Made by a program: the position numbers and the translations under genes. From Spirochaetia bacterium 38H-sp (lineage in GTDB: Bacteria; Spirochaetota; Spirochaetia; Winmispirales; Winmispiraceae), in NCBI GenBank assembly GCA_039023545.1, contig JBCHKQ010000001.1:124001-188000 (forward strand): a stretch of 64,000 bases of DNA. The letters are read 5' to 3'. Of this stretch, positions 1 through 64,000 are shown in pieces. The notes under the pieces were generated by a model. The model searched no databases, was not told the origin of the DNA, and saw nothing but the letters and a program-made list of their open reading frames with translations. Each line of letters begins with the position of its first letter. The stretch's first letter is position 1.

Positions 1-396
1 ACACCTACTCCAACACCTACTCCAACACCTACTCCAACACCTACTCCTACTCCAACACCTACTCCTACTCCAACACCTACTCCTACTCCTACTCCTACTC
101 CTACTCCTACTCCTACTCCAACAGCTACACCTACTCCAACTCAGGGTACTTATGAGCTTATAACTCTGCCTTTTACTTACGACGGTGCCGGCGAGTTCTT
201 CTGGAAGACAGATGCTTTTAGCACTACTGTTAACTGGAATAGGTTTATCAACTCATGGAATCTTGATCTTCTTGACGTAAACGGCGTTGATATAACCAAC
301 ACATGGACAGCCCAGCATACAATACCTGCTGCAGACGGATTCTGGTACATTCACTACAAAGGCTCAGTTCCATCATCCCATATTGAGATAAAATAA
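1..396 (+). CDS. C-terminal end of a secreted carbohydrate-active protein with CBM64-like module (partial)
   Basis: Open from the first base and ending at TAA 394-396; the N-terminal part lies outside the window. About 45 residues of almost pure Thr-Pro repeat (bases 1-140, coding repeat of act/aca and cct/cca codons) form a flexible linker typical of multidomain polysaccharide hydrolases. The last ~85 residues contain YDGAGEFFWKTD, SWNLDLLDVNG and FWYIHYKGS, with several exposed Trp and Tyr, and end in IEIK. This pattern resembles CBM64 cellulose-binding modules of Spirochaeta thermophila, in which a row of Trp side chains binds crystalline cellulose. I infer a secreted cellulase or xylanase upstream. 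The catalytic domain is not visible, so substrate and family cannot be fixed. Confidence 0.75.
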   Translation, partial: TPTPTPTPTPTPTPTPTPTPTPTPTPTPTPTPTPTPTPTPTATPTPTQGTYELITLPFTYDGAGEFFWKTDAFSTTVNWNRFINSWNLDLLDVNGVDITNTWTAQHTIPAADGFWYIHYKGSVPSSHIEIK

Positions 397-414
397 GCTC
401 CATCTTCTCTCATT

Positions 415-440
415 GGGGACCATCCGGTCCCCTCTCTTCT
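415..440 (+). terminator. Probable terminator of the CBM64 gene
   Basis: Perfect 7-bp stem GGGGACC/GGTCCCC with loop ATCC, followed by a pyrimidine-rich tail (tctcttctct), 19 bases after the stop codon. The tail is not a pure T run, so strength is uncertain. Confidence 0.55.
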
Positions 441-474
441 CTATCTTATTTGCACGAAACCTACACACAAAACA

Positions 475-640
475 TTATACCGAACGTCGGACCTGAGCCA
501 TATAAGGCAAAACAGGAAGGAAACCTCAGCCCCTCCTGCCTTCGGCATATATGCTGTACACAAAAGAAGCGTCGCTTTCTTATTAATGCATCTGCCTGAG
601 GCAGCATGGGCCGCAGGAAGCGGCCATGCGTTCGGCATAA
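475..640. repeat. Palindromic repeat, inverted pair 1
   Basis: Begins with TTATACCGAACG (475-486) and ends with the inverted form CGTTCGGCATAA (629-640). Inside are the companion motif CTGCCTTCGGCA near 534-546 and CTGCCTGAGGCAG (592-604) followed by the stem CATGG-GCCGC/GCGGCCATG. The unit is 166 bp, the same size as the pair at 7994-8160, which suggests a MITE-like element with 12-bp terminal inverted repeats. No open reading frame of note lies inside. Confidence 0.7.
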
Positions 641-672
641 AAAAGCAGCATCCTTATAGTACTCGCAAAAAC

Positions 673-701
673 TTGAAATCTATCTGCTCAAGCGGTATAA
701 A
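673..701 (+). promoter_or_regulatory. nth promoter (leaderless arrangement)
   Basis: TTGAAA (673-678), 17-bp spacer, TATAAA (696-701). The start codon follows five bases later at 707, so the predicted transcript start coincides with the ATG. Confidence 0.65.
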
Positions 702-706
702 AAGAT

Positions 707-1330
707 ATGAATAAAAACTTTGACAAAATCTACTCGATTCTTCTCAAAGCATATCCAGACCTCTCGTCTTTTATAGAATACAAGCAGCCCTTTGAGCTCC
801 TTATAGGCGTAATACTGTCTGCCCAATCTACTGACAGGCAGGTCAATATAATCCTCCCAAATCTCTTTGCGCGCTACCCGGGAGCAGCAGAGCTTGCGCA
901 GGCAAGTCAAAAGGACGTAGAAGAGCTCATAAGAAGCGTGGGATTCTATCGTATAAAAGCAGCCAACATAATAAAAACCGCAGACATCATCCATAACCAG
1001 CACGGCGGAACAATCCCGAGCAGCATGGAAGAACTTACAGCACTTCCTGGAGTAGGAAGGAAAAGCGCCAACGTCATAAGAGGCACAATATACGGACTTC
1101 CGGCAATCATCGTGGACACCCATTTTATGCGCGTAAGCCGACGGCTGGGACTGACAGAGCAAAAAACACCGGAAAAAATAGAGAAAGACCTGGCAGCAAA
1201 AATCCCACCGAAAAAACAATACCCACTCTCCATGACAGTAAACCGCCATGGAAGAACAACCTGCCATGCAAGAAAACCTGACTGCACAAACTGCATACTC
1301 AGAGACTACTGCCCCAAAATAGGACTATAA
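707..1330 (+). CDS. nth: Endonuclease III (DNA glycosylase/AP lyase)
   Basis: 207 residues, the usual length for Nth. Base-excision repair enzyme removing oxidised pyrimidines and cleaving the abasic site. The helix-hairpin-helix LPGVGRKSA carries the catalytic lysine (K119), and the catalytic aspartate is in VDTHF (D137). The C-terminus has the iron-sulfur spacing C-x6-C-x2-C-x5-C (C186, C193, C196, C202). There is no ribosome-binding site; a promoter ends five bases before the ATG, so translation is probably leaderless. The stop codon TAA is contributed by the palindromic repeat that starts at 1328. Neighbours are unrelated, and the gene appears monocistronic. Confidence 0.96.
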   Translation: MNKNFDKIYSILLKAYPDLSSFIEYKQPFELLIGVILSAQSTDRQVNIILPNLFARYPGAAELAQASQKDVEELIRSVGFYRIKAANIIKTADIIHNQHGGTIPSSMEELTALPGVGRKSANVIRGTIYGLPAIIVDTHFMRVSRRLGLTEQKTPEKIEKDLAAKIPPKKQYPLSMTVNRHGRTTCHARKPDCTNCILRDYCPKIGL

Positions 1331-1399
1331 ACCGAACGCAGAAACTGCGCCATATAAAGAAAAGCCCCAAACAAAGCGCAGCTTCTGCTGCCTACGGCA
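1328..1399 (+). repeat. Palindromic repeat, single copy
   Basis: ACCGAACG end at 1331-1338 preceded by TATAA, an outer stem GCAGAA/TTCTGC and an inner short hairpin CGCAG-AAA-CTGCG, then CTGCCTACGGCA (1388-1399). The element's first bases supply the nth stop codon. Confidence 0.65.
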
Positions 1400-1465
1400 A
1401 ATAAGCTGCAAAACAAATTGCTCTGGGGAAGAAAACAAAGTTACTCTCTATAATTGAGAATTTTT

Positions 1466-2248
1466 TTAAGGTAAGGTGAATAAAGCTTTAAGCACTGTTT
1501 TCTGATCTATGTCTAAAGATTTTACAAATTCTGAAACGTATTTTGGATATTGATCTTTGATTAAAACAAGAATATTAAATATATCTATATTTTTGCTTTT
1601 GATATACCTTGCCATCTGGAAGTCCTTTCTTATAAAATATACAGCATCTCCTAGATATTCGTGTATAGTACTTAAAACATTTACATCCGCTCCTTTTTGA
1701 ATAAGAAAATCAGCCAAATCAAAGTGGTAGTTTGAGATAGCTGTTAGCAGAGGTTCTTCATTTCTTGCATGCACATCGGCTCCGTATTGTAATAATACAT
1801 CTACAATCTGATGATAGTTTTTTTCTACGGCAAATATCAGTGCTGCATCTTTAAATGCATGAACATCTGCACCATTATCTAAGAGGAATTTTACAATTTC
1901 AACGCTTTGGGCAAGTACGGCTTTTACTATTGTATAGCCAAGGGCTGCGTGTATATTTGCACCATATGGGATAAGCATTTTTACTATATCCAGATTTCCT
2001 ATTTCTATTGCTTTTTCTATGGGAGGGTCGCTTTCTCTATAGTAGTTATAATCTTTAAAATTTTTATATATACCCATTTCTAAGAGAGTTTTTATCAGTT
2101 GTATGTTTTCTTTTGTTATGGCCGTCATAAAAATCTTCTCTAATAATCTGTCGGGATAAGTTACTTTCTGCAACTTTTTCAGTTCTTCTATTTGTCCCTC
2201 TGGGGATAAAGAGGCTAATCTGTAATAACATTCTGTTAAGAAACTCAT
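1466..2248 (-). CDS. Ankyrin-repeat protein
   Basis: 260 residues starting at MSFLTECYYR. At least five ankyrin repeats are visible in the middle, recognisable by cores such as EIVKFLLDNGADVHA, QIVDVLLQYGADVHA and DLADFLIQKGADVNV. No signal peptide or membrane segment is apparent, so it is probably a cytoplasmic protein-protein interaction module with unknown partner. An in-frame TTG 24 bases upstream would extend the reading frame, but a TATAAT box sits between that codon and the ATG, so I take the ATG at 2248. No ribosome-binding site is seen. The specific role cannot be deduced from context. Confidence 0.85.
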   Translation of the reverse strand: MSFLTECYYRLASLSPEGQIEELKKLQKVTYPDRLLEKIFMTAITKENIQLIKTLLEMGIYKNFKDYNYYRESDPPIEKAIEIGNLDIVKMLIPYGANIHAALGYTIVKAVLAQSVEIVKFLLDNGADVHAFKDAALIFAVEKNYHQIVDVLLQYGADVHARNEEPLLTAISNYHFDLADFLIQKGADVNVLSTIHEYLGDAVYFIRKDFQMARYIKSKNIDIFNILVLIKDQYPKYVSEFVKSLDIDQKTVLKALFTLP

Positions 2249-2393
2249 AATACTTTTATTATATATAAACAAAGAAAAAACAAGAAAAAAACCTGATAAC
2301 AGGTGTACTTTGGAGTCTATTTGCTGATTGGTTTAACTTTTTATAACATATAGCATTCACAAGTAAAAAGTATTTTTTACCACCAAGGGGCGT

Positions 2394-4142
2394 TTAATTT
2401 TTATAATAAGAAATCTTTTTCTGTACTTGGAGGTTCTTACTTTTTGAGAAATTTCTAGCACTGCTTAAGAGCAGATTTTTCTGTTTTTCTTTGCCTTTTA
2501 TGCTTTTTTCTACGATGATTTTTTCTCCCGTAAATGGGTTGCATCCTGTATAGTACATAAGAGTAGATATGGTAGATGGTGTAGGTGTAAATATCTGGAT
2601 TTGTTTGGGATTGATATGCAGTTTTTCAGCGGCAAAAGACTTGAGTTTTCTCATGTGCTTCTCAGAGCATCCGGGATGAGCTGCTATAAAGTAGTATGTC
2701 AAAAACTGTTTCTTACCTGCTTCTGCAGAGAGTTTGTCAAAAGCTGTCTTAAACTCTATCAATCTGTCGATTGATGGTTTGCCCATAAGTCGTAGGATGC
2801 TGTTGTCTATGTGCTCTGGTGCTATCTTGAGTTGGCCTGATACATGGTGCTTTACAATTTCTGCAAGGTATTCTTTTCCATTCTTTGTATCGTCCAATAT
2901 CATATCATACCTAAGTCCGCTTGCAACAAAGACTTTCCTTATTCCGGGTATGTTTCTTATTTTTTTTAGAAGCTGTATCTGCAGTCCGTGGTCTATGGGA
3001 AGACCAGAACAGCTTGAGGGGAATATACAGCGTTTTTTTCTGCATATTCCGGTTTTTATCTTCTTTTTGCATTCCACTTTATACATATTTGCTGTTGCTC
3101 CGCCTACATCGTTGATTATACCTTTAAAATCGGGATGAGTGGTGTATCTTTTTATTTCTCTCAATATTGATTCCTGACTTCTACTCTGCACGGTGCGTCC
3201 CTGATGCATGGATATGGCGCAGAAATTGCATTCTCCGTAACAGCCTCTGTGGGTGGTTACAGAGAAGCGGATGGTGTCCATTGCTCTTATTTTGCCTTGG
3301 TTTTTGTAGATGGGATGAGGTCTGTTCTCAAACTCAAGCTCGTATATGCTGTCAATCTCTTCTGTTGTAAGCAGAGCTGGAGGAGGTGTGATAACAAGGT
3401 AGCGATTGTCATAACGTTGGAAGAGTTTTTTTGCTGTTATAGGATCTGTGTTATCATAAAAGGCCATAAACATGCGGGTAAATGCATTTTTATCTTCTTT
3501 TACCTCTTGGTACGAGGGTAATTCTATTCCATCGGATGGTTTTTCCCCTGATATATAGCATAGTCCACGTATGTCTTCTATTGTTCTTCCTTCCTTTATT
3601 GCTTGTGCCAGCTTGAGTGTGCTGTACTCTGCCATGCCGTACAAGAGATAATCAGCTTTGGCATCCGGCAGTACAGATCTTCGCACTGTATCAGTCCAGT
3701 AGTCATAGTGAGCTATTCTCCTAAGGCTGGCTTCTATTCCGCCAAGTACTATGGGTGCTGTTTTCTTAAAGTGCTGTCTTATCAGGTTGGTATAGACTAT
3801 TGTGGCTCTGTCCGGTCTTCTGTTATTTATTCCTCCAGGGGTGTAGTCGTCTGTTTTGCGTTTTTTACCTGTAGCTGTGTAATTAGCTACCATGGAGTCT
3901 ACGGCTCCTGCGCTTACTCCCCAAAACAGTCGGGGCTCTCCCAGTCTTGTTATGTCTTTGCTGCTCTTCCAGTCTGGCTGTGGTATTATTGCTACTCTAA
4001 ATCCATGTTTTATTAGGAATTTGCCCAACAGTGCCACGCCTGTAAATGGCGAGTCTATATAGGCATCTCCTGTTACAAATATGATATCAAGGCTGTCCCA
4101 GCCGAGTTTTTTTGTCTCATCCTGTGTTACGGGAATAAACAT
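2394..4142 (-). CDS. YgiQ family radical SAM protein (UPF0313)
   Basis: 582 residues from MFIPVTQDE. The radical-SAM motif THRGCYGECNFC has C301, C305 and C308 in CxxxCxxC spacing, which ligates the 4Fe-4S cluster that cleaves S-adenosylmethionine. The N-terminal part (GDAYIDSP, FWGVSAGA-like stretch) and the C-terminal IFTPTPST region match the YgiQ family, which is conserved in bacteria but of unresolved substrate. The frame is open 24 codons further to an ATG at 4214, but only the ATG at 4142 has a Shine-Dalgarno sequence (AGGAG, 4 nt spacing). Transcribed towards the ankyrin gene, divergent from the cyclase gene. Confidence 0.92.
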   Translation of the reverse strand: MFIPVTQDETKKLGWDSLDIIFVTGDAYIDSPFTGVALLGKFLIKHGFRVAIIPQPDWKSSKDITRLGEPRLFWGVSAGAVDSMVANYTATGKKRKTDDYTPGGINNRRPDRATIVYTNLIRQHFKKTAPIVLGGIEASLRRIAHYDYWTDTVRRSVLPDAKADYLLYGMAEYSTLKLAQAIKEGRTIEDIRGLCYISGEKPSDGIELPSYQEVKEDKNAFTRMFMAFYDNTDPITAKKLFQRYDNRYLVITPPPALLTTEEIDSIYELEFENRPHPIYKNQGKIRAMDTIRFSVTTHRGCYGECNFCAISMHQGRTVQSRSQESILREIKRYTTHPDFKGIINDVGGATANMYKVECKKKIKTGICRKKRCIFPSSCSGLPIDHGLQIQLLKKIRNIPGIRKVFVASGLRYDMILDDTKNGKEYLAEIVKHHVSGQLKIAPEHIDNSILRLMGKPSIDRLIEFKTAFDKLSAEAGKKQFLTYYFIAAHPGCSEKHMRKLKSFAAEKLHINPKQIQIFTPTPSTISTLMYYTGCNPFTGEKIIVEKSIKGKEKQKNLLLSSARNFSKSKNLQVQKKISYYKN

Positions 4143-4257
4143 ATGGCTCCTATAAGATGGGAAGTACTGTAAAGTATAGATAATTTTTTGCCGGTAAGGA
4201 AGTATCGTGTCCATACAGAGTGTATAGTGGCTGTCTTATAATGGGTTTCTGGTTTTC

Positions 4258-4310
4258 TGCCGCAGGCAGCAGAGGATGCTGTGTGCAGCATCCTCTGCGT
4301 TCGGTCTATG
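4258..4310 (-). repeat. Palindromic repeat, single copy
   Basis: TGCCGCAGGCAG (4258-4269), 12-bp perfect stem CAGAGGATGCTG/CAGCATCCTCTG with a 4-nt loop, then CGTTCGGT at 4298. Lies between the divergent ygiQ-like and cyclase genes. Confidence 0.7.
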
Positions 4311-4331
4311 TTATTAATATAAAAATATTTG

Positions 4332-4360
4332 TTGATTTCTTTTGGGTTTGGTTTTATTCT
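4332..4360 (+). promoter_or_regulatory. Cyclase operon promoter (leaderless arrangement)
   Basis: TTGATT (4332-4337), 17-bp spacer, TATTCT (4355-4360), then six bases to the ATG at 4367. Confidence 0.55.
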
Positions 4361-4366
4361 GTTTAT

Positions 4367-5815
4367 ATGGCAAAGCGTTCTTCTATTACAAGAAAGGTTA
4401 TTGTTATTATCTCTGTTACTCTTATCCTGGGGATAGGGCTCATCACTTATCTTTTTACAAGAAATATTATCAAGACTATCAATGATAGTACTGTCAAAAA
4501 CCTTGAGGTGCAGACGGATGTGCTTTTTAATGCCATTGAGAATATGATGATGCCGGGTGATGCGGCTCTGGCTTCTGCTTTTTTTTCCGATATTGCAGAG
4601 GATAATCCTGGCTCCGAGATTCTGCTTTTTAGGGCGGATGGGAGGCCTGCTTTTACGGATACGAGTACCATAGAGAAGGTAAATGCTATTATAGGGACGG
4701 AGAGGTTTGATAAGAATACTCCACGGGTCTTTTCTGATATAGAGAGTCTTTCTGCTGATGAGATTGCTTATATCATGCAGCCCTTTCCTCATACGTTTAA
4801 GGAGTCTTATTCCAGTGACAATAGGACTTATATCAGGGTACTTACGCCTCTTATCAATCTCCCCAAGTGTACGCTTTGCCATGGTTCTGACCATACTGTG
4901 AGAGGTATTGTAGAAATTAATGAGGATATTACAGACTCCATAATGCAGCAGCGGGATAATCTTGTGTTTGCAGGGGTTTCTTTTGTTGTTATTGTTGTAT
5001 TGTTGGGCGGGATTCTTACTTTTTTTATGAGAAAAAGTGTTCTTGACCCTGTAAGGGAGATTGGAAGGGCTTGTACTGCTGTTACTGCCGGAGATTTTGA
5101 TGTGCGCATAGACTTAAGTCAGCAGGATGAGATAGGGCAGTTAGCAGAAACTGTCAATACTATGGTCAAGGGGCTTTACGAGCGTTTTGCTCTCAGTAAG
5201 TTTGTGTCCCGTTCTACAATATCGGCGATAGCTAGTGCAAGTGAGGAGGGGGAAAAGCAGTTTGTAACTATGCTTTTTAGCGATGTCAGGAGTTTTACCA
5301 ATTATTCTTCCAGCCGAGAACCAGCTACTGTTGTGTCCGTTCTCAACAAGCTCCTGTCTCTGCAAACGGATATTATTCATAAGCATGGTGGTGATATCGA
5401 TAAGTATGTGGGTGATGAGGTTGTTGCAACTTTTATAGGAGAAGGCGCTGAGCTGAGGGCTGCCCGGGCTGCTACGGAGATTGTAGAGGTGCTGTCTGCA
5501 AGGCAAGGTGAGCTTGACAATCTTATGGTTGGTCTTGGTATACATTATGGTGAGGTTATTATGGGGCGTGTGGGAAGCAGCAGCAGAGCAGATTATACTG
5601 TTATAGGAGATACTGTTAATCTTGCATCGCGTCTTTGCAATTCTGCCAAGCCCGGCATGATTCTGATATCTTCTGCTTTCTACGAGAAAATAAAGGCCAG
5701 TGTTGATGTTACAGGCCCGTATGAGCTAAGGGTTAAGGGTAAGGAGGATGTGCAGAAGGTATACGGCCTAAAGAAGGTCTTGCAAGATGCTGGTAAAAAA
5801 GAGGAGGAAGCATAA
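4367..5815 (+). CDS. Membrane-bound class III nucleotide cyclase with periplasmic haem-c sensor domain
   Basis: 482 residues starting at MAKRSSITRK; the reading frame extends upstream only through the palindromic repeat. TM1 at 11-30, an extracytoplasmic domain of ~170 residues, TM2 at 200-220, HAMP linker to ~275, and a class III cyclase domain from ~295. The extracytoplasmic domain contains CTLCH (C168, C171, H172), a covalent haem-c site, in the setting seen in DUF3365/Tll0287-like redox sensors. In the cyclase domain, metal-binding D306 and D350, K346 in GGDIDKYVGDE (adenine-selecting lysine) and N418/R422 in VNLASRL are present, so it should be active and make cAMP. The next gene follows after 3 bases and also encodes a CxxCH protein. 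Inferred role: converting periplasmic redox or ligand state into cyclic nucleotide signalling. Confidence 0.88.
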   Translation: MAKRSSITRKVIVIISVTLILGIGLITYLFTRNIIKTINDSTVKNLEVQTDVLFNAIENMMMPGDAALASAFFSDIAEDNPGSEILLFRADGRPAFTDTSTIEKVNAIIGTERFDKNTPRVFSDIESLSADEIAYIMQPFPHTFKESYSSDNRTYIRVLTPLINLPKCTLCHGSDHTVRGIVEINEDITDSIMQQRDNLVFAGVSFVVIVVLLGGILTFFMRKSVLDPVREIGRACTAVTAGDFDVRIDLSQQDEIGQLAETVNTMVKGLYERFALSKFVSRSTISAIASASEEGEKQFVTMLFSDVRSFTNYSSSREPATVVSVLNKLLSLQTDIIHKHGGDIDKYVGDEVVATFIGEGAELRAARAATEIVEVLSARQGELDNLMVGLGIHYGEVIMGRVGSSSRADYTVIGDTVNLASRLCNSAKPGMILISSAFYEKIKASVDVTGPYELRVKGKEDVQKVYGLKKVLQDAGKKEEEA

Positions 5816-5818
5816 GAT

Positions 5819-6322
5819 ATGAAGAAACTGTTTTTATTTTCTATCTTTATAATGTTATTTTTCTCATGCAGTGCAGGTAAAAAAGATTATACGATAGAGG
5901 ATGACTACAGAAGCTGGAAAAGAACTACCAATATCGAGCTTGATTATCCTATACCCGGACATGGATCTGCATACAGAAGGATATATATCAACCCTACGGG
6001 AGAGAATGTAAAGATAGAGAAAAAGGGCAATTGGGAGTCTTATATATATCCAGAAGGAACCGTTATAGTAAAAGAGATTTTTAATAAAAAGCCAGCAGGA
6101 GAGGAAAAAGCGGATATTTTGACTGCCATGATCAAGGCTCCCAATGATCCCAATAGCAAAAACGGCTGGGTATGGATAATGCAGCGCGGCAACACTGCTA
6201 CCATTATAACAGACCCTTTCTGCGTAACATGCCATGAGAATGCCAATGAGAGTCATCCTTATGGAGACGGCAATCCCGGCGCTGTTTTTAGGGATTTTGT
6301 ATTTTTTCCATACAATCCTTAA
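5819..6322 (+). CDS. Cytochrome P460-like haem lipoprotein
   Basis: 167 residues. A lipoprotein signal peptide ends in the lipobox FFSC (C17), so the mature protein is a membrane-anchored periplasmic lipoprotein. Features match the cytochrome P460 fold: YRSWKR near residue 30, PEGTVIVKEIF (78-88), GWVWIMQ (116-122) and a single CVTCH haem-attachment site (C135, C138, H139). Start ATG is preceded by GAGGAGGA and sits 3 nt after the cyclase stop, so the two are one operon. P460 proteins elsewhere oxidise hydroxylamine or act in nitric-oxide detoxification, but many members are uncharacterised. Here the pairing with a haem-c cyclase suggests a sensing or electron-transfer partner. Confidence 0.82.
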   Translation: MKKLFLFSIFIMLFFSCSAGKKDYTIEDDYRSWKRTTNIELDYPIPGHGSAYRRIYINPTGENVKIEKKGNWESYIYPEGTVIVKEIFNKKPAGEEKADILTAMIKAPNDPNSKNGWVWIMQRGNTATIITDPFCVTCHENANESHPYGDGNPGAVFRDFVFFPYNP

Positions 6323-6337
6323 AGCGATATAAAATTA

Positions 6338-7090
6338 TTAGCCGTATGAATGCTTTCCATCAAATAAATACGGCACTCCTAGAAGTGTAAATAGCATAAA
6401 GACAATGGCTAATAATATTACTGCTCTGGCCCAGTTTTTTTTCTTATAAGCAGGGCTTAGATGAACATAGGCCGTAAGCATGAGCCAGGTAATAAGGCTC
6501 CATGTCTCTTTGGCATCCCATGACCAGAAACTCCCCCAGGCAAAGTATGCCCAGACTGCACCAAAGATAAGCGCTCCTGCCGTAAAGAAAAGATATCCCC
6601 AATATATGAGGCTTTCTTCTATTCCTAATCCCCTGTCTTTCTTGCTTATAAGTCTTGCTACGAGTATAAAGCCTCCTGCATATATAAGGGATTCTCCCGC
6701 TATGCTGGTGAGGACATGAAGAATCAGCCATGCACTTGCAAGGACAGGCTTAACCGAGCCTGGCGGAGGTGCTAGAGGAGACATGGCGAGGCTTATTGCA
6801 ATCCATGATGCAAAAGAAAGCGCAAGTCTGGCAACAATGTCTTTTTTTATAAAAATTGCTATAAGTGCAGCCATCAGAGATAAAGAAAGGAATACATCAT
6901 GAAGAGATATCAGGGATAGTACACCCAAGTTTATCGTATTATAAAGCATAAGAGAGATTACAAGGGCTAAAAATAAAAAGAGTATTGTCCCGTATGCTTT
7001 CTCAGAAAAAGGCTTTATCATAAAAACTATTGCCATGAGAAGATGAAGCAATGCAATAGCCCAGGCTGCGAATAGTATAATATTATTCAT
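6338..7090 (-). CDS. ccsA: Cytochrome c biogenesis protein CcsA/CcmC family
   Basis: 250 residues, polytopic with about eight hydrophobic segments. The tryptophan-rich haem-handling motif WGSFWSWDAKETWSL lies around residues 183-200, with histidines in LHVLT and YVHLS positioned as expected for axial haem ligands. System II cytochrome c maturation exports haem and attaches it to CxxCH apoproteins outside the cytoplasm. The start overlaps the end of the ResB-like gene by 8 bases, so the two are translationally coupled. It runs convergently with the two CxxCH protein genes at 4367-6322, its likely clients. Confidence 0.92.
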   Translation of the reverse strand: MNNIILFAAWAIALLHLLMAIVFMIKPFSEKAYGTILFLFLALVISLMLYNTINLGVLSLISLHDVFLSLSLMAALIAIFIKKDIVARLALSFASWIAISLAMSPLAPPPGSVKPVLASAWLILHVLTSIAGESLIYAGGFILVARLISKKDRGLGIEESLIYWGYLFFTAGALIFGAVWAYFAWGSFWSWDAKETWSLITWLMLTAYVHLSPAYKKKNWARAVILLAIVFMLFTLLGVPYLFDGKHSYG

Positions 7091-7865
7091 ATTTTTTCTC
7101 CAATATTTTTATCTTTGCAATCCCCAGGAGGATAAGTCCCACAAGGCTAAAAAGGATGCCTGCAAAAACAATAGCAGAGCCGGATGTTCTTTTTATGAGT
7201 AGACCTGCATATATCTCCCTTTGATAAGCTGTTATTTTTATTCCCTCACTTAGTGTTCCGGGAAATATTGCATACTTTTTAGTGTCATAGTATATGGCCT
7301 CCTTGTCCATTGTAATTGTCTTGTCTCCAACTATGATACTTTGCCCAGAATAAACAGCCTGTTTTTCTCCATGTATATCAAGGATAATTCTTGAATCCGC
7401 ATATGTCCACAGATAAACAAGACTATCCCCCAGTCTGCAGGGCAGATTGGCTTCTATCACAACAGGAACCTTACCATTTATAAGAGCCTTTACCTTGAGG
7501 ACTTCCTTTTTATCTGTTGCTTCTATCTCCGATACCAGAAGGCTGTTTTCTCCTATTTTAAACCCCTCTTCTTTTCCAAGAAAAATAAGACGGGCAGGCG
7601 GGTTATGCATGTAGATAGCAAGACCTATTATCACAAGAACAATACCTAAATGAAGAACATCAGCTGCTATACTTTTTATGCCTCTAAAGCTTTCTCCCTT
7701 TACCAGCCTGGATGCCATACAGAAAATAAGGCTTAGTCCAAGCGCCAGCATTATTCCAGAGAGGACTATGTTATGTATGCTGCTCCCTGACGCAAGAGCA
7801 GAAAGTACACCTGCGGCAAGTCCGGCTGCTGCTGTTTTTAACGCACCGTTTAGAGTTCTGCTCAT
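7083..7865 (-). CDS. ResB/Ccs1-like cytochrome c biogenesis protein
   Basis: 260 residues, shorter than typical ResB. Hydrophobic segments near 10-52 (two), 68-86 (VLHLGIVLVIIGLAIY, the ResB-like HLG segment) and 228-252, with an extracytoplasmic domain of ~140 residues between the third and fourth. ResB holds the apocytochrome for haem ligation by CcsA. Overlap with ccsA and order are as in system II operons. No clear Shine-Dalgarno sequence is seen before the ATG at 7865. Confidence 0.82.
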   Translation of the reverse strand: MSRTLNGALKTAAAGLAAGVLSALASGSSIHNIVLSGIMLALGLSLIFCMASRLVKGESFRGIKSIAADVLHLGIVLVIIGLAIYMHNPPARLIFLGKEEGFKIGENSLLVSEIEATDKKEVLKVKALINGKVPVVIEANLPCRLGDSLVYLWTYADSRIILDIHGEKQAVYSGQSIIVGDKTITMDKEAIYYDTKKYAIFPGTLSEGIKITAYQREIYAGLLIKRTSGSAIVFAGILFSLVGLILLGIAKIKILEKKYE

Positions 7866-7993
7866 GGGCTAAGTCTAACATAGGAGCGCCGGCTCTGCTA
7901 GTTTTTTGCACAAAGAATAAGAAACAGATACTACCCAGTCAAAGGCTGTACAGCATACCTATCAAAGTCTGGATAAATTGCACTATGATTTAT

Positions 7994-8160
7994 TTATACC
8001 GAACGCACGGACTCGGAAAACGAGTCCGTGCTGCCTCCAGGCGGAAGAAAAACAGTCCAAAGGTCGGATAATTTACCCTGATATATGTGCCGCAGGCAGG
8101 AGGACATGCCCCCTACCCTTTAATGCAGCACTCAGTACGCATGTCCGACGTTCGGTATAA
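7994..8160. repeat. Palindromic repeat, inverted pair 2
   Basis: Left copy: TTATACCGAACG, perfect 10-bp stem CACGGACTCG/CGAGTCCGTG with loop GAAAA, then CTGCCTCCAGGCGGAAG. Right copy inverted: TGCCGCAGGCAG (8088-8099), stem GGACATGC/GCATGTCC, then CGTTCGGTATAA (8149-8160). The unit is 167 bp and fills most of the gap between the divergent ResB-like gene and fabH. The left stem is identical to that of the copy at 47424-47448. Confidence 0.8.
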
Positions 8161-8232
8161 ATTATAATCCAGGGCAATGGAGATTATGCTGTAGATAAAT
8201 AGCTTTACATGAGTTGACAGTAAACAAAAGGA

Positions 8233-8261
8233 TTGACCTTTGTCGGTTTTGTGTCTAGTAT
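8233..8261 (+). promoter_or_regulatory. fabH promoter
   Basis: TTGACC (8233-8238), 17-bp spacer, TAGTAT (8256-8261), giving a leader of about 35 nt that contains a GGAGG ribosome site before the ATG at 8303. Confidence 0.55.
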
Positions 8262-8302
8262 CTCATAATCGGACACCGGCCGATAAACTACCGGAGGATT
8301 TT

Positions 8303-9286
8303 ATGATTGATGCTATGATAAGCGGCACAGGCTCTTATGTTCCCAACAAACGCATGAGCAATGACGAGCTTGCGCAGATTGTAGATACTTCTGATGAATG
8401 GATATTTTCTCACACTGGAATAAGGGCGCGGCATATAGCTGCTGAGCATGAGGCAGCATCCGACTTAGGTGTAGAGGCCGCAAAAAAAGCGCTTGAAGAT
8501 GCGGGGATTGAGCCCCTTAAGATAGACCTGGTTTTGGTCGCAACATCTACACCGGATTATAACAGCTATCCGTCCACAGCATGTATTATTCAGGACAGGC
8601 TGGGCTGCAAGAATGCCGGCGCCATGGATATAACAGCTGCATGTACAGGTTTTGTCTATGGCCTGGAAACAGCTTCTTCTTTTGTTGCAAGCGGCAGAGC
8701 AAAACATGTGCTACTGGTAGGTACAGAGGTTAACAGCAGGATTCTCAACTGGAAAGACAGAAACACCTGTGTGCTTTTTGGCGATGCTGCAGGTGCAGTA
8801 GTAGTCAGTGTATCACAGGATAAAGACTCCAGAGTTGCAGACAGCATACTTCGCTCCGACGGTTCAGGGGAGAGAGCACTGCTAAGGCCCGCAGGCGGTT
8901 CCCGCAAGCCAATAGAAACAGGAAGCAAAGCTGATGATACCTATGTTACAATGGATGGCCGAAAGGTATATCTTTTTGCAGTTGACGCACTCCGTCGCAC
9001 AGTAGAGGAACTTATGCAAAGAAACTCGCTGGACATAGAAGATGTTGACTGGATAGTCCCGCATCAGGCCAATGTCCGCATAATACAGGCATGTGCCAAC
9101 AGACTAGGTATACCGCAGGAAAAGTTTTTCCTCAACCTAGAAGAATACGCTAACACATCGGCAGCATCAATTCCGCTAGCAATGGATGAAATGAGAAAAA
9201 AAGGACTGCTAAAAAAAGGCAACAGAATAATAACAGTAGGTTTTGGCGCAGGGCTAACTTATGGAGGCAATTACATAATATGGTAG
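8303..9286 (+). CDS. fabH: 3-oxoacyl-ACP synthase III
   Basis: 327 residues from MIDAMISGTG, preceded by GGAGG with 5-nt spacing; an upstream in-frame extension lacks these signals. Starts fatty-acid synthesis by condensing acetyl-CoA (or a branched primer) with malonyl-ACP. The Cys-His-Asn triad is visible: C114 in DITAACTGF, H254 in VPHQANVR and N284 in YANTSAAS. The C-terminal GFGAGLTYG motif is intact. It is a single gene followed by a strong terminator; other fatty-acid synthesis genes are not adjacent. Bases 9340-9592 beyond it show no gene or obvious structure. Confidence 0.96.
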   Translation: MIDAMISGTGSYVPNKRMSNDELAQIVDTSDEWIFSHTGIRARHIAAEHEAASDLGVEAAKKALEDAGIEPLKIDLVLVATSTPDYNSYPSTACIIQDRLGCKNAGAMDITAACTGFVYGLETASSFVASGRAKHVLLVGTEVNSRILNWKDRNTCVLFGDAAGAVVVSVSQDKDSRVADSILRSDGSGERALLRPAGGSRKPIETGSKADDTYVTMDGRKVYLFAVDALRRTVEELMQRNSLDIEDVDWIVPHQANVRIIQACANRLGIPQEKFFLNLEEYANTSAASIPLAMDEMRKKGLLKKGNRIITVGFGAGLTYGGNYIIW

Positions 9287-9316
9287 CAAAGGAGGACGCA
9301 ACCATATAAAAAACAG

Positions 9317-9339
9317 GCTGCCACATGGCAGCTTTTTTT
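9317..9339 (+). terminator. fabH terminator
   Basis: Six-bp stem GCTGCC/GGCAGC, loop ACAT, followed by seven T. Confidence 0.85.
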
Positions 9340-9592
9340 ACAAACCAAGCATAAGAATAAAAAGGAGCAGGATAAGATAGCAGACTTTCCCTGGACTGTT
9401 CAGCAGACTATAAAAGGATTCCTCTAGGATAGACTGCTATCACCATATAAAACAAAGCAAAGACAGAGCATCATGCCCCCCCATCCCATCATATACTTCT
9501 TCCAGGGTATAACATATAGGATGTATAACATCACAACCATCAAGTACAACCAAGTCTTATACACTCATCATCGGAGCACTCCTGCCTATCTA

Positions 9593-12500
9593 TCAGGCAT
9601 CAGTCACATAAGCACTAGTACCATCTGCAATAAAAGTGTCTACAGAAGAAAGAAAAGATTCAAGAAAGGTTTCCTCCTCCTTCCAGTCATCTTCTTTAAA
9701 AAACTCATAAACTGCAGGCTCCCCTTTGCCAGTAAAAACAAGCCGTACACTTATATTATTTTTTTTCCATAAAAAATCTGCCATACGTATATATAAGAAG
9801 ACCTGCATCCTGTATTCCTCGGGAAAGCCTCCAGTCTTCCATTCGTAAATAACAACAGAGTTATTTTCTATTTTTACAGCATCCAGCTTGCCATGGATAT
9901 AATAATCCCTGTATTTAATCTCCACATCATACTCATGCATAAGAGAAGAAAGCTCAAACCTAGAAGAAAGCCCAACAACAGCATCATAAGCCTTATCAAA
10001 AAAGGCATCTACTTCGTCATAAGATAAGGCACCTATGGCATCGGGGTTTAGAAGGACATACTTTTTTAACCTTTCTTTATCTTTTATAAATGCAGACTTT
10101 TCTATAAGAAAATGAACAAGATTACCATAGACCGTGGAATCATGCAGATCATATCCAGAAGAAAAAGTCTTTATAATATTCTTTTTAGTCTTTTCATAGG
10201 CATCCGCTATCACACTTACGCTGAGACTTTTTTTGATATACGGACCAAGCTCAGGCCTGCATTCTTTGTAAACATGCTTTAGCTCCGATAAGAGCCTTGT
10301 ATTTGGCTTTTTAAACCATACAGAATCTTGCTTTATCTCTTCTTTGATTATTCTGACATGATTTGAGGCCTTAAGCTCCATCTCCTCTGCATCAGAGAAA
10401 AGCAAAGGCAAAAAACTATTATCAGAATTACGCTCAGAAATACTTCCGGCAATAAGTAGATGCGACTCTGCCCTGGTAAGAGCAACATACAAAAGACGCC
10501 TTAGCTCATATTCTTCCAGCTTCTTTTTTTTATCCAGATAATCCTTTAATACGGGATTACTCTTGGAAAAAGAGAAAACAGGATAAGAATCATCTATAAA
10601 GGCATAAGGAAAACTTTTCTCACTCTCCTTCCTCCCGGACTTTCCTACGGAAACAAGAGCAACAAAAGGAAACTCAAGTCCCTTGGAAGCATGTATGGTC
10701 ATAATCTTTACAGAACTTTCCGCATCTACTGGAACATCATAAAGCTCCTGCTTTTCAAACCTACCCAGCATATCAAAAAGATAATCTATAAAAGATGCAA
10801 GAGATTTTCCCTCGTAACTTCTACAAAGGAAAAGAAGTTCATCATAAACCTTTAAAAAGGGATGAAAATCTATCCTCTTAAGAAGCATAAACCTGTAACC
10901 AGCATCATACCATAGATATCGTATAAGCTCTGCAGGAGACATCCTGTCAGCCATGTAAGAAAGCTCTCTGTATATAGTTCTGCCTCTCTTATAAGCATCT
11001 GGACTGTCAAGCCCCAGCATATCCAGCTCACTATCCGATAAAGAAAAACACACAGGAAACCTGCGCTCTTTTTCCTTTTTTATAACCTTGGTAATGTCCT
11101 TGTCAGACAATGCACACAAAGGCCCCCTAAGGACAGCATAAAAAGACAACCAGTCATCGGGATAAACAATAATAAAAAGCCATGATACAAGATCATTGAC
11201 AGCAGCTTCAAGAAACATATTTCTGCTTACACCTGCAACATAGGGAATCCCCTCTCTTCTCATGGCTTTTTCGTAAGACAGCTGAGCAGTAGTGCTTCTC
11301 ATAAGTACAGCTATATCCCCGTATGCAAGAGGTCTAAGCTCTCCACTTCTTTTATCCCTAACCATAAGGGAAGAATTTTCCACAAGCCCCTTGAGTTTTG
11401 CGGCAACCCATGCAGCCTCAATATCATCCTTGCTATAAAAAGGGTTTTTGACAACATCAGCAGATTTTTTTTGTATACCTACAAAAACAGAAGGCTCAAG
11501 AATGGTCTTATCCATTCTTTTCTCTGCGGGATCAAACCTTATCCCTCCTGCATCAGAGTTATTAAAAAGCTCATGAGAAATCTCGTTAAAAAAATCAACA
11601 AGAGCAGGCTCTGATCTGTAGTTATGAGCAAGCCTTATAAACTCCATATCCGGATAATCAGGCTTTACTGCATCATCTCTAAGACTGTTAAAGACAGAAA
11701 CATCAGCGCCTCTAAAAAGATAGATAGACTGTTTCTCATCTCCCACGATAAAAAGCTTTCCGCGTTCAAGAGAATTGATATCGGGAACAGACTCGGAAAA
11801 AATCCCTTTTTTTTCCGCAAGAAAGAAAAGAAACTCTTTCTGCAGCTCATTATTATCCTGGAACTCATCCACAAGAATATAATCAAACCTCTCCTTATAA
11901 AAAGCCCTGATCCCTTTATCCTTTTTTATAAGCTCTACAGCTGCTGAGAAAACATCGGAAAAAGTAAGGAGATTGTGGCGTCGTTTAAAAGCTATCACCT
12001 CATCATGCCACATTTTTATAAAATCATTGAGAACCAAATTATCCTCAAGATTATCATACATGTGCATAATATCATCAGAAAGATTAATAAGCTCTTTTTT
12101 ACAGTCATTGGGATTTATGCTATCCTTTGCTGTCCGATCCAAAACAAAAGACTCAAGAAGCCTTTTAATCTCCGGCAGAGACTTGGGAACATTATCAAAG
12201 AGAGAAATAAGCTCAGATTCTTTTTCCAGAACCTTATCAAGCTTTTCTGTTGTTTTGTTCTTCTTATTTCCCACTATATCAAGAACAGTCCTGCAGGAAG
12301 AAAAAAGATTTCTGACTCCTGTTTCAATCTCTTCTATTTTATCCTCAAGCAGCTTTGTAAATCTGTCGGAGTATTGCCATCTTCCAGAAACAGGATAGCC
12401 CGTGATACATGCATAGTTTGCGGCATAGTCCATAAGCACATCTTCTACTATCCTATCCGGTTCCCAGTCTTTACATAATAAAGAAAGAGAGTTCTTAAAT

Positions 12501-12934
12501 TGCTCATCCTGCAATGACCTTAGAAAAAAAGTTCTCGCAAGAGCAGAAAGTCCTTCAAGTTCTTCCCCGTTGCAAATAGAAAAATCAGGAGCAAAACCAT
12601 AACGGCTGCTATACGGCCTTACGACAGATGCACAAAAAGAATCTATCGTAGATATGACAGCCTTTTCAAAATCCCTTATAAGGTTTTCCTCACCGCTTTC
12701 TCTTATACCCTCTGCTATTCTCTGGCGCATCTCGCTTGCAGCCTTTCTGGTAAAAGTAAGAGCCATAATCCTTGATGGTTTTACATTCTTTTCTATGACA
12801 AGGTATAGAAATCTTCTTGTAAGCACACGTGTCTTTCCTGAGCCTGCACCAGCAACAACAACAGCATTCTTATCAGTAATAACAGCCTGTCTCTGAGCGC
12901 TATCAAGACCCCTCAGTATATCTTCAGTTCTCAT
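9593..12934 (-). CDS. addA: AddA-like helicase-nuclease (UvrD/RecB family)
   Basis: 1113 residues. N-terminal SF1 helicase with Walker A AGAGSGKT (28-35), motif Ia ALTFTRKAA and Walker B ILVDEFQD. The C-terminal PD-(D/E)xK nuclease has GKLDAVKI (D~1018) and IYEWKTGG (E~1031, K~1033). This order is that of AddA/RecB, which processes double-strand breaks before RecA loading. The start overlaps the end of the AddB-like gene by 11 bases and has a GAGAGGG ribosome site. Length and nuclease domain favour AddA over plain UvrD. Confidence 0.92.
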   Translation of the reverse strand: MRTEDILRGLDSAQRQAVITDKNAVVVAGAGSGKTRVLTRRFLYLVIEKNVKPSRIMALTFTRKAASEMRQRIAEGIRESGEENLIRDFEKAVISTIDSFCASVVRPYSSRYGFAPDFSICNGEELEGLSALARTFFLRSLQDEQFKNSLSLLCKDWEPDRIVEDVLMDYAANYACITGYPVSGRWQYSDRFTKLLEDKIEEIETGVRNLFSSCRTVLDIVGNKKNKTTEKLDKVLEKESELISLFDNVPKSLPEIKRLLESFVLDRTAKDSINPNDCKKELINLSDDIMHMYDNLEDNLVLNDFIKMWHDEVIAFKRRHNLLTFSDVFSAAVELIKKDKGIRAFYKERFDYILVDEFQDNNELQKEFLFFLAEKKGIFSESVPDINSLERGKLFIVGDEKQSIYLFRGADVSVFNSLRDDAVKPDYPDMEFIRLAHNYRSEPALVDFFNEISHELFNNSDAGGIRFDPAEKRMDKTILEPSVFVGIQKKSADVVKNPFYSKDDIEAAWVAAKLKGLVENSSLMVRDKRSGELRPLAYGDIAVLMRSTTAQLSYEKAMRREGIPYVAGVSRNMFLEAAVNDLVSWLFIIVYPDDWLSFYAVLRGPLCALSDKDITKVIKKEKERRFPVCFSLSDSELDMLGLDSPDAYKRGRTIYRELSYMADRMSPAELIRYLWYDAGYRFMLLKRIDFHPFLKVYDELLFLCRSYEGKSLASFIDYLFDMLGRFEKQELYDVPVDAESSVKIMTIHASKGLEFPFVALVSVGKSGRKESEKSFPYAFIDDSYPVFSFSKSNPVLKDYLDKKKKLEEYELRRLLYVALTRAESHLLIAGSISERNSDNSFLPLLFSDAEEMELKASNHVRIIKEEIKQDSVWFKKPNTRLLSELKHVYKECRPELGPYIKKSLSVSVIADAYEKTKKNIIKTFSSGYDLHDSTVYGNLVHFLIEKSAFIKDKERLKKYVLLNPDAIGALSYDEVDAFFDKAYDAVVGLSSRFELSSLMHEYDVEIKYRDYYIHGKLDAVKIENNSVVIYEWKTGGFPEEYRMQVFLYIRMADFLWKKNNISVRLVFTGKGEPAVYEFFKEDDWKEEETFLESFLSSVDTFIADGTSAYVTDA

Positions 12935-15731
12935 TGTTTCTACCCTCTCTTATCGCATACCTTGCGCGGCATAATCGTCTGTAAGCACACGCTCCTGTAA
13001 AGGAAGAACACACATTCTCATTATCAATAGCATAGGTAAAGTCACAAACCTGTAGACTATCTACAATACCTTCAAGCAATTCTTCCAATATATTAAAGAC
13101 ATCAAGAAGAGAAGAATCATCCTGATAAGAACCAGCAGAGCTTTTCCTGTTTCTTAAAAGGAGTGGATTGTTCTTATTTTCATTAACTACAGGGAAATAC
13201 ATCCCATCAAGAAGTTTGGAAACATCTTCTCCATAAAGATGATATAAAATCAACATATACAGTAAAACCTGTAAATCTATCTTCTCTCCCCTTTCAAGCT
13301 TTTCCTTCTTGGGAAAAGACGGGATATTTCCTGTTTTAAAATCTATGACAATAGTAGAATCATCATTATCGCCAAGAAGTAAATCCATTCTTCCTCTGAG
13401 AATAAAACCTGCCTCAGGATTATCCCACTTGAGTTCTGATTCCTGAGACTTGACATATAAGGACAGCCCTATATTCTCAAGACTATCCCGCAACCTCTCC
13501 GCAATAGTATTGAGATACGGCTCATATCTTTTTGAAAGAACATCAGAAAAAAAGCCAGCCCCTCTTTTATTAAGACCTTGAAGCAGGACAGATTTAAAAT
13601 CAAAACCCTCATTTGCAAGCTCATCGAGCCTCTTACCAGCAGAAAAGAAGTAAGATAACACCTCGTGCAAGGCACTTCCCACAATCATCCTGTCATAAAA
13701 AATAGGCCTTATCCTATACTCATCGATATCAAGCAGTCTTGAAACAAACATCCTAAAAGGACAATCATAAAAATCCTGTACAAAGTGAGGAGAAAAAACA
13801 AAAACACCATCGGAAAAATAATTTTTACTTTCAAACCATGGCTTAATCTCAAAAAAATCACCGGGATTAAAAGACTCCTTAAAAAAATAATGATCAAGAT
13901 GGAGAGCAGCATCATATCCCTTTTTCTGGGAATAAAAAGGCAAAAAATTGCCAGTCTCTCCAGCAAAAAGACCTTTTTCCCCATATATAGGAAGCTTTTC
14001 AAGCTCATCCTGCTCTACTGCATTTGTTTTACCATATATAATCACATAAGGAGGAACCTCATGCTGTCTTCCTCCACCCTCAACATGCATAGAAAAAAAA
14101 GCATTACATGCAGAGTAGGCCTGTAAAAAAGCATTACCCAGCTCATATTCCCTTATTGAGGCAGATTCTTTCTCCGGCTCAGGTAGAAAAGAAAGCAAAG
14201 AAGTCCTTACACTTGCAGACTCTGCATCAAGTCCCATAACAAAGGTATTTTTAAAAGCAATGCCGGCACTCAACCTGTAAGGAAAAACAGAAACACCACC
14301 AGAAGACTCGGAGCTCACATAAGACATACCAGAAAGAACAGCAAGCCACACATCCCATGGCCTTGATACAGAAAACAAACCATCCAATACAACCTCATAA
14401 TTACATAAACGTTGCAAAGCCCTTCGGGCAAAACCCCATGACCTACGCATCTCTGCACCGGGCTCTCCTCCAAGCAAAAAATCATAAAGAAGAGAAAACC
14501 TATCAACAAGCATAGAAAAAGACTCAGAAGAAACAACCGCAGGTAAAAAAGAAAACAGCACCCATGCTATAAAACCAAGCTCAGCAAAAAAACGCTCCTC
14601 CGTATCCTTGTAAGCTTCTAAAAAAGAGACATCAAGCACACCCCTGTCAAATCTCTCATCCAAGACTGAGAAAAAAGTATCATCCAGATGATGCTCTACC
14701 TCATATTTTATATAAGAAAAAAGCCTGTTTTCACCATAGTCCGCAGAAAAATAAGAAGATTTTACGGCAAGCCTTATTATCTCCCGCATTGTCCCACTAA
14801 AACGCCAGGGGACATCAGAGGCAAGACACAAATCCCTCAAAGATTCAAACGAAAAACCAGAAGAAACAGCATCGGATATCAAAAAAACAAGCCTTACTCC
14901 CGGGACATCCCTGAGAGACCTGCCAAACTCAAAAGAAAGAGGAACCCCATAGACCTCGGATTCTGTACGCAGAATACCTTCTAAAGCCCTGTCCGCAAGA
15001 ACAATGGAAAAATCAGCAGCAAAAGCCCCCTTTTCCAGCTGATTTCGCAAAGAACTCAGAACATAACGCACCTCGGACACAGGATCAGGAAACACTGTAA
15101 GCTCAACATCCTTGCGCACCAAATCCAACCCAATCCAACCATCTGGAAGCTCATCCTTATAAAAAGCTCTTATTGTAAATAACGATGGATACACAACAAC
15201 CACATTCCCCGGCAGGCGTCCATCAAGACGCGCATCCAAGAAAGCCTTTTCCGGCTCAAAAAGCATAGCCTCACTAAGAAAACGCTCATAATAAGCCCCC
15301 AACAATCTCACAGCTTGTGCCCTCTTCTCCGGTAACCTGTCAAAACCTGCAAGAACATGTGGTGCAATCAGCACATCCGGCAAAATAGAAGCAATATAAT
15401 TTACAAAAGGCGACTCATCCTCTGGACAATCAAAAAGCCCCTCGAGCTCCCCATCTCTCCTACAAAGCGGAGCAACCATAGAAGCAAAGAGAATCCTCTC
15501 CATATTGCCAGCGGGTCTATGCAAAGCATCTGCAACATAAGAACGCAGAAAATCATCCCAGGATAAAAATCGCCCGGCATCAACAGCAGTATAAACATCA
15601 GTCATGCAATCAAGAAAGAAACGCCTCACAACCTCGGAAGGAAACACAAAAGCCGCAGCAGGAGAAGACTTATACAAAACACACAGACGGGAAAAAACCC
15701 CATCAAAATCAGAAAAAACTTCCTTGTGCAT
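12924..15731 (-). CDS. addB: AddB-like nuclease subunit
   Basis: 935 residues from MHKEVFSDFD, chosen because AAGGGG precedes it; the frame also extends 15 codons into the adjacent palindromic repeat. The N-terminal two thirds is a degenerate helicase-like region without Walker A. The C-terminal nuclease has GRMDLLLG (D783) and IDFKTG (D797, K799) and is framed by cysteines that could hold an iron-sulfur cluster: one in DCPFRMF and three near the C-terminus (C-x6-C-x5-C). This matches AddB architecture. It is immediately upstream of and overlapping addA, as in AddAB operons. Sequence is divergent, so the subunit name rests on position plus the C-terminal domain. Confidence 0.82.
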   Translation of the reverse strand: MHKEVFSDFDGVFSRLCVLYKSSPAAAFVFPSEVVRRFFLDCMTDVYTAVDAGRFLSWDDFLRSYVADALHRPAGNMERILFASMVAPLCRRDGELEGLFDCPEDESPFVNYIASILPDVLIAPHVLAGFDRLPEKRAQAVRLLGAYYERFLSEAMLFEPEKAFLDARLDGRLPGNVVVVYPSLFTIRAFYKDELPDGWIGLDLVRKDVELTVFPDPVSEVRYVLSSLRNQLEKGAFAADFSIVLADRALEGILRTESEVYGVPLSFEFGRSLRDVPGVRLVFLISDAVSSGFSFESLRDLCLASDVPWRFSGTMREIIRLAVKSSYFSADYGENRLFSYIKYEVEHHLDDTFFSVLDERFDRGVLDVSFLEAYKDTEERFFAELGFIAWVLFSFLPAVVSSESFSMLVDRFSLLYDFLLGGEPGAEMRRSWGFARRALQRLCNYEVVLDGLFSVSRPWDVWLAVLSGMSYVSSESSGGVSVFPYRLSAGIAFKNTFVMGLDAESASVRTSLLSFLPEPEKESASIREYELGNAFLQAYSACNAFFSMHVEGGGRQHEVPPYVIIYGKTNAVEQDELEKLPIYGEKGLFAGETGNFLPFYSQKKGYDAALHLDHYFFKESFNPGDFFEIKPWFESKNYFSDGVFVFSPHFVQDFYDCPFRMFVSRLLDIDEYRIRPIFYDRMIVGSALHEVLSYFFSAGKRLDELANEGFDFKSVLLQGLNKRGAGFFSDVLSKRYEPYLNTIAERLRDSLENIGLSLYVKSQESELKWDNPEAGFILRGRMDLLLGDNDDSTIVIDFKTGNIPSFPKKEKLERGEKIDLQVLLYMLILYHLYGEDVSKLLDGMYFPVVNENKNNPLLLRNRKSSAGSYQDDSSLLDVFNILEELLEGIVDSLQVCDFTYAIDNENVCSSFTGACAYRRLCRARYAIREGRNNEN

Positions 15732-15753
15732 AAAACCCCTTTTTAAACAAAAA

Positions 15754-15790
15754 CATACCGAACGGCGTAAGCGCATAGCGCTTCCGCCTT
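15754..15790 (-). repeat. Palindromic repeat acting as terminator
   Basis: Read on the minus strand: AAAAGGCGGAAGCGC, loop TAT, GCGCTTACGCC, then CGTTCGGTATG and five T. This is one copy of the ACCGAACG repeat placed exactly where a terminator for the gene ending at 15841 would be expected. Confidence 0.65.
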
Positions 15791-15840
15791 TTAGAAGAAA
15801 ACTATATCACAAGCATAAATATTTTAAAAACCATATAAAA

Positions 15841-17472
15841 CTATCTCGAAATAAGATAAGCCTTAAAATCCCTGTAGTGATAAGGGAACCATTCTGCAAT
15901 CCTGGAGGGAGAAAGGGAAAACATCCTTTGCATACCTTCCACCTCCTGAGGGAAAATAACAGAAATATCCCTCCAGAGCTCAAGCTGAGGTGCAGAAGCC
16001 ACAGAGAAAAGATTAATAGGAGCAAAAACACTCAATACACCGCCAGCAAAGGTACTGCCCCACTTAAAAAAAGTAATTCTATTGGCCTGGGAATATAGCT
16101 CAGATATCTGTCTGTGCAGTTTCTCGGCAGCAGCAGGGTCTGTTTCCGCAAGATAAGAAGGATACAAAGCATCTGCCTGCGCCTTTAATTCCTGACTATT
16201 ATCATTGAGCCAAAAATAAACAGCAGCAGCATCAAGCCCCAAAGCTATAAGGACTTCGCTCACAGGAAGAATAAAATCAAGAGATGAAACCATCCTCTCT
16301 CTATGTCTGCTGTCTGATTTTTCTATAAAAAACACAAGCCTCTCATACCAGAGCTGCCAAGACTCAGAAACATATACAAGAACAGGCCTGAGAGCCTTAA
16401 GTCGGCCAAGAGCCTCTCCCGGCCTGTATAGCTCAAAAAGCCTCAGCGCATGATACACATTGATAAGCAAATATTCTTCCCCACAGGAAAAAAGAGTATC
16501 CATAAGAAGAGAAGTATAAGGAGTATCGGGGGGAACCTCTGACAACAGTTTTCCTATACGTTCAGGAACAAAAGGGTCCGGAGAAAGAGCCGTATCTTCT
16601 ATGTATTTCTTGAGCTTGCCAGGCTCAAGAAGAAGCAAAAAACCCTTCTCCTGTCCCCTGTAGACAACAAGAGAAGGAGAAAAAGACACATCGGAAAACA
16701 TAGCTTTCCATTCTGCTGCTAGCTCTCTAAGTCCTCTCTCGTCACCAGAAATTGCTGCAGAAACAGCCTTTTCTTTTATATCAGCTATATAACTCTTCTC
16801 CTCATCCGTAAGCACAGGCACAGAAAAACTAATAACAGAATCAGCCCCCCTGCTCACTGTTATTTTCCCCTTTTCTATAATGACCTGCTTACCAAAACGA
16901 AACTGCTCCACTCGCCAGTCATACGTACCCGAAATCACAGGTGCAATGATACCGGACACTTCGCCCAGCTCAACATTGTTGATAACAAGATTATATTTAC
17001 CCCTTTCTCCAAGATTCTGTACACTGACCCTTCCCATCTCGACTTGCTCAGCAGAAATAGCTTTTATAAGAGAAGTAACCGCTGTCTCCAACTGCTCAAA
17101 AGGACTATCCAGTCTGGAGATATTAGATTCTATATTATTAAGGACCTTCCCGTCATCCGTATTTATGAGAGTAAAACTTATAACATAACCTTCGCTACCA
17201 TTTGAGAAAGCAGTATAAAGAAGTCTGTCTGGATTTTTTTCTTCTATTATTTTTTTTACATCGGTATCCTCACCCTTCTTTATTTCAATCGGGATAACAT
17301 CCTTTAACAGCATAAGGTCCAGAGAGATAGCATTTTTCAGACTGGACACAATGGCCTTTGCCTGAGGCTCCCTTACATCTGTATCAAAAGGCATTACGGC
17401 AACCCGGAGTTCTTTTGAAAAAACAGGAAATACTAACAGAAAAAATATAACAGAAAGAAAAACTTTCTTCAT
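15841..17472 (-). CDS. Exported protein with TolB-N-like domain, function unknown
   Basis: 543 residues with a clear signal peptide (MKKVFLSVIFFLLVFPVFS). The segment after it, LRVAVMPFDTD, and the following ~120 residues resemble the TolB-N/FlgO-type fold found in many spirochaete envelope proteins. The rest is largely helical, with a hydrophobic stretch near residues 470-490 that may contact or span a membrane. Start codon preceded by GGAG at 6 nt. It begins 3 bases after the lipoprotein gene at 17476, so the two form an operon. I do not recognise a specific function; a role at the cell envelope is inference. Confidence 0.8.
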   Translation of the reverse strand: MKKVFLSVIFFLLVFPVFSKELRVAVMPFDTDVREPQAKAIVSSLKNAISLDLMLLKDVIPIEIKKGEDTDVKKIIEEKNPDRLLYTAFSNGSEGYVISFTLINTDDGKVLNNIESNISRLDSPFEQLETAVTSLIKAISAEQVEMGRVSVQNLGERGKYNLVINNVELGEVSGIIAPVISGTYDWRVEQFRFGKQVIIEKGKITVSRGADSVISFSVPVLTDEEKSYIADIKEKAVSAAISGDERGLRELAAEWKAMFSDVSFSPSLVVYRGQEKGFLLLLEPGKLKKYIEDTALSPDPFVPERIGKLLSEVPPDTPYTSLLMDTLFSCGEEYLLINVYHALRLFELYRPGEALGRLKALRPVLVYVSESWQLWYERLVFFIEKSDSRHRERMVSSLDFILPVSEVLIALGLDAAAVYFWLNDNSQELKAQADALYPSYLAETDPAAAEKLHRQISELYSQANRITFFKWGSTFAGGVLSVFAPINLFSVASAPQLELWRDISVIFPQEVEGMQRMFSLSPSRIAEWFPYHYRDFKAYLISR

Positions 17473-17475
17473 AGT

Positions 17476-18639
17476 TTACTCCAGGCAATAGATATTTGCA
17501 GCAGTTACACCATCCGTATCAGAATAAAATACAAGATACTTTTCTCCGGTATCAGCCAGCGCAGCCTTGATACCATTGGTATAAGAATACAGACTGTAAG
17601 GACTATCTGTTTTGGAAGAAGATAGAGAATCATCCTTTCTTATAAGGACAAGAGAACCTGAGCCATCATCATACAGGATAGAAAACCCTTCTGCTTCCAT
17701 ATTGACATCAAGAACACTAACAGTACCAAGTCCCCAAGCTTTACTCCATATTAAATTAGCAGAGTTTAAAAAAATTCCTATTATATCTGTCATATCTGTA
17801 TCAAGAAAAAAATAATGAGAATTATTGTTACGCAGGGGCAATGCACCAACACCGCTTATAGTTGCAGTAATAGTATCTGAAGAAGAAGCAGAAATTGCAT
17901 CCGACACAATCGAGAAAAAAACAGAGTTTAAAACTGTTGCACTCGTACCATCATCATCCGCAATAAGCAACATTCCTTCTCCGCTGCCATCACTCCGCAT
18001 AGAAAGCCCTCCTACAGACATTGATGTTACAGAACCGGAATACACTATTATAGAATCAATAAGACTTGCAGAAGAGGTAGATGTGTCCAAGAGTATGATT
18101 TTTACATCCTTTGAAGAATCTGTGTATGCAAAAGCCCATCTGTCAGTACCCATAAAAACAGGCTCGCTCATTTCATGATAGGAAGCAGCTCCAGAAGCCA
18201 CTACGGTAAAACTGCTTAGGATATTAAGCTCACTGTCAATTAGAAAGAACATAATATCCCCACCATCATATACACTTATACCAATATTCCCACCGCCTGT
18301 TGTTGCTTTTATTGCACCTATACTGCTTGAGGCTGTTGCAAGATTACTTGCCCCTACCTTTACAACTGCATCCTCATCACAGGACAATGCAGACAGGACT
18401 GTCCCATCAGGCGTATAAAGAAGAACAGCAGCACTACCGCTCCACACTGCCGTAAAGGAAGAAGCAGTGCTGATTCCCATATCATGTTGATTTATGTTTT
18501 TCAATGCTATCGCATAAGTATCTGCATTATAAGAAAGCGGATCAAGAGGATTGGAAAAATCTGGCAATCTATATCCGCAGGATATCATACTCTGAGAAAA
18601 TAAAAAAAGAGAAAAATAGAAAAATATTTTCTTTCCCAT
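17476..18639 (-). CDS. Lipoprotein, function unknown
   Basis: 387 residues from MGKKIFF. Lipobox MISC with C21. The body is rich in Ser, Thr, Gly and Asp, with repeated beta-strand-like segments (for example SFTAVWSGSAAVLLYTPDG, WAFAYTDSSKDVKIILLD), suggesting a beta-propeller or beta-solenoid surface domain. A canonical promoter ends 6 nt before this ATG, which decides the start against an upstream ATG. First gene of a two-gene operon with the TolB-like protein. No recognisable family. Confidence 0.8.
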   Translation of the reverse strand: MGKKIFFYFSLFLFSQSMISCGYRLPDFSNPLDPLSYNADTYAIALKNINQHDMGISTASSFTAVWSGSAAVLLYTPDGTVLSALSCDEDAVVKVGASNLATASSSIGAIKATTGGGNIGISVYDGGDIMFFLIDSELNILSSFTVVASGAASYHEMSEPVFMGTDRWAFAYTDSSKDVKIILLDTSTSSASLIDSIIVYSGSVTSMSVGGLSMRSDGSGEGMLLIADDDGTSATVLNSVFFSIVSDAISASSSDTITATISGVGALPLRNNNSHYFFLDTDMTDIIGIFLNSANLIWSKAWGLGTVSVLDVNMEAEGFSILYDDGSGSLVLIRKDDSLSSSKTDSPYSLYSYTNGIKAALADTGEKYLVFYSDTDGVTAANIYCLE

Positions 18640-18645
18640 ACAGCC

Positions 18646-18674
18646 AGCATACATCAAAAACAGGCTTATTTCAA
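18646..18674 (-). promoter_or_regulatory. Lipoprotein promoter (leaderless arrangement)
   Basis: On the minus strand TTGAAA (18674-18669), 17-bp spacer, TATGCT (18651-18646), then six bases to the ATG at 18639. Confidence 0.6.
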
Positions 18675-18772
18675 ACGATAAAAAAGAGAAGGCTTCTAAA
18701 GCTGTTTTTATTATAAGAGCAGTTTTGACTTATGCCTTTATTTCTTTATCCTTTTATGATAAAAATAGAATA

Positions 18773-20584
18773 ATGCAAAAAAAGATAATTTTGTTTTTTC
18801 TGGTTCTAATTTTTTCTTTTCCCATCTTTTCTCAAGAGCTACCGGCAACAGAGATTATACCGGTACAGTTTCTGATAAAAAAACATGCATTATACGTATC
18901 TGCCGATAACGGCAAGAGCTGGCAGGAATGCAATATTCCAGGATTAAAAGGAGAGTTTACTTCTTTTTCATGGGATAGAAACGCTACGTCCTTTTTTATT
19001 ATTTCCACAATGCACCAGCTGGCCATAACAAAGGACAGCGGTCTGTCGTGGAAACTTATCAATGTAGGAGAAAAAATAGAAAGCAGCACCCATATAAGAA
19101 GCATTGCAATAGACAAGGGTAAGATATATCTTGGGACATCATTTGGCTCTGTTAGAGTTAGCACGGATGGAGGAAATAGCTGGAAAAAAATAGAGCTTCC
19201 GCCTAAGATGCCATTTTTCTTTGGCGGCAATTTTTATGAGGAAATTGCAGGTATTGCTCCTTTTGCAGACGGTTTTGCAGTACTTCTTGGCTTTAAAAAT
19301 GGCGAATATCTTTTTGATGCATCTTTTTCCAATTATAAAAAGCTTGAAGAACCGGATATCTCCGTAGTACGTCAAATTTTCCCGGAATGGGGATTTAACC
19401 TCCAATCAGTTCTCAATTCTTCTTATGTGCTTGTAACACCTGATAAGGGCAGCATAATAAAAATAGACTTTCCACAGGTTACGGATATGGAGAGAGAAAA
19501 GCGGCTTGCTCTTGCTTACAATAAATATGCCATATACATACGCGGAGACCTTGCAAAGCCGCAATCCATTGACAAATATATAGAGCTCATAAAGGAGCAT
19601 GGTTTTAATGCTGCTGTCATTGACTTTAAGGACGAAAATGGACTTATCCGCTATGACAGCAAACTGGAACTGCCACAGAAGATTGGCGCAGTAAGGCCTT
19701 TTTTTACAGCAGAGGAACTCATAAAAAAGCTGCACGAGAATAACATATATGTCATAGCCAGGATAGCTGTCTTTAAAGATAAGATGTTTTCTCTTTATGA
19801 TGGCAGTAAATATGCCTTCATGGATTCCCGTACGGGGAAACCTTGGGGGGTTTTTAAGAAAATAAAAGAAGAGAATAGCGAAGACAGCCGTATTGTGCAG
19901 GTAGAATACTGGACAGATGCTTTCTCGGAAGATGTCAGAAAATACAATGTTTCCATAGCAGAGGAGATTGCCTCACTTGGGGCGGATGAGATTCAGTTTG
20001 ACTATATCAGATTTCCTTCTGACGGTGAGCCTCAGTTCATAGTTTCAAAACACAAACCGGACAATTGGATACGGTCAGATGCTCTTGTTGCATTTTTAAA
20101 AGATGTAAGAGAAAAGATTAGTGTACCTATAAGTGTCGATGTTTTTGGCTTTAATGCCACAAGCAGGATGACTTATCTGGGACAGGATATTACAAGATTA
20201 TGGCCTTATATAGATGTTCTGTGCCCCATGTATTATCCTTCTCACTACGGGGACTTCTACAGAGCGGATATGAGATATTTGGACAGAGCAAGATGGATTT
20301 ATCAAGAACATACGAGGCGCGCCGCTCTTATGACAGAAAACAATATTATAATAAGGCCTTATGTCCAGGCTTTTCTTCTTGGTGGAGAACTCAAATTTGA
20401 TGAGACTACTTATTATGAGTATCTAAGGCTTCAGATTGAAGGTTCTCTTGCGGGAGGAGGTTCTGGATATACTCTATGGAATGCTTCCGGAAGATATTAC
20501 ATGGTACCACCCGACTTTAGAGCGTACCAACAGGAGCTTAAAGCTACTGCAGGAGAGAGTTCTTCTCATGTCAGTCTGGACTAG
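18773..20584 (+). CDS. Exported DUF4015-type glycoside hydrolase-like protein
   Basis: 603 residues from MQKKIILFFLV with a signal peptide (PIFSQE cleavage region). The N-terminal ~220 residues contain BNR/sialidase-like repeats (YVSADNGKSWQ, ITKDSGLSWKL, VSTDGGNSWKK), which usually form a beta-propeller. The C-terminal ~350 residues match the DUF4015 putative glycosidase TIM barrel: AAVIDFKDENGLIRYDS, ADEIQFDYIRFPSDG with acidic residues at strand ends, and DVLCPMYYPSHYG. Such proteins are predicted extracellular carbohydrate-active enzymes, but activities are mostly undefined. Divergent from the lipoprotein operon. An in-frame TTG upstream at 18725 is less likely as the start. Confidence 0.85.
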   Translation: MQKKIILFFLVLIFSFPIFSQELPATEIIPVQFLIKKHALYVSADNGKSWQECNIPGLKGEFTSFSWDRNATSFFIISTMHQLAITKDSGLSWKLINVGEKIESSTHIRSIAIDKGKIYLGTSFGSVRVSTDGGNSWKKIELPPKMPFFFGGNFYEEIAGIAPFADGFAVLLGFKNGEYLFDASFSNYKKLEEPDISVVRQIFPEWGFNLQSVLNSSYVLVTPDKGSIIKIDFPQVTDMEREKRLALAYNKYAIYIRGDLAKPQSIDKYIELIKEHGFNAAVIDFKDENGLIRYDSKLELPQKIGAVRPFFTAEELIKKLHENNIYVIARIAVFKDKMFSLYDGSKYAFMDSRTGKPWGVFKKIKEENSEDSRIVQVEYWTDAFSEDVRKYNVSIAEEIASLGADEIQFDYIRFPSDGEPQFIVSKHKPDNWIRSDALVAFLKDVREKISVPISVDVFGFNATSRMTYLGQDITRLWPYIDVLCPMYYPSHYGDFYRADMRYLDRARWIYQEHTRRAALMTENNIIIRPYVQAFLLGGELKFDETTYYEYLRLQIEGSLAGGGSGYTLWNASGRYYMVPPDFRAYQQELKATAGESSSHVSLD

Positions 20585-20673
20585 TTATTATCTGCTCAGG
20601 AAAAATAATGTCTTTTCATGTTCCAACTATGTTATGCAGGTTCCCTGTCTTCTCTAAATTTTTCTCCCTTATT

Positions 20674-20746
20674 TGCCGTAGGCAGGCCTTGCCGCAATCA
20701 CAGCACCTGCTCTCTTAATACAGCGCGGGAAGGCCGTTCGGTATAA
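20674..20746 (-). repeat. Palindromic repeat, single copy
   Basis: TGCCGTAGGCAG (20674-20685), stem GGCCTT-G-CCGC/GCGG-G-AAGGCC around a long loop, then CGTTCGGTATAA ending at 20746. Lies between convergent genes, where it could terminate both. Confidence 0.7.
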
Positions 20747-20770
20747 AAATAGTTTTTAAAGAAGAAAATT

Positions 20771-21673
20771 TCAGTCCGCAAGAATAGCCATGTTTTTCCC
20801 AAGTTCTTTTGCACGGTACATAGCCCTGTCCGCACGCTTGAGAAAATCCTGGAGATTCTCGTCTTTTTTATACTCGGCAACGCCTATGCTGACGGTTATA
20901 AAAACGGTCTTATCCTGCACTGTCACACCAAGCTGAGAACATGCAAGCCTCAATCTCTCTGCCACTGCCATGGCTGCTTCCTCGCAGGTCTCTGGCAGCA
21001 AAATGGCAAACTCCTCGCCTCCGTAGCGGTAACCAGAATCATTTTCTCTAAGACTCTCACGAATAAGGCGACCAATCTTACGCAATACCCTGTCGCCTGC
21101 AAGGTGTCCATATGTGTCGTTAAACTTCTTAAAATTATCCAAATCCAGAAACAGGAGAGATAGACATCTATCATATCGCGTTGCACGTATAGTTTCCTTG
21201 GAAAGTCGTTCGTAAAAAAAGCGTGAGTTGTACAAACCGGTAAGATCATCTGTTATTGATAAAAGCAAAAGCCGTTCTTTTTGCACAGAAAGGTCATCTA
21301 TTGTCTTTTTGTACATACGCATGAGAAATACAATGCCCGTTGTTATGGACAGAATAGCAAAAACGTAAAATATCTGCAAAATACGCATTGCATATTCATC
21401 AACAATAAATATAATTGAGGCAAGAAACTCACCCCACATTGCAGTAAGCAGAAAGACATTACCTATAAATAGCAGTATCATATATTTCAGAGAGAACATC
21501 TCCCGCCTTAGAAGCAAAAACCACACCATTGAAACAAGAAACATAAAAAAGTGGAGAAGAGTCTTTAGAGAAAGAGAGAGCTCACCTGTCGGAAAAGTAA
21601 AATAAAAAGCGACAGTCTCCGATATAAGTAAAAAGAAAATAATAAGCAAAGAAAGAAAAGCCTTATCCTTCAT
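20771..21673 (-). CDS. Membrane diguanylate cyclase (GGDEF)
   Basis: 300 residues from MKDKAFLSLL, with AGGAG and 5-nt spacing; the frame runs further upstream into mntP without such a signal. Four hydrophobic segments in the first ~130 residues form a membrane sensor, followed by a short coiled linker (KKTIDDLSVQKERLLLLS) and a GGDEF domain. The active site is GGEEF at 218-222, preceded five residues earlier by REND, the RxxD inhibitory I-site. It should therefore make c-di-GMP and be subject to product inhibition. The input signal is unknown. The coding frame ends 24 bases after a palindromic repeat. Confidence 0.93.
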   Translation of the reverse strand: MKDKAFLSLLIIFFLLISETVAFYFTFPTGELSLSLKTLLHFFMFLVSMVWFLLLRREMFSLKYMILLFIGNVFLLTAMWGEFLASIIFIVDEYAMRILQIFYVFAILSITTGIVFLMRMYKKTIDDLSVQKERLLLLSITDDLTGLYNSRFFYERLSKETIRATRYDRCLSLLFLDLDNFKKFNDTYGHLAGDRVLRKIGRLIRESLRENDSGYRYGGEEFAILLPETCEEAAMAVAERLRLACSQLGVTVQDKTVFITVSIGVAEYKKDENLQDFLKRADRAMYRAKELGKNMAILAD

Positions 21674-21692
21674 TCCTACTCCTATTTTAGAC

Positions 21693-21721
21693 TTTACAAA
21701 AAAAAAAATCATTAGTATAGT
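21693..21721 (+). promoter_or_regulatory. mntP promoter (leaderless arrangement)
   Basis: TTTACA (21693-21698), 17-bp spacer, TATAGT (21716-21721), then seven bases to the ATG at 21729. There is no room for a yybP-type manganese riboswitch. Confidence 0.6.
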
Positions 21722-21728
21722 CCGTAAA

Positions 21729-22301
21729 ATGCCGGTTTTTATTACCATAACAGTAGGCATAAGCCTGTCCATAGATGCCTGTGCAGCAACAGTCTCAAGC
21801 GTATGCACATATATTGAGATAAAAAAACGACATATAGCACTTATGGCTGCCTTTTTCGGAGTATTTCAGGCAGGCATGGTACTTGCGGGCAGTCTGCTGG
21901 GCTCTACAATCATCCGATATATAGAAACATGGGACCACTGGATAGCCTTTATTCTCCTAGCCGGTGCAGGCAGCAAAATGATAGTAGAAGGCATAAGAAA
22001 CAGAAAAAACGCAGAATGCGAAGCAAAAGAAGGTCGTCCATCCATTCCAACAATCCTGGCACTATCTTTTGCAACAAGCATAGACGCCCTGGGCGTAGGA
22101 CTCAGCCTGGGACTCGTAGGCATAAACATAACAGAAACAGCAATTCTGATAGGTATGATAACACTCTTTCTCAGCCTTGCAGCAGGCCTCATAGGAAAAC
22201 TCATAGCACACCTTATAGAAGGAATAGCAGAAATACTCGGCGGTATAGTCCTTTGGATAATAGGCCTTAAAATACTGATAAGCCACATCTTTTTTTCTTA
22301 G
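21729..22301 (+). CDS. mntP: MntP-like manganese efflux pump
   Basis: 190 residues, six transmembrane segments as expected. The two family motifs with membrane-embedded aspartates are present: SLSIDACAAT near residue 16 and FATSIDALGVGLS near residue 117, as in the tandem-repeat fold of MntP. Exports Mn(II) from the cytoplasm. Divergent from the diguanylate cyclase with only 55 bp between. No ribosome site precedes the ATG. Its TAG stop is formed by the first bases of a palindromic repeat. Confidence 0.9.
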   Translation: MPVFITITVGISLSIDACAATVSSVCTYIEIKKRHIALMAAFFGVFQAGMVLAGSLLGSTIIRYIETWDHWIAFILLAGAGSKMIVEGIRNRKNAECEAKEGRPSIPTILALSFATSIDALGVGLSLGLVGINITETAILIGMITLFLSLAAGLIGKLIAHLIEGIAEILGGIVLWIIGLKILISHIFFS

Positions 22302-22412
22302 ACCGAACGGATTGACTGCGCAATCACCCTGTCAAGCAACACACAAAAAAGCAAAAACATAACCAGCACTCATAACACATGCAAAGAAGCGCAGTCAATC
22401 CTGCCTCTGGCA
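22298..22412 (+). repeat. Palindromic repeat, single copy with long loop
   Basis: TTAGACCGAACG (22298-22309), a perfect 12-bp stem GATTGACTGCGC (22310-22321) / GCGCAGTCAATC (22389-22400) around a 67-nt loop, then CTGCCTCTGGCA (22401-22412). It overlaps the mntP stop codon. Confidence 0.75.
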
Positions 22413-22478
22413 ATAGAAAATAATAAAAAAGAATCCTGCATACAAACAAAGAAAATATAATCGCCAGCACAAGAAAAA

Positions 22479-24068
22479 TCAGGGAGCAGAAACCCTGTTT
22501 GCATCCGCAAGAAAAGAAAGCAGAACATTTGCTCCTCGCCTTATCTCCTCACCCGCAGCATTGTACTTAAACCCAAAGAACACACCCAGACCAGAATGTA
22601 AAGTATCATGCAAAAAAGCACTCAGAAGCTTAAGATAAGACGCACGCTTTACAGAACCATCCTTCTCACAAAAAATAAAATCCTTAAGCTTATATTTATC
22701 CGCAAGCCTGTGTAGCTGAGCCATAAAAAGCGGAAACAATCTGCTCACAAGCCTGACATACGAATTATGATAAGCCTCATCCTTTTCTATAAGATAACGT
22801 ATCTGCGCAGAGCGGTTTCTGTGGAGACGCCCGTCCTCACCTCTCTTAGAAGGAACAAAATCCATAATAAAACGCTCAACTGTCGGATTATCCCCAAGCA
22901 TATGGAGAGCAAAAGAAAAAACAAGAAGACCGGCGAGATTATTGAGAAAAGGATTCTTCCTACAATAAGGACGCATAGCTGCAAGCAACCTTACAAGAAG
23001 CTTATGGATACGGGAAGAAGAAGCAATAGAAGAATCAAAGACAGCAAAATCATGCTTATTCATCCTCTTCTTAAGCCCGTCTGAGACCTCACATAAAATA
23101 CACCACAAAGAATTGGAAAGCAGATTTTTTAAAAAAAGTCGGCATTTATCAAGAGAAGCGGAAAAAACTGCAAAAGAATCCACGGATACAATAGCCTCAA
23201 GAGAAGAAGAAAAAGAAGAAAGAAAACCATCCACATCAGAAGAAAAACCATCCTCTATAGCCCTGATCCATAAAGCCTTTACAGATGCAGGAAGAGAAAG
23301 AGAATCCGACCACAAAGACAAAACCTGATTTTTTACAACAGAAACAGCCTCAAACAGTCTTGCATCCAGAGCAAAAGAAACAGAAAGCTCAGCACTAAGT
23401 AAATCAAGAGAAGGATCATAAGGCACTCTTGCCAAAGTTACAATACGTTTTGCCTCATCAGGCAAAATCCTAAGCTCATCTGGAGCAAACCGATTATAGG
23501 TAGAAATAACAGCATCGGGCACAAAGCCAGGCTCAATAACAGGCTTAAAACGATTAAGCCATAAAAAAGGCCTTGCATAAGGATTAACATCAAAAAGAGC
23601 TCTAAGATATCCCCCAGTAGAGACATGAGAAGTCGGCTCTCCAGTAGAAACAACAAGAACATCCCTTATAGCCGGCAAAAAAATAAGAGTCTCATCCTGA
23701 GAAATACCCGGCGGGAAATCCATGATAAGAAAATCATAACGCCTTTCCAACTCTGGCAAAAACCTTATAAAAAGATCATCATATATTCTGCGGGAATCAG
23801 AAACCTTTCTCTCAAGCACAGGATACAAAATATCAAAACGCGGCATATAAGAAAAAAGCACATCCTCAAGCCCATAGCCATCAGAAACATGCCTGTAAGA
23901 CTCCAGAGAAGAAAGAGGGATATCCAGTATTACGTGAATATTGGCAAGAGGGTCAAGATCAACAAGCCCCACACGGAACCCTCGCCTTACATACCATAGA
24001 GCAAGATTTAAAGCAGTTGTGGACTTACCTACACCACCCTTACCTGACGCAACAGCAAGAACACGCAT
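22479..24068 (-). CDS. ParA/MinD-like ATPase with long C-terminal extension
   Basis: 529 residues from MRVLAVASG (AGGGG 4 nt upstream). Deviant Walker A GKGGVGKST (9-17, signature lysine K10) and Walker B-like FLIMDFPPG identify a ParA/MinD/FlhG family ATPase. The ATPase core ends near residue 260; a further ~270 residues, mostly helical, match nothing I recognise. It lies 34 bases after a single-domain receiver protein on the same strand. FlhG-type ATPases place flagella and ParA proteins segregate cargo, so a spatial-organisation role is plausible but not shown. The extension makes it unlike standard MinD or Soj. Confidence 0.85.
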   Translation of the reverse strand: MRVLAVASGKGGVGKSTTALNLALWYVRRGFRVGLVDLDPLANIHVILDIPLSSLESYRHVSDGYGLEDVLFSYMPRFDILYPVLERKVSDSRRIYDDLFIRFLPELERRYDFLIMDFPPGISQDETLIFLPAIRDVLVVSTGEPTSHVSTGGYLRALFDVNPYARPFLWLNRFKPVIEPGFVPDAVISTYNRFAPDELRILPDEAKRIVTLARVPYDPSLDLLSAELSVSFALDARLFEAVSVVKNQVLSLWSDSLSLPASVKALWIRAIEDGFSSDVDGFLSSFSSSLEAIVSVDSFAVFSASLDKCRLFLKNLLSNSLWCILCEVSDGLKKRMNKHDFAVFDSSIASSSRIHKLLVRLLAAMRPYCRKNPFLNNLAGLLVFSFALHMLGDNPTVERFIMDFVPSKRGEDGRLHRNRSAQIRYLIEKDEAYHNSYVRLVSRLFPLFMAQLHRLADKYKLKDFIFCEKDGSVKRASYLKLLSAFLHDTLHSGLGVFFGFKYNAAGEEIRRGANVLLSFLADANRVSAP

Positions 24069-24102
24069 AAAACCCCTGGATAAAGATAACAAAAAATAAC
24101 AA

Positions 24103-24486
24103 TCAATGCCAGATCTGACGCATCTTGGTCTCTACGGTTTTCTGGGTTATAGGCTTTACCATATACATATCACACTTATAGCCTATAGCCTTCTGCACAG
24201 TCTCAAGGTCCCTATCGCCTGTAACAACTATCTTCTTGGAAAACCAGCCATCTAAGAGTTCCTTCTCCCGCTGATAACAATAACTAAGCAAATCAAGACC
24301 GCTGCCATCGGGCAGATGAATATCTATGCTGATAAGATCATAAGGAAGCTCATCCTCTATAGCCTTTTCAAAGAGGATCTTGGCCTCCGCCATACTCGCA
24401 ACAGAATCACACATACCATAAGAAGACAAAAAATGCGTCAATTTCTCTCTCGATAGAAACTCATCATCTACAATTAGAATTCTCAT
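24103..24486 (-). CDS. Single-domain response regulator (CheY-like receiver)
   Basis: 127 residues from MRILIVDDE. The acidic pair VDDE, phospho-acceptor aspartate in LISIDIHLPDG, the Thr of VVTGD and the Lys of MVKPI complete a receiver domain. No output domain. Lies between an aldo/keto reductase gene and the ParA-like ATPase on the same strand, and probably acts through a protein partner, perhaps the ATPase. The frame extends 24 codons upstream, overlapping the reductase stop, but the canonical receiver begins here. No ribosome site; a weak TTGAAA box lies upstream. Confidence 0.87.
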   Translation of the reverse strand: MRILIVDDEFLSREKLTHFLSSYGMCDSVASMAEAKILFEKAIEDELPYDLISIDIHLPDGSGLDLLSYCYQREKELLDGWFSKKIVVTGDRDLETVQKAIGYKCDMYMVKPITQKTVETKMRQIWH

Positions 24487-24554
24487 ATAGATATTGTTAT
24501 TCAGAGAACTCTGATTTTCAACAATCACTCGAGAAAAAAATAAAAGTTTATTTA

Positions 24555-25694
24555 TCAAACCTCAAGAACCATCGCAGATTTCTTAAGCCAGTCAATAATC
24601 TCTATGGACTGCGGACATTTTTCCAGACATTCACCACATTCCACACAATCAGAAGCTCTATGCCCCTTGGGAATCCATCTGTAAGATCCCCTGGCAGCAT
24701 CCACATCGGAAAATACAACAGAATCATTATATATTTTAAAAATCCTTGGTATCTCAACATCATTGGGACAGGGCTGACAATAATTACAAGCCGTACAGGG
24801 GATAACCTTGGAAGACTCAAGCTTTTCTCTCACTCTAGCTATTATGGCAAGATCATTGGAAGAAAGATTGCCAACAGATGCAGCATCAGAAGATGCAAGA
24901 CTGACATTTTCCTCCACCTGCTCCATTGTGCTCATTCCACTCAAAAGCATTGCAACACCTTCCTTATTCCACAACCACCTAAAAGCCCATTCTACAGGAG
25001 ACCAACTCCTGCCAGATTCTTTCCATATAGTTTCAAGCAGAGGATTAGACTTTGCTATATAACCACCAAGAAGAGGCTCCATAACAATCACCGGGATTCC
25101 TTTCTTACTGGCATACAAGAAACCCTCCGTTCCGGCTTGATAATTTTCATTCATATAATTGTACTGTATTTGACAAAAATCCCAGTCAAAAGAATCGACA
25201 TATCTTTTAAACTCGGAAAGCTCATCATGAAAAGAAAATCCTCTAAACCTTATTTTACCTTCCTCAACCTTTCTATCCAACCAAGAAAGCAAATCAAATC
25301 GCTCTACTGTCTGCCACGCCCCTTTATTTAAAGAATGAAGAAGGTAAAAATCTATATAGTCTGTTCTCAGTCTCTTAAGCTGCTCATAAAAAATCCTATC
25401 TGCATCCTTCTCGTTATTGATTTCCCAGACAGGAAGCTTTGTAGCAATAAAAACATCTTCTCTGCGCAAATTGGCAGAAACGAACTCTCCAACAAAAGCC
25501 TCGCTGGTCCCCCCATGATAAGGCCAAGCGGTATCAAGATAGTTGAGTCCCTTATCTATAGCATATTTTATTATCCTGGAAGCTTCTGTCTTATCTATAA
25601 CATTGGAGCGAGAAGCAATAACAGGCAAACGCATACAGCCAAATCCAAGAGAAGAAAGTTTTACACCCAATTTTGGAAGCTCTCTATAATGCAT
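24555..25694 (-). CDS. Aldo/keto reductase with C-terminal 4Fe-4S ferredoxin domain
   Basis: 379 residues. The AKR catalytic tetrad is visible: D54 and Y59 in LDTAWPYHGG, K86 in IATKLP and H120 in YLLHSL. The C-terminal domain adds two cluster motifs, CTACNYCQPCP and CVECGECLEKCP, as in the iron-sulfur AKR subfamily common in anaerobes. The likely reaction is NAD(P)H- or ferredoxin-linked reduction of an aldehyde or ketone; substrate unknown. AGGAG with 6-nt spacing supports the start. First gene of the minus-strand set containing the receiver and the ParA-like ATPase. Confidence 0.94.
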   Translation of the reverse strand: MHYRELPKLGVKLSSLGFGCMRLPVIASRSNVIDKTEASRIIKYAIDKGLNYLDTAWPYHGGTSEAFVGEFVSANLRREDVFIATKLPVWEINNEKDADRIFYEQLKRLRTDYIDFYLLHSLNKGAWQTVERFDLLSWLDRKVEEGKIRFRGFSFHDELSEFKRYVDSFDWDFCQIQYNYMNENYQAGTEGFLYASKKGIPVIVMEPLLGGYIAKSNPLLETIWKESGRSWSPVEWAFRWLWNKEGVAMLLSGMSTMEQVEENVSLASSDAASVGNLSSNDLAIIARVREKLESSKVIPCTACNYCQPCPNDVEIPRIFKIYNDSVVFSDVDAARGSYRWIPKGHRASDCVECGECLEKCPQSIEIIDWLKKSAMVLEV

Positions 25695-25809
25695 ATTACA
25701 CTCCTGCTATATGAGATTACTTATATATTTTATACTATTTATTTGGTTTAATAAACATAAAAAGAACCAAAAAAAATTAGAGATTTTTGAGATTTTTTAT
25801 TTTTTTCTA

Positions 25810-25839
25810 TTGACAATCGTACTCCCTTTTTTATATATT
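25810..25839 (+). promoter_or_regulatory. Promoter of the candidate small RNA
   Basis: Consensus TTGACA (25810-25815) with TATATA at 25832-25837 (16-bp spacer) or TATATT at 25834-25839 (18 bp). Transcription would start near 25845, just before the two-hairpin RNA, and would not require a coding region. Confidence 0.65.
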
Positions 25840-25845
25840 TATATC

Positions 25846-25959
25846 AGAAGATGTGAGCAACAATCTTCTCAGGTTTCACCTCCTTTCCTGAGAAGAAAAA
25901 TGAGTTACCCGTTTTTATGCCCCTCAGGTTTCTACCTCCTTTCCTGAGGGGCTTTTTTT
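25846..25959 (+). ncRNA. Candidate small RNA with two anti-Shine-Dalgarno hairpin loops
   Basis: Hairpin 1: stem CTTCTCAGG/CCTGAGAAG (25865-25873, 25887-25895), loop TTTCACCTCCTTT. Hairpin 2: stem GCCCCTCAGG/CCTGAGGGGC (25919-25928, 25943-25952), loop TTTCTACCTCCTTT, followed by seven T. The two loops are near-identical and contain ACCTCCTTT, the sequence of the 3' end of bacterial 16S rRNA, so they could pair with Shine-Dalgarno sequences of mRNAs. A good promoter lies directly upstream and a terminator is built into hairpin 2, giving a transcript of ~110 nt. leuS has its own downstream promoter, so this is probably not just a leuS leader. Loop design recalls C-rich-loop sRNAs such as Listeria LhrC. 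No reading frame is evident within it. Confidence 0.6.
25919..25959 (+). terminator. Intrinsic terminator (second hairpin of the candidate RNA)
   Basis: Perfect 10-bp GC-rich stem followed by T7. Confidence 0.88.
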
Positions 25960-25977
25960 ATAATCATAACAATTATA

Positions 25978-26006
25978 TTGACTTATAAACCAAGCTGCTG
26001 TATCAT
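25978..26006 (+). promoter_or_regulatory. leuS promoter (leaderless arrangement)
   Basis: TTGACT (25978-25983), 17-bp spacer, TATCAT (26001-26006), then eight bases to the ATG. No ribosome site lies in between. Confidence 0.65.
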
Positions 26007-26014
26007 CCAAAACC

Positions 26015-28444
26015 ATGAAAGACTACCCTTTTCAAAAAATAGAAAAAAAATGGCAGGATTATTGGCTGTCCAACAAGACCTTTTCTGTAAAAGAAGATCC
26101 CACAGTTCCAAAAGAAAAAAGAAAATATGTTCTTGACATGTTTCCTTATCCATCAGCACAAGGATTACATGTAGGACACCCGGAAGGCTACACTGCAACA
26201 GACATATACTGCAGATACCTTAGGATGAAAGGCTACAAAGTACTCCATCCTATGGGCTTTGACTCCTTTGGTCTGCCTGCAGAAATATATGCGATAACAA
26301 CAGGAACACATCCCCGCATAACAACAGAGCAAAATATAAACAAATTCAGAAAACAGATACAAGCCCTTGGCTTTTCTTACGATTGGGATAGAGAAATATC
26401 AACACACACTCCGGAATACTACAAATGGACACAGTGGATGTTCCTCAAAATGTATGAAAAAGGCCTTGCGTACATGGCAGAAATACCAGTCTGGTATTGC
26501 GAAGAACTTGGAACAGTACTTGCAAACGAGGAAGTGCTCCAGACTCCAGAAGGCCCTCGATCAGAGAGAGGTAATCACCCTGTAGTAAGAAAACCCTTGA
26601 GACAATGGATGCTAAAAATAACAGCATACGCTGACAGACTTCTGGAAGGACTGGATAAACTAGACTGGCCAGAATCCATAAAAGCCATGCAGAGAAACTG
26701 GATCGGCAAAAGCGAGGGAGCCAATGTCCGTTTTAAAATAAAAGGCTATGAAGAAAATTTGGAAGTCTTTACCACAAGACCGGATACCCTTTTTGGTGCA
26801 ACTTATATGGTAATAGCACCAGAGCACCCTCTTGTAGAAAAGATAACAACAGAAAAACAAAAACAGGCAGTAAAAGAATACATAGAAAAAGCTCAGTTAA
26901 AATCAGACTTGGAAAGAACAGACCTTGCAAAAGAAAAAACAGGAGTTTTCACAGGCGCATATGCAATAAACCCTTTTACACAACAGGAAATCCCTATTTG
27001 GATATCCGATTACATCCTTATGAGCTATGGAACAGGCGCAATAATGGCAGTGCCCGCACATGATGAGAGAGACTGGGAATTTGCCAAGAAATTTAATCTG
27101 CCCATCATTCAGGTAGTGTCAAGAGACGGGAAACCCCAAGAGCTTACAGAAGCCTTTACAGAAGAAGGCATAAGCATAAACTCAGGACAATTCTCAGGAC
27201 TTCCCACAAAAGAAGCAAAAGAGAAAATTATCAGTTATATAGAAGAAAACAAGCTGGGGAGAAGAGCTGTCAACTACAGACTAAGAGACTGGATATTCTC
27301 AAGACAGAGATACTGGGGAGAACCATTTCCAGTAGTACACGTAGAAGGAGATGGAGTACAAGCCGTCCCATATTCAGAATTACCTGTAACACTTCCTGAG
27401 GTAAAAAGCTACAAACCCACAGGAACAGGAGAATCGCCCTTAGCTGCAATAAAGGAGTGGGTTGAAACAAATGCACCAGATGGCTCGGGGAGAAAAGCCT
27501 ACAGAGAAACCAACACCATGCCGCAGTGGGCAGGCTCATGCTGGTACTATCTGAGATATCTAGACCCTCACAATGACAAAGAATTCGCATCAAAAGATAA
27601 AATAGAATATTGGATGCCTGTAGACCTGTACGTAGGAGGAGCAGAACACGCAGTACTTCACCTCCTATACGCAAGATTCTGGCACAAAGTGCTCTATGAT
27701 CTCGGGCTTGTAAACACCGACGAACCCTTCATGAGACTTGTAAACCAAGGCATGATCCTCGGAGAAGACGGCGAAAAAATGTCAAAATCCAGAGGTAACG
27801 TAGTAAACCCCGATGACATAATAAAAGAATACGGTGCCGACTCGCTTAGAATGTACGAGATGTTTATGGGACCACTGGAAGTCACAAAACCATGGTCAAC
27901 AAAAGGCCTCTACGGAGTACACAGATTCCTGACAAGAGTATGGAGGATAAGCGAACGTCCCATAGTAGAAACAGAGCCAGAAAAAGAGCACCTTATAGCA
28001 TTACACAAAACCATAAAAAAAGTTACCAATGACACAGACACACTCAACTTCAATACAGCAATAGCCCAGATGATGACCTATATCAATCAAATCAACAACC
28101 TCAAGGAAATCCCAAGAAAACTCTGGGAACCATTTGTACTCCTTCTCGCACCCTATGCACCTCACATAGCAGAAGAAATGTGGGAAAAACTCGGACACAA
28201 AGAAAGCCTGGCATACCACCCATGGCCTCAATACGATGAAAAACTCACAATAGACAAAAAAATTACAGTAGTAGTACAGATAAACGGCAAAGTAAGAGCA
28301 AAACTGGAAACAGAAAGAGATACCCCCAAGGAAGACCTGGAGAAGCTGGCACTCTCTAACCAAAGAATAAAAGAACTATTGCAAGACAAAACCGTAAAAA
28401 AAATAATTACCGTTCCCAACAAAATAGTAAACATAGTCATATAA
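26015..28444 (+). CDS. leuS: Leucyl-tRNA synthetase
   Basis: 809 residues. Class I signatures HVGH (52-55) within [15 protein letters not shown], and KMSKS (588-592). The connective editing domain is present ([18 protein letters not shown]). Bacterial-type LeuRS; length slightly below the 850-880 of many bacteria. Start [14 protein letters not shown] fits the family N-terminus. No Shine-Dalgarno sequence; a promoter ends 8 nt before the ATG, so the mRNA is probably leaderless. Ends in a terminator that belongs to the palindromic repeat family. Confidence 0.98.
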
Positions 28445-28460
28445 AAACAGACAATAAAAA

Positions 28461-28498
28461 AACCGAACGCCATACCCATAAGAGGGTATGGCGTTTTT
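28461..28498 (+). terminator. leuS terminator built on a palindromic repeat copy
   Basis: AACCGAACG followed by a perfect 10-bp stem CGCCATACCC/GGGTATGGCG and TTTTT. It carries the repeat family's ACCGAACG end but lacks the CTGCCTNNGGCA end. Confidence 0.85.
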
Positions 28499-28522
28499 GT
28501 CAACACAACCATAAAAAGAAAA

Positions 28523-29254
28523 TCAAAACACCACTGACTCTGCCCTACCTCGCTCATCTACAAGTACAGAAAAGATTTCTCCTGTATCCACAGAAACAAA
28601 CCTGCTAACCCCCTCTGGCAAAACGACCTCCATAGAACCATAAAAAGAACCAACATTCAATGGATCAGCAGAAACCCATACATAAGAACCAAAATCAAGC
28701 AACACAGAAAAACAATCCTTCTCGGAAACATCATAAACAGAAAAATCACCAGTAAGAATCGCATCACGTAGTCTCAACTTATCAAGAAAAATAGGACTGC
28801 TTACGCGCCTTTCAGACTCCTCAAGCAACCTCTTGACATTAAAAGAAGACAAAGAGAACCCCTCCCTAACCAGCTCATATAAAACAGAAACAACAGCACC
28901 ATCCTCCCAACGAAGAGATACAAATGGGTTCTCACCTGGGAGAATAACTCCACCTGCAGGATATAGGATATCAATCCTACCCGCAAAACGAGGCATCAAT
29001 AAAAAAACAGCATAAGAAAACACCGGCAACATGAGTTCTAAATCTTTAGAGAGCTCCTTATTATCTACAAAAAGCTCATAAGCAGAGTCAGTAATAACAA
29101 AAAGAGAATAATCTATATCAAGCAAATCCCAAGAAGAAGGAACAGACGGCAGAGTTACGGTAACAGAGTAATAAACCGTAGAACAAGAAAAAAACAAAAC
29201 CATAAAAAGAAATATAAAAATAACCCGCATCAGATAGAAAACATAGAAAATCAT
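28523..29254 (-). CDS. Small lipoprotein, function unknown
   Basis: 243 residues with a lipoprotein signal peptide; lipobox FFSC with C24. The mature part has beta-rich segments and no motif I recognise. Its ATG overlaps the TGA of the DUF4416 gene (ATGA), so the two are coupled; a second in-frame ATG eight codons in would also give a lipoprotein. Probably anchored on the periplasmic or outer face of a membrane. Confidence 0.75.
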   Translation of the reverse strand: MIFYVFYLMRVIFIFLFMVLFFSCSTVYYSVTVTLPSVPSSWDLLDIDYSLFVITDSAYELFVDNKELSKDLELMLPVFSYAVFLLMPRFAGRIDILYPAGGVILPGENPFVSLRWEDGAVVSVLYELVREGFSLSSFNVKRLLEESERRVSSPIFLDKLRLRDAILTGDFSVYDVSEKDCFSVLLDFGSYVWVSADPLNVGSFYGSMEVVLPEGVSRFVSVDTGEIFSVLVDERGRAESVVF

Positions 29255-29784
29255 ATCTCTGATTGAGAAATCTGACTCTTAAATAAATTTCTGATATCTG
29301 ATAAGACCTTCTTATACGACTCCTCCCTATAATCCGGATATGTCCAAGGAAGAGATAAAAAGTCCTTTTTTCTATAGAGCAAAGTTATCTCAGCGTAGAT
29401 ACCATCCCTTAGAGGTATTCTATGAGCATTATCCTTGGTAGTTGCAAGAATAACACGACTAAGATTTATAAGCCCCGGATCAAGATTTACAAATCTCCGA
29501 CCATTCCTTAAGAATTCATTTTCTAGATTATTACTAGCAATCTTTATATCAGCAAGCAAAGAAGGATAAACAAGCTCTTTAAAAGCAATAAAAAATCTTT
29601 TTAAGCCTCTGCCCATCTCTTCTTCATAATAGTCGGTAAAAGAAAAATCCATAATCTCGGAAATATAATCAATGGCTCCCCACAACTCACCACATCTGGC
29701 AATTATCTCATCAAAATTTATAATAGGATTAAAAATAACAGCCACAAAAAGTTTATATTTCGGAAAAGGTTCTGCCACCCCCAT
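29251..29784 (-). CDS. DUF4416 family protein
   Basis: 177 residues. The pattern FSFTDYYEEEMG, FVNLDPGLI, ILATTKDNAHRIPLRDGIY and AEITLLY matches DUF4416, a family found in spirochaetes and deltaproteobacteria with no known function. No signal peptide or membrane segment. GAGG with 7-nt spacing precedes the ATG. Upstream member of a two-gene operon with the lipoprotein gene; divergent from the coiled-coil protein gene. Confidence 0.85.
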   Translation of the reverse strand: MGVAEPFPKYKLFVAVIFNPIINFDEIIARCGELWGAIDYISEIMDFSFTDYYEEEMGRGLKRFFIAFKELVYPSLLADIKIASNNLENEFLRNGRRFVNLDPGLINLSRVILATTKDNAHRIPLRDGIYAEITLLYRKKDFLSLPWTYPDYREESYKKVLSDIRNLFKSQISQSEI

Positions 29785-29836
29785 AAGCTTACCTCAGTGT
29801 TGAAGTTTAAACAATTTTAACCAATACTAAATATAT

Positions 29837-31261
29837 ATGGAAGATATAAACAGCAACATAGAAAAAGAACAAGAATTTGGAGAACTCCTAGAAAAAGCTC
29901 TAACAGAAAAAACTCATGAGATAAACCAAAACATCCTCCCCGTATTAAAAGAAAAAATAAGAAGCTTTCATACAGCATATTCTACAATATACCAGAACCT
30001 CATAAAAAAAGGAGTAATACAGCAGGACCCCTACCACTACGAAGAACAAATGGCAGACATAAACATACCAGACACAAGCCCATTTTCAGAATCAGAAAGA
30101 ATAAGCCAGATGAGTATAAGGCTGTCAGCATATGATAATCAACTTGATTTTTTAACTACATATTATCAATTTTCGCTTGATTTTATAACAATAGAAAGAA
30201 TACAAAAAATAGCACAACTTATCAATTATTTTAACTGGCAAAATATAAGCCCCAGAGCAGAACAAATAAACACCCGCTCTATTGCAATAATAATAGATAA
30301 AGTTAAACTCGGAAGCGACTCCATGGCAGCAAAACTCATATCATCTTCTGTACAAACCCTTGAAAAATTACAAAAAGAAATAATGAGCATACTACGAGAA
30401 ATACTTTCTTTCCAAAAAGAAGCTTATAAATTCAGAATAAGACAGATAATACTTATGACTGATAAGCTTGAGAAAAACATCTCAGAAGACAAATTCATTG
30501 AACACATTAAAAAAAATATGAAAAAACTTCCAGAAGGAAGCCCATTTTATAAAGAACTTATATTGCAGATATACCAGGAAGACTATGGAAAAGAAAGCAA
30601 ACAGCTCCGCCAGGACATACTCAATAAAATAGGAATAAAAAAAGAAAAAAAACACAAAGAAGACAAAAGAACAGAGGAAATGCTCTTTATATTGCAAGAT
30701 TCCCTAACTGCAATAACAACAGTAAGCTCCTCGCTTGATGCGGCCGCAAAAAAGTTATCTGCCAATATAAACCTGTACAAAGGCAGAAAAAAATCAGCAT
30801 GGCAGAAACTTATAGAATGGCTTTCTGGTCTCTCTGGCAATAAAAAAGGACCTATATTTGATCTTGACTATGTTGACATAACTACTGGTAAAAGGATGCA
30901 AGAATCAATAGACATGATTATGTTTTTAAATAACATAAAAATCCTATCAAACAAACTGGATGCATATCACAAAAAACTTTTTACATACGGCATAAAACTC
31001 ATAAAAGATAAAGAAGAAGAAAGCCTTGACAACATATCAAAACTCTTAGAAAAACTAGGAATAATATCCAGAAGGTTACAATCAACAGAAACATACCTCA
31101 AGTCAGAACTTAATAAAATAGAAAGAGAAAAAATACTTACTTTTAAAGAAGAAATAAACAAAATAAGAGCTGCAATACAACTTGCAAACCAAAAAAGACA
31201 CGAATACATTGCAAGAAAAGAAGAAATAGAACAGCTTAAAAAACTAGGAATAGAAGAATAA
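29837..31261 (+). CDS. Large coiled-coil cytoplasmic protein, function unknown
   Basis: 474 residues, very rich in Lys, Glu, Ile and Leu, with long predicted coiled coils (for example around residues 20-50, 160-215 and 365-470). No signal peptide, membrane segment or catalytic motif. A Gly-Asn-Lys-rich loop lies near residue 335. No Shine-Dalgarno sequence; TACTAA at 29825-29830 lies 6 nt before the ATG with a weaker TTGAAG 19 bp further up. Its stop directly abuts the stop of the convergent aroF-pheA gene. Possibly structural or a scaffold. Confidence 0.75.
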   Translation: MEDINSNIEKEQEFGELLEKALTEKTHEINQNILPVLKEKIRSFHTAYSTIYQNLIKKGVIQQDPYHYEEQMADINIPDTSPFSESERISQMSIRLSAYDNQLDFLTTYYQFSLDFITIERIQKIAQLINYFNWQNISPRAEQINTRSIAIIIDKVKLGSDSMAAKLISSSVQTLEKLQKEIMSILREILSFQKEAYKFRIRQIILMTDKLEKNISEDKFIEHIKKNMKKLPEGSPFYKELILQIYQEDYGKESKQLRQDILNKIGIKKEKKHKEDKRTEEMLFILQDSLTAITTVSSSLDAAAKKLSANINLYKGRKKSAWQKLIEWLSGLSGNKKGPIFDLDYVDITTGKRMQESIDMIMFLNNIKILSNKLDAYHKKLFTYGIKLIKDKEEESLDNISKLLEKLGIISRRLQSTETYLKSELNKIEREKILTFKEEINKIRAAIQLANQKRHEYIARKEEIEQLKKLGIEE

Positions 31262-33154
31262 TCAGCTATAAATTCCCAATATCTTAAGGTTTTCTGCCAG
31301 ACCTTCAAGCTTTTTGACCGTGTCAAAAAATACATTCTTATTTTCTGGAAGTTCTATATCAAGAAAAAACATATAATTCCACGGTTTCCCCTGGATAGGT
31401 CTTGACTCCAACTTCTTAAGATTCAACTTTGCGTCCGCTATTATCCTAAGACAACTTAGAAGAGCTCCTGGTTTATCCGGAGTTTGAAAAGAAAGAGAAG
31501 CTTTAGAAGGATTTTCTATAACAGGATGCTCTTCCCGTGCAATAATAAAAAATCTGGTATAATTTCTGGGATTACTTTCTATACCCTGCTTTAAAACCTT
31601 TACACCATAGTACTGAGCAGCAACCTCATTTGCTATTGCAGCCTTTCTTATATCCTTTTCTTTTGCAACATAAGCAACAGCACCTGCAGTATCATAAAAA
31701 GGAATACGCTCCCACTCGGGATGCTGATCAAGAAAATCCTTACATTGGGAAAGTCCTTGCGGATGAGAATAAACATACCTTATAGTATCAAAACTTGCAT
31801 CTTCTATAGCTATGAGACTATGCTCTATTCTTATCTGAGTCTCCCCTACTATCTTAATATCCGGATACTGAAGCAACAAATCATAATTCTCAAGGATAGA
31901 ACCCGCAAGAGAATTTTCTATAGGTATTATTCCATAATCAGCTTTTCCTTCTAGAACAGTGTTAAAAACATCAGAAAATGCCTGACAAGGGACAGTATCG
32001 AAGTCATATTTTGAAAAATACTGTGTAAGCGCCTTTTCCGAAAATGCACCGTGTTCTCCCTGAAAAGCAACAGTTAACTGAGTCGTATCGTTCTTTTCGG
32101 AGTAAACAGAATACAAAAGCCCGGAAGATTCCGGAATTTTCTCCACCTCCTTACCTATAACAGGAGACATGGCCTCAATATTTCTCATAAGCAGTTCAAA
32201 CTGCTCTGGATACAAAGACTGAGCACCATCAGAAAGAGCCTTTTCCGGATTATTATGGACCTCAACCATAAGACCGTCAGCTCCTGCTGCTATGGCTGCA
32301 AGAGCCATAGGCATAACCTTTGTCCTGACACCTGTTGCATGACTTGGGTCCACAATCACAGGAAGATGACTAAGTTTCTTTATAACCGGTATGGCAGACA
32401 AATCAAGAGTATTTCTTGTATAAGTCTCAAAAGTTCTTATTCCTCTCTCACAAAGAATAACATCGTCAGTACCATGAGCAAGAAGATACTCTGCAGCCAT
32501 AAGCCACTCTTCCATAGTAGCAGCAAGTCCTCTCTTAAGAATAACAGGCAACCCGGTGGCTCCTACCTTTTTGAGCAACTCGAAATTCTGCATATTTCTT
32601 GCACCGATTTGAAATATATCAACATATTTTATAAAGATTTCAACATGCTCTGGCGATACTATCTCAGATACAACAGGTATATTTAACTTATCCGACACTT
32701 CTTTTAAATATCTTAGCCCCTCTTCACCTAGACCCTGAAAAGAATACGGAGAAGTACGCGGTTTAAAAGCACCCCCCCTAAGTATCACAGCTCCGGAAGA
32801 CTTAACGGATTCTGCAATAGAAAACAATTGTTCTCTATTCTCAACTGCACACGGACCGGCAATAACCGCTATGCGACCTCCACCTATTTTTATATTATTT
32901 TTGAGCTTTACAACAGTATCGGATTTTTTTAACTCTCGTGACGCAAGCTTGTAAGGCTTGCTTATAGGAATAACTCTTGCAACTCCCGGGAGTATTTCCA
33001 CTTCTCGAATATCAATGGCTAGCTGGCCTACAGCACCGATGACAGTTTCCTCTTCGCCTATTATTTCTCTTATTTTAAGCTTCTTCTCAGATAAGAAGGC
33101 TATTATATTATCTTTTTTTTCCTTGGAGATTCCACGCTCTAATACAATAATCAT
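31262..33154 (-). CDS. Fusion of DAHP synthase and prephenate dehydratase
   Basis: 630 residues. Residues 1-66 resemble the ferredoxin-like regulatory domain of Thermotoga-type DAHP synthase. About 70-335 is a type I-beta DAHP synthase (AVIAGPCAVEN, LRGGAFKPRTSPYSFQG, DPSHATGVR), the first step of aromatic synthesis from phosphoenolpyruvate and erythrose 4-phosphate. From about 358 follows prephenate dehydratase (VAFQGEHGAFSEKAL, IPIENSLAGSI, YTRFFII) and a C-terminal ACT domain (ASLSFQTPDKPGALL, LESRPIQGKPWNYMFF) for phenylalanine feedback. So the first pathway step and the first committed phenylalanine step are in one chain, with no chorismate mutase domain between. No ribosome site; the promoter lies inside the end of the upstream gene. 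Confidence 0.93.
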   Translation of the reverse strand: MIIVLERGISKEKKDNIIAFLSEKKLKIREIIGEEETVIGAVGQLAIDIREVEILPGVARVIPISKPYKLASRELKKSDTVVKLKNNIKIGGGRIAVIAGPCAVENREQLFSIAESVKSSGAVILRGGAFKPRTSPYSFQGLGEEGLRYLKEVSDKLNIPVVSEIVSPEHVEIFIKYVDIFQIGARNMQNFELLKKVGATGLPVILKRGLAATMEEWLMAAEYLLAHGTDDVILCERGIRTFETYTRNTLDLSAIPVIKKLSHLPVIVDPSHATGVRTKVMPMALAAIAAGADGLMVEVHNNPEKALSDGAQSLYPEQFELLMRNIEAMSPVIGKEVEKIPESSGLLYSVYSEKNDTTQLTVAFQGEHGAFSEKALTQYFSKYDFDTVPCQAFSDVFNTVLEGKADYGIIPIENSLAGSILENYDLLLQYPDIKIVGETQIRIEHSLIAIEDASFDTIRYVYSHPQGLSQCKDFLDQHPEWERIPFYDTAGAVAYVAKEKDIRKAAIANEVAAQYYGVKVLKQGIESNPRNYTRFFIIAREEHPVIENPSKASLSFQTPDKPGALLSCLRIIADAKLNLKKLESRPIQGKPWNYMFFLDIELPENKNVFFDTVKKLEGLAENLKILGIYS

Positions 33155-33160
33155 AAAAAG

Positions 33161-33189
33161 ACATTATTGCGTTGTTTTATTAGTGTCAA
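33161..33189 (-). promoter_or_regulatory. aroF-pheA promoter inside the upstream gene's end (leaderless arrangement)
   Basis: Minus strand TTGACA (33189-33184), 17-bp spacer, TAATGT (33166-33161), then six bases to the ATG at 33154. The -10 box overlaps the stop codon of the lytic transglycosylase gene. Confidence 0.7.
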
Positions 33190-33922
33190 CAGGCTTAAGC
33201 TCTCCATTATACGATTTGAAATATTTTTCTATATTGTTAGAGGAAACATCAGCCACCGAGTTCATATAAGAAAAAAACTTTTCTTCAAGTTTATTCTTGA
33301 ATGTAAAATATTTTTCTATATATCGTAAAGTCATGGCCGGAGTACCACCTGTAACCACTCTGTATTTTCCTGCATTGTAATAGGCAAGAGCCAAAACCTC
33401 ACTCTTTGCCTCTCTAAGACAATAACTTATATGCTGTATTCCATATTTTGCGTTTATATCCGGATTAAAGAAATCATCCTCTTCCAAATAAGGAAAGGTC
33501 TTTGAGTTGAGCTGAAAAAGGCCTCTATCTATGGAAGAAACATTTTCATTTATAGCATAAGGATAATACTCACTCTCTATGTAAGAAAGGGAAAAAGAAA
33601 CAAAAAGAGGAACATTATACTTATCGGAATAATACAAAATAGGCAAAGCAATATCTCTACTGCCAGTAAGGTTAGTAAAAAAATCCATAACAAAATCACG
33701 ACTTTCTTCCTGTCTGTAAAGAAAAAGAGCAGGGCTTTTACTTTTTTTTGCAAGAGCCAGTAAACCCCTTACTGCTTCTTGCCTTTTTTCCTCAACTACA
33801 TTTTTATTATCAATAGGTATCCATTGCCCTGATAAAGTGTTTACAGGGAATTCCGCACAGCTTATAATAGCAAGGGTCAATAATATCAAAAATAATTTTA
33901 CATAGCTTTGTGTATATTGCAT
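33164..33922 (-). CDS. Lytic transglycosylase lipoprotein (SLT domain)
   Basis: 252 residues from MQYTQSYVKL; lipobox IISC with C22. The C-terminal SLT-like domain has catalytic E116 in SYIESEYYPYA, followed by RGLFQLNSKTF and YGIQHISYCL, the usual goose-lysozyme-like order, and ALAYYNAGKYRV. It cleaves the glycan strand of peptidoglycan from a membrane anchor. The frame is open far upstream but the lipoprotein signal fixes the start; GAGG lies 11 nt before. A 13-bp palindrome TGTGATAATCACA lies at 33939-33951, upstream of the start. Confidence 0.88.
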   Translation of the reverse strand: MQYTQSYVKLFLILLTLAIISCAEFPVNTLSGQWIPIDNKNVVEEKRQEAVRGLLALAKKSKSPALFLYRQEESRDFVMDFFTNLTGSRDIALPILYYSDKYNVPLFVSFSLSYIESEYYPYAINENVSSIDRGLFQLNSKTFPYLEEDDFFNPDINAKYGIQHISYCLREAKSEVLALAYYNAGKYRVVTGGTPAMTLRYIEKYFTFKNKLEEKFFSYMNSVADVSSNNIEKYFKSYNGELKPVDTNKTTQ

Positions 33923-33938
33923 CTTTTCATAAACCTCA

Positions 33939-33951
33939 ATGTGATTATCAC
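33939..33951. promoter_or_regulatory. Possible operator palindrome before the lytic transglycosylase gene
   Basis: Perfect palindrome TGTGATAATCACA (one strand reads TGTGATTATCACA). The half site TGTGA is that of CRP, but the spacing of 3 rather than 6 does not match CRP sites. Regulator unknown. Confidence 0.3.
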
Positions 33952-34060
33952 AAATTGTAAATCCTATTATAAATATAGAAAATCTACGAACAGAGACAAT
34001 AATATCTATTTTTTTTTTAATAAAATCAAGTATGCTGCAAATAATCCGGAGGTTAAATAA

Positions 34061-34102
34061 ATGAGGGGCGAAAAATTCTCGCCCCAAAAACATCATTCAT
34101 GA
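34061..34102 (+). CDS. Possible 13-codon leader ORF
   Basis: ATG 34061 to TGA 34100-34102, encoding MRGEKFSPQKHHS, with GGAGG 8 nt upstream. Its first half coincides with a 7-bp hairpin GGGGCGA/TCGCCCC (34065-34085). It overlaps the next tiny ORF by ATGA. No sequence family; it could be a regulatory leader or chance. Confidence 0.25.
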   Translation: MRGEKFSPQKHHS

Positions 34103-34155
34103 AGGAAGGTGCTTATATTAACGGACTAAATCTTGCTTACTTGAGCAGATTATAA
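34099..34155 (+). CDS. Possible 18-codon leader ORF
   Basis: ATG 34099, coupled to the previous ORF by ATGA, to TAA 34153-34155; encodes MKEGAYINGLNLAYLSRL. Ends three bases before the promoter of the downstream receiver gene. Very short, so the evidence is limited to arrangement. Confidence 0.22.
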   Translation: MKEGAYINGLNLAYLSRL

Positions 34156-34157
34156 AA

Positions 34158-34186
34158 TTGAAACATACTAAAAAACGGAGTATAAA
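34158..34186 (+). promoter_or_regulatory. Receiver gene promoter (leaderless arrangement)
   Basis: TTGAAA (34158-34163), 17-bp spacer, TATAAA (34181-34186), nine bases to the ATG at 34196. An earlier in-frame ATG at 34190 lies only 3 nt from the -10 box and would usually not be transcribed. Confidence 0.65.
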
Positions 34187-34195
34187 TATATGGTA

Positions 34196-34546
34196 ATGAA
34201 AAAAATACTTTATGCAGAGGATGAGTTTACCAGCAGAAGCATATTGGAAGCCTATATGACAAAAGCAGGTGCAAAATGCTGTTTTGCTACAGACGGAGAG
34301 GCTGCCCTAAAATTGTTTGGAGAGAACTCTTTTGATCTTGTTATTCTTGATCAATATATGCCTATTATGTCAGGAGATAAGGTTGCAGCCATTATAAGAG
34401 AATCTGGCTCGGATATCCCTATCCTTGCAATAACCAGTGACGAAGGAGAAATAGAAAAACTCAAGAAAGCAGGAATAACAGAATGTTTTATAAAACCACT
34501 GCACAAAGAAGATTATCTTTATATAATAGAAAAATATCTAAAGTGA
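34196..34546 (+). CDS. Single-domain response regulator
   Basis: 116 residues from MKKILYAEDE. Acidic pair AEDE, phospho-acceptor D in LVILDQYMPIMSG, Thr in AITSDE and Lys in FIKPLH form a complete receiver without output domain. Followed after 7 bases by a peptide-binding protein gene, so both are in one transcript. No histidine kinase is adjacent; the signalling partner is unknown. Confidence 0.9.
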   Translation: MKKILYAEDEFTSRSILEAYMTKAGAKCCFATDGEAALKLFGENSFDLVILDQYMPIMSGDKVAAIIRESGSDIPILAITSDEGEIEKLKKAGITECFIKPLHKEDYLYIIEKYLK

Positions 34547-34553
34547 GGCAAAA

Positions 34554-36164
34554 ATGAGAAAAATCCAGTATGCTATTGCATTGCTGATATTATCCTTATC
34601 CATTACCCTTTTAGGAGCAGAAGAAAAAGTTTTTTCTGCCAATATAACCCCCTTTCCCGACAATCTTAATCCACAAAGAATAGATAGGGTAAACGAAGCC
34701 AATATTGCAATAGCATTGTATGAAGGTCTTGTTTCATACAGTCCTGCCGATTTAAAACCTCTGCCGGGAGTAGCTTACAAATGGGAATGGAACAATGGAT
34801 ATACAGAAATTCGATTTTTTATAAGAGATAATGCATTTTTCTCAGATGGAAGTCCGGTTACTGCAGAAGATTTTAAAAGAAGCTGGCTGTATATGATAAG
34901 AGAAGGGCTGACATATGCATCTCTTCTGGATGTAATAGAGGGAGCAAAGGAATACAGGGAAAAAAAAGTGGATGACTCTCAAGTAAAAATAACAGCCGAA
35001 TCAGATAAAGTACTCTTTCTTAAGCTCAAACATCCAGCCCCTTATATTCTTTCTTTTCTTGGACATCAGGCATTTGTTCCTATAAACAGCAAAATGGATA
35101 TATCAAAAAAATGGCAGCCATCCAAAGAAATAATATGTAATGGTCCATACATGATAGAAACCATAGAAAAAGAGAAAATCATAATGAAAAAGAACCCATA
35201 TTACTGGGACAAGGAATACCCAAAGATAGAAAAACTCATAATAACCTCCTATGAAGACAGAGACAAGGTGATGAGACTTTTCAACGGGGACGTAATACAC
35301 TGGGCACCGGATGGAATCGATGTATCACAACTTGCAAACAGAAAAGCTTTAATCATAAATCCTCTGTTTTCCACTACTTTTTATTTTTTTGACGCAAGAA
35401 TGGAACCATGGAATAATCCTGATGTCAGAAAAGCTCTAGCATTACTCGTTGACTGGTCAGATGCAAGAAATCCTCAAAAATATTTCTTTCCTACAGCAAC
35501 ATTGGTACCTTCTATTCCCGGATATCCGGAAATAGAAGGAATTACAAAACAGGATAAGACAAAAGCAATGGAACTTCTGGAAAAAGCTGGATATGCTGGA
35601 GGCAAAGGCCTGCCAGAGATGATAATATACTGTATGGAAGGTACGGAAGAAGAGTTCCAACAGTTTACCAAAGTATGGAAAGATGAAATAGGACTTAAAG
35701 TGACAATAAAATCTTTTTCTACCATGAAAGATTTTTTCTCCGCCATAGAACAAGGAGGATATTCTTTAAGTAGTATCACGTGGTTGGGCGATTTCCCTGA
35801 TCCAATGACTTTTTTATCTCTGTGGCAAAGTACAAGTGGATTAAACTATGCTCATTATTCATCAGAAGAATATGATAAACTTATAGAAGAAGCAAACAAG
35901 AAGATAGGAACAGAAAGGTTATCTATGCTAGCTGAGGCAGAAAAATTTCTGTTGGAGAAGGATGTTATTGTTCTTCCTATTTCCAACTCTCCTGCCATAA
36001 ATCTAATCGATCTGGATTGGATAGATGGTTGGTATCCTAATCCGCTTGATTTACATCCCTTCAAGTACATAGATTTTATGGAAAGCACAGATGAACAAGG
36101 GGTAATAAAATACAACCTATCAAACATGTCCGGAGCAGAATCAAGAAATAGGATATATTTTTAG
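34554..36164 (+). CDS. Periplasmic peptide/oligopeptide-binding protein (SBP family 5)
   Basis: 536 residues with signal peptide (IQYAIALLILSLSITLLGA). Matches OppA/DppA-type binding proteins: NLNPQRIDRVNEANIAIALYEGL, FSDGSPVTAEDFKRSW and a C-terminal TWLGDFPDPMTFLSLW segment. GAGG 6 nt upstream. No lipobox cysteine, so it is free periplasmic or held by an uncleaved signal. No permease or ATPase genes adjoin, so it is an orphan receptor; linkage with a receiver protein hints at a sensing role. Confidence 0.9.
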   Translation: MRKIQYAIALLILSLSITLLGAEEKVFSANITPFPDNLNPQRIDRVNEANIAIALYEGLVSYSPADLKPLPGVAYKWEWNNGYTEIRFFIRDNAFFSDGSPVTAEDFKRSWLYMIREGLTYASLLDVIEGAKEYREKKVDDSQVKITAESDKVLFLKLKHPAPYILSFLGHQAFVPINSKMDISKKWQPSKEIICNGPYMIETIEKEKIIMKKNPYYWDKEYPKIEKLIITSYEDRDKVMRLFNGDVIHWAPDGIDVSQLANRKALIINPLFSTTFYFFDARMEPWNNPDVRKALALLVDWSDARNPQKYFFPTATLVPSIPGYPEIEGITKQDKTKAMELLEKAGYAGGKGLPEMIIYCMEGTEEEFQQFTKVWKDEIGLKVTIKSFSTMKDFFSAIEQGGYSLSSITWLGDFPDPMTFLSLWQSTSGLNYAHYSSEEYDKLIEEANKKIGTERLSMLAEAEKFLLEKDVIVLPISNSPAINLIDLDWIDGWYPNPLDLHPFKYIDFMESTDEQGVIKYNLSNMSGAESRNRIYF

Positions 36165-36862
36165 TATTCTTGTTTTTTTCTTAAACGAGAGATAAGCTCT
36201 GTAAGCTTATCTCTCTTGAGACTGCCTATTATAAAAAGGCCTATTGCGACAGCACCTATAAGAGCCGCCATAAACCATTCTTTTTCAAAAAGGGCATGTC
36301 CTATCCATACGCTACCTATTATACCGGGAAATCTGGCTAGCATTGATATTATAAGAAAAGATGGGAAGTTTATGTTTCCCAGACCAGCAACGTAGCACAG
36401 GATATCTTTGGGAATGCCTGGAATAATAAAGAGTATAAAAAAAATACTTTCTGTTCTTTTTTTTAAGATAAAGGTATCAAAGTTTTCTATTTCTTTTTTT
36501 CCCACAAGATCTTCTATAAAACTTCTCCCTGAAAATTTTGCAATAAAATAGTTAAAGGAAGAACCCAATGCTATGCCAATTACAGAATAAAGAAAACCCA
36601 AAAAAGGACCAAATATAAATCCTCCTGATATCTGGGCAACTTCTCCAGGAATTATAAATATGATCACTTGAAGGATTTGAAAAATAATGAATCCAACAGG
36701 TGCCCATATACCCCAATCTTTTATTAGTGCCGATATTTTCTTGGAATCACTGATAATACTCCATAAATCCGGTGCAAATACAACAACAAGAAAAACAAGC
36801 AAAAAAATAACAAAAATGAAAACAGGAAAAATAAAATCCTTTGGCTTAAATTTGCCTTTCAT
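36161..36862 (-). CDS. TVP38/TMEM64 (SNARE-associated, DedA-like) membrane protein
   Basis: 233 residues with about six hydrophobic segments. Family features include IPGEVAQISGGFIFGP with the conserved GxxFG region, and FFILFIIPGIPKDILCYVAG. Members probably act in lipid or undecaprenyl-phosphate movement across the membrane. Its stop overlaps that of the convergent binding-protein gene by 4 bases. No ribosome site: a TAAAAT box lies 6 nt before the ATG. Confidence 0.88.
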   Translation of the reverse strand: MKGKFKPKDFIFPVFIFVIFLLVFLVVVFAPDLWSIISDSKKISALIKDWGIWAPVGFIIFQILQVIIFIIPGEVAQISGGFIFGPFLGFLYSVIGIALGSSFNYFIAKFSGRSFIEDLVGKKEIENFDTFILKKRTESIFFILFIIPGIPKDILCYVAGLGNINFPSFLIISMLARFPGIIGSVWIGHALFEKEWFMAALIGAVAIGLFIIGSLKRDKLTELISRLRKKQEY

Positions 36863-36868
36863 ACGTTA

Positions 36869-36919
36869 ATTTTATCTGGTTTCAGCCCATTTGACTAGGT
36901 GCAAGTATTTATATATAAT
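36869..36919. promoter_or_regulatory. Back-to-back promoters sharing one -35 site
   Basis: Plus strand (carD): TTGACT 36891-36896, 17 bp, TATAAT 36914-36919, ATG 8 nt later. Minus strand (TVP38-like): TAGTCA 36897-36892, 17 bp, TAAAAT 36874-36869, ATG 6 nt later. The two -35 hexamers overlap by five bases in TTGACTA, so polymerase can occupy only one promoter at a time. Confidence 0.65.
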
Positions 36920-36927
36920 TGCAAGCT

Positions 36928-37584
36928 ATGGCAGATAATATTATTTCTCCTGATAATATCCAGTTTAAGGTAAATGACCATGTGGTATATCCTCTTCAAG
37001 GTGTTGGAGAGGTTATAAGAATAGAGGAGAGAGATTTCGAGGGAAAAAAGCTTCTCTATTATATCATTTATATACCGGTATCTGATCTTACGATTATGGC
37101 TCCGGTTAATAAGGCAGAAGAAATAGGTATAAGGCCTATAGTCTCCAAAGAAGAAGCTCAAGAAGCTCTCAACTTTATGTCAGAAAACCCTCAAGCAGGT
37201 CCTACGGATTGGAAAACAAGATATCAGATGAACTATGACCTTCTGAAAAAGGGCAATATAATGGATATTGCCAAGGTCGTAAGAGCACTGTACTACAGAA
37301 GTAAGGTAAAAGAGTTGCCAATAATGGAAAGAAAGCTGTTTGACAGCGCACTTAAGATATTGATAGATGAAATCTCCTTTTCTCTCAATATTCCTATAAA
37401 AGAAGTAAACGATAGAATTTTTAGCAAGCTTGAGGAGGACTCTCCTGATACTGATGACATTATGGATGATGAGGACAAAGATATTGATGATATCGATGAT
37501 GATATAGATCTCGATCTGGATTTAGATGAGGATGAGGATGAGGATGAGGACGAAGATGAAGACGAGGAAGATGACGAAGATTAA
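36928..37584 (+). CDS. CarD family transcription regulator with acidic tail
   Basis: 218 residues from MADNIISPD. The N-terminal RNA-polymerase-interacting domain is recognisable (FKVNDHVVYPLQGVGEVIRIEE) and is followed by the helical CarD domain (TDWKTRYQMNYDLLKKGNI). CarD binds the RNAP beta subunit and stabilises open promoters. The last ~45 residues are almost only Asp and Glu, coded by a GAT/GAG simple repeat (37440-37580), an unusual extension beyond the family's core length. carD-ispD-ispF is a recurrent gene order also found in mycobacteria. Leaderless by promoter position. Confidence 0.93.
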   Translation: MADNIISPDNIQFKVNDHVVYPLQGVGEVIRIEERDFEGKKLLYYIIYIPVSDLTIMAPVNKAEEIGIRPIVSKEEAQEALNFMSENPQAGPTDWKTRYQMNYDLLKKGNIMDIAKVVRALYYRSKVKELPIMERKLFDSALKILIDEISFSLNIPIKEVNDRIFSKLEEDSPDTDDIMDDEDKDIDDIDDDIDLDLDLDEDEDEDEDEDEDEEDDED

Positions 37585-38239
37585 TGCTTTTATAATTACT
37601 GCGGCAGGAAACAGCACCAGGATGGGAACGGGAGACAAAAAAGAATACAGGCTTCTCAATAAGAAGCCTGTTATTTTTTTTAGCATTGAGGCTGCTTTAA
37701 AAACAAATCTTTTTTCTGTTATTGCAGTAAGTCTCCCCCATGCTGATTTATCGGAATGGCAGGAAAAGATAATGTCAAAGTATGCAGATAGTAACTGCTG
37801 TTTTGTCTTTGTTAGCGGGGGCAAAACGCGTCAGGAATCAGTAAAAAATGCACTTATCGGTATAGAAAATCATGCTCCTGATTTTGTTCTGATTCACGAT
37901 GGGGCAAGACCATGGGTTACTCCGGAGCTTATTGAGAGTGTACTTAAAAAGACATCGGCAACAGGTGCATGTGTTCCCATAATTCCTTCTGTAGATGCTG
38001 TAAAGAGAATATTGGATGACGGCAAGGTTATTGAGCATTTATCAAAATATGAATATGTCTCAGCTCAGACTCCTCAGGGATTTTCCTATCCTCTTATAAA
38101 GAAAGCTCATTTAGAATATGTTAATTCCGATAGACTTTTTTTTGATGATGCTGAAATGGTTGCAGCAATGGGTAAAGATGTTTTTTTTGTAAAAGGGGAT
38201 GCAAGAAACAGAAAGATAACTTTTGGATGGGATTTATGA
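37571..38239 (+). CDS. ispD: 2-C-methyl-D-erythritol 4-phosphate cytidylyltransferase
   Basis: 222 residues from MTKINAFIITAAGNSTRMG; the nucleotide-binding motif AAGNSTRMG and VLIHDGARPWV, QTPQGF and FFDDAEMV are family hallmarks. Third enzyme of the MEP isoprenoid pathway. Overlaps the end of carD by 14 bases, with a GAGGAAG ribosome site inside the carD acidic-tail codons. Upstream in-frame ATGs in the repeat are not needed. Confidence 0.95.
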   Translation: MTKINAFIITAAGNSTRMGTGDKKEYRLLNKKPVIFFSIEAALKTNLFSVIAVSLPHADLSEWQEKIMSKYADSNCCFVFVSGGKTRQESVKNALIGIENHAPDFVLIHDGARPWVTPELIESVLKKTSATGACVPIIPSVDAVKRILDDGKVIEHLSKYEYVSAQTPQGFSYPLIKKAHLEYVNSDRLFFDDAEMVAAMGKDVFFVKGDARNRKITFGWDL

Positions 38240-38715
38240 TGGTTAGAATAGGTCAGGGTTATGATCTCCATAGGCTGGAAGATGGACTTCCTCTGATAAT
38301 TGGTGGTGTTAGAATAGACAGTGCCAAAGGTTCTGTTGCTCATTCTGACGGGGATGTTCTTTTACATGCTCTCGCAGATGCGCTGTATGGTGCTGTTGCA
38401 GATGGTGATATCGGGTATCATTTTCCACCTTCCAATCCTGATTACCGCAATCTTAACAGCGCTGTCATTCTTAAACATGCAGTTAATCTCACAAGAGAAA
38501 AAGGCTTCTCTATCTCCAATATAGATTGTACAGTTGTTTTACAAAAACCAATCTTAAGACCATATATGAATGATATTATAGGAAAGATAGCCGAATTGTG
38601 CAGTATTCCCTCGGAGGCAGTATCAGTAAAAGCAAAAACAAAGGAAGGGGTAGATTCTACAGGCAAAGGTGAGGCTATAGAGGCTTTTTCTTCTGTTCTT
38701 ATCTACAGGTCATAA
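38236..38715 (+). CDS. ispF: 2-C-methyl-D-erythritol 2,4-cyclodiphosphate synthase
   Basis: 159 residues from MMVRIGQGYD; ATGA overlap with ispD. Metal-binding GQGYDLHRL and AHSDGDVLLHA, plus the C-terminal KAKTKEGVDSTGKGEAI motif, are complete. Produces MEcPP in the MEP pathway. Many bacteria fuse ispD and ispF; here they are separate but translationally coupled. Confidence 0.96.
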   Translation: MMVRIGQGYDLHRLEDGLPLIIGGVRIDSAKGSVAHSDGDVLLHALADALYGAVADGDIGYHFPPSNPDYRNLNSAVILKHAVNLTREKGFSISNIDCTVVLQKPILRPYMNDIIGKIAELCSIPSEAVSVKAKTKEGVDSTGKGEAIEAFSSVLIYRS

Positions 38716-38718
38716 AAA

Positions 38719-38755
38719 AGGGCTGCCGCATATGCGGGCAGCCCGTTCGGTATAA
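38719..38755 (+). terminator. ispF terminator built on a palindromic repeat copy
   Basis: Stem GGGCTGCC/GGCAGCCC with an inner CGCATATGCG, followed by CGTTCGGTATAA (38744-38755) and an AT-rich tail ending in TTTTTT. The repeat's CTGCC motif is folded into the stem. Confidence 0.75.
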
Positions 38756-38762
38756 TTATTTT

Positions 38763-39467
38763 TTATTCTTCCACGACAAGCAGGGTATTGGGCTCTAGAA
38801 TCAGATGCAAATCTATGTCTTTATAGGCTTCTCTGTCTTTTAAAAGATGTATAGATATGTGATTGTTTTGAGGTATGAGATAAAGAAGGATATCTGTGAG
38901 TTCTTTTACCTGTGTAAGCTCTACGGGGAACCCATCGGAATCCGGTGTGGGTTCAGAACTTTCTGTGGATATAGAAAACCATATGGATATTCCCAGCTCT
39001 TTGGCACCTTGTTTGAATTTCTCAATATCTTCTTTTTTGAGAACAGATGCATCCAAACCATCTATAACTACCTGGTCTACCTTAAAAGCTCCATCTTGTT
39101 TGAGAGCCTTTAGGGTGGATATGACATGTTCTGTCCTTGCGCCATCTTTGTGAAAGTTGAGAATCACTCTGTTACGTATTATCTCCTCATGAACGTCCAT
39201 GGCGTCTTCCAGGTTTCTTTTCTTGGATATTTCCCTAAAGATGTCTTCGTACCAGGACAAAAGGTGCTGTACAGAATTGGCATAGGATATGTGGATTACG
39301 TGCTTATCCTGAAACAGCTTATCTGTGGCAATGTGTACCAGACAGGCTGTTTTTCCTATTCCTTTTTTTCCTGCTATTATTCCTATCTCTCCGGGCTTAA
39401 GTCCCCCATGAATTGATTTGGACAGTATTCGCAGAGGGCTTCTTTTTACTAATAATGATTTTACCAT
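38763..39467 (-). CDS. RecA/KaiC-like P-loop ATPase, function unknown
   Basis: 234 residues. Walker A AGKKGIGKT (32-40) after GGLKPGEIGII, and Walker B-like VDQVVIDGLDAS; overall a single RecA-fold domain like those in KaiC, DnaB or RadA. No DNA-binding or zinc domain. GGAGG with 7-nt spacing; it follows fusA by 14 bases on the same strand, so it is probably cotranscribed. Role unknown. Confidence 0.83.
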   Translation of the reverse strand: MVKSLLVKRSPLRILSKSIHGGLKPGEIGIIAGKKGIGKTACLVHIATDKLFQDKHVIHISYANSVQHLLSWYEDIFREISKKRNLEDAMDVHEEIIRNRVILNFHKDGARTEHVISTLKALKQDGAFKVDQVVIDGLDASVLKKEDIEKFKQGAKELGISIWFSISTESSEPTPDSDGFPVELTQVKELTDILLYLIPQNNHISIHLLKDREAYKDIDLHLILEPNTLLVVEE

Positions 39468-39480
39468 CTCTATTCCTCCA

Positions 39481-41577
39481 TTAATTTTCTTCTTGTTGTT
39501 TTTCCCGGAACTTTTTCTTAAGCTCTTCTTCTATGCTCTGCGGTACTTTTGCATACCGGGAAAACTCCATGGTAAACTCTGCTTTTCCCTGAGTAAGGGA
39601 GCGGAGGGTGGTGGAGTATCCAAACATCTCACTAAGAGGCACTTCTGCTTCTACTCTGCAGAATTGTCCGTCCTCCGTACTACTTAGTATAATACCTCTG
39701 CGCTGGTTTATGCTACCAAAAATATTTCCTTGAAACTCAGTAGGTCCTTCTACAGCTACTTTCATAAGAGGTTCCAGTATTGCTGGTTTTGCCTTCTCAT
39801 ATGCCTGCCGAAAAGCTCCTATGGCTGCCATCTGGAAGGCCATATCGGATGAGTCTACGGGGTGGTATTGTCCGTCATTGATGACTACCCTTATACCAAC
39901 GATTGGGAAACCAATAAGCCTTCCTTTCTCCATTGCTTTCTGGAAACCTTTATCACAGGAAGGAATGTATTCGTTGGGGATTACGCCTCCCTTGATTTGA
40001 TCCACAAACTCATAATTGGTTCCTTCTTCCAAAGGTATGGGCTCCATATATCCTGCAACGCGTCCGTACTGACCAGAACCACCTGTCTGTTTCTTGTGCA
40101 GGTAATCAAAGTCTGCCCTCTGGGTTATCGTTTCCCTATATGCTACCTGAGGCATTCCTGTCTCTACATCTACCTTGTATTCTCTTTTCATTCTCTCTAT
40201 GTAGACTTCCAAATGCAGCTCACCCATTCCTTGTATTATGGTTTCATTGCTTTCCGGATCTATATATACTCTGAATGTAGGGTCTTCTTTGGAAAATCTA
40301 TTGAGAGCTTTTGCCATGTTATCTTCTGATTTCTTATCCTTGGGTTTTACGGCAAGAGAGATAACAGGCTCAGGAACAAACATGGAGGTCATTGCAAGGT
40401 TGAGACTGGGATCACAGAAAGTGTCTCCAGATACACAATCTATACCAAATAGCGCAACAATATCACCAGAATGAGCTTCTGATATGTCTTCCATGTGATT
40501 AGCATGCATTCTTACAAGTCTTCCAATCTTAAATTTTTTCTTGCTCCTTGTGTTAAAAAGCTCCATACCTTTTTTTACAACACCCTGATAGATTCTTATA
40601 TAGGTGAGCTGACCATATTGTCCATCTTCAAGCTTAAAAGCATATGCAACAGTAGGTTTGTTATCAACAGAGATAAGTGTAACAGGCTCTTCGTTGTTGG
40701 AGAGGTCAAGAGCTGTATTCTCTATCTCATTGGGAGCAGGCAGATATTTTACCACACCATCAAGTAAAGGCTGTACTCCCTTGTTCTTGTAAGCAGAACC
40801 TATGAAAACAGGACAAAGTTTGAGAGAAAGCGTACCTTTTCTTACTGCATCATGGATAAGGTTTTCATCCACATCACCGCCCTCCAAGATAGCCTCTGCA
40901 AGCTCATCAGAATACATAGAAAGAGCATCTAGCATAAGTTCTCTTTTTTCTTCTGCTTCTTCTCTTAGCTCTGCCGGAATATCTTTCTCAACAACCTGCT
41001 CTCCGCTGCTGCCCTCAAAATAGATAGCCTTCATTTTTATAAGGTCAACAACACCCTCATGTTTGTCTTCCAATCCGATAGGGATTTGCATAAGAACAGC
41101 ATCCATCCCTAGTTTTTCTTCTATTTGGTCTCTTACCTTATATGGGTTTGCACCGGTTCTGTCACACTTGTTGACAAAAGCAAGTCTAGGAACATTGTAG
41201 CGCTTGAGCTGTCTGTCCACAGTAAGGGTCTGTGACTGTACTCCTGCAACAGAACATAATACAAGAACAGCCCCGTCTAGAACTCTTAAAGCCCTTTCTA
41301 CTTCTATGGTAAAGTCAACGTGTCCCGGTGTATCGATTATATTGATAACGTGGTTTTTCCAGGTTACGTTGGTAGAAGCCGAGGTGATCGTGATACCTCT
41401 TTCTTTCTCAAGCTCCATAAAATCCATGGTTGCACCGGCACCATCCTTACCACGCACCTCATGTATAGCATGAATCCTGGAGCAATAATAAAGGATACGC
41501 TCTGTCAGGGTGGTCTTTCCGGAGTCAATGTGAGCACTAATACCGATATTTCTCATTGTTTTTTGTAACTCGCTCAT
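39481..41577 (-). CDS. fusA: Elongation factor G, spirochaete/mitochondrial type
   Basis: 698 residues. P-loop AHIDSGKT (15-22), switch [14 protein letters not shown] specificity motif and EF-G domains III-V to the end. The Ser in [23 protein letters not shown] and VAGVQSQT are typical of the spdEFG1/mtEFG1 branch, which performs translocation, rather than of canonical bacterial EF-G. Ribosome site AAGGGAG. Followed by the RecA-fold ATPase gene. A second EF-G gene elsewhere in the genome would be expected. Confidence 0.95.
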
Positions 41578-41619
41578 ACTCCCTTCCTTAATCTCGAGTA
41601 ATTAGTATTTTTCTGGATA

Positions 41620-41634
41620 TACACCTATGGTGTA
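41620..41634. promoter_or_regulatory. Palindrome in the fusA leader
   Basis: TACACC-TAT-GGTGTA, a 6-bp inverted repeat about 45 bases before the fusA start. Could be an operator or a small mRNA hairpin; no family assigned. Confidence 0.3.
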
Positions 41635-41731
41635 AAAAATTTAAGCCACTTTTTGTGACAAAACTTGCAGTTATGTACTACGAATGCCCAGTATAAATTG
41701 TTGTCAAACTAGTTTCAAGTAGCAGATGAGA

Positions 41732-42379
41732 TTATACTGTTGCAATATCTACCAGTTTTTCTAGATATGGAGCTGTGACTTTTCTTACCTCGTTCTCTTC
41801 CAATCCCTCTATCTTTATGATACAAAGCGATTCCTGGCTAGTTTCTCCTAGAAAAGTCGCAATAGATATTATATTGCCTCCTGCATTTGCAATAACAGAG
41901 CTTATATCCGCAAGCTCTCCTTTACGCTCAGGAAGAACAGCTGTAAGACGCACGCCTTTTTTCCTGGTACCAAAAAGTTCTACAAACCTCTTAAAGATAT
42001 CACTCTCAGTTACTATCCCCACAAGAAGGCCGTCATCCATACATACAGGTAAGCCACCTATATTATTGTCAACCATAATTCTTGCAGCATCTTCTATATA
42101 GGACTCAGGATTTACGGTTATAACATCCTTTGTCATTATATCTCGTACTTTTACCTTGGAAAGGAGACCCGCCATTTCATAGACATTGAGAGTTGTTGCT
42201 GGAGAGGGGCTTACATAAAGCAGATCCTTTTCTGCTATTATTCCCTGTATTTTACCTTGGCTATCTGTAACAGGAAGTCTATGTATCTTTTCTTTTTTTA
42301 AGAGTTCTTTTGCCTCCAGTATGTTTATATCTGCCGTAACGGCAACAGGATTTTTGGTCATTATCTCTTTTATGCGCAT
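41732..42379 (-). CDS. CBS-pair protein with ACT domain (AcuB-like)
   Basis: 215 residues: CBS 1 (1-58, MRIKEIMTKNPVAV), CBS 2 (~78-135, VRDIMTKDVITV) and a C-terminal ACT-like domain (~142-210, VLPERKGELADISSVI). CBS pairs bind adenine nucleotides and ACT domains bind amino acids. It is the nearest gene downstream of livF on the same strand, 50 bases on, with AGGAGG 5 nt before the ATG. I infer a ligand-responsive regulator tied to branched-chain amino-acid uptake. Confidence 0.9.
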   Translation of the reverse strand: MRIKEIMTKNPVAVTADINILEAKELLKKEKIHRLPVTDSQGKIQGIIAEKDLLYVSPSPATTLNVYEMAGLLSKVKVRDIMTKDVITVNPESYIEDAARIMVDNNIGGLPVCMDDGLLVGIVTESDIFKRFVELFGTRKKGVRLTAVLPERKGELADISSVIANAGGNIISIATFLGETSQESLCIIKIEGLEENEVRKVTAPYLEKLVDIATV

Positions 42380-42429
42380 ATCAGCCTCCTAATATAAAGG
42401 CTAATACGTAAAAGACGGTATGTCAAAGC

Positions 42430-43134
42430 CTAACCACCAAGATAGGCTTTTTGAATATCTTCACTTTCCATAAGCTCTTTTGCAGTACCCTGCAGCACTA
42501 TTCTTCCTGTCTCAAGCACATATGCCCGATTTGCTATCTTGAGAGCCATATGAGCGTTCTGCTCCACAAGCAAAATCGTTGTTCCTTCTTTATTGAGATC
42601 CTGTATTATCTCAAAAATCTCCATAACAAGCAGAGGAGCAAGTCCCATAGAAGGCTCGTCAAGAAGCATAAGCCTTGGTCTGGTCATAAGCGCGCGACCT
42701 ATTGCCAACATCTGCTGTTCTCCTCCACTAAGAGTACCGGCAGGCTGTTTTCTTCTTTCTCTTAAACGTGGGAAACGCTCATAGACACTCTCTATATCCT
42801 GTTTTATCCCGGAAACATCCTTTCTCGTATATGCTCCCATATTGAGATTATCTTCCACAGTCAGATCTGCAAACACTCGCCTTCCCTCTGGGACCTGAGT
42901 AATCCCCAAGGAAACTATATCGTGAGCCTCCATACTGCCTATATTTTTATCCTCAAAAATAATAGAACCGGAAGCTGCCGGCACAATACCGCATAGAGCG
43001 TTGAGAGTTGTGGTTTTTCCTGCTCCATTGGCGCCTATGAGAGTAACAATTTCCCCTTTGTTAACAACAAAGGATATTCCCTGTAAAGCCTGAATAGCAC
43101 CATATGACACATAAAGATTTTCTACCTTAAGCAA
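42430..43134 (-). CDS. livF: Branched-chain amino-acid ABC transporter ATPase LivF
   Basis: 234 residues. Walker A GANGAGKTT, signature LSGGEQQ, Walker B LMLLDEPS; the region GAYTRKD and the short length are LivF-like. The best start is TTG at 43134, because AGGAGG lies 6 nt upstream and the frame before it overlaps livG; it begins one base after the livG stop. Last gene of the livKHMGF operon. Confidence 0.95.
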   Translation of the reverse strand: MLKVENLYVSYGAIQALQGISFVVNKGEIVTLIGANGAGKTTTLNALCGIVPAASGSIIFEDKNIGSMEAHDIVSLGITQVPEGRRVFADLTVEDNLNMGAYTRKDVSGIKQDIESVYERFPRLRERRKQPAGTLSGGEQQMLAIGRALMTRPRLMLLDEPSMGLAPLLVMEIFEIIQDLNKEGTTILLVEQNAHMALKIANRAYVLETGRIVLQGTAKELMESEDIQKAYLGG

Positions 43135-43135
43135 G

Positions 43136-43915
43136 TCACACCTCCTCTCCAAGATAGGCCTTGATAACATCGGGATTAGCCTTTATTTCTTCCGGTAGTC
43201 CTTTTGCAATGATTTTACCGTAATCCAAAACAATAAGCCGCTGACAAACATTCATAACAAGGTTCATATCATGCTCTATGAGAAGAACCGTCAGATCAAA
43301 CTCTCTGTGTATAAAATTGATGATCTCCATCAGAGCTTTTGTTTCCTGGGGGTTCATACCTGCTGCAGGCTCATCAAGAAGCAGAAGAGAGGGATGAACA
43401 GCCAAAGCTCTTACAATTTCTAGCTTCCTTTGTTCCCCGTAAGGTAGGTTTTGCGCCTGTTCTTCTGCTTTGTCAGCTATGCCAAAAGTAGAAAGAAGCT
43501 CAAGTGCTTCTTCTTTCATAGTCTTTTCTTCTTGATAATATCTTCCTGTTCTAAAAAGAGCATCTACAATATTATATCTCAGAGAATGATGGAAAGACAC
43601 AAGAACATTTTCCAAAACTGTTCTCTGTTTGAGCAATCTTATATTCTGAAAAGTTCTTGCAATACCCATGCGTGCTATCTTATGAGAAGGAAGTCCGGTT
43701 ATATCCTGCATTGTGCCTGCGGCTGCAAAAAAAATTCTACCCTCAGTAGGAGCATAAATACCAGAAAGCATATTGAAAACCGTTGTTTTTCCAGCACCAT
43801 TGGGACCTATAAGCCCCACAAGCTCTCCTTTTTTGAGCTCAAGGGAAAAATCATCAACAGCTCTTAATCCTCCAAAAGATATAGAAAGCTCTCTTACATC
43901 CAGAATCCTTTCCAC
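43136..43915 (-). CDS. livG: Branched-chain amino-acid ABC transporter ATPase LivG
   Basis: 260 residues from a GTG at 43915, chosen because AAGGAG lies 7 nt before it; a GTG at 43933 would overlap livM. Walker A GPNGAGKTT, signature NLPYGEQRKLEI, Walker B LLLLDEPAAGMNP; GIARTFQNIRLL is diagnostic of LivG. Confidence 0.95.
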   Translation of the reverse strand: MERILDVRELSISFGGLRAVDDFSLELKKGELVGLIGPNGAGKTTVFNMLSGIYAPTEGRIFFAAAGTMQDITGLPSHKIARMGIARTFQNIRLLKQRTVLENVLVSFHHSLRYNIVDALFRTGRYYQEEKTMKEEALELLSTFGIADKAEEQAQNLPYGEQRKLEIVRALAVHPSLLLLDEPAAGMNPQETKALMEIINFIHREFDLTVLLIEHDMNLVMNVCQRLIVLDYGKIIAKGLPEEIKANPDVIKAYLGEEV

Positions 43916-43919
43916 AACA

Positions 43920-44924
43920 TCACTCCTTGCCACTATCCGCTTTTTTTACGGCATTTTTTCCAGAGAAGACTCGTTTTATAAAGGATATGATAGAAAATTC
44001 CTTTTCGCCAAAAAGCCCCTGAGGCCTAAAAAGCATCATAATTATCAGAAGAAGCGGATATATCACCATTCTGTAATCTTTTAAAAATCTGAGCCCCTCC
44101 TGCAGACCTGTAAGAAGAAAAGCCGCTATAACAGTCCCTGTGATGCTCCCCATCCCTCCAAATACGACTATAATAAGAATCTCAACAGATCTTAAAAAAG
44201 TAAAACCCTGAGGAGACAAATATCCAAAGAAAGGCGCATAGAGTCCGCCACCTATTCCTGCAATGGCAGCAGAAATAGTGAAGGCCATTATCTTATATCT
44301 CTGGGCACTTATCCCCATACTTGATGCGGCAATCTCATCATCTCTTATAGCTATGAGAGCTCTTCCGTAAGAGGATTTGATAAACACATACATAAAGGCA
44401 ATCACAAGTATCATAAAGACAAAAACAACATCCATCGCAACAATCTGCTTTAGGTATCTTCCCTGTGCAAAAGCAGGAATCCCTTTGAGACCGGCAGCTC
44501 CTCCTGTAAGCTTGGGGAGATTGATTATTATAACTCTTATAACCTCTCCAAAGGCTAAAGTAACTATAGCAAGATAATCTCCTCTGAGACGGAAGGTAGG
44601 TATTGCTATGAGCCATCCTATGAAACCAGATACAATAGCACCCAGTATTATTGCAAAAACAGGAGGTATATTGAGGTGCATCATAAAAAGAGCAGTGGAG
44701 TACGCACCAACAGCCATAAAACCCGCATGACCTATTGCAAGCTGACCAGTAAAACCTGTTATCAGATTGAGACCCAGAGCCATTATAACATTGATACCGG
44801 CAAGAGTAACAATCTGAGCAATATACAAACTTGTGATTCTGGCATTAACAAGAACAGAAAGAACCAGAGGGAAAATCAAACCTATAATAGCAAGCTGAAC
44901 AGCCTGAACATGACCCTTTTGCAT
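43920..44924 (-). CDS. livM: Branched-chain amino-acid ABC permease LivM
   Basis: 334 residues, about nine hydrophobic segments; GLNLITGFTGQLAIGHAGF and RLRGDYLAIVTLAFGE are LivM motifs, with the EAA-type loop ALIAIRDDEIAASSMGI. Forms the membrane channel with LivH. Starts 3 bases after livH. Confidence 0.95.
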   Translation of the reverse strand: MQKGHVQAVQLAIIGLIFPLVLSVLVNARITSLYIAQIVTLAGINVIMALGLNLITGFTGQLAIGHAGFMAVGAYSTALFMMHLNIPPVFAIILGAIVSGFIGWLIAIPTFRLRGDYLAIVTLAFGEVIRVIIINLPKLTGGAAGLKGIPAFAQGRYLKQIVAMDVVFVFMILVIAFMYVFIKSSYGRALIAIRDDEIAASSMGISAQRYKIMAFTISAAIAGIGGGLYAPFFGYLSPQGFTFLRSVEILIIVVFGGMGSITGTVIAAFLLTGLQEGLRFLKDYRMVIYPLLLIIMMLFRPQGLFGEKEFSIISFIKRVFSGKNAVKKADSGKE

Positions 44925-44927
44925 AAC

Positions 44928-45818
44928 TTACACCTTTTCGCTTATCTTTTTGCCAAGAAGCCCTGTAGGCTTTACAAGCAGTATCACTATAAGAATACCA
45001 AAGGCTATGGCATCAGCCATCTGAGAGCTTATATAGCCTTTGGTATAAGTCTCAGCAAGCCCCATTATAAAACCACCAATCATTGCTCCAGGTATACTGC
45101 CTATACCCCCAAGGACAGCAGCAACAAAGGCCTTAAGACCAGGGATTATCCCCATATTGGGTTCTATCAGGGGATAGGAAAAAGAATACAGAATACCCGC
45201 TGCTGCAGCCATCATGGAACCAAGTGCAAAAGTAAAAGAAATTATCCTGTTGACGTTTATGCCCATAAGGGCACTTGCCTGTTTATCAAAGGAAACAGCT
45301 CTCATAGCTTTTCCAACCTTTGTGTAATCCACAATGTAGGTCAGAACAGCCATAAGTACAAGGGCAACAATAAGAACTATAAGCTGTAGCGGATTTATTA
45401 CAATGCCTGCAAACCTGAGAGGCTCAAAGCTTGCAACAGGAAAAGTTCTATAATCAGGTCCTATAAAAGGCAAAACCCTTGCAACATTTTCTATTAAGAG
45501 GCTTACACCTATCGCTGTTATGAGAGCATTGATTCTGGGCGCAGTTCTAAGAGGCTTATATGCTAATCTCTCTATTGTTATCCCGAGAATAGCACATCCT
45601 GTCATGGACACAACAAAAGCCAGAATAATTCCTTCTGGAGTAGGCCCTGTCACTCTCAACACAAAGTATGCAAAAAAAGCTCCCAGCATCAATATATCGC
45701 CGTGCGCAAAATTGATTAGCTTTATTATGCCGTATATCATCGTATAACCAATGGCTATAAGAGCATATACACCCCCAAGTGCCACACCATTGATGGTCTG
45801 TTGAAAAAACTGCTCCAT
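44928..45818 (-). CDS. livH: Branched-chain amino-acid ABC permease LivH
   Basis: 296 residues, about eight hydrophobic segments; GGVYALIAIGYTMIYGII, INFAHGDILMLG and KAMRAVSFDKQASALMGIN are LivH signatures. Downstream of livK across a terminator-like hairpin. Confidence 0.95.
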   Translation of the reverse strand: MEQFFQQTINGVALGGVYALIAIGYTMIYGIIKLINFAHGDILMLGAFFAYFVLRVTGPTPEGIILAFVVSMTGCAILGITIERLAYKPLRTAPRINALITAIGVSLLIENVARVLPFIGPDYRTFPVASFEPLRFAGIVINPLQLIVLIVALVLMAVLTYIVDYTKVGKAMRAVSFDKQASALMGINVNRIISFTFALGSMMAAAAGILYSFSYPLIEPNMGIIPGLKAFVAAVLGGIGSIPGAMIGGFIMGLAETYTKGYISSQMADAIAFGILIVILLVKPTGLLGKKISEKV

Positions 45819-45841
45819 AACATCCTACTCCTGAAAACTGT

Positions 45842-45873
45842 AAAAAAACAGGGACAGCATATAATGCTGCCCC
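45842..45873 (-). terminator. Attenuating terminator between livK and livH
   Basis: Minus strand GGGGCAGCAT, loop TAT, ATGCTGTCCC (one mismatch), CTG and T7. It would let the binding protein be made in excess of the permease and ATPases. Symmetry also gives a T-run on the other strand. Confidence 0.7.
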
Positions 45874-45888
45874 CTTTTTATAAATCTC

Positions 45889-47016
45889 TTACGGATTAAC
45901 TGTTGTCTTATACTTTATCACAAGTTTGTCGCCCTCTGGAACCACCTCGTTAATCACAGCGGACTTAATAGGATTGTGTTTCTCGTCAAAAGAAACCTGA
46001 CCTGTTACAAACTTGCCATTAGTTTCTGCAAGAGCTTTCTTTATTGCCTCTGCATCTGTAGAATTTGCCTTTTCTATTGCAGCAGCAAGAATCTTCATAG
46101 CATCATAGCCAAGAGCGGCAAGCGCACTGGGAACCTTGTCATACTTTTTCTGGTAAGCTTCTACAAAAGCCTTGACATCGGCATCATCGGAATCAGGAGA
46201 ATAGTGGTTGGAAAAATATCCGGGAGCAAGCTCTGCTCCTGCTACTTCCTGTATTCCATCCCAACCGTCCGCACCAAGCATGGGAACCATTATACCCTGA
46301 GAACGGACCTGCTTTGCTATAAGAGAAACAGTATTGTAATAATCGGGCACAAACAGCACATCCGGATTAGTTGCTGCTATCTTTGTAATCTGTGCATTAA
46401 AATCTTTATCGCCGGACTGATAAGATTCAAAAGCAACAATCTCACCACCCATAGCAGAAAAAGACTGTTTAAAGTTGTTGGCAATTCCCGATGAATAGTC
46501 ATTACTTACATCATAAAGAACAGCTGCCTTCTTTGCAGAAAGAGTTTCCTTGGCAAACTTTGCAACAACATATCCCTGGAAAGAATCGATAAAACACGAG
46601 CGGAATATAAAATCTCCTGCCTCTGTTACCTTGTCATTGGTAGCTGTAGGAGTTATTAGGGGAACACCATCTGACTGAGCGGAGTCAACAACTGCAAGAG
46701 CACAGTTGGAAGTAAGAGGACCCACTATAGCAGCAACCTCATCCTGAGTAACAAGCTTAAGATAAGCTGCCTTGGTCTTCTCGGGATTACCCTCGTCATC
46801 CTCTACTATAAGTTTGATCTTGGAGCCCTTTGTCATACTATTGTACTCTTCTGCGGCCATTCTGATAGCATTGGTTGTATCCACACCATAAGTAGTAAGA
46901 TTACCGCTCTGCGGCATTATAACACCTACTTTGATAACATCAGACTTCTGAGAGCAACCTGCAAAAACAAGCGCTGCCAACAGAAAGACAATAGCTGTAA
47001 CAAGCACCTTCTTCAT
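45889..47016 (-). CDS. livK: Branched-chain amino-acid binding lipoprotein LivK-like
   Basis: 375 residues; lipobox FAGC with C21, so membrane-anchored. Periplasmic-binding fold type I: VGVIMPQSGNLTTYG, VEDDEGNPEKTKAAY, VGPLTSNCALAV and the YDVSNDYSSG hinge. Captures leucine/isoleucine/valine (or related amides) for LivHMGF. GAGGAGG 5 nt upstream of ATG, with a promoter about 40 nt upstream. Confidence 0.95.
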   Translation of the reverse strand: MKKVLVTAIVFLLAALVFAGCSQKSDVIKVGVIMPQSGNLTTYGVDTTNAIRMAAEEYNSMTKGSKIKLIVEDDEGNPEKTKAAYLKLVTQDEVAAIVGPLTSNCALAVVDSAQSDGVPLITPTATNDKVTEAGDFIFRSCFIDSFQGYVVAKFAKETLSAKKAAVLYDVSNDYSSGIANNFKQSFSAMGGEIVAFESYQSGDKDFNAQITKIAATNPDVLFVPDYYNTVSLIAKQVRSQGIMVPMLGADGWDGIQEVAGAELAPGYFSNHYSPDSDDADVKAFVEAYQKKYDKVPSALAALGYDAMKILAAAIEKANSTDAEAIKKALAETNGKFVTGQVSFDEKHNPIKSAVINEVVPEGDKLVIKYKTTVNP

Positions 47017-47052
47017 AGAAACCTCCTCGGTTTACATAAATTTTCAATGTAT

Positions 47053-47081
47053 ACAATACTTTTTATTTTTTCATCTGTCCA
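47053..47081 (-). promoter_or_regulatory. liv operon promoter
   Basis: Minus strand TGGACA (47081-47076), 17-bp spacer, TATTGT (47058-47053). Gives a leader of about 30 nt that includes the livK ribosome site. Confidence 0.6.
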
Positions 47082-47150
47082 TACCTCACAGAACAACTTA
47101 TGACCCAATACAACTTATTTGTAGGAACAGACTCGGAAGCAATTACACCC

Positions 47151-47460
47151 TTATACCGAACGCGCAGGGACGCATGGCATCCCTGCGCTGCCTCAGGCTG
47201 AAGTGTATACATACAAAAATACTTGCCCACTCTTGCAAAAGCCAGGAGGCGTCTCAGCTTTTCCTCCTCCTGTCATATGGAACGATTATCAGAAATTACC
47301 ACCAAGTCGCAACGACAATCTATTCTCCCACTCCATTTATATCCTCATTTGTAAAGGCATGGGGTTATATTTGCAGCATATATGCGTCAAAAAGCCTCTC
47401 CCATAGTCTTCCGCCGGAAGCAGCACGGACTCGCCTTCCGAGTCCGTGCGTTCGGTATAA
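47151..47460. repeat. Palindromic repeat, inverted pair 3 (310 bp)
   Basis: Left copy TTATACCGAACG, stem CGCAGGGA/TCCCTGCG, CTGCCTCAGGC. Right copy inverted: CTTCCGCCGGAAGCAG, perfect stem CACGGACTCG/CGAGTCCGTG (47424-47448), CGTTCGGTATAA (47449-47460). The ~220 bp between them hold no convincing gene; the pair fills most of the space between liv and the PfkB gene. The right stem equals that at 8006-8030. Confidence 0.8.
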
Positions 47461-47529
47461 ACAAATCATGGATTATTGAGAAACTTTTTTGTATTATGTA
47501 AACAGAATAATATAAGAGGAGCTTGCAAT

Positions 47530-48705
47530 ATGCCTTCTATAAACGGAACCGGATGCTGCCTCCTGGATTATATCTGTCAGACAGATATCTCAGAGCCGGA
47601 GCTCAGTGCCCTTACCAGCCAAGAGACAGGAGACGGTGGGATTGTGCCAGAGGGACTTGTTCTTATGGAGGAACTAAGTGCCTTCTCGGGGAAAACAGAG
47701 GAAGAGATAAGAAGCCTTATCATACGCAAGGCAAGCTCGGTTACGAGCAATCTTGGAGGAGTAGGGATTGTCCCACTGATACACGTGAGACAAATGCTTG
47801 CAGAAGAAAGCGATAAAATAGGTTTTTGCCAGTTTTACGGCATGGATAAAACAGGAGAAACTCTTGTAAAATATCTGGAATACTACAATATAGATACCAC
47901 ATGTTTCAGGAAAAAAGAAGGATACAGTCCTGAGACTTTGGTGTTGTCTAAAGGCGAGAAACGTTCTTTTATCTCAAGGCTGGGTGTTGCAGCAAAGATA
48001 AAGGCAGAGGATATAGACAAATCTTTTTATAAGGCGGATGTGCTTGTTTACGGAGCAACTGCTCTTAGCCCGCTTTTGCATGCGGACTTGGACAGTCTTT
48101 TAAAAAAATCACGGGATAATGGAGCAATAAACTTTGTTCTTACAGTACACGATTTTTTCAGCGAAAAATGGTCACCAGGAAGACCATGGAACATGGGAAA
48201 GTCCACAAAGACCTACAGTCTCATTGACATCCTTATTGGCAACAGAGAAGAGGCTATGGGACTCACGGGAGAAAAAAACTTTGATAAATCAGTAGAAAGG
48301 CTAAAGGATTGGGGGGTAAAAAACATGATTTTTACTTCAGGAGCAGAACCTGTGTATTATTATGTAAATCCGCCTCTTTTTAAAAACAAAGAAGAGGGTT
48401 ATTTCCCTGTACCACAGCTTTCTTCTATTATTACAGAGCTCAACCTGGAGAATACAGACGGCGATTCCACAGGCTGCGGCGATAATTTTGCAGGCGGAAT
48501 AATATATTCTATATATAAGGAGACAAAGGAGAGTGGTAATAAAAACGGATTTGATATTCATAATGCACTTTTGCACGGAGCAGCATCAGGTATCCTAAGC
48601 TGCACATACAAAGGCGGGGTCTATAAAGAAAATATGGTCGGAGAAAAAAAGTCTTTGATAGAAAAAATAATAAGGCTAATAAAAGAAAAGCAAAAGACGC
48701 CATAG
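47530..48705 (+). CDS. PfkB family carbohydrate kinase
   Basis: 391 residues from MPSINGTGCC (GAGGAG, 8-nt spacing). Ribokinase-type fold; the C-terminal active-site motif DGDSTGCGDNFAGG carries the catalytic base D318 and the anion hole. N-terminal NLGGVGIVPLIHV and FCQFYGMDKTGE correspond to substrate-binding motif 1 and nearby. Longer than typical PfkB kinases (~300-330) owing to an N-terminal insertion (residues ~20-75). The sugar or nucleoside substrate cannot be told. Confidence 0.9.
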   Translation: MPSINGTGCCLLDYICQTDISEPELSALTSQETGDGGIVPEGLVLMEELSAFSGKTEEEIRSLIIRKASSVTSNLGGVGIVPLIHVRQMLAEESDKIGFCQFYGMDKTGETLVKYLEYYNIDTTCFRKKEGYSPETLVLSKGEKRSFISRLGVAAKIKAEDIDKSFYKADVLVYGATALSPLLHADLDSLLKKSRDNGAINFVLTVHDFFSEKWSPGRPWNMGKSTKTYSLIDILIGNREEAMGLTGEKNFDKSVERLKDWGVKNMIFTSGAEPVYYYVNPPLFKNKEEGYFPVPQLSSIITELNLENTDGDSTGCGDNFAGGIIYSIYKETKESGNKNGFDIHNALLHGAASGILSCTYKGGVYKENMVGEKKSLIEKIIRLIKEKQKTP

Positions 48706-48841
48706 GTAATGATATGCTTTTTTAAGATATTGCACAGCTTAAAAAAATCTAAAAACTGTTTATTTTAAGCACAGCCTGATGGCTATGCGTCCGGCATATG
48801 CTTTTCTCTATCGTTATGAGCACCAGGCACTTTGGGTGCGA

Positions 48842-48870
48842 TTGACAGCCTGCGATTATTCTTAAATAAT
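48842..48870 (+). promoter_or_regulatory. glyA promoter
   Basis: TTGACA (48842-48847), 17-bp spacer, AATAAT (48865-48870); TAATAA with a 19-bp spacer is the alternative. Transcription would begin right at the aptamer. Bases 48770-48800 upstream look like a degenerate copy of the palindromic repeat (GCCTGATGGC then GCGTCCGGCATA). Confidence 0.55.
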
Positions 48871-48872
48871 AA

Positions 48873-48945
48873 CATGACGACTGGCGCAACAGGCGGAAAA
48901 AACCGCCGGGGAGTCTTCTTTCTTCTGTCGCGCGTCTGGGCAGAA
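48873..48945 (+). ncRNA. ZTP (pfl) riboswitch upstream of glyA
   Basis: The conserved pfl elements are present in order: GACTGGCGCAACAGGCGG, then CCGCCGGGGAG, a short linker, and the 3' half CGCGCGTCTGGGCAG. ZTP riboswitches sense the purine intermediate ZTP/ZMP made when 10-formyl-THF is short and turn on one-carbon genes such as glyA. The 3' half overlaps a possible hairpin CTTCTG/CAGAAG followed by a T-rich run (48952-48961), a likely termination platform; the GGAGG of glyA lies just beyond. Confidence 0.9.
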
Positions 48946-48971
48946 GTAGATTATTTTTTTTGGAGGAAGAC

Positions 48972-50471
48972 ATGTCCCAATCAGTATTGGAACGCTACCT
49001 TGCCAATAATCCGGATGCAGTTAAAAATCCCGAGATGTTGGCTTTTGTAGCACAGTTGGAAACAGTATCTCAAGTTGCTCCCGAGATTGCAGCATCAATT
49101 GTAAAAGAGCTCGCGGACCAGAGAAGCAATATAAAACTTATAGCCAGCGAAAATTTTTCTTCTCTCTCCGTTCAGTATGCTATGGGCAACCTTCTTACTG
49201 ATAAATATGCAGAAGGGTTCCCCAGACACAGGTTCTATGCAGGCTGCGACAATGTCGATGACATAGAAGAAGTAGCATGCCGCGAGGCAGAGGCTCTTTT
49301 TGGTGCGGACCATGCCTATGTGCAGCCTCATAGTGGAGCTGATGCCAATATGGTGGCCTTTTGGTCAGTTCTCATGTGGAAGATTCAGTCCCCTTATCTA
49401 GAAGAGATTGGCAAGAAAAATCTCTACGACCTTAGCAAAGAAGAATGGGACGAGATAAGAAAGCAACTCGGCAATCAGAGACTTTTGGGGCTTGATTATT
49501 ATTCTGGCGGACATCTCACACATGGATACCGCTACAATGTATCCGCTCAGATGTTTGATGCTTATTCCTACGGAGTAAATCGCGAAACAGGACTCTTAGA
49601 TTACGATGAGATAGAGAAAATGGCCATGGAGATAAAGCCCCTTATTCTGCTTGCAGGCTACAGTGCATATCCGCGCAAGATAGACTTTGCAAGAATGAGA
49701 GAGATAGCGGATAAGGTAGGTGCAGTGCTCATGGTGGACATGGCTCACTTTGCAGGTCTAGTTGCAGGAAAAGTCTTTACCGGAAACTACAATCCGGTGG
49801 AACATGCCCATATAGTAACAAGCACAACCCATAAGACACTGCGTGGTCCCCGCGGCGGACTTATCCTCTGTAAGCAGGAACTTGCAGAGTACGTGGACAA
49901 AGGCTGTCCCATGGTGCTAGGAGGACCCCTTCCGCACGTACTGGCAGCAAAGGCAGTAGCCTTTAAAGAAGCCCGTAAGAAAGACTTTGAGACCTATGCC
50001 CATAAAATAGTGGAAAACTCTCAAGCACTTGCAGAAGAGCTTAAAAAACGCAACATAACAATAGCAACTGGAGGCACAGACAACCATCTTATGCTCATAG
50101 ACGTACGCCCCTTTGGCATAACAGGGAGACAGGCAGAAGCCGCAGTAAGAGAATGCGGCATCACACTCAACCGCAATGCACTTCCCTATGACCCCAACGG
50201 ACCGTGGTACACAAGCGGACTCAGGATAGGAACACCAGCTGTCACAAGCCTGGGGATGGGCAAAAACGAGATGGCAGAAATAGCAGACCTGTTTGCACTC
50301 ATCCTTGGCAACATAAAGCCAACAGAAACAGACGGGAAAATCAGTAAAGCCAAGTACACACTTGATGACAACATAAAAAAACAAGCAAAAGAAAAAGTAC
50401 AGAACCTGCTTGATAGATTCCCTCTCTATCCATCTCTTGACCTAAACTTTCTAAAAAAAGAGTTTAAATAA
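48972..50471 (+). CDS. glyA: Serine hydroxymethyltransferase, extended form
   Basis: 499 residues, ~80 longer than standard GlyA, with an N-terminal ~30-residue extension and an insertion after HSGADANMVAFWSVL (residues ~130-175). PLP lysine K288 in STTHKTLRGPRGG. Interconverts serine and glycine and makes methylene-THF. The extended form is also found in other spirochaetes. GGAGGAAG lies 5 nt before the ATG, and the ZTP riboswitch directly upstream fits its role in one-carbon supply. Confidence 0.96.
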   Translation: MSQSVLERYLANNPDAVKNPEMLAFVAQLETVSQVAPEIAASIVKELADQRSNIKLIASENFSSLSVQYAMGNLLTDKYAEGFPRHRFYAGCDNVDDIEEVACREAEALFGADHAYVQPHSGADANMVAFWSVLMWKIQSPYLEEIGKKNLYDLSKEEWDEIRKQLGNQRLLGLDYYSGGHLTHGYRYNVSAQMFDAYSYGVNRETGLLDYDEIEKMAMEIKPLILLAGYSAYPRKIDFARMREIADKVGAVLMVDMAHFAGLVAGKVFTGNYNPVEHAHIVTSTTHKTLRGPRGGLILCKQELAEYVDKGCPMVLGGPLPHVLAAKAVAFKEARKKDFETYAHKIVENSQALAEELKKRNITIATGGTDNHLMLIDVRPFGITGRQAEAAVRECGITLNRNALPYDPNGPWYTSGLRIGTPAVTSLGMGKNEMAEIADLFALILGNIKPTETDGKISKAKYTLDDNIKKQAKEKVQNLLDRFPLYPSLDLNFLKKEFK

Positions 50472-50474
50472 ACA

Positions 50475-50526
50475 TAATACCGAACGCACAGGCCCGCAAA
50501 CTGCGAGCCTGTGCTGCCTCTGGCAG
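50475..50526 (+). repeat. Palindromic repeat, single copy after glyA
   Basis: TAATACCGAACG, stem CACAGGC/GCCTGTG with inner CGCA/TGCG, then CTGCCTCTGGCAG. Begins 4 bases after the glyA stop and may serve as its terminator. Confidence 0.75.
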
Positions 50527-50637
50527 AAATAGCCTTTAATAATTTTCACACCACATCTTAACATTAAGTAATACAATAAAAATAATGTTTTAATAGTGAC
50601 CCTCCATTTTTAAATAAAATATTTTATGGAGGTCAAA

Positions 50638-52101
50638 ATGAAAAAACTCTCGAGCATTTTACTAATTTTTATCGTGCTTCTTCTCCCCTTACATGCAGGA
50701 GGAAATCAAGAGAAACAGACAGGTTCTACCCCAGAATTACATGCTAACAGAAACCTCAAGTATGTTTTTCTCTTTATCGGAGATGGTATGGCTTTACCTC
50801 AAATAAACGCCGCAGAAGCATATCTTATGGCAAAAGAAGAAAAGGATTCTCCTGTAAAACTTTCATTCTCACAGTTTCCTGTAACAGGAATGTGTACAAC
50901 ATATTCTGCTAACAGTTATATAACAGATTCCGCAGCAGCAGCAACAGCTCTGGCCTCAGGAAGAAAAACTGCCAACGGCATTTTAAATATGGATGAATCA
51001 AAAAAAACAACTTTTAAAACAATCGCAGAATTCTTACATGAAAAAGGCTTCAAAATAGGAATAATATCCACAGTATCTATAGACCATGCAACACCTGCCG
51101 CATTCTATGCTCATCAACCATCAAGAGGTAATTACTACGAAATATCTTTGGAACTTGCAAAAAGTGGGTTTGAATTCTTTGCAGGTGGAGGATTAAAGGA
51201 TCCAGAAGGGAAAAAAAGCAAAAAGGAAGGAGAAAAAAACAATGCTTTGGAAGAAGCAAAAAAAGCAGGATACAAAATTTTAAATTCCATAAAAGATATT
51301 GAAGGCTTGAGTAAAAATGATGCAGAAAAAGTTATAGTGATGAACCCTGTTTTATCTTCTTCCTCACTTGCCATGCCATATAAAATAGATAGAGATAAGA
51401 CTTCACTTAATCTTGCAGATTTTACAAAAAAAGCAATAGAGTTTTTAGAAAATCCAAAAGGCTTTTTTATAATGGTAGAAGGAGGCAAGATAGACTGGGC
51501 ATGTCACGCCAATGATGCTGTGGCAGCAATACATGATGTTCTGGACTTTAACAGTGCTGTAGAAGCAGCTCTGGATTTTGCAAAAATCCATCCAGATGAA
51601 ACACTCATAGTAGTAACAGGTGACCACGAAACAGGTGGTCTAACCATGGGCTTTGCTGGCACAAGATATTCCAGTGCATTCTCCAAACTGACAAAACAAA
51701 AATTGTCTTTTGAAGAATTCAATAAAATCATTGACAAATATAAAGAAAAAGAAAATTTGACAGTGGAAGATTTGCTCCCAGTTTTAAAGGAAAACTTTGG
51801 GCTGGAAGATCTTTCGATAAGAGAAAAAGATCTATTGGAAAATGCAATACACGCAAGTATCAACAATGCAACCAGCCAAGATGAAGCTTCGTATCTTTTG
51901 TATGGAGGTTATGAGCCTATAACAGTTACTATAACTCATATTATCAACAATAGAGCAGGGTTGGGATGGACTAGTTATAGCCACACAGCAGTTCCTGTCC
52001 CTGTGTATGCAAAAGGACCAGGTGCAGAGGTTTTTACAGGATATTATGATAATACAGAAATACCAAAAAGATTATCTAGACTCTTAGATACTAATCTATA
52101 A
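50638..52101 (+). CDS. Alkaline phosphatase (PhoA family)
   Basis: 487 residues from MKKLSSILLIF with a signal peptide ending near HAGG. Active-site serine S98 in YITDSAAAATAL; metal ligands in FIGDGM, SIDHATPA, EGGKIDWACHAND, TGDHETGG and YSHTAVPV are all present, so it should be active. Periplasmic phosphomonoesterase for phosphate scavenging. Start chosen at the second ATG, as the GGAGG lies between the two. An inverted repeat AACATTA/TAATGTT sits about 50-75 bases upstream as a possible control site. Confidence 0.94.
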   Translation: MKKLSSILLIFIVLLLPLHAGGNQEKQTGSTPELHANRNLKYVFLFIGDGMALPQINAAEAYLMAKEEKDSPVKLSFSQFPVTGMCTTYSANSYITDSAAAATALASGRKTANGILNMDESKKTTFKTIAEFLHEKGFKIGIISTVSIDHATPAAFYAHQPSRGNYYEISLELAKSGFEFFAGGGLKDPEGKKSKKEGEKNNALEEAKKAGYKILNSIKDIEGLSKNDAEKVIVMNPVLSSSSLAMPYKIDRDKTSLNLADFTKKAIEFLENPKGFFIMVEGGKIDWACHANDAVAAIHDVLDFNSAVEAALDFAKIHPDETLIVVTGDHETGGLTMGFAGTRYSSAFSKLTKQKLSFEEFNKIIDKYKEKENLTVEDLLPVLKENFGLEDLSIREKDLLENAIHASINNATSQDEASYLLYGGYEPITVTITHIINNRAGLGWTSYSHTAVPVPVYAKGPGAEVFTGYYDNTEIPKRLSRLLDTNL

Positions 52102-52110
52102 ACATATCCT

Positions 52111-52138
52111 GCAGGCGGATATCCGCCTGCAATTTTTT
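52111..52138 (+). terminator. Alkaline phosphatase terminator
   Basis: Perfect palindrome GCAGGCGGAT/ATCCGCCTGC followed by AATTTTTT. Confidence 0.85.
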
Positions 52139-52155
52139 AAAACATAGATAAGAAT

Positions 52156-53349
52156 ATGAAAAAAATAATAAATGCCATAAAGACAAAAAACTCCATAATA
52201 ATAATATCATCAATACTATTTATTGCTATTTTATTTGCAATCCCTACAGGATTTGAAAAGCAATACAAAAATGAAATACGCATACAGGGGAAAATAATAG
52301 ATACAGACAACAGCTCCCTTCATCAATATGGGATTGTAAAACAGGGTGAACAGAATCTTATTGTAGAAGTAATAACAGAAAACAAGAGGAAACTGTTAGT
52401 AAAGGCAACTAATCTGGTTCAAGGGAATATGGAGTTAGATAAAGTTTTTTCCAAAGGTGACAAGGTTCTTGTAATTCTTACAAAAAACAAAAATGGAGAA
52501 ATATCAGAATGGGCATCCGTCTCTGATTTTTGGAGATTGGACATAGAAATTGTTTTATTACTGGGATTTGCTTTATTGCTTATTTTTTTTGCTGGAGCAA
52601 TTGGTATCCGTGCTCTCCTTTCTTTTATTATGACAGCTTTAAGTTTCTGGAAACTTCTTATACCCGCTTATTTGAAAGGATTTAATCCTATAATAGTTGC
52701 AATATTAGTAATAAGTATTTGTACCATAATGATTCAACTGCTTATAGGTGGCTGGTCAAAGAAGACTATTACTGCTATTTCAGGCTCTTTAGCTGGCATG
52801 GGAACTATCTTGAGTATATTACTTGTTTTTGCTCCCAAATTCAGACTTCATGGAGCAATTCAAAAATTTTCAGAAACTCTTCTTTATTCCGGATTTCCTA
52901 ATTTGGATCTTACAGGAATTCTTTATGCAAGCATATTTATAGGAGCAATGGGAGCAATTATGGATTTATCAATGGATATAGCTGCTGCCCAAGAGGAGAT
53001 AGTCATACACAGTCCGGAAATCAGCATGAAAGAACTCATAAAATCAGGAATGCGTGTTGGCAAAGCAGTTCTGGGAACTATGAGCACCACTTTATTGTTC
53101 GCCTATTCCAGCTCTTATATTCCATTACTAATGATTTTTATGTCTCAGGGGGTTCCAATAGAAAACGCTATAAATCTTCAATATGTAGCGGTGGAAATTC
53201 TATACACCATGGCTGGGTCAATAGGCTTAGTCCTGGTAACTCCAGCAACAGCAGTCATTGGAGGTTTTTTTATGGCATTCCCCAATAAGATAAAGACAAA
53301 TAAAAAGAACAGAAAACACTCGATACTATACAATACAACAAATATATAA
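52156..53349 (+). CDS. YibE/F family membrane protein
   Basis: 397 residues. One N-terminal membrane segment (14-31), an extracytoplasmic beta-rich domain to ~125, then about seven membrane segments with family motifs FFAGAIGIRALLSF and SMDIAAAQEEI. YibE/F proteins are widespread predicted transporters or exporters without assigned substrate. Lies 54 bases after the alkaline phosphatase gene, beyond a terminator. No Shine-Dalgarno sequence or clear promoter, so expression may rely on read-through. Confidence 0.85.
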   Translation: MKKIINAIKTKNSIIIISSILFIAILFAIPTGFEKQYKNEIRIQGKIIDTDNSSLHQYGIVKQGEQNLIVEVITENKRKLLVKATNLVQGNMELDKVFSKGDKVLVILTKNKNGEISEWASVSDFWRLDIEIVLLLGFALLLIFFAGAIGIRALLSFIMTALSFWKLLIPAYLKGFNPIIVAILVISICTIMIQLLIGGWSKKTITAISGSLAGMGTILSILLVFAPKFRLHGAIQKFSETLLYSGFPNLDLTGILYASIFIGAMGAIMDLSMDIAAAQEEIVIHSPEISMKELIKSGMRVGKAVLGTMSTTLLFAYSSSYIPLLMIFMSQGVPIENAINLQYVAVEILYTMAGSIGLVLVTPATAVIGGFFMAFPNKIKTNKKNRKHSILYNTTNI

Positions 53350-53395
53350 TAAATCACAATCAGATATAATTATGTAAAATTAATCTAAATATATT

Positions 53396-53468
53396 TGCCG
53401 CAGGCAGGAGGGACTGCAATTTTTCTTTCATGTGTGCCACGCAGATGCAGTCCCGACGTTCGGTATAA
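53396..53468 (-). repeat. Palindromic repeat, single copy
   Basis: TGCCGCAGGCAG (53396-53407), stem GGGACTGCA/TGCAGTCCC around a 27-nt loop, then CGTTCGGTATAA (53457-53468). Confidence 0.75.
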
Positions 53469-53490
53469 ATATCGAGTAGTGTGTTTTATC

Positions 53491-53520
53491 TTGATATAAA
53501 AAATTGTTACGACTTATTAT
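53491..53520 (+). promoter_or_regulatory. Nudix gene promoter (leaderless arrangement)
   Basis: TTGATA (53491-53496), 18-bp spacer, TATTAT (53515-53520), six bases to the ATG at 53527. Confidence 0.55.
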
Positions 53521-53526
53521 GATAGT

Positions 53527-54108
53527 ATGTATATGCCTTGTATAATCAATAGAAGAGATTTTAAAGAATATGCAGTTATGATTCCTCTTGTAGAATCGGA
53601 TGAGGGAATGCACATTTGTTTTGAGGTTCGTGCGGAGGGAATTCCTCAGGGAGGTGAGATTTGTTTTCCCGGCGGAGCTATAGAGCCAGGAGAGGATGAG
53701 TGCTCCGCTGCACTGCGCGAGACTAAGGAGGAGCTTGGAGTCAATATAGCGGATACAGACTATAAGGGCGCTCTTCTATCCGTAAGCGGGAGGCTTATAC
53801 ATGTTTTTACAGGCAGAGCTGTCAATTGGGATGGGAGAGTTCATGAGCCGGGAGAGGTCGCAAATAGTTTCTCTATTGCAATAGAATGGTTTAAAAAGAC
53901 ACCTGTGGAAAAATACGCTGTTGAACATATCGTAAGCTCAAGGCGTCAGGATTCGGGAGAGATTTTGCTTCCGGCAGATGAGTTGGGACTGCCTGCTGTA
54001 TATAACGACAAATGGAAGGTTTATGACACACCTGTTTATCTGTGGAGAAGTCCTTATGGTTTTATCTGGGGTATCACTGCGGCAATAATATATCATATCT
54101 TCTGTTGA
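53527..54108 (+). CDS. Nudix hydrolase, CoA pyrophosphatase type
   Basis: 193 residues. Nudix box at 50-72: G50-x5-E56-x7-R64-E65-x2-E68-E69-x-G71, complete. The upstream stretch EVRAEGIPQGGEICFPGG matches the NuCoA motif of CoA pyrophosphatases. Cleaves CoA or its derivatives to phosphopantetheine products. An in-frame ATG two codons in is possible. The Lon-like gene follows 57 bases later. Confidence 0.9.
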   Translation: MYMPCIINRRDFKEYAVMIPLVESDEGMHICFEVRAEGIPQGGEICFPGGAIEPGEDECSAALRETKEELGVNIADTDYKGALLSVSGRLIHVFTGRAVNWDGRVHEPGEVANSFSIAIEWFKKTPVEKYAVEHIVSSRRQDSGEILLPADELGLPAVYNDKWKVYDTPVYLWRSPYGFIWGITAAIIYHIFC

Positions 54109-54165
54109 CTGTTGACAATATTACTTTCTAACTGTTTACTTGATTCAAAAAAGAATGGGGCTAAG

Positions 54166-56556
54166 ATGGATATCACACAATATAAAATATCTGCTGACAA
54201 GCTACGCCTTGACATACCGGAGGAGATGATTGCAGAGCTTCAGAAAGATATAGAAGCCCACAGCATAATAGGTCAGCCAAGGGCAATAAAAGCTATCCAG
54301 CTGGGGATAAATATACAGGGCAGAGGATATAATATCTTTGTTGCAGGGCTTCCCGGGACAGGAAGGCATAATGCTATAATGCAGATTCTTGAGCAGGAGT
54401 CTCCACCTAACAGGTTTAAAAAAGATATAGCTTACGGATATAACTTTAAGGACCCGCGCAGTCCTGTGGTACTGTATTTTCCGGCACAGACAGCAGGGTA
54501 TTTTAAACGTTCGCTCAAACGGGCTATAGAGAAGATTACCAAAAGTATAAGACAGAGACTGACAAGTGAGGCTTATTTTAAGAAAAAAAACCAGTTGATA
54601 GCAGAGATAGAAAAAAAAGAAAGAAAGCATCTTTCAGAGTTTAAACAGATGTTGGGGGAAGAAGGCTTTATCCTCGTAGATAGACAGGATAAAGACCAGA
54701 ATATAACAGATATAATGCCTGTACTTGATGGGAAGGCAGTAGAATTTGATGTACTACAAGAACTTGCAGAAAAAGGGAGTATCTCTCATACAGAAGTAGA
54801 AGATAAAAAGCAAAAATATTTTTCTTTTCTTGAAAAGCTTCAGGATCTTTTTACCAAATTTGACCTTGCAAGGCTATCTTTGGAAGAGGAGCTTGCAGAG
54901 ATACAAAAACGATATGTGAGTAAGGATGTAAAAGACGAGCTCAAAAGGCTTGCTTCCCGGTTTGCCGGAGAAAAGAGCATAGAAAAATTTCTGGGACTCA
55001 TGGCACAGGATATATTGGAAAATATTCCCCTTTTTCTTGAGGACAACAAGGAACAACCAGAAGATTATATCCCGCCTCAACAGAAATATACTATCAATAT
55101 AGTTCATGAGGTAGAAAATCCGGACAAAGCCCCGGTCGTTTTTGTTTCTCAGCCGGATTATCCGGGTCTGTTTGGCACAATAGAAAGTATTGCAGAAAAA
55201 ACAGGAGAAGAAAGAAGTAACTATCTCATGATACGACCGGGTGCTGTGCTGGATGCAAACGGAGGATTTCTTATTCTCAGAGTGGATGACTTACTAAGGA
55301 GTGAGGATTTATGGAATACACTCAAGAGAGTACTTCTAGATAACAGGCTTGAGATAAAAAGTGTGCCATCTATTTTTTCTAATCCCAGTGCACTCAAGCC
55401 AGAACCCGTGGACATAGATATCAAGCTTATATTGATAGGAACAGAATTCCATTATGAAATTCTATTTCAACAGGATGAAGAGTTTGCCAAGCTTTTTAAA
55501 CTGCCAGCGGAGTTTGACGATGTTCTTCCTCTTTCTAAAGAAAGCATAAGAGAATATCTCGGCTTTTTTAAGGCAACCTGCAAAAACAAGCATCTTCTTC
55601 CTGTGACAGCTGACGGCGCGGCAGAGCTTCTATACTACAGCGCAAGACTTGCAGAGGACAGAAGCAAGCTTAGCGCACAATTCTCACTGATAACAGATAT
55701 AATAAAAGAAGCAGACTACATGGCCAGAACAGAGGGTAAAACAGAAATAAATGCAGAAACTGTTCTCAAAGTCAGGAGACAGAGGCAATATCTCTTCGGT
55801 ATGCTGGAAGAAAAACTAGACGAAGAGATATTAAGAGGAGAGCTTCTTATAAATCCCAAAGGTACTGCAACAAGCAGAATTCACGGACTTGTAGTGATTG
55901 ACAGAGGATTTTATGCATTTGCAAGACCTGTTCTTATAACTGCGAGGAGCGCTCCAGGAACAGAAGGAATAGTAAACATAGAAAGAGAATCCGGACTGTC
56001 TGGAGAGATACATGACAAGGGAGTTTACATAATACAGAGCTTTCTTCAGAGCAGATATGCTCGGGATTTCCCGCTTTCTATAAAGGCAGGCATAACCATA
56101 GAGCAGTCTTATGTAGAAATAGACGGCGATTCTGCTTCACTTGCAGAGATATGTGCTTTGCTGTCGGATATCACGGATCTGCCGCTAAGGCAAGACATAG
56201 CCGTAACAGGCTCTATAAACCAGATGGGAGAGGTCCAGCCCGTAGGAGGGGTAACAGAAAAAGTAGAAGGTTTCTTTACCGTATGTAGAAAAAAAGGCTT
56301 AACAGGTACTCAGGGAGTGATAATACCAAGGCTCAATATCAATAATCTCATACCTTCCAGAGAAGTACTTGAGGCTGTGGAAGAAGGGCTTTTTAATATA
56401 TATGCCATTGATAACATTGATCAGGCGATGGAAATCTTGACAGGTAGAGAAGCAGGGGTAAGAGAAGCAAAAGGCTTTAAAAAAGGCAGTATAAATAGGA
56501 TGATAGAAGAAAAATTGAGAAAAATGGCTATGCTTGTCAAGAATTTTGAAGAATAA
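54166..56556 (+). CDS. Lon-like ATP-dependent protease (LonC/YcbZ-related)
   Basis: 796 residues from MDITQYKISADK; an in-frame TTG at 54112 is less likely. N-terminal AAA region split by a long coiled insertion (~residues 145-270), a nucleotide-binding motif GLPGTGRHN (61-69) in which Arg replaces the Walker A lysine, then an AAA lid and a C-terminal Lon protease domain with Ser-Lys dyad S656 (DGDSASLA) and K699 (GGVTEKVEGFF). Protease is predicted active; the substituted P-loop leaves ATP use uncertain. Not the heat-shock Lon, as it lacks the LON substrate-binding N-domain. Confidence 0.92.
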   Translation: MDITQYKISADKLRLDIPEEMIAELQKDIEAHSIIGQPRAIKAIQLGINIQGRGYNIFVAGLPGTGRHNAIMQILEQESPPNRFKKDIAYGYNFKDPRSPVVLYFPAQTAGYFKRSLKRAIEKITKSIRQRLTSEAYFKKKNQLIAEIEKKERKHLSEFKQMLGEEGFILVDRQDKDQNITDIMPVLDGKAVEFDVLQELAEKGSISHTEVEDKKQKYFSFLEKLQDLFTKFDLARLSLEEELAEIQKRYVSKDVKDELKRLASRFAGEKSIEKFLGLMAQDILENIPLFLEDNKEQPEDYIPPQQKYTINIVHEVENPDKAPVVFVSQPDYPGLFGTIESIAEKTGEERSNYLMIRPGAVLDANGGFLILRVDDLLRSEDLWNTLKRVLLDNRLEIKSVPSIFSNPSALKPEPVDIDIKLILIGTEFHYEILFQQDEEFAKLFKLPAEFDDVLPLSKESIREYLGFFKATCKNKHLLPVTADGAAELLYYSARLAEDRSKLSAQFSLITDIIKEADYMARTEGKTEINAETVLKVRRQRQYLFGMLEEKLDEEILRGELLINPKGTATSRIHGLVVIDRGFYAFARPVLITARSAPGTEGIVNIERESGLSGEIHDKGVYIIQSFLQSRYARDFPLSIKAGITIEQSYVEIDGDSASLAEICALLSDITDLPLRQDIAVTGSINQMGEVQPVGGVTEKVEGFFTVCRKKGLTGTQGVIIPRLNINNLIPSREVLEAVEEGLFNIYAIDNIDQAMEILTGREAGVREAKGFKKGSINRMIEEKLRKMAMLVKNFEE

Positions 56557-56591
56557 CAGTGTATAAAGAATATACAGAATTCAAAAAAAAC

Positions 56592-56620
56592 TTGACATAG
56601 GCTGTTTTAGCCTTAATACT
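56592..56620 (+). promoter_or_regulatory. Promoter of the HATPase/HDOD gene
   Basis: TTGACA (56592-56597), 17-bp spacer, AATACT (56615-56620). The spacer holds a small palindrome GGCT-GTTTT-AGCC that could be an operator. Confidence 0.5.
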
Positions 56621-56649
56621 TAAAAAGTACATGGAAGGAGTTCTATGAT

Positions 56650-56928
56650 ATGAAACAAGTTCTCGATGCACAAAAAGTGATTCAGGCAATACGTCACAAT
56701 ATACCGGTAAACATAAAGACCTATACCCTCCCTCCAGAGATAGAGGCTCAGATAGAGCAGATTCTGGAGATATATCTCAAGGACATAGGACAAATCAAGG
56801 TAAAGGATCCTCTTGTTTACAGCCTCAAGGAACTCACTGCTAATGCTCAGAAAGCAAATGCAAAGAGAGCTTTTTTAGCGAGAGAAAGCTCAATCTGGAA
56901 GACCCAGATGACTACGAAGAAGGAATGA
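56650..56928 (+). CDS. N-terminal part of a split HATPase-HDOD protein
   Basis: 92 codons with ribosome site GGAAGGAG. Residues 60-75, SLKELTANAQKANAKRA, are the N-box of a GHKL (histidine-kinase-like) ATPase, whose matching G-box lies in the next reading frame. The last 16 codons after the TTTTTTA run are out of register with the family-like sequence and end at TGA. A -1 shift at 56871-56877 joins this ORF to the next and yields a 496-residue protein. Either a programmed frameshift, a real mutation or a homopolymer base-call error. Confidence 0.7.
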   Translation: MKQVLDAQKVIQAIRHNIPVNIKTYTLPPEIEAQIEQILEIYLKDIGQIKVKDPLVYSLKELTANAQKANAKRAFLARESSIWKTQMTTKKE

Positions 56929-56936
56929 GGGTCTTC
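56871..56936 (+). other. Possible -1 ribosomal frameshift site (T TTT TTA) with downstream hairpin
   Basis: In frame with the first ORF the codons are GCT TTT TTA, the exact X XXY YYZ heptamer used by HIV-1. Twenty bases beyond it, a perfect 8-bp stem GAAGACCC (56898-56905) / GGGTCTTC (56929-56936) could stimulate pausing, although the spacing is longer than usual. Slipping by -1 continues as SERKLNLEDPDDYEEGMRVF. Confidence 0.45.
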
Positions 56937-58139
56937 AAGGAGGAGATATCTCAAGATCCCAAGAAATATTTTAACATGTTTAAGGATATGGGCTTCTATA
57001 TAAAAGTCTCATTTCATCTTAAAAACAATGTACTTACCATAAGCGTAAGCAATAATGCACCTCTTACCAGGAACGAGCAGGTAAGGATATTTGACCGCAT
57101 TGCAAGAGCAAGATTATACGACTCGTTAGAAGAGGCATTGTCTTCCGTATACGATGATACGGAAGGAGCAGGACTGGGTATTGTCATAATAATACTCATG
57201 TTAAAAAAGCTGGGACTAGACGAGGATGCCTTTGATATAGACGTTGTCAACGGAGAAACCGTCGCCAGAATGATAATACCAATGGATGAAGTACATGCAG
57301 AACAGCTTGAAAAACTCTCCGATGAGATAGTAAAAGAGATAGAATCACTGCCAAAGTTCCCGGAAAATGTTCTTTTCTTGCAAAAGCTTATAGATAATCC
57401 CGACAGCACAATACAGGATATAGCAAGACAGATTTCCACAGATCCTTCTCTTACGGCAGATCTTCTCAAGGTAGTAAACTCTGCACAGTTTATGCTCCCC
57501 AAAAAAGTAGATAGCATACTGGAGGGAGTAAAGATTCTTGGACTGAGGGGACTTAAGAACCTGCTTTATACCTATGGTACACAGAAGATTCTTGGCCTGG
57601 GAACAGAAGAACAACAACAACTATGGAACCACTCCATGAGAACCGCATTTTACGCATATACATTGGCACAAAAAGTCCTCAGAAACAAAGACCTTCTGGA
57701 TGACGCATATGTAGGAGGGATTCTCCATGATATGGGGAAAATAGTATTCTCTCACGTACATCCCAATCTGCTAGAAAGGATAGAGGGCTTTAGAAAAGCA
57801 AGAAACATACCCCAAAAACTGCTAGAAGATTTGTATGGTGGACTTAACCATGCAGAAATAGGTGCAAGACTTGCAGAAAAATGGAACTTTCCGGATACAC
57901 TGATAGAAGCCATAAGATATCATCATACGCCGCACGAATGCAATCAGGATTATGAAAATGTTGTACAGCTGGTATATGTTGCAAATATTTTGGCAATGGC
58001 AGAAGACGGTAGAATAGACTTTGACCAAGCCGATCCTTCTGTACTTGCAAGGTTTGGGATGCCAAGTCAGGAAGCCTTTGACAGGGTCAGAAAGAATCTT
58101 AGAAAAGCCTTTGACAAAGAAATGCAAAAAGCAACTTGA
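56925..58139 (+). CDS. HDOD-domain protein, C-terminal part of a split HATPase-HDOD gene
   Basis: 404 codons from its first ATG, but the frame is open upstream to the slippery site. Residues ~1-125 contain the GHKL G-box EGAGLGIVIII, completing the ATPase begun in the previous ORF. Residues ~135-340 are an HDOD domain (LPKFPENVLFLQKLIDNP, ISTDPSLTADLLKVVNSA, GGILHDMGKIVF, GLNHAEIGARLAEKWNFP), a degenerate HD relative in signalling. The HDMGK and HHTP motifs suggest that part of the metal site is retained. Translation from this ATG alone would give a broken ATPase domain, so expression probably depends on frameshifting. Confidence 0.82.
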   Translation: MRVFKEEISQDPKKYFNMFKDMGFYIKVSFHLKNNVLTISVSNNAPLTRNEQVRIFDRIARARLYDSLEEALSSVYDDTEGAGLGIVIIILMLKKLGLDEDAFDIDVVNGETVARMIIPMDEVHAEQLEKLSDEIVKEIESLPKFPENVLFLQKLIDNPDSTIQDIARQISTDPSLTADLLKVVNSAQFMLPKKVDSILEGVKILGLRGLKNLLYTYGTQKILGLGTEEQQQLWNHSMRTAFYAYTLAQKVLRNKDLLDDAYVGGILHDMGKIVFSHVHPNLLERIEGFRKARNIPQKLLEDLYGGLNHAEIGARLAEKWNFPDTLIEAIRYHHTPHECNQDYENVVQLVYVANILAMAEDGRIDFDQADPSVLARFGMPSQEAFDRVRKNLRKAFDKEMQKAT

Positions 58140-58196
58140 CCTCCTTGAATATAGTAATTAACTTATATTTGAAAAAACCAATATTAGGGAGGCCAT

Positions 58197-58430
58197 ATGA
58201 AAGTCATACTATACAGCACACCTACATGCAGTTATTGCAAGATGGCAAAGGACTATTTTAAAAAAAATAAGATACCATTTATAGAATATAATGTGGCTCA
58301 AGACATGAGGAGAGCGGAAGAAATGGTAAAGAAGTCCGGGCAAATGGGTGTCCCTGTTATAGATATCAATGGTAAAATAATCGTAGGATTTAACCTGCCA
58401 AAAATAGAGCAGGAACTCAGGAGAGCATAA
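58197..58430 (+). CDS. Glutaredoxin-like protein
   Basis: 77 residues with redox motif C11-S-Y-C14 (STPTCSYCKMAK), cis-Pro in GVPVID and the C-terminal helix; NrdH/glutaredoxin-like thioredoxin fold. Reduces disulfides using a thiol or thioredoxin reductase. GGGAGG lies 4 nt before the start. Its stop overlaps the start of the OsmC gene (TAATG), so the two are coupled thiol-defence genes. Confidence 0.93.
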   Translation: MKVILYSTPTCSYCKMAKDYFKKNKIPFIEYNVAQDMRRAEEMVKKSGQMGVPVIDINGKIIVGFNLPKIEQELRRA

Positions 58431-58843
58431 TGCAGATAGAAAGTAAAGCAGTATATCGATCTGAGATGGCATTTACTATGCTGGTAGACGGTCATGAGTT
58501 TACCGTGGATGCGGATGAGAAATTTGGCGGCAAGGATCTGGGCCCTAGACCCAAAAATCTTCTTTTATCTGCTCTTGCAGGCTGCACAGGCATGGATGTT
58601 GTGGCAATACTCAAGAAGATGCAAATGCCTTTTGATAGCTTTGAGATAGAGACATTGGCAGAACTTACAGAAGAGCACCCCAAGGTATTTAGTAAAATAA
58701 AGCTTATATATAGATTTACTGGAAAAGATCTGGATAAGAATAAAATAGAAAAAGCAATAAAACTCTCTCAGGAAAAATACTGCGGAGTTACTGCAATGCT
58801 AGAAAAAGCAGCAGAAATAACTTACGATATAAAGCTCAACTAG
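58430..58843 (+). CDS. OsmC family peroxiredoxin-like protein
   Basis: 137 residues. The two redox cysteines are C52 (SALAGCTGMDV) and C118 (EKYCGVTAML) with the expected spacing. OsmC/Ohr enzymes reduce organic hydroperoxides with dithiols; the sequence resembles the YhfA-like branch. Coupled to the glutaredoxin, a plausible reductant. Its stop region overlaps that of the convergent methyltransferase by 8 bases. Confidence 0.92.
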   Translation: MQIESKAVYRSEMAFTMLVDGHEFTVDADEKFGGKDLGPRPKNLLLSALAGCTGMDVVAILKKMQMPFDSFEIETLAELTEEHPKVFSKIKLIYRFTGKDLDKNKIEKAIKLSQEKYCGVTAMLEKAAEITYDIKLN

Positions 58844-59639
58844 AAAGCAGGCTTTTTTTCCAAAAATACAGCACGATACCTGTTGCTACACTAACGTTTA
58901 AAGAACCTTTGAGACCAAGGAGCGGTACGGACACCCTTCCCGCTCCTTTTTTTTCTGCAAGTTCCAGAGCTTCCTGGCTAACACCCAGTTCTTCAGAACC
59001 TACAATCATAAGTCCTCTCTCTGGAAATACAAAATCATCAACCGGGGTTCCTCCTGTCTCTAGTGCAAAAACAGTATAATAAGAAACCAGCATTTTAAGC
59101 TCGCTTCTCTGCCATTTAATAATATGCTCAGAACCTCTTGCTGTCTTACGTGCTCTGTTGTTATCCAAAGATGGAGTTATTCCTCCCAAAAAGATGCGCT
59201 CTCCCCCCAAAGCTTCTGCTGTTCTAAATATGGAACCTACATTGTAAGGAGAACGTACATCTTCCAGATAAAGGGTTATAGGCAGTACAGTTCTTTCCTT
59301 GCCTGCACAGATTTCCTTCTCTACAAAAAAAGAATCCCAATCGGCAGTATATATACCCAGTTCCTCACCTACAGAAGAGGCAAGGTTCATAATAGCCCTC
59401 TTATAAGCCCTATCAGAGGGGGATGCTTGCCTCAAGACAACAAGAGTATCCAGTATTATAGCCCTAAGATTATCGTCCCAGTCTTTAACAGAAGAAGAAA
59501 TATCCAGTATACTTCTTACGACAGAAGAGTAAATCACCCAATCAGACTCGGAAAGATAAAGCCACTGTTTACATAAACGCAAAAGTTTTCTTTTTTTTGC
59601 AGAAGAAGACAGAGAAGCAAACTTGCCTGGGGTTATCAT
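58836..59639 (-). CDS. TrmH/SpoU family RNA 2'-O-methyltransferase
   Basis: 267 residues. SPOUT motif 1 RSPYNVGSIFRTAE, motif 2 GLMIVGSEELGVS and motif 3 LGLKGSLNVSVATGIVLY are complete. The ~110-residue N-terminal helical domain is not a typical RNA-binding domain. Transfers methyl from SAM to the ribose 2'-OH of rRNA or tRNA. Starts immediately at the stop of the iron-ADH-like gene, so they form an operon. Confidence 0.92.
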   Translation of the reverse strand: MITPGKFASLSSSAKKRKLLRLCKQWLYLSESDWVIYSSVVRSILDISSSVKDWDDNLRAIILDTLVVLRQASPSDRAYKRAIMNLASSVGEELGIYTADWDSFFVEKEICAGKERTVLPITLYLEDVRSPYNVGSIFRTAEALGGERIFLGGITPSLDNNRARKTARGSEHIIKWQRSELKMLVSYYTVFALETGGTPVDDFVFPERGLMIVGSEELGVSQEALELAEKKGAGRVSVPLLGLKGSLNVSVATGIVLYFWKKSLLSS

Positions 59640-60764
59640 TTACCAACTCCTGGCAGCAATATCCGTAAGAAGAGATTGGTCGCAGCCTGTGGAAGAAGCA
59701 AGAACAACAGCAGCTTCAAGCTGCTCGCGACTTATACCAAAGTCTCTTAGCCGTATGGCAAAACCCGCACGCTCAACAAGAGAAATAACAAAACGGGAAA
59801 GCTCAGAAGCTGCTATATCTTCATCCAAGCCTATCAGGCCAAGAGCTTCACATGCAGCACCAAGAGCCGAAAAACTTGAGTCGGAAACATTGAGAATAAA
59901 ATTAGAAAAAAACACGGAGTTGGCCCATGACCTGGATATACCCGCAACAGAATACAAAGCAGAAGAAAGAACAGAGACAACAGGATAATAAGAGGAAAGA
60001 GCAAGAGAAGACAGTATCCCAGCATCCAGCTGGAAAGAACGCAAAGATTCAAGCTCATTTTCGGAATCCGTTATAATGCTTTTTTCGCATATTTTGCCTG
60101 CAATTCTAAGCGATTCCATTGCAAAAGCCCTATAAAAAGCAGAAAGTTCCGGCTCAAGAATAGCTGAAACACAGTCAGCAACAATAGAAATCATCATAGA
60201 AGCAGCTGTCTTATGAGGCATGCTCTGCAAAAAATAAGAATCAGCAATAACAATAGATGGAGAATCTGCAAGATTTACAAAACATGCGGAAGCATCTCCT
60301 GTTCTCAGGAAAACTCTGTCAGAAAAAAGATAAGGGACTCTAAAGGCAACAGGAATTTTTGCACAAGGTCTTCCTGGAGTATCCGGTTTGTTTCTCATCA
60401 TAAGAGAAAGGCGTTCTTCTTTTCCGCAGGAAGAAGCTATTATGCTTGCAATCGTCAAGGCATTACTGCCTCCAAGACCAACAAGTATGTCTGATCTGGA
60501 TGCCCTGTAGACTTCTACCATTCTTATTATATCTTCATAATCGTTTTTATAGGAAATATCAGAAAAGATAATAGAATCTATACCTGCTGTTTTTAAAAGC
60601 TGAGAAACCCTACTGTGATAACCAAAATCATCATAAATAAGGTCAGAAACAATAAAAGCACGCCTTCCATGTTCTTTTGCCCATGGAATAAAAGACCTTA
60701 TACTGTCAAGACCCCAGGCAAGTACAGGAAGCTCTATGTGGGAATACGTCACAACAGTCCTCAC
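59640..60764 (-). CDS. Iron-containing alcohol dehydrogenase-fold protein lacking metal ligands
   Basis: 374 residues. The N-terminal dinucleotide fold (RRAFIVSDLIYDDFG, DILVGLGGSNALTIAS) and helical C-terminal half follow group III iron-dependent dehydrogenases. The metal site appears degraded: where active enzymes have DxxxH, this protein has VADCVSAILEPE, and the later conserved histidines are missing from ISRSWANSVFFSNF. It may use no metal or be non-catalytic. Start is GTG at 60764; another GTG four codons in has AGGA before it. Operon with the TrmH-like gene. Confidence 0.75.
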   Translation of the reverse strand: MRTVVTYSHIELPVLAWGLDSIRSFIPWAKEHGRRAFIVSDLIYDDFGYHSRVSQLLKTAGIDSIIFSDISYKNDYEDIIRMVEVYRASRSDILVGLGGSNALTIASIIASSCGKEERLSLMMRNKPDTPGRPCAKIPVAFRVPYLFSDRVFLRTGDASACFVNLADSPSIVIADSYFLQSMPHKTAASMMISIVADCVSAILEPELSAFYRAFAMESLRIAGKICEKSIITDSENELESLRSFQLDAGILSSLALSSYYPVVSVLSSALYSVAGISRSWANSVFFSNFILNVSDSSFSALGAACEALGLIGLDEDIAASELSRFVISLVERAGFAIRLRDFGISREQLEAAVVLASSTGCDQSLLTDIAARSW

Positions 60765-60805
60765 AAGAAAACAAAGATAGCTCTAACAAAGAAGGAAAGA
60801 AAAGC

Positions 60806-61093
60806 TTACTCTATACCAAAGACATCAAGGATACGGTCAGCTACAACATCTATAACAGTATCATCTATGTAGGAAGGGTCTTCCAGTTTCTTTTTTACCT
60901 CTTCCACCCTATCCATTCTTATATCTGGTGTCGCTTTTACTGTCTCAACAGCCTTGTGAAACTCAGCCCTTCTTACAGCTTCTTGCGATATACTTACACT
61001 ATCTCCTTCAGACTTCTTAACAACTCGTTCTGTCTTCTGAGTCTTGAGATATTTGTTAATAGGGTCTATAGGTCCTGTACGATCTATTGTCAT
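60806..61093 (-). CDS. flgM: FlgM-like anti-sigma-28 factor
   Basis: 95 residues. The C-terminal half (DSVSISQEAVRRAE, RMDRVEEVKKKLEDPSY, VVADRILDVFG) follows the FlgM sigma-28-binding pattern; the N-terminus with DPINKYLKTQKTERV is typical of spirochaete FlgM. Holds FliA inactive until the flagellar hook is complete. AGGAAGAGG precedes the ATG. It is isolated from other flagellar genes in this window. Confidence 0.85.
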   Translation of the reverse strand: MTIDRTGPIDPINKYLKTQKTERVVKKSEGDSVSISQEAVRRAEFHKAVETVKATPDIRMDRVEEVKKKLEDPSYIDDTVIDVVADRILDVFGIE

Positions 61094-61139
61094 AACCTCT
61101 TCCTTTCACTCCAAGTATCGACACCATTACTCATATATT

Positions 61140-61820
61140 TTACTTCTTTTTCTTTGTAAAAACAAGTAAAGAAAACTCCCCACGCACAGAATTGTCCTTT
61201 TTTAGCAACTCTGCAAGCTCCCCGGCTTTTCCCCTAAGTACTTCTTCGTGCATCTTGGTAAGTTCACGTCCTATAACAAGCTCCCGTACTGGATCAAGCT
61301 CTGCAAGCTCTTCTAGCATGGCGATAATCCTATGCGGAGACTCATACAAAACAAAAGCCTCCCCTCTCTCCAAAAGCTCAGCAAGCCTCTTTTTTCTTTT
61401 ACCCTTCTTAGGACTCAAAAAGCCCTCAAACCAGAATCCCCTGCCAGTAAGCCCCGATACACTCACAAGAGCAGCCAAAGCAGAAGGACCCGGCACGGGA
61501 AGAACTGTAAAGCCCTCGGTAACAACGGCAGATACAAGAACAGAACCTGGATCGCTTATTGCCGGTGTTCCCGCATCGCTTATATATGCGACATCTCCAC
61601 CAGAACGTAGAACATCCAGAACCCTCTCAATAGCTCTATCAGGACTGTGGCTGTGAAAGCTAGAAAAAGGCGTATCAATACCGTAATGACTAAAGAGCTT
61701 TCTACTGTGTCTCGTATCCTCACAGGTTATAAGCTTTACCTCTTTTAAAATCCTTACAGCCCGGTAAGTAATATCCTCAAGATTACCTATGGGTGTTGCA
61801 ACCATGTAAAGAGTAGCCAC
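61140..61820 (-). CDS. rsmI: 16S rRNA 2'-O-ribose cytidine-1402 methyltransferase
   Basis: 226 residues from GTG at 61820 with GGAGG 4 nt upstream. Tetrapyrrole-methylase fold: VATPIGNLEDIT, CEDTRHSRKL, ISDAGTPAISDPG and VPGPSALAALVSVSG are RsmI signatures. Shorter than E. coli RsmI, lacking the C-terminal domain. Upstream of flgM on the same strand. Confidence 0.95.
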   Translation of the reverse strand: MATLYMVATPIGNLEDITYRAVRILKEVKLITCEDTRHSRKLFSHYGIDTPFSSFHSHSPDRAIERVLDVLRSGGDVAYISDAGTPAISDPGSVLVSAVVTEGFTVLPVPGPSALAALVSVSGLTGRGFWFEGFLSPKKGKRKKRLAELLERGEAFVLYESPHRIIAMLEELAELDPVRELVIGRELTKMHEEVLRGKAGELAELLKKDNSVRGEFSLLVFTKKKK

Positions 61821-61882
61821 ACATCCTCCAGAAAAAATTTGTTTTATGGTAAAAAAGTATTTATCATAGTATATTCCCTTAT

Positions 61883-62293
61883 ATGGATATTGTCATCCTG
61901 ATAATGCTTGCATCCTTTCTCTCTGTAGCAATACTTATGAGCATAATAAAGGCAAAAGATATCCTTAAAAATAAAAAAAATAGAGTAACTCGGTCTGGGA
62001 ATTCTTTTTCTAGATGCCCTGTATGCCGTTCTCCACTTGCACAAGGAGAAAGGGTAAAGTCTCAGGTGTTCTCGGGAGGTAAGAGCAGCAATCAGATGGG
62101 TATAATAGAAAGCATTGCACATATACAGGGCTGTCCACACTGCTATCCTGTACCAAGAGAAGAAAGGAGTTGCCCTGTATGTAAGCAGAGCATTTTGCCA
62201 ACAGATTATCTTATAGGCAGAATGTTTGATAACAAAAAAACAGGTAAAAAGCATCTTAGAATACTGGGGTGTAACAGATGCAGGGAGAGATAG
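61883..62293 (+). CDS. Membrane-anchored zinc-ribbon protein, function unknown
   Basis: 136 residues: one N-terminal membrane segment (2-22), then four CxxC knuckles (C45/C48, C84/C87, C97/C100, C130/C133), enough for two zinc sites. No family assigned. TATATT (61870-61875) lies 7 nt before the ATG, another possibly leaderless start. Its stop is one base before the next start, so it is coupled to the cation efflux gene; a metal-related role is a guess from context. Confidence 0.8.
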   Translation: MDIVILIMLASFLSVAILMSIIKAKDILKNKKNRVTRSGNSFSRCPVCRSPLAQGERVKSQVFSGGKSSNQMGIIESIAHIQGCPHCYPVPREERSCPVCKQSILPTDYLIGRMFDNKKTGKKHLRILGCNRCRER

Positions 62294-62294
62294 A

Positions 62295-63164
62295 ATGAAG
62301 GATATGGTAAAAAGAGCCGGCAATATCTCAGTGTCCGGAAATATAATACTTTTTGCTGCAAAACTTGTGGCAGGCATAGCAACAGGCAGCCTAGCAATAG
62401 TAGCCGATGCATGGCATACACTTTCGGATAGCATATCCTCCGTCATATTACTTGTAGGAAACAAAAAGGCAAAAAAACCGGCAGACCATGAGCACCCCTT
62501 TGGCCATGGCAGAGCAGAACTTGTAAGCTCTGTTATGATAGGTACAATACTGGGAATGGTTGCAATTGACTTTACAATGGAAGCGATAAAAAAACTATTT
62601 TCTCCTCATGCTCCCAGATATAGTATCACAGCCATAGCAATAATTGCAGTCTCCATTCTGGCCAAAGAGCTTATGGCACAGTATGCCTTCTATGCGGCAA
62701 GGAAAACAGGCAGTGCAGCAGTAAAAGCAGACGGCTGGCATCACAGAAGCGATGCTTTATCATCCCTGATACTTCTTGCAGGCATAATTCTGGCAGGCAG
62801 CATACCTTATGCAGACAGCATCCTGGCTCTAATAATATCCGCTCTCATAGCCCTAACGGCCTATCACATACTAAGAGACGCCATATCGCCTCTCATAGGA
62901 GAGTCTCCAGAAAGAGAAACAGAAAAAAACATCCAGGATATAGTGGATAAACACCAGGACAGCAAAGAAAAAATACACCATCTGCACATTCACAGATACG
63001 GAGACCATACCGAGGCTACGTTTCACATAGTTCTTGACGGGAAAACCAGCCTGGAAAACGCACACAAGACTGCAAGCGACATAGAAAAGGATATAAGAAA
63101 AGAGCTCAATATAGAGGCTACGATACACGTGGAGCCTTTTGACGATTGGCAGGACGAAAAATAA
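62295..63164 (+). CDS. Cation diffusion facilitator family transporter
   Basis: 289 residues from MKDMVKRAGN (GGGAGAG upstream). Six membrane segments with the two metal sites ADAWHTLSDS (D38, H41, D45) and DGWHHRSDA, and a C-terminal cytoplasmic domain with HHLHIHRYGDH. Exports Zn, Fe, Mn or similar divalent cations by proton antiport. The His-rich loop HEHPFGHGR between TM2 and TM3 is typical. Confidence 0.93.
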   Translation: MKDMVKRAGNISVSGNIILFAAKLVAGIATGSLAIVADAWHTLSDSISSVILLVGNKKAKKPADHEHPFGHGRAELVSSVMIGTILGMVAIDFTMEAIKKLFSPHAPRYSITAIAIIAVSILAKELMAQYAFYAARKTGSAAVKADGWHHRSDALSSLILLAGIILAGSIPYADSILALIISALIALTAYHILRDAISPLIGESPERETEKNIQDIVDKHQDSKEKIHHLHIHRYGDHTEATFHIVLDGKTSLENAHKTASDIEKDIRKELNIEATIHVEPFDDWQDEK

Positions 63165-63319
63165 TAATACCGAACGGACTTACCGCAGCTTTTGCTGCAG
63201 TTTTTTTATAGGCTGCGGTAAGTCCTGCCTTAGGCAAATGGTTGGAACAAGCGGCATCCACGTTTTATGCCGCCGGAGGCAGTGAGGGGATGCTCTGCAT
63301 CCCCTCACGTTCGGTATAA
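63165..63319. repeat. Palindromic repeat, inverted pair 4
   Basis: Left copy TAATACCGAACG, 14-bp perfect stem GGACTTACCGCAGC/GCTGCGGTAAGTCC whose loop contains a second hairpin GCAGC-TTTT-GCTGC plus T7 (a terminator for the efflux gene), then CTGCCTTAGGCA. Right copy inverted: TGCCGCCGGAGGCAG, stem TGAGGGGATGC/GCATCCCCTCA, CGTTCGGTATAA (63308-63319). Total 155 bp. Confidence 0.8.
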
Positions 63320-63335
63320 AGTAAAAAAGGCTTTA

Positions 63336-63364
63336 TTGCATGTCTGCTTTCTCTGTGTTAAAGT
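63336..63364 (+). promoter_or_regulatory. aspS promoter (leaderless arrangement)
   Basis: TTGCAT (63336-63341), 17-bp spacer, TAAAGT (63359-63364), six bases to the ATG at 63371. The -10 is a weak match. Confidence 0.45.
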
Positions 63365-63370
63365 CGGGAT

Positions 63371-64000
63371 ATGAATACACATACACCATTTTCTAACTGG
63401 AAGAGAACTGCTACCTGCGGTGAGCTCAGAGCAAGTCATGCAGGCAGCACGGTAATTCTTAATGGCTGGGTACATAGATACCGTGACCACGGCGGAATAC
63501 ATTTTATCAATCTGCGTGACAGATACGGGATAACACAGGTTGTTGTGGACAATGATAGTCCCCAAGAGGCTCTTAAGATAGCAGAGGCTCTTAAGTCCGA
63601 GTATTGTATAGGAATAAAGGGTATAGTAAGAAAGCGGCCAGATAACATGATAAATCCTAGCATGGAGACAGGCGAGATAGAGGTGCATGCCAAAGAACTT
63701 GTGATTTTTTCTCCCTGCGAGGTTTTGCCTTTTACCATAGATGAGAAGACGGATGCAAGAGAAGATCTCAGGTTGGAGTACAGATATCTTGACCTTCGCT
63801 CTGTACGTATGCAGAGAAATATAGAATTGCGACATAAGGTTGCATGGCATGCAAGGGAATATCTTGTGAGCAGGGGCTTCTACGAGATTGAGACTCCAAC
63901 TTTTATACGTTCCACGCCAGAGGGAGCTCGTGATTTCCTGGTACCATCCAGACTCCATAGAGGCAAGTTTTATGCTCTGCCGCAGTCACCACAGCTTTTT
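63371..64000 (+). CDS. aspS: Aspartyl-tRNA synthetase (N-terminal part, runs off the window)
   Basis: 210 codons visible, open to the end. The N-terminal anticodon-binding OB fold is present (TCGELRASHAG, VHRYRDHGGIHFINLRD) and class II motif 2 approaches (TPTFIRSTPEGARDFLVPSR, LPQSPQLF). Bacterial-type AspRS. No ribosome site at normal spacing. Confidence 0.96.
   Translation, partial: MNTHTPFSNWKRTATCGELRASHAGSTVILNGWVHRYRDHGGIHFINLRDRYGITQVVVDNDSPQEALKIAEALKSEYCIGIKGIVRKRPDNMINPSMETGEIEVHAKELVIFSPCEVLPFTIDEKTDAREDLRLEYRYLDLRSVRMQRNIELRHKVAWHAREYLVSRGFYEIETPTFIRSTPEGARDFLVPSRLHRGKFYALPQSPQLF

Follow-up and report, generated by a model that had tools for sequence, protein, structure and literature searches.

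The window analysed here is a 64,000-nucleotide stretch of a spirochaete genome, and a short intergenic unit within it, just ahead of leuS, raises the question of whether it encodes a small RNA that acts on ribosome binding sites through loops copied from the 3' tail of 16S rRNA, or whether these loops have some other explanation. A preliminary description of the locus had proposed a unit made of a promoter, two hairpins and a T-run terminator, and this arrangement is borne out by promoter boxes that match the consensus at 11 of 12 positions, by the predicted fold and by a tail of seven U residues.

25810..25839, forward strand: sigma-70-type promoter of the small RNA, TTGACA-18-TATATT, near-consensus
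25846..25959, forward strand: predicted small RNA of about 114 nt with two anti-SD (aSD) loops, resting on the promoter, the fold and orthologues in two relatives (G001 and G002)
25864..25896, forward strand: hairpin 1, 10 bp (stem 25864-25873/25887-25896) with the 13-nt loop UUUCACCUCCUUU
25878..25886, forward strand: anti-SD motif ACCUCCUUU, copy 1, in the loop of hairpin 1
25919..25952, forward strand: hairpin 2, the terminator hairpin, 10 bp (stem 25919-25928/25943-25952) with the loop UUUCUACCUCCUUU, supported by covariation in the family
25934..25942, forward strand: anti-SD motif ACCUCCUUU, copy 2, in the loop of hairpin 2
25953..25959, forward strand: U7 tail of the intrinsic terminator, directly 3' of hairpin 2
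25978..26006, forward strand: leuS promoter, TTGACT-17-TATCAT, separate from that of the small RNA, with a -10 box ending 8 nt before the ATG
26015..28444, forward strand: leuS, a syntenic neighbour outside the small RNA

The position of the promoter boxes predicts a transcription start near A25846. The small RNA region folds with an energy of -42.2 kcal/mol compared with -23.5 kcal/mol for shuffled sequences (z = -5.5), and none of 200 shuffles folds as well. As had been described, a CTCAGG/CCTGAG core is common to the two stems, with the differences beyond it coming as paired changes. The loops, of 13–14 nt, are closed by strong stems, and this combination may restrict the length of pairing available to the RNA. 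The leuS mRNA itself is probably leaderless, and a similar leaderless-like layout (window 25978-26015, forward strand) is present in G001 and G002. Elsewhere in the window, a ZTP riboswitch (RF01750, 53.3 bits) is located at 48867-48948 on the forward strand, just 5' of a glyA-like serine hydroxymethyltransferase gene (48960-50471).

The single 16S gene detected in the genome of the window (G000, a 2.35-Mb assembly) ends in GGATCACCTCCTTTCT, and both loops of the small RNA therefore hold the anti-SD sequence, loop 1 being identical to the tail over 12 nt, TCACCTCCTTTC. The earlier identification of the loops with the ribosomal anti-SD is thus confirmed with the organism's own rRNA, as ACCUCCUUU matches its 3' tail. 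Within the window ACCTCCTTT occurs only twice, exactly at the two loops. The count of this 9-mer is not by itself significant in the window (0.66 are expected, and two were reached in 14 of 100 shuffles); what goes beyond chance is the arrangement of the motifs and its conservation. Over the whole G000 assembly the AAAGGAGGT/ACCTCCTTT pattern is under-represented, numbering 24 sites where the pattern read in reverse has 56.

To follow the locus in other genomes we used BLASTN and covariance models. Orthologues in G001 and G002, two family relatives with one chromosome each (2.47 and 2.56 Mb), keep the promoter boxes with equal spacer length, both loops and the terminator, and their stems are altered by compensatory pairs, including an A-U to G-C exchange in hairpin 1. 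In remoter relatives BLASTN recovers only the terminator hairpin and its loop. A covariance model built from seven terminator hairpins (R1), with which hairpin 2 of the window scores 62.2 bits, matches 71 of 393 genomes and 50 of 168 genera in a sample across the phylum, and a model rebuilt from 90 hairpins (R2) finds the terminator hairpin with an aSD loop in 219 of 391 Spirochaetia genomes, representing 98 of 128 genera. Members are seen in Treponema, in Sphaerochaeta and in free-living lineages. The E-values of these home-made models are rough, and the R2 matches near E = 1e-4, which were not checked one by one, may include ordinary terminators. In a pattern scan of one genome per species (84,980 species) at least 119 stretches were found; among the matches listed, 111 are titled as spirochaetes, and none of the remaining eight has a hairpin with a U-tail. 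Neither the window RNA nor any of 20 related loci matches an Rfam family at the gathering score.

The covariance search in other spirochaetes had been suggested beforehand as a check, and besides matching the family widely it shows that the stem covaries: in 83 distinct sequences, changes on both sides are present at 9 of 10 pairs, with 93.8% paired. The covariation score is 0.429 compared with 0.177 for shuffled alignments, none of 500 shuffles reaches it, and all measures lie above every slid control, although the alignment was guided by the model and is biased towards structure by construction. Nor are the family counts independent trials, because the loci are related by descent. The loop, by comparison, has one steady part across 132 distinct hairpins, (A)CCUCCUUU, with free variation in the preceding base and elsewhere in the 5' flank.

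This pattern of loop conservation bears on the possibility that the likeness to the 16S tail serves to bind and titrate a protein instead of pairing with mRNA; Era, or some other factor of 16S maturation or of initiation, would be a candidate. Era reads GAUCACCUCC. The 12-nt identity of loop 1 to the 16S tail speaks for such a decoy, as does the extension of some Treponema loops to AUCACCUCCUUU, but the GAUC flank is not conserved, and we consider a protein decoy improbable.

We then examined the upstream sequence and the gene neighbourhoods of 127 loci, these being the distinct hairpins with sufficient sequence upstream. A second full ACCTCCTTT is located within 60 nt upstream in 44 of them, whereas neither the control stretch nor the opposite strand has any. 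In the family of the window, and in genome G029, this second aSD lies in a hairpin loop; elsewhere it is single-stranded or within a very small stem just 5' of the terminator. These observations are relevant to another explanation, that the hairpin is an intrinsic terminator of a type typical of spirochaetes, with a loop that serves termination only and no regulatory RNA. All members do end in a strong hairpin followed by a U-run. However, CCTCC loops are confined to 3 of the 156 terminator-like hairpins in a census covering 1.57 Mb of G000, hairpin 1 displays the same loop without being a terminator, and an upstream second aSD and promoters recur at similar distances, so that a purely terminating role seems very improbable.

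The loci are mostly intergenic, with terminator U-runs on one strand only, and two homes recur: one between CNNM and leuS, which the window locus fits on its leuS side, and one between pfk and pgi (the latter named from its sequence, without a Pfam run). In eight further loci of other lineages leuS lies just downstream on the same strand, as would be expected if the unit worked in cis on leuS as an attenuator or insulator, its terminator governing read-through and its loop sequence being incidental. Against this, a separate leuS promoter follows the terminator, and the leuS start region does not pair with the loops (-1.9 kcal/mol); moreover, many members adjoin pfk/pgi or other genes, often convergently and without leuS, and the loop motif is kept whatever the neighbour. 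We therefore give a cis role at leuS very little weight. The independent RNA of the preliminary description, terminated on its own and with loops capable of pairing at numerous ribosome sites, gains strong support from the phylum-wide conservation of the loop, the covariation of the stem, the conserved promoters, the one-strand terminator and the varied neighbourhoods; its transcription and its pairing are inferred.

The idea that upstream elements of the form UUUUCAU(N)ACCUCCUUUUU, the complement of an SD plus AUG plus AAA, are directed against initiation regions was rejected because the spacing does not fit: in spirochaete DNA the distance from SD to AUG peaks at 5–7 nt after GGAGG, and an anti-initiation RNA would need 2–3. 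In one group of these elements CAUC/GAUG forms a small stem. A small ORF on the opposite strand was also rejected, the frames from that ATG being short and, by eye, unrelated between loci.

A different element is found upstream of 34 of the 127 loci, TGTAAC-N14-17-KGTT (K = T/G), with no instance downstream and none on the other strand. The restriction to one strand also speaks to a reading in which the functional RNA is the minus-strand transcript, carrying AAAGGAGGU in its loops and acting as a sponge for ribosomes or CsrA. AAGGA in a hairpin loop would fit a CsrA-like site, but the terminator U-runs belong to the plus strand, as do all 34 instances of the promoter element, none being found on the minus strand, and we see next to no chance that this reading holds.

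The element looks like a promoter for an ECF sigma factor, and this resemblance led us to the genes for ECF sigma factors. Among these, one orthologous group was recovered from 54 of 60 relatives, G000 included, the protein in G007 having 176 aa with Sigma70_r2 and r4_2 domains. Of 39 genomes, 38 have the same promoter element, here as TGTAAC-N16/17-TGTT, directly before the start codon of this sigma gene; in G000 a GGTAAC variant takes its place.

G000:C2:651565-652053, reverse strand: conserved single-copy ECF sigma gene of Spirochaetia (L267)

In several genomes the gene lies 3' of a cysS-like sequence. Pfam gives no match for the product of the gene after it, in which we read by eye one membrane segment and an anti-sigma-type beginning resembling a zinc finger (H-x3-C-x2-C); next come an exported protein of no Pfam family and, in several genomes, a TIG-domain protein. 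From these sequences we infer an autoregulated, envelope-type ECF system with aSD RNAs in its putative regulon. The window copy of the RNA lacks the ECF promoter and has a housekeeping-type sigma-70 promoter instead, so ECF control does not apply to it directly. In a Treponema-like 2.78-Mb chromosome (L279, G025:C1:145300-155300) an aSD RNA is accompanied by an ECF-type box, TGTAAC...TTGTTT, and has a single-stranded ACCUCCUUU and the terminator loop CCUCCUUUU.

Two further aSD RNAs are predicted in G000, and together with the window RNA they make up the three CCTCC-loop cases of the hairpin census.

G000:C2:139771-139811, reverse strand: terminator of a second aSD/CU-rich RNA candidate of about 70 nt (locus L067, G000:C2:138300-141300; also L068, L069)
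G000:C1 about 579130-579265 (near 579225), forward strand: third aSD RNA (L373, L374, L375)

The second RNA has a sigma-70-like promoter, the 5' end ACAACCUCCAGUCCCCCC, ACCUCC, a C-run and the terminator loop UUUUCCUCCUUU; it is conserved in G001 and G002 and nearly identical in the three species. The third has an ECF promoter (TGTAAC-N16-GGTT), a 5' hairpin, a single-stranded CCUCCUU and the terminator loop UUACCUCCUC, and it is conserved in G001 and G002 together with its ECF promoter.

The predicted duplexes between start regions of G000 and the loops average -7.9 kcal/mol, compared with -4.2 and -5.4 kcal/mol in control stretches, and 17% of start regions reach -11 kcal/mol or lower. These energies show a capacity and do not identify targets, because any copy of the 16S tail would pair in this way. 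Using our own simple and rough gene caller, we observed that genes with a long SD (a match of at least 6 nt) are richer in signal-like N-termini than the others (86 of 311 versus 90 of 580; Fisher p = 2e-5), and the top of the long-SD list includes apparent solute-binding proteins, an SPFH protein, an MCP-like protein and other exported proteins. This link to exported proteins is a general property of long SDs in G000, where a perfect AAAGGAGGT ahead of a gene is rare. Canonical Hfq (PF17209) was not detected in any of 60 genomes (G000 and 59 relatives), controls such as E. coli and B. subtilis being positive, and pairing would accordingly be Hfq-independent since no canonical Hfq is detectable.

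The preliminary description had also supposed that many leaderless genes would escape such an RNA. A leaderless class does exist in G000, as genes without an SD show a peak of -10 boxes 6–8 nt before the ATG, and leuS looks like a member and is unpaired; but by the -10-box test these genes are a minority, and the supposition is supported only in part.

How these RNAs relate to known systems with similar loops was considered next. LhrC of Listeria has three redundant CU-rich sites, in loop A, the linker and the terminator loop, and is induced by envelope stress and independent of Hfq (PMC4132741). It resembles the window RNA in its succession of stem-loop A, linker and terminator hairpin, in having CU-rich loop motifs and in occurring in several copies, and the ACCUCCUUU copies of the two window loops correspond in position to its motifs of stem-loop A and the terminator loop; its pairing at the SD without Hfq and its control by envelope stress likewise resemble the mode proposed here for spirochaetes. 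The LhrC family (RF00616) is the best Rfam match over the full length, although at 37.4 bits it is far short of its gathering score of 110. The motif also differs (CUCCC/UCCC as opposed to ACCUCCUUU), as does the phylum; and the third, CU-rich linker motif is absent, the window linker having no CCUCC, whereas other spirochaete members combine a single-stranded aSD with a terminator loop. LhrC is under the LisRK two-component system, whereas ECF sigma control is predicted for many of the spirochaete relatives.

The alphaproteobacterial alpha-r14/NfeR1 RNA has three hairpins with an identical aSD and strongly differing stems, and silencing of ABC-transporter and ntrB mRNAs through occlusion of the SD has been validated (PMC10746234); the related CcsR1-4 RNAs are behind an RpoH-type stress promoter (PMC10253847). 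These "cuckoo" RNAs share with the window RNA several hairpins that display the same conserved aSD loop on divergent stems, but they carry CCUCCUCCC in three hairpins as opposed to ACCUCCUUU in two. The window RNA has no Rfam match to the alpha-r14 family and no shared locus was found. Association with a DUF1127 gene (CIN1 locus) is a trait of the alpha-r14/cuckoo RNAs; the large neighbours of the window RNA are an aldo/keto reductase gene on the reverse strand and leuS on the forward strand, genes of DUF1127 size having been outside this look. Membership in either LhrC or alpha-r14 was rejected, as motif, hairpin number and Rfam scores fail. The earlier suggestion that LhrC and the cuckoo RNAs are the nearest analogues thus holds in the sense of work-alikes, with LhrC the best Rfam match, but the score is below threshold and the window RNA belongs to neither.

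MicA and RybB are sigma-E-dependent envelope sRNAs that use unique 5' seeds and Hfq. They offer a parallel in that a repressor sRNA is driven by an ECF sigma factor paired with an anti-sigma in the membrane, but differ in their seeds and their use of Hfq from the generic aSD found here, with Hfq undetected. Judged on sequence alone, the structural criteria for a class of trans-acting sRNAs with aSD loops are met (a conserved exposed aSD, covarying stems, and a promoter and terminator of its own), and we class the spirochaete RNAs as a separate, spirochaete-wide aSD RNA family with a distinct motif, a link to ECF sigma and no detectable Hfq.

Having weighed these alternatives, we return to the reading that the window encodes a trans-acting, Hfq-independent sRNA that occludes strong SD sites, a reading which we consider probable; in this genome strong SD sites occur preferentially at genes for exported proteins. 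Promoter, structure, terminator, conservation, covariation and the ECF-promoter match are computational results, and transcription, mRNA pairing, repression and the envelope-stress signal are inferences. According to this model, the two hairpins of the RNA of about 114 nt would expose single-stranded copies of the 16S tail, these loops, once paired with a long SD (AAAGGAGGU or portions of it), would deny 30S subunits access to the mRNA, and mRNAs with a weak SD or none would be spared. In many lineages, and for the sister RNA in G000, transcription would depend on the conserved ECF sigma factor encoded with an anti-sigma-like membrane protein; given this ECF/anti-sigma control, the likely role would be to cut strongly initiated mRNAs, notably those of exported proteins, under envelope stress.

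The spirochaete-wide family, the link to ECF sigma and the two further aSD RNAs in G000 all lie beyond the reach of the preliminary description. We found no report of these RNAs in the literature, with subscription journals largely outside our coverage, and almost no regulatory RNAs are known in the phylum, a 2022 survey giving only six distinct annotated sRNAs for Spirochaetes (PMC9029176). If the model is correct, it would describe a widespread spirochaete sRNA (98 of 128 sampled genera) with a predicted regulator, promoter and mechanism, a further case, besides Listeria and the alphaproteobacteria, in which stress-controlled aSD loops arose independently, and a post-transcriptional arm for a conserved spirochaete ECF sigma system in which canonical Hfq is undetected. 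A broader and quite speculative possibility, which we put forward tentatively and with more doubt than confidence, is that this is an ancestral stress system of the Spirochaetia, in which an ECF sigma factor and its membrane anti-sigma switch on RNAs that mimic the 16S tail and act as broad, Hfq-free dampers of SD-led translation. The first to be affected would be mRNAs that encode exported proteins and have a long SD, and those with a weak SD or no leader would escape. Were this so, the mode of translation initiation would itself be the regulated property.
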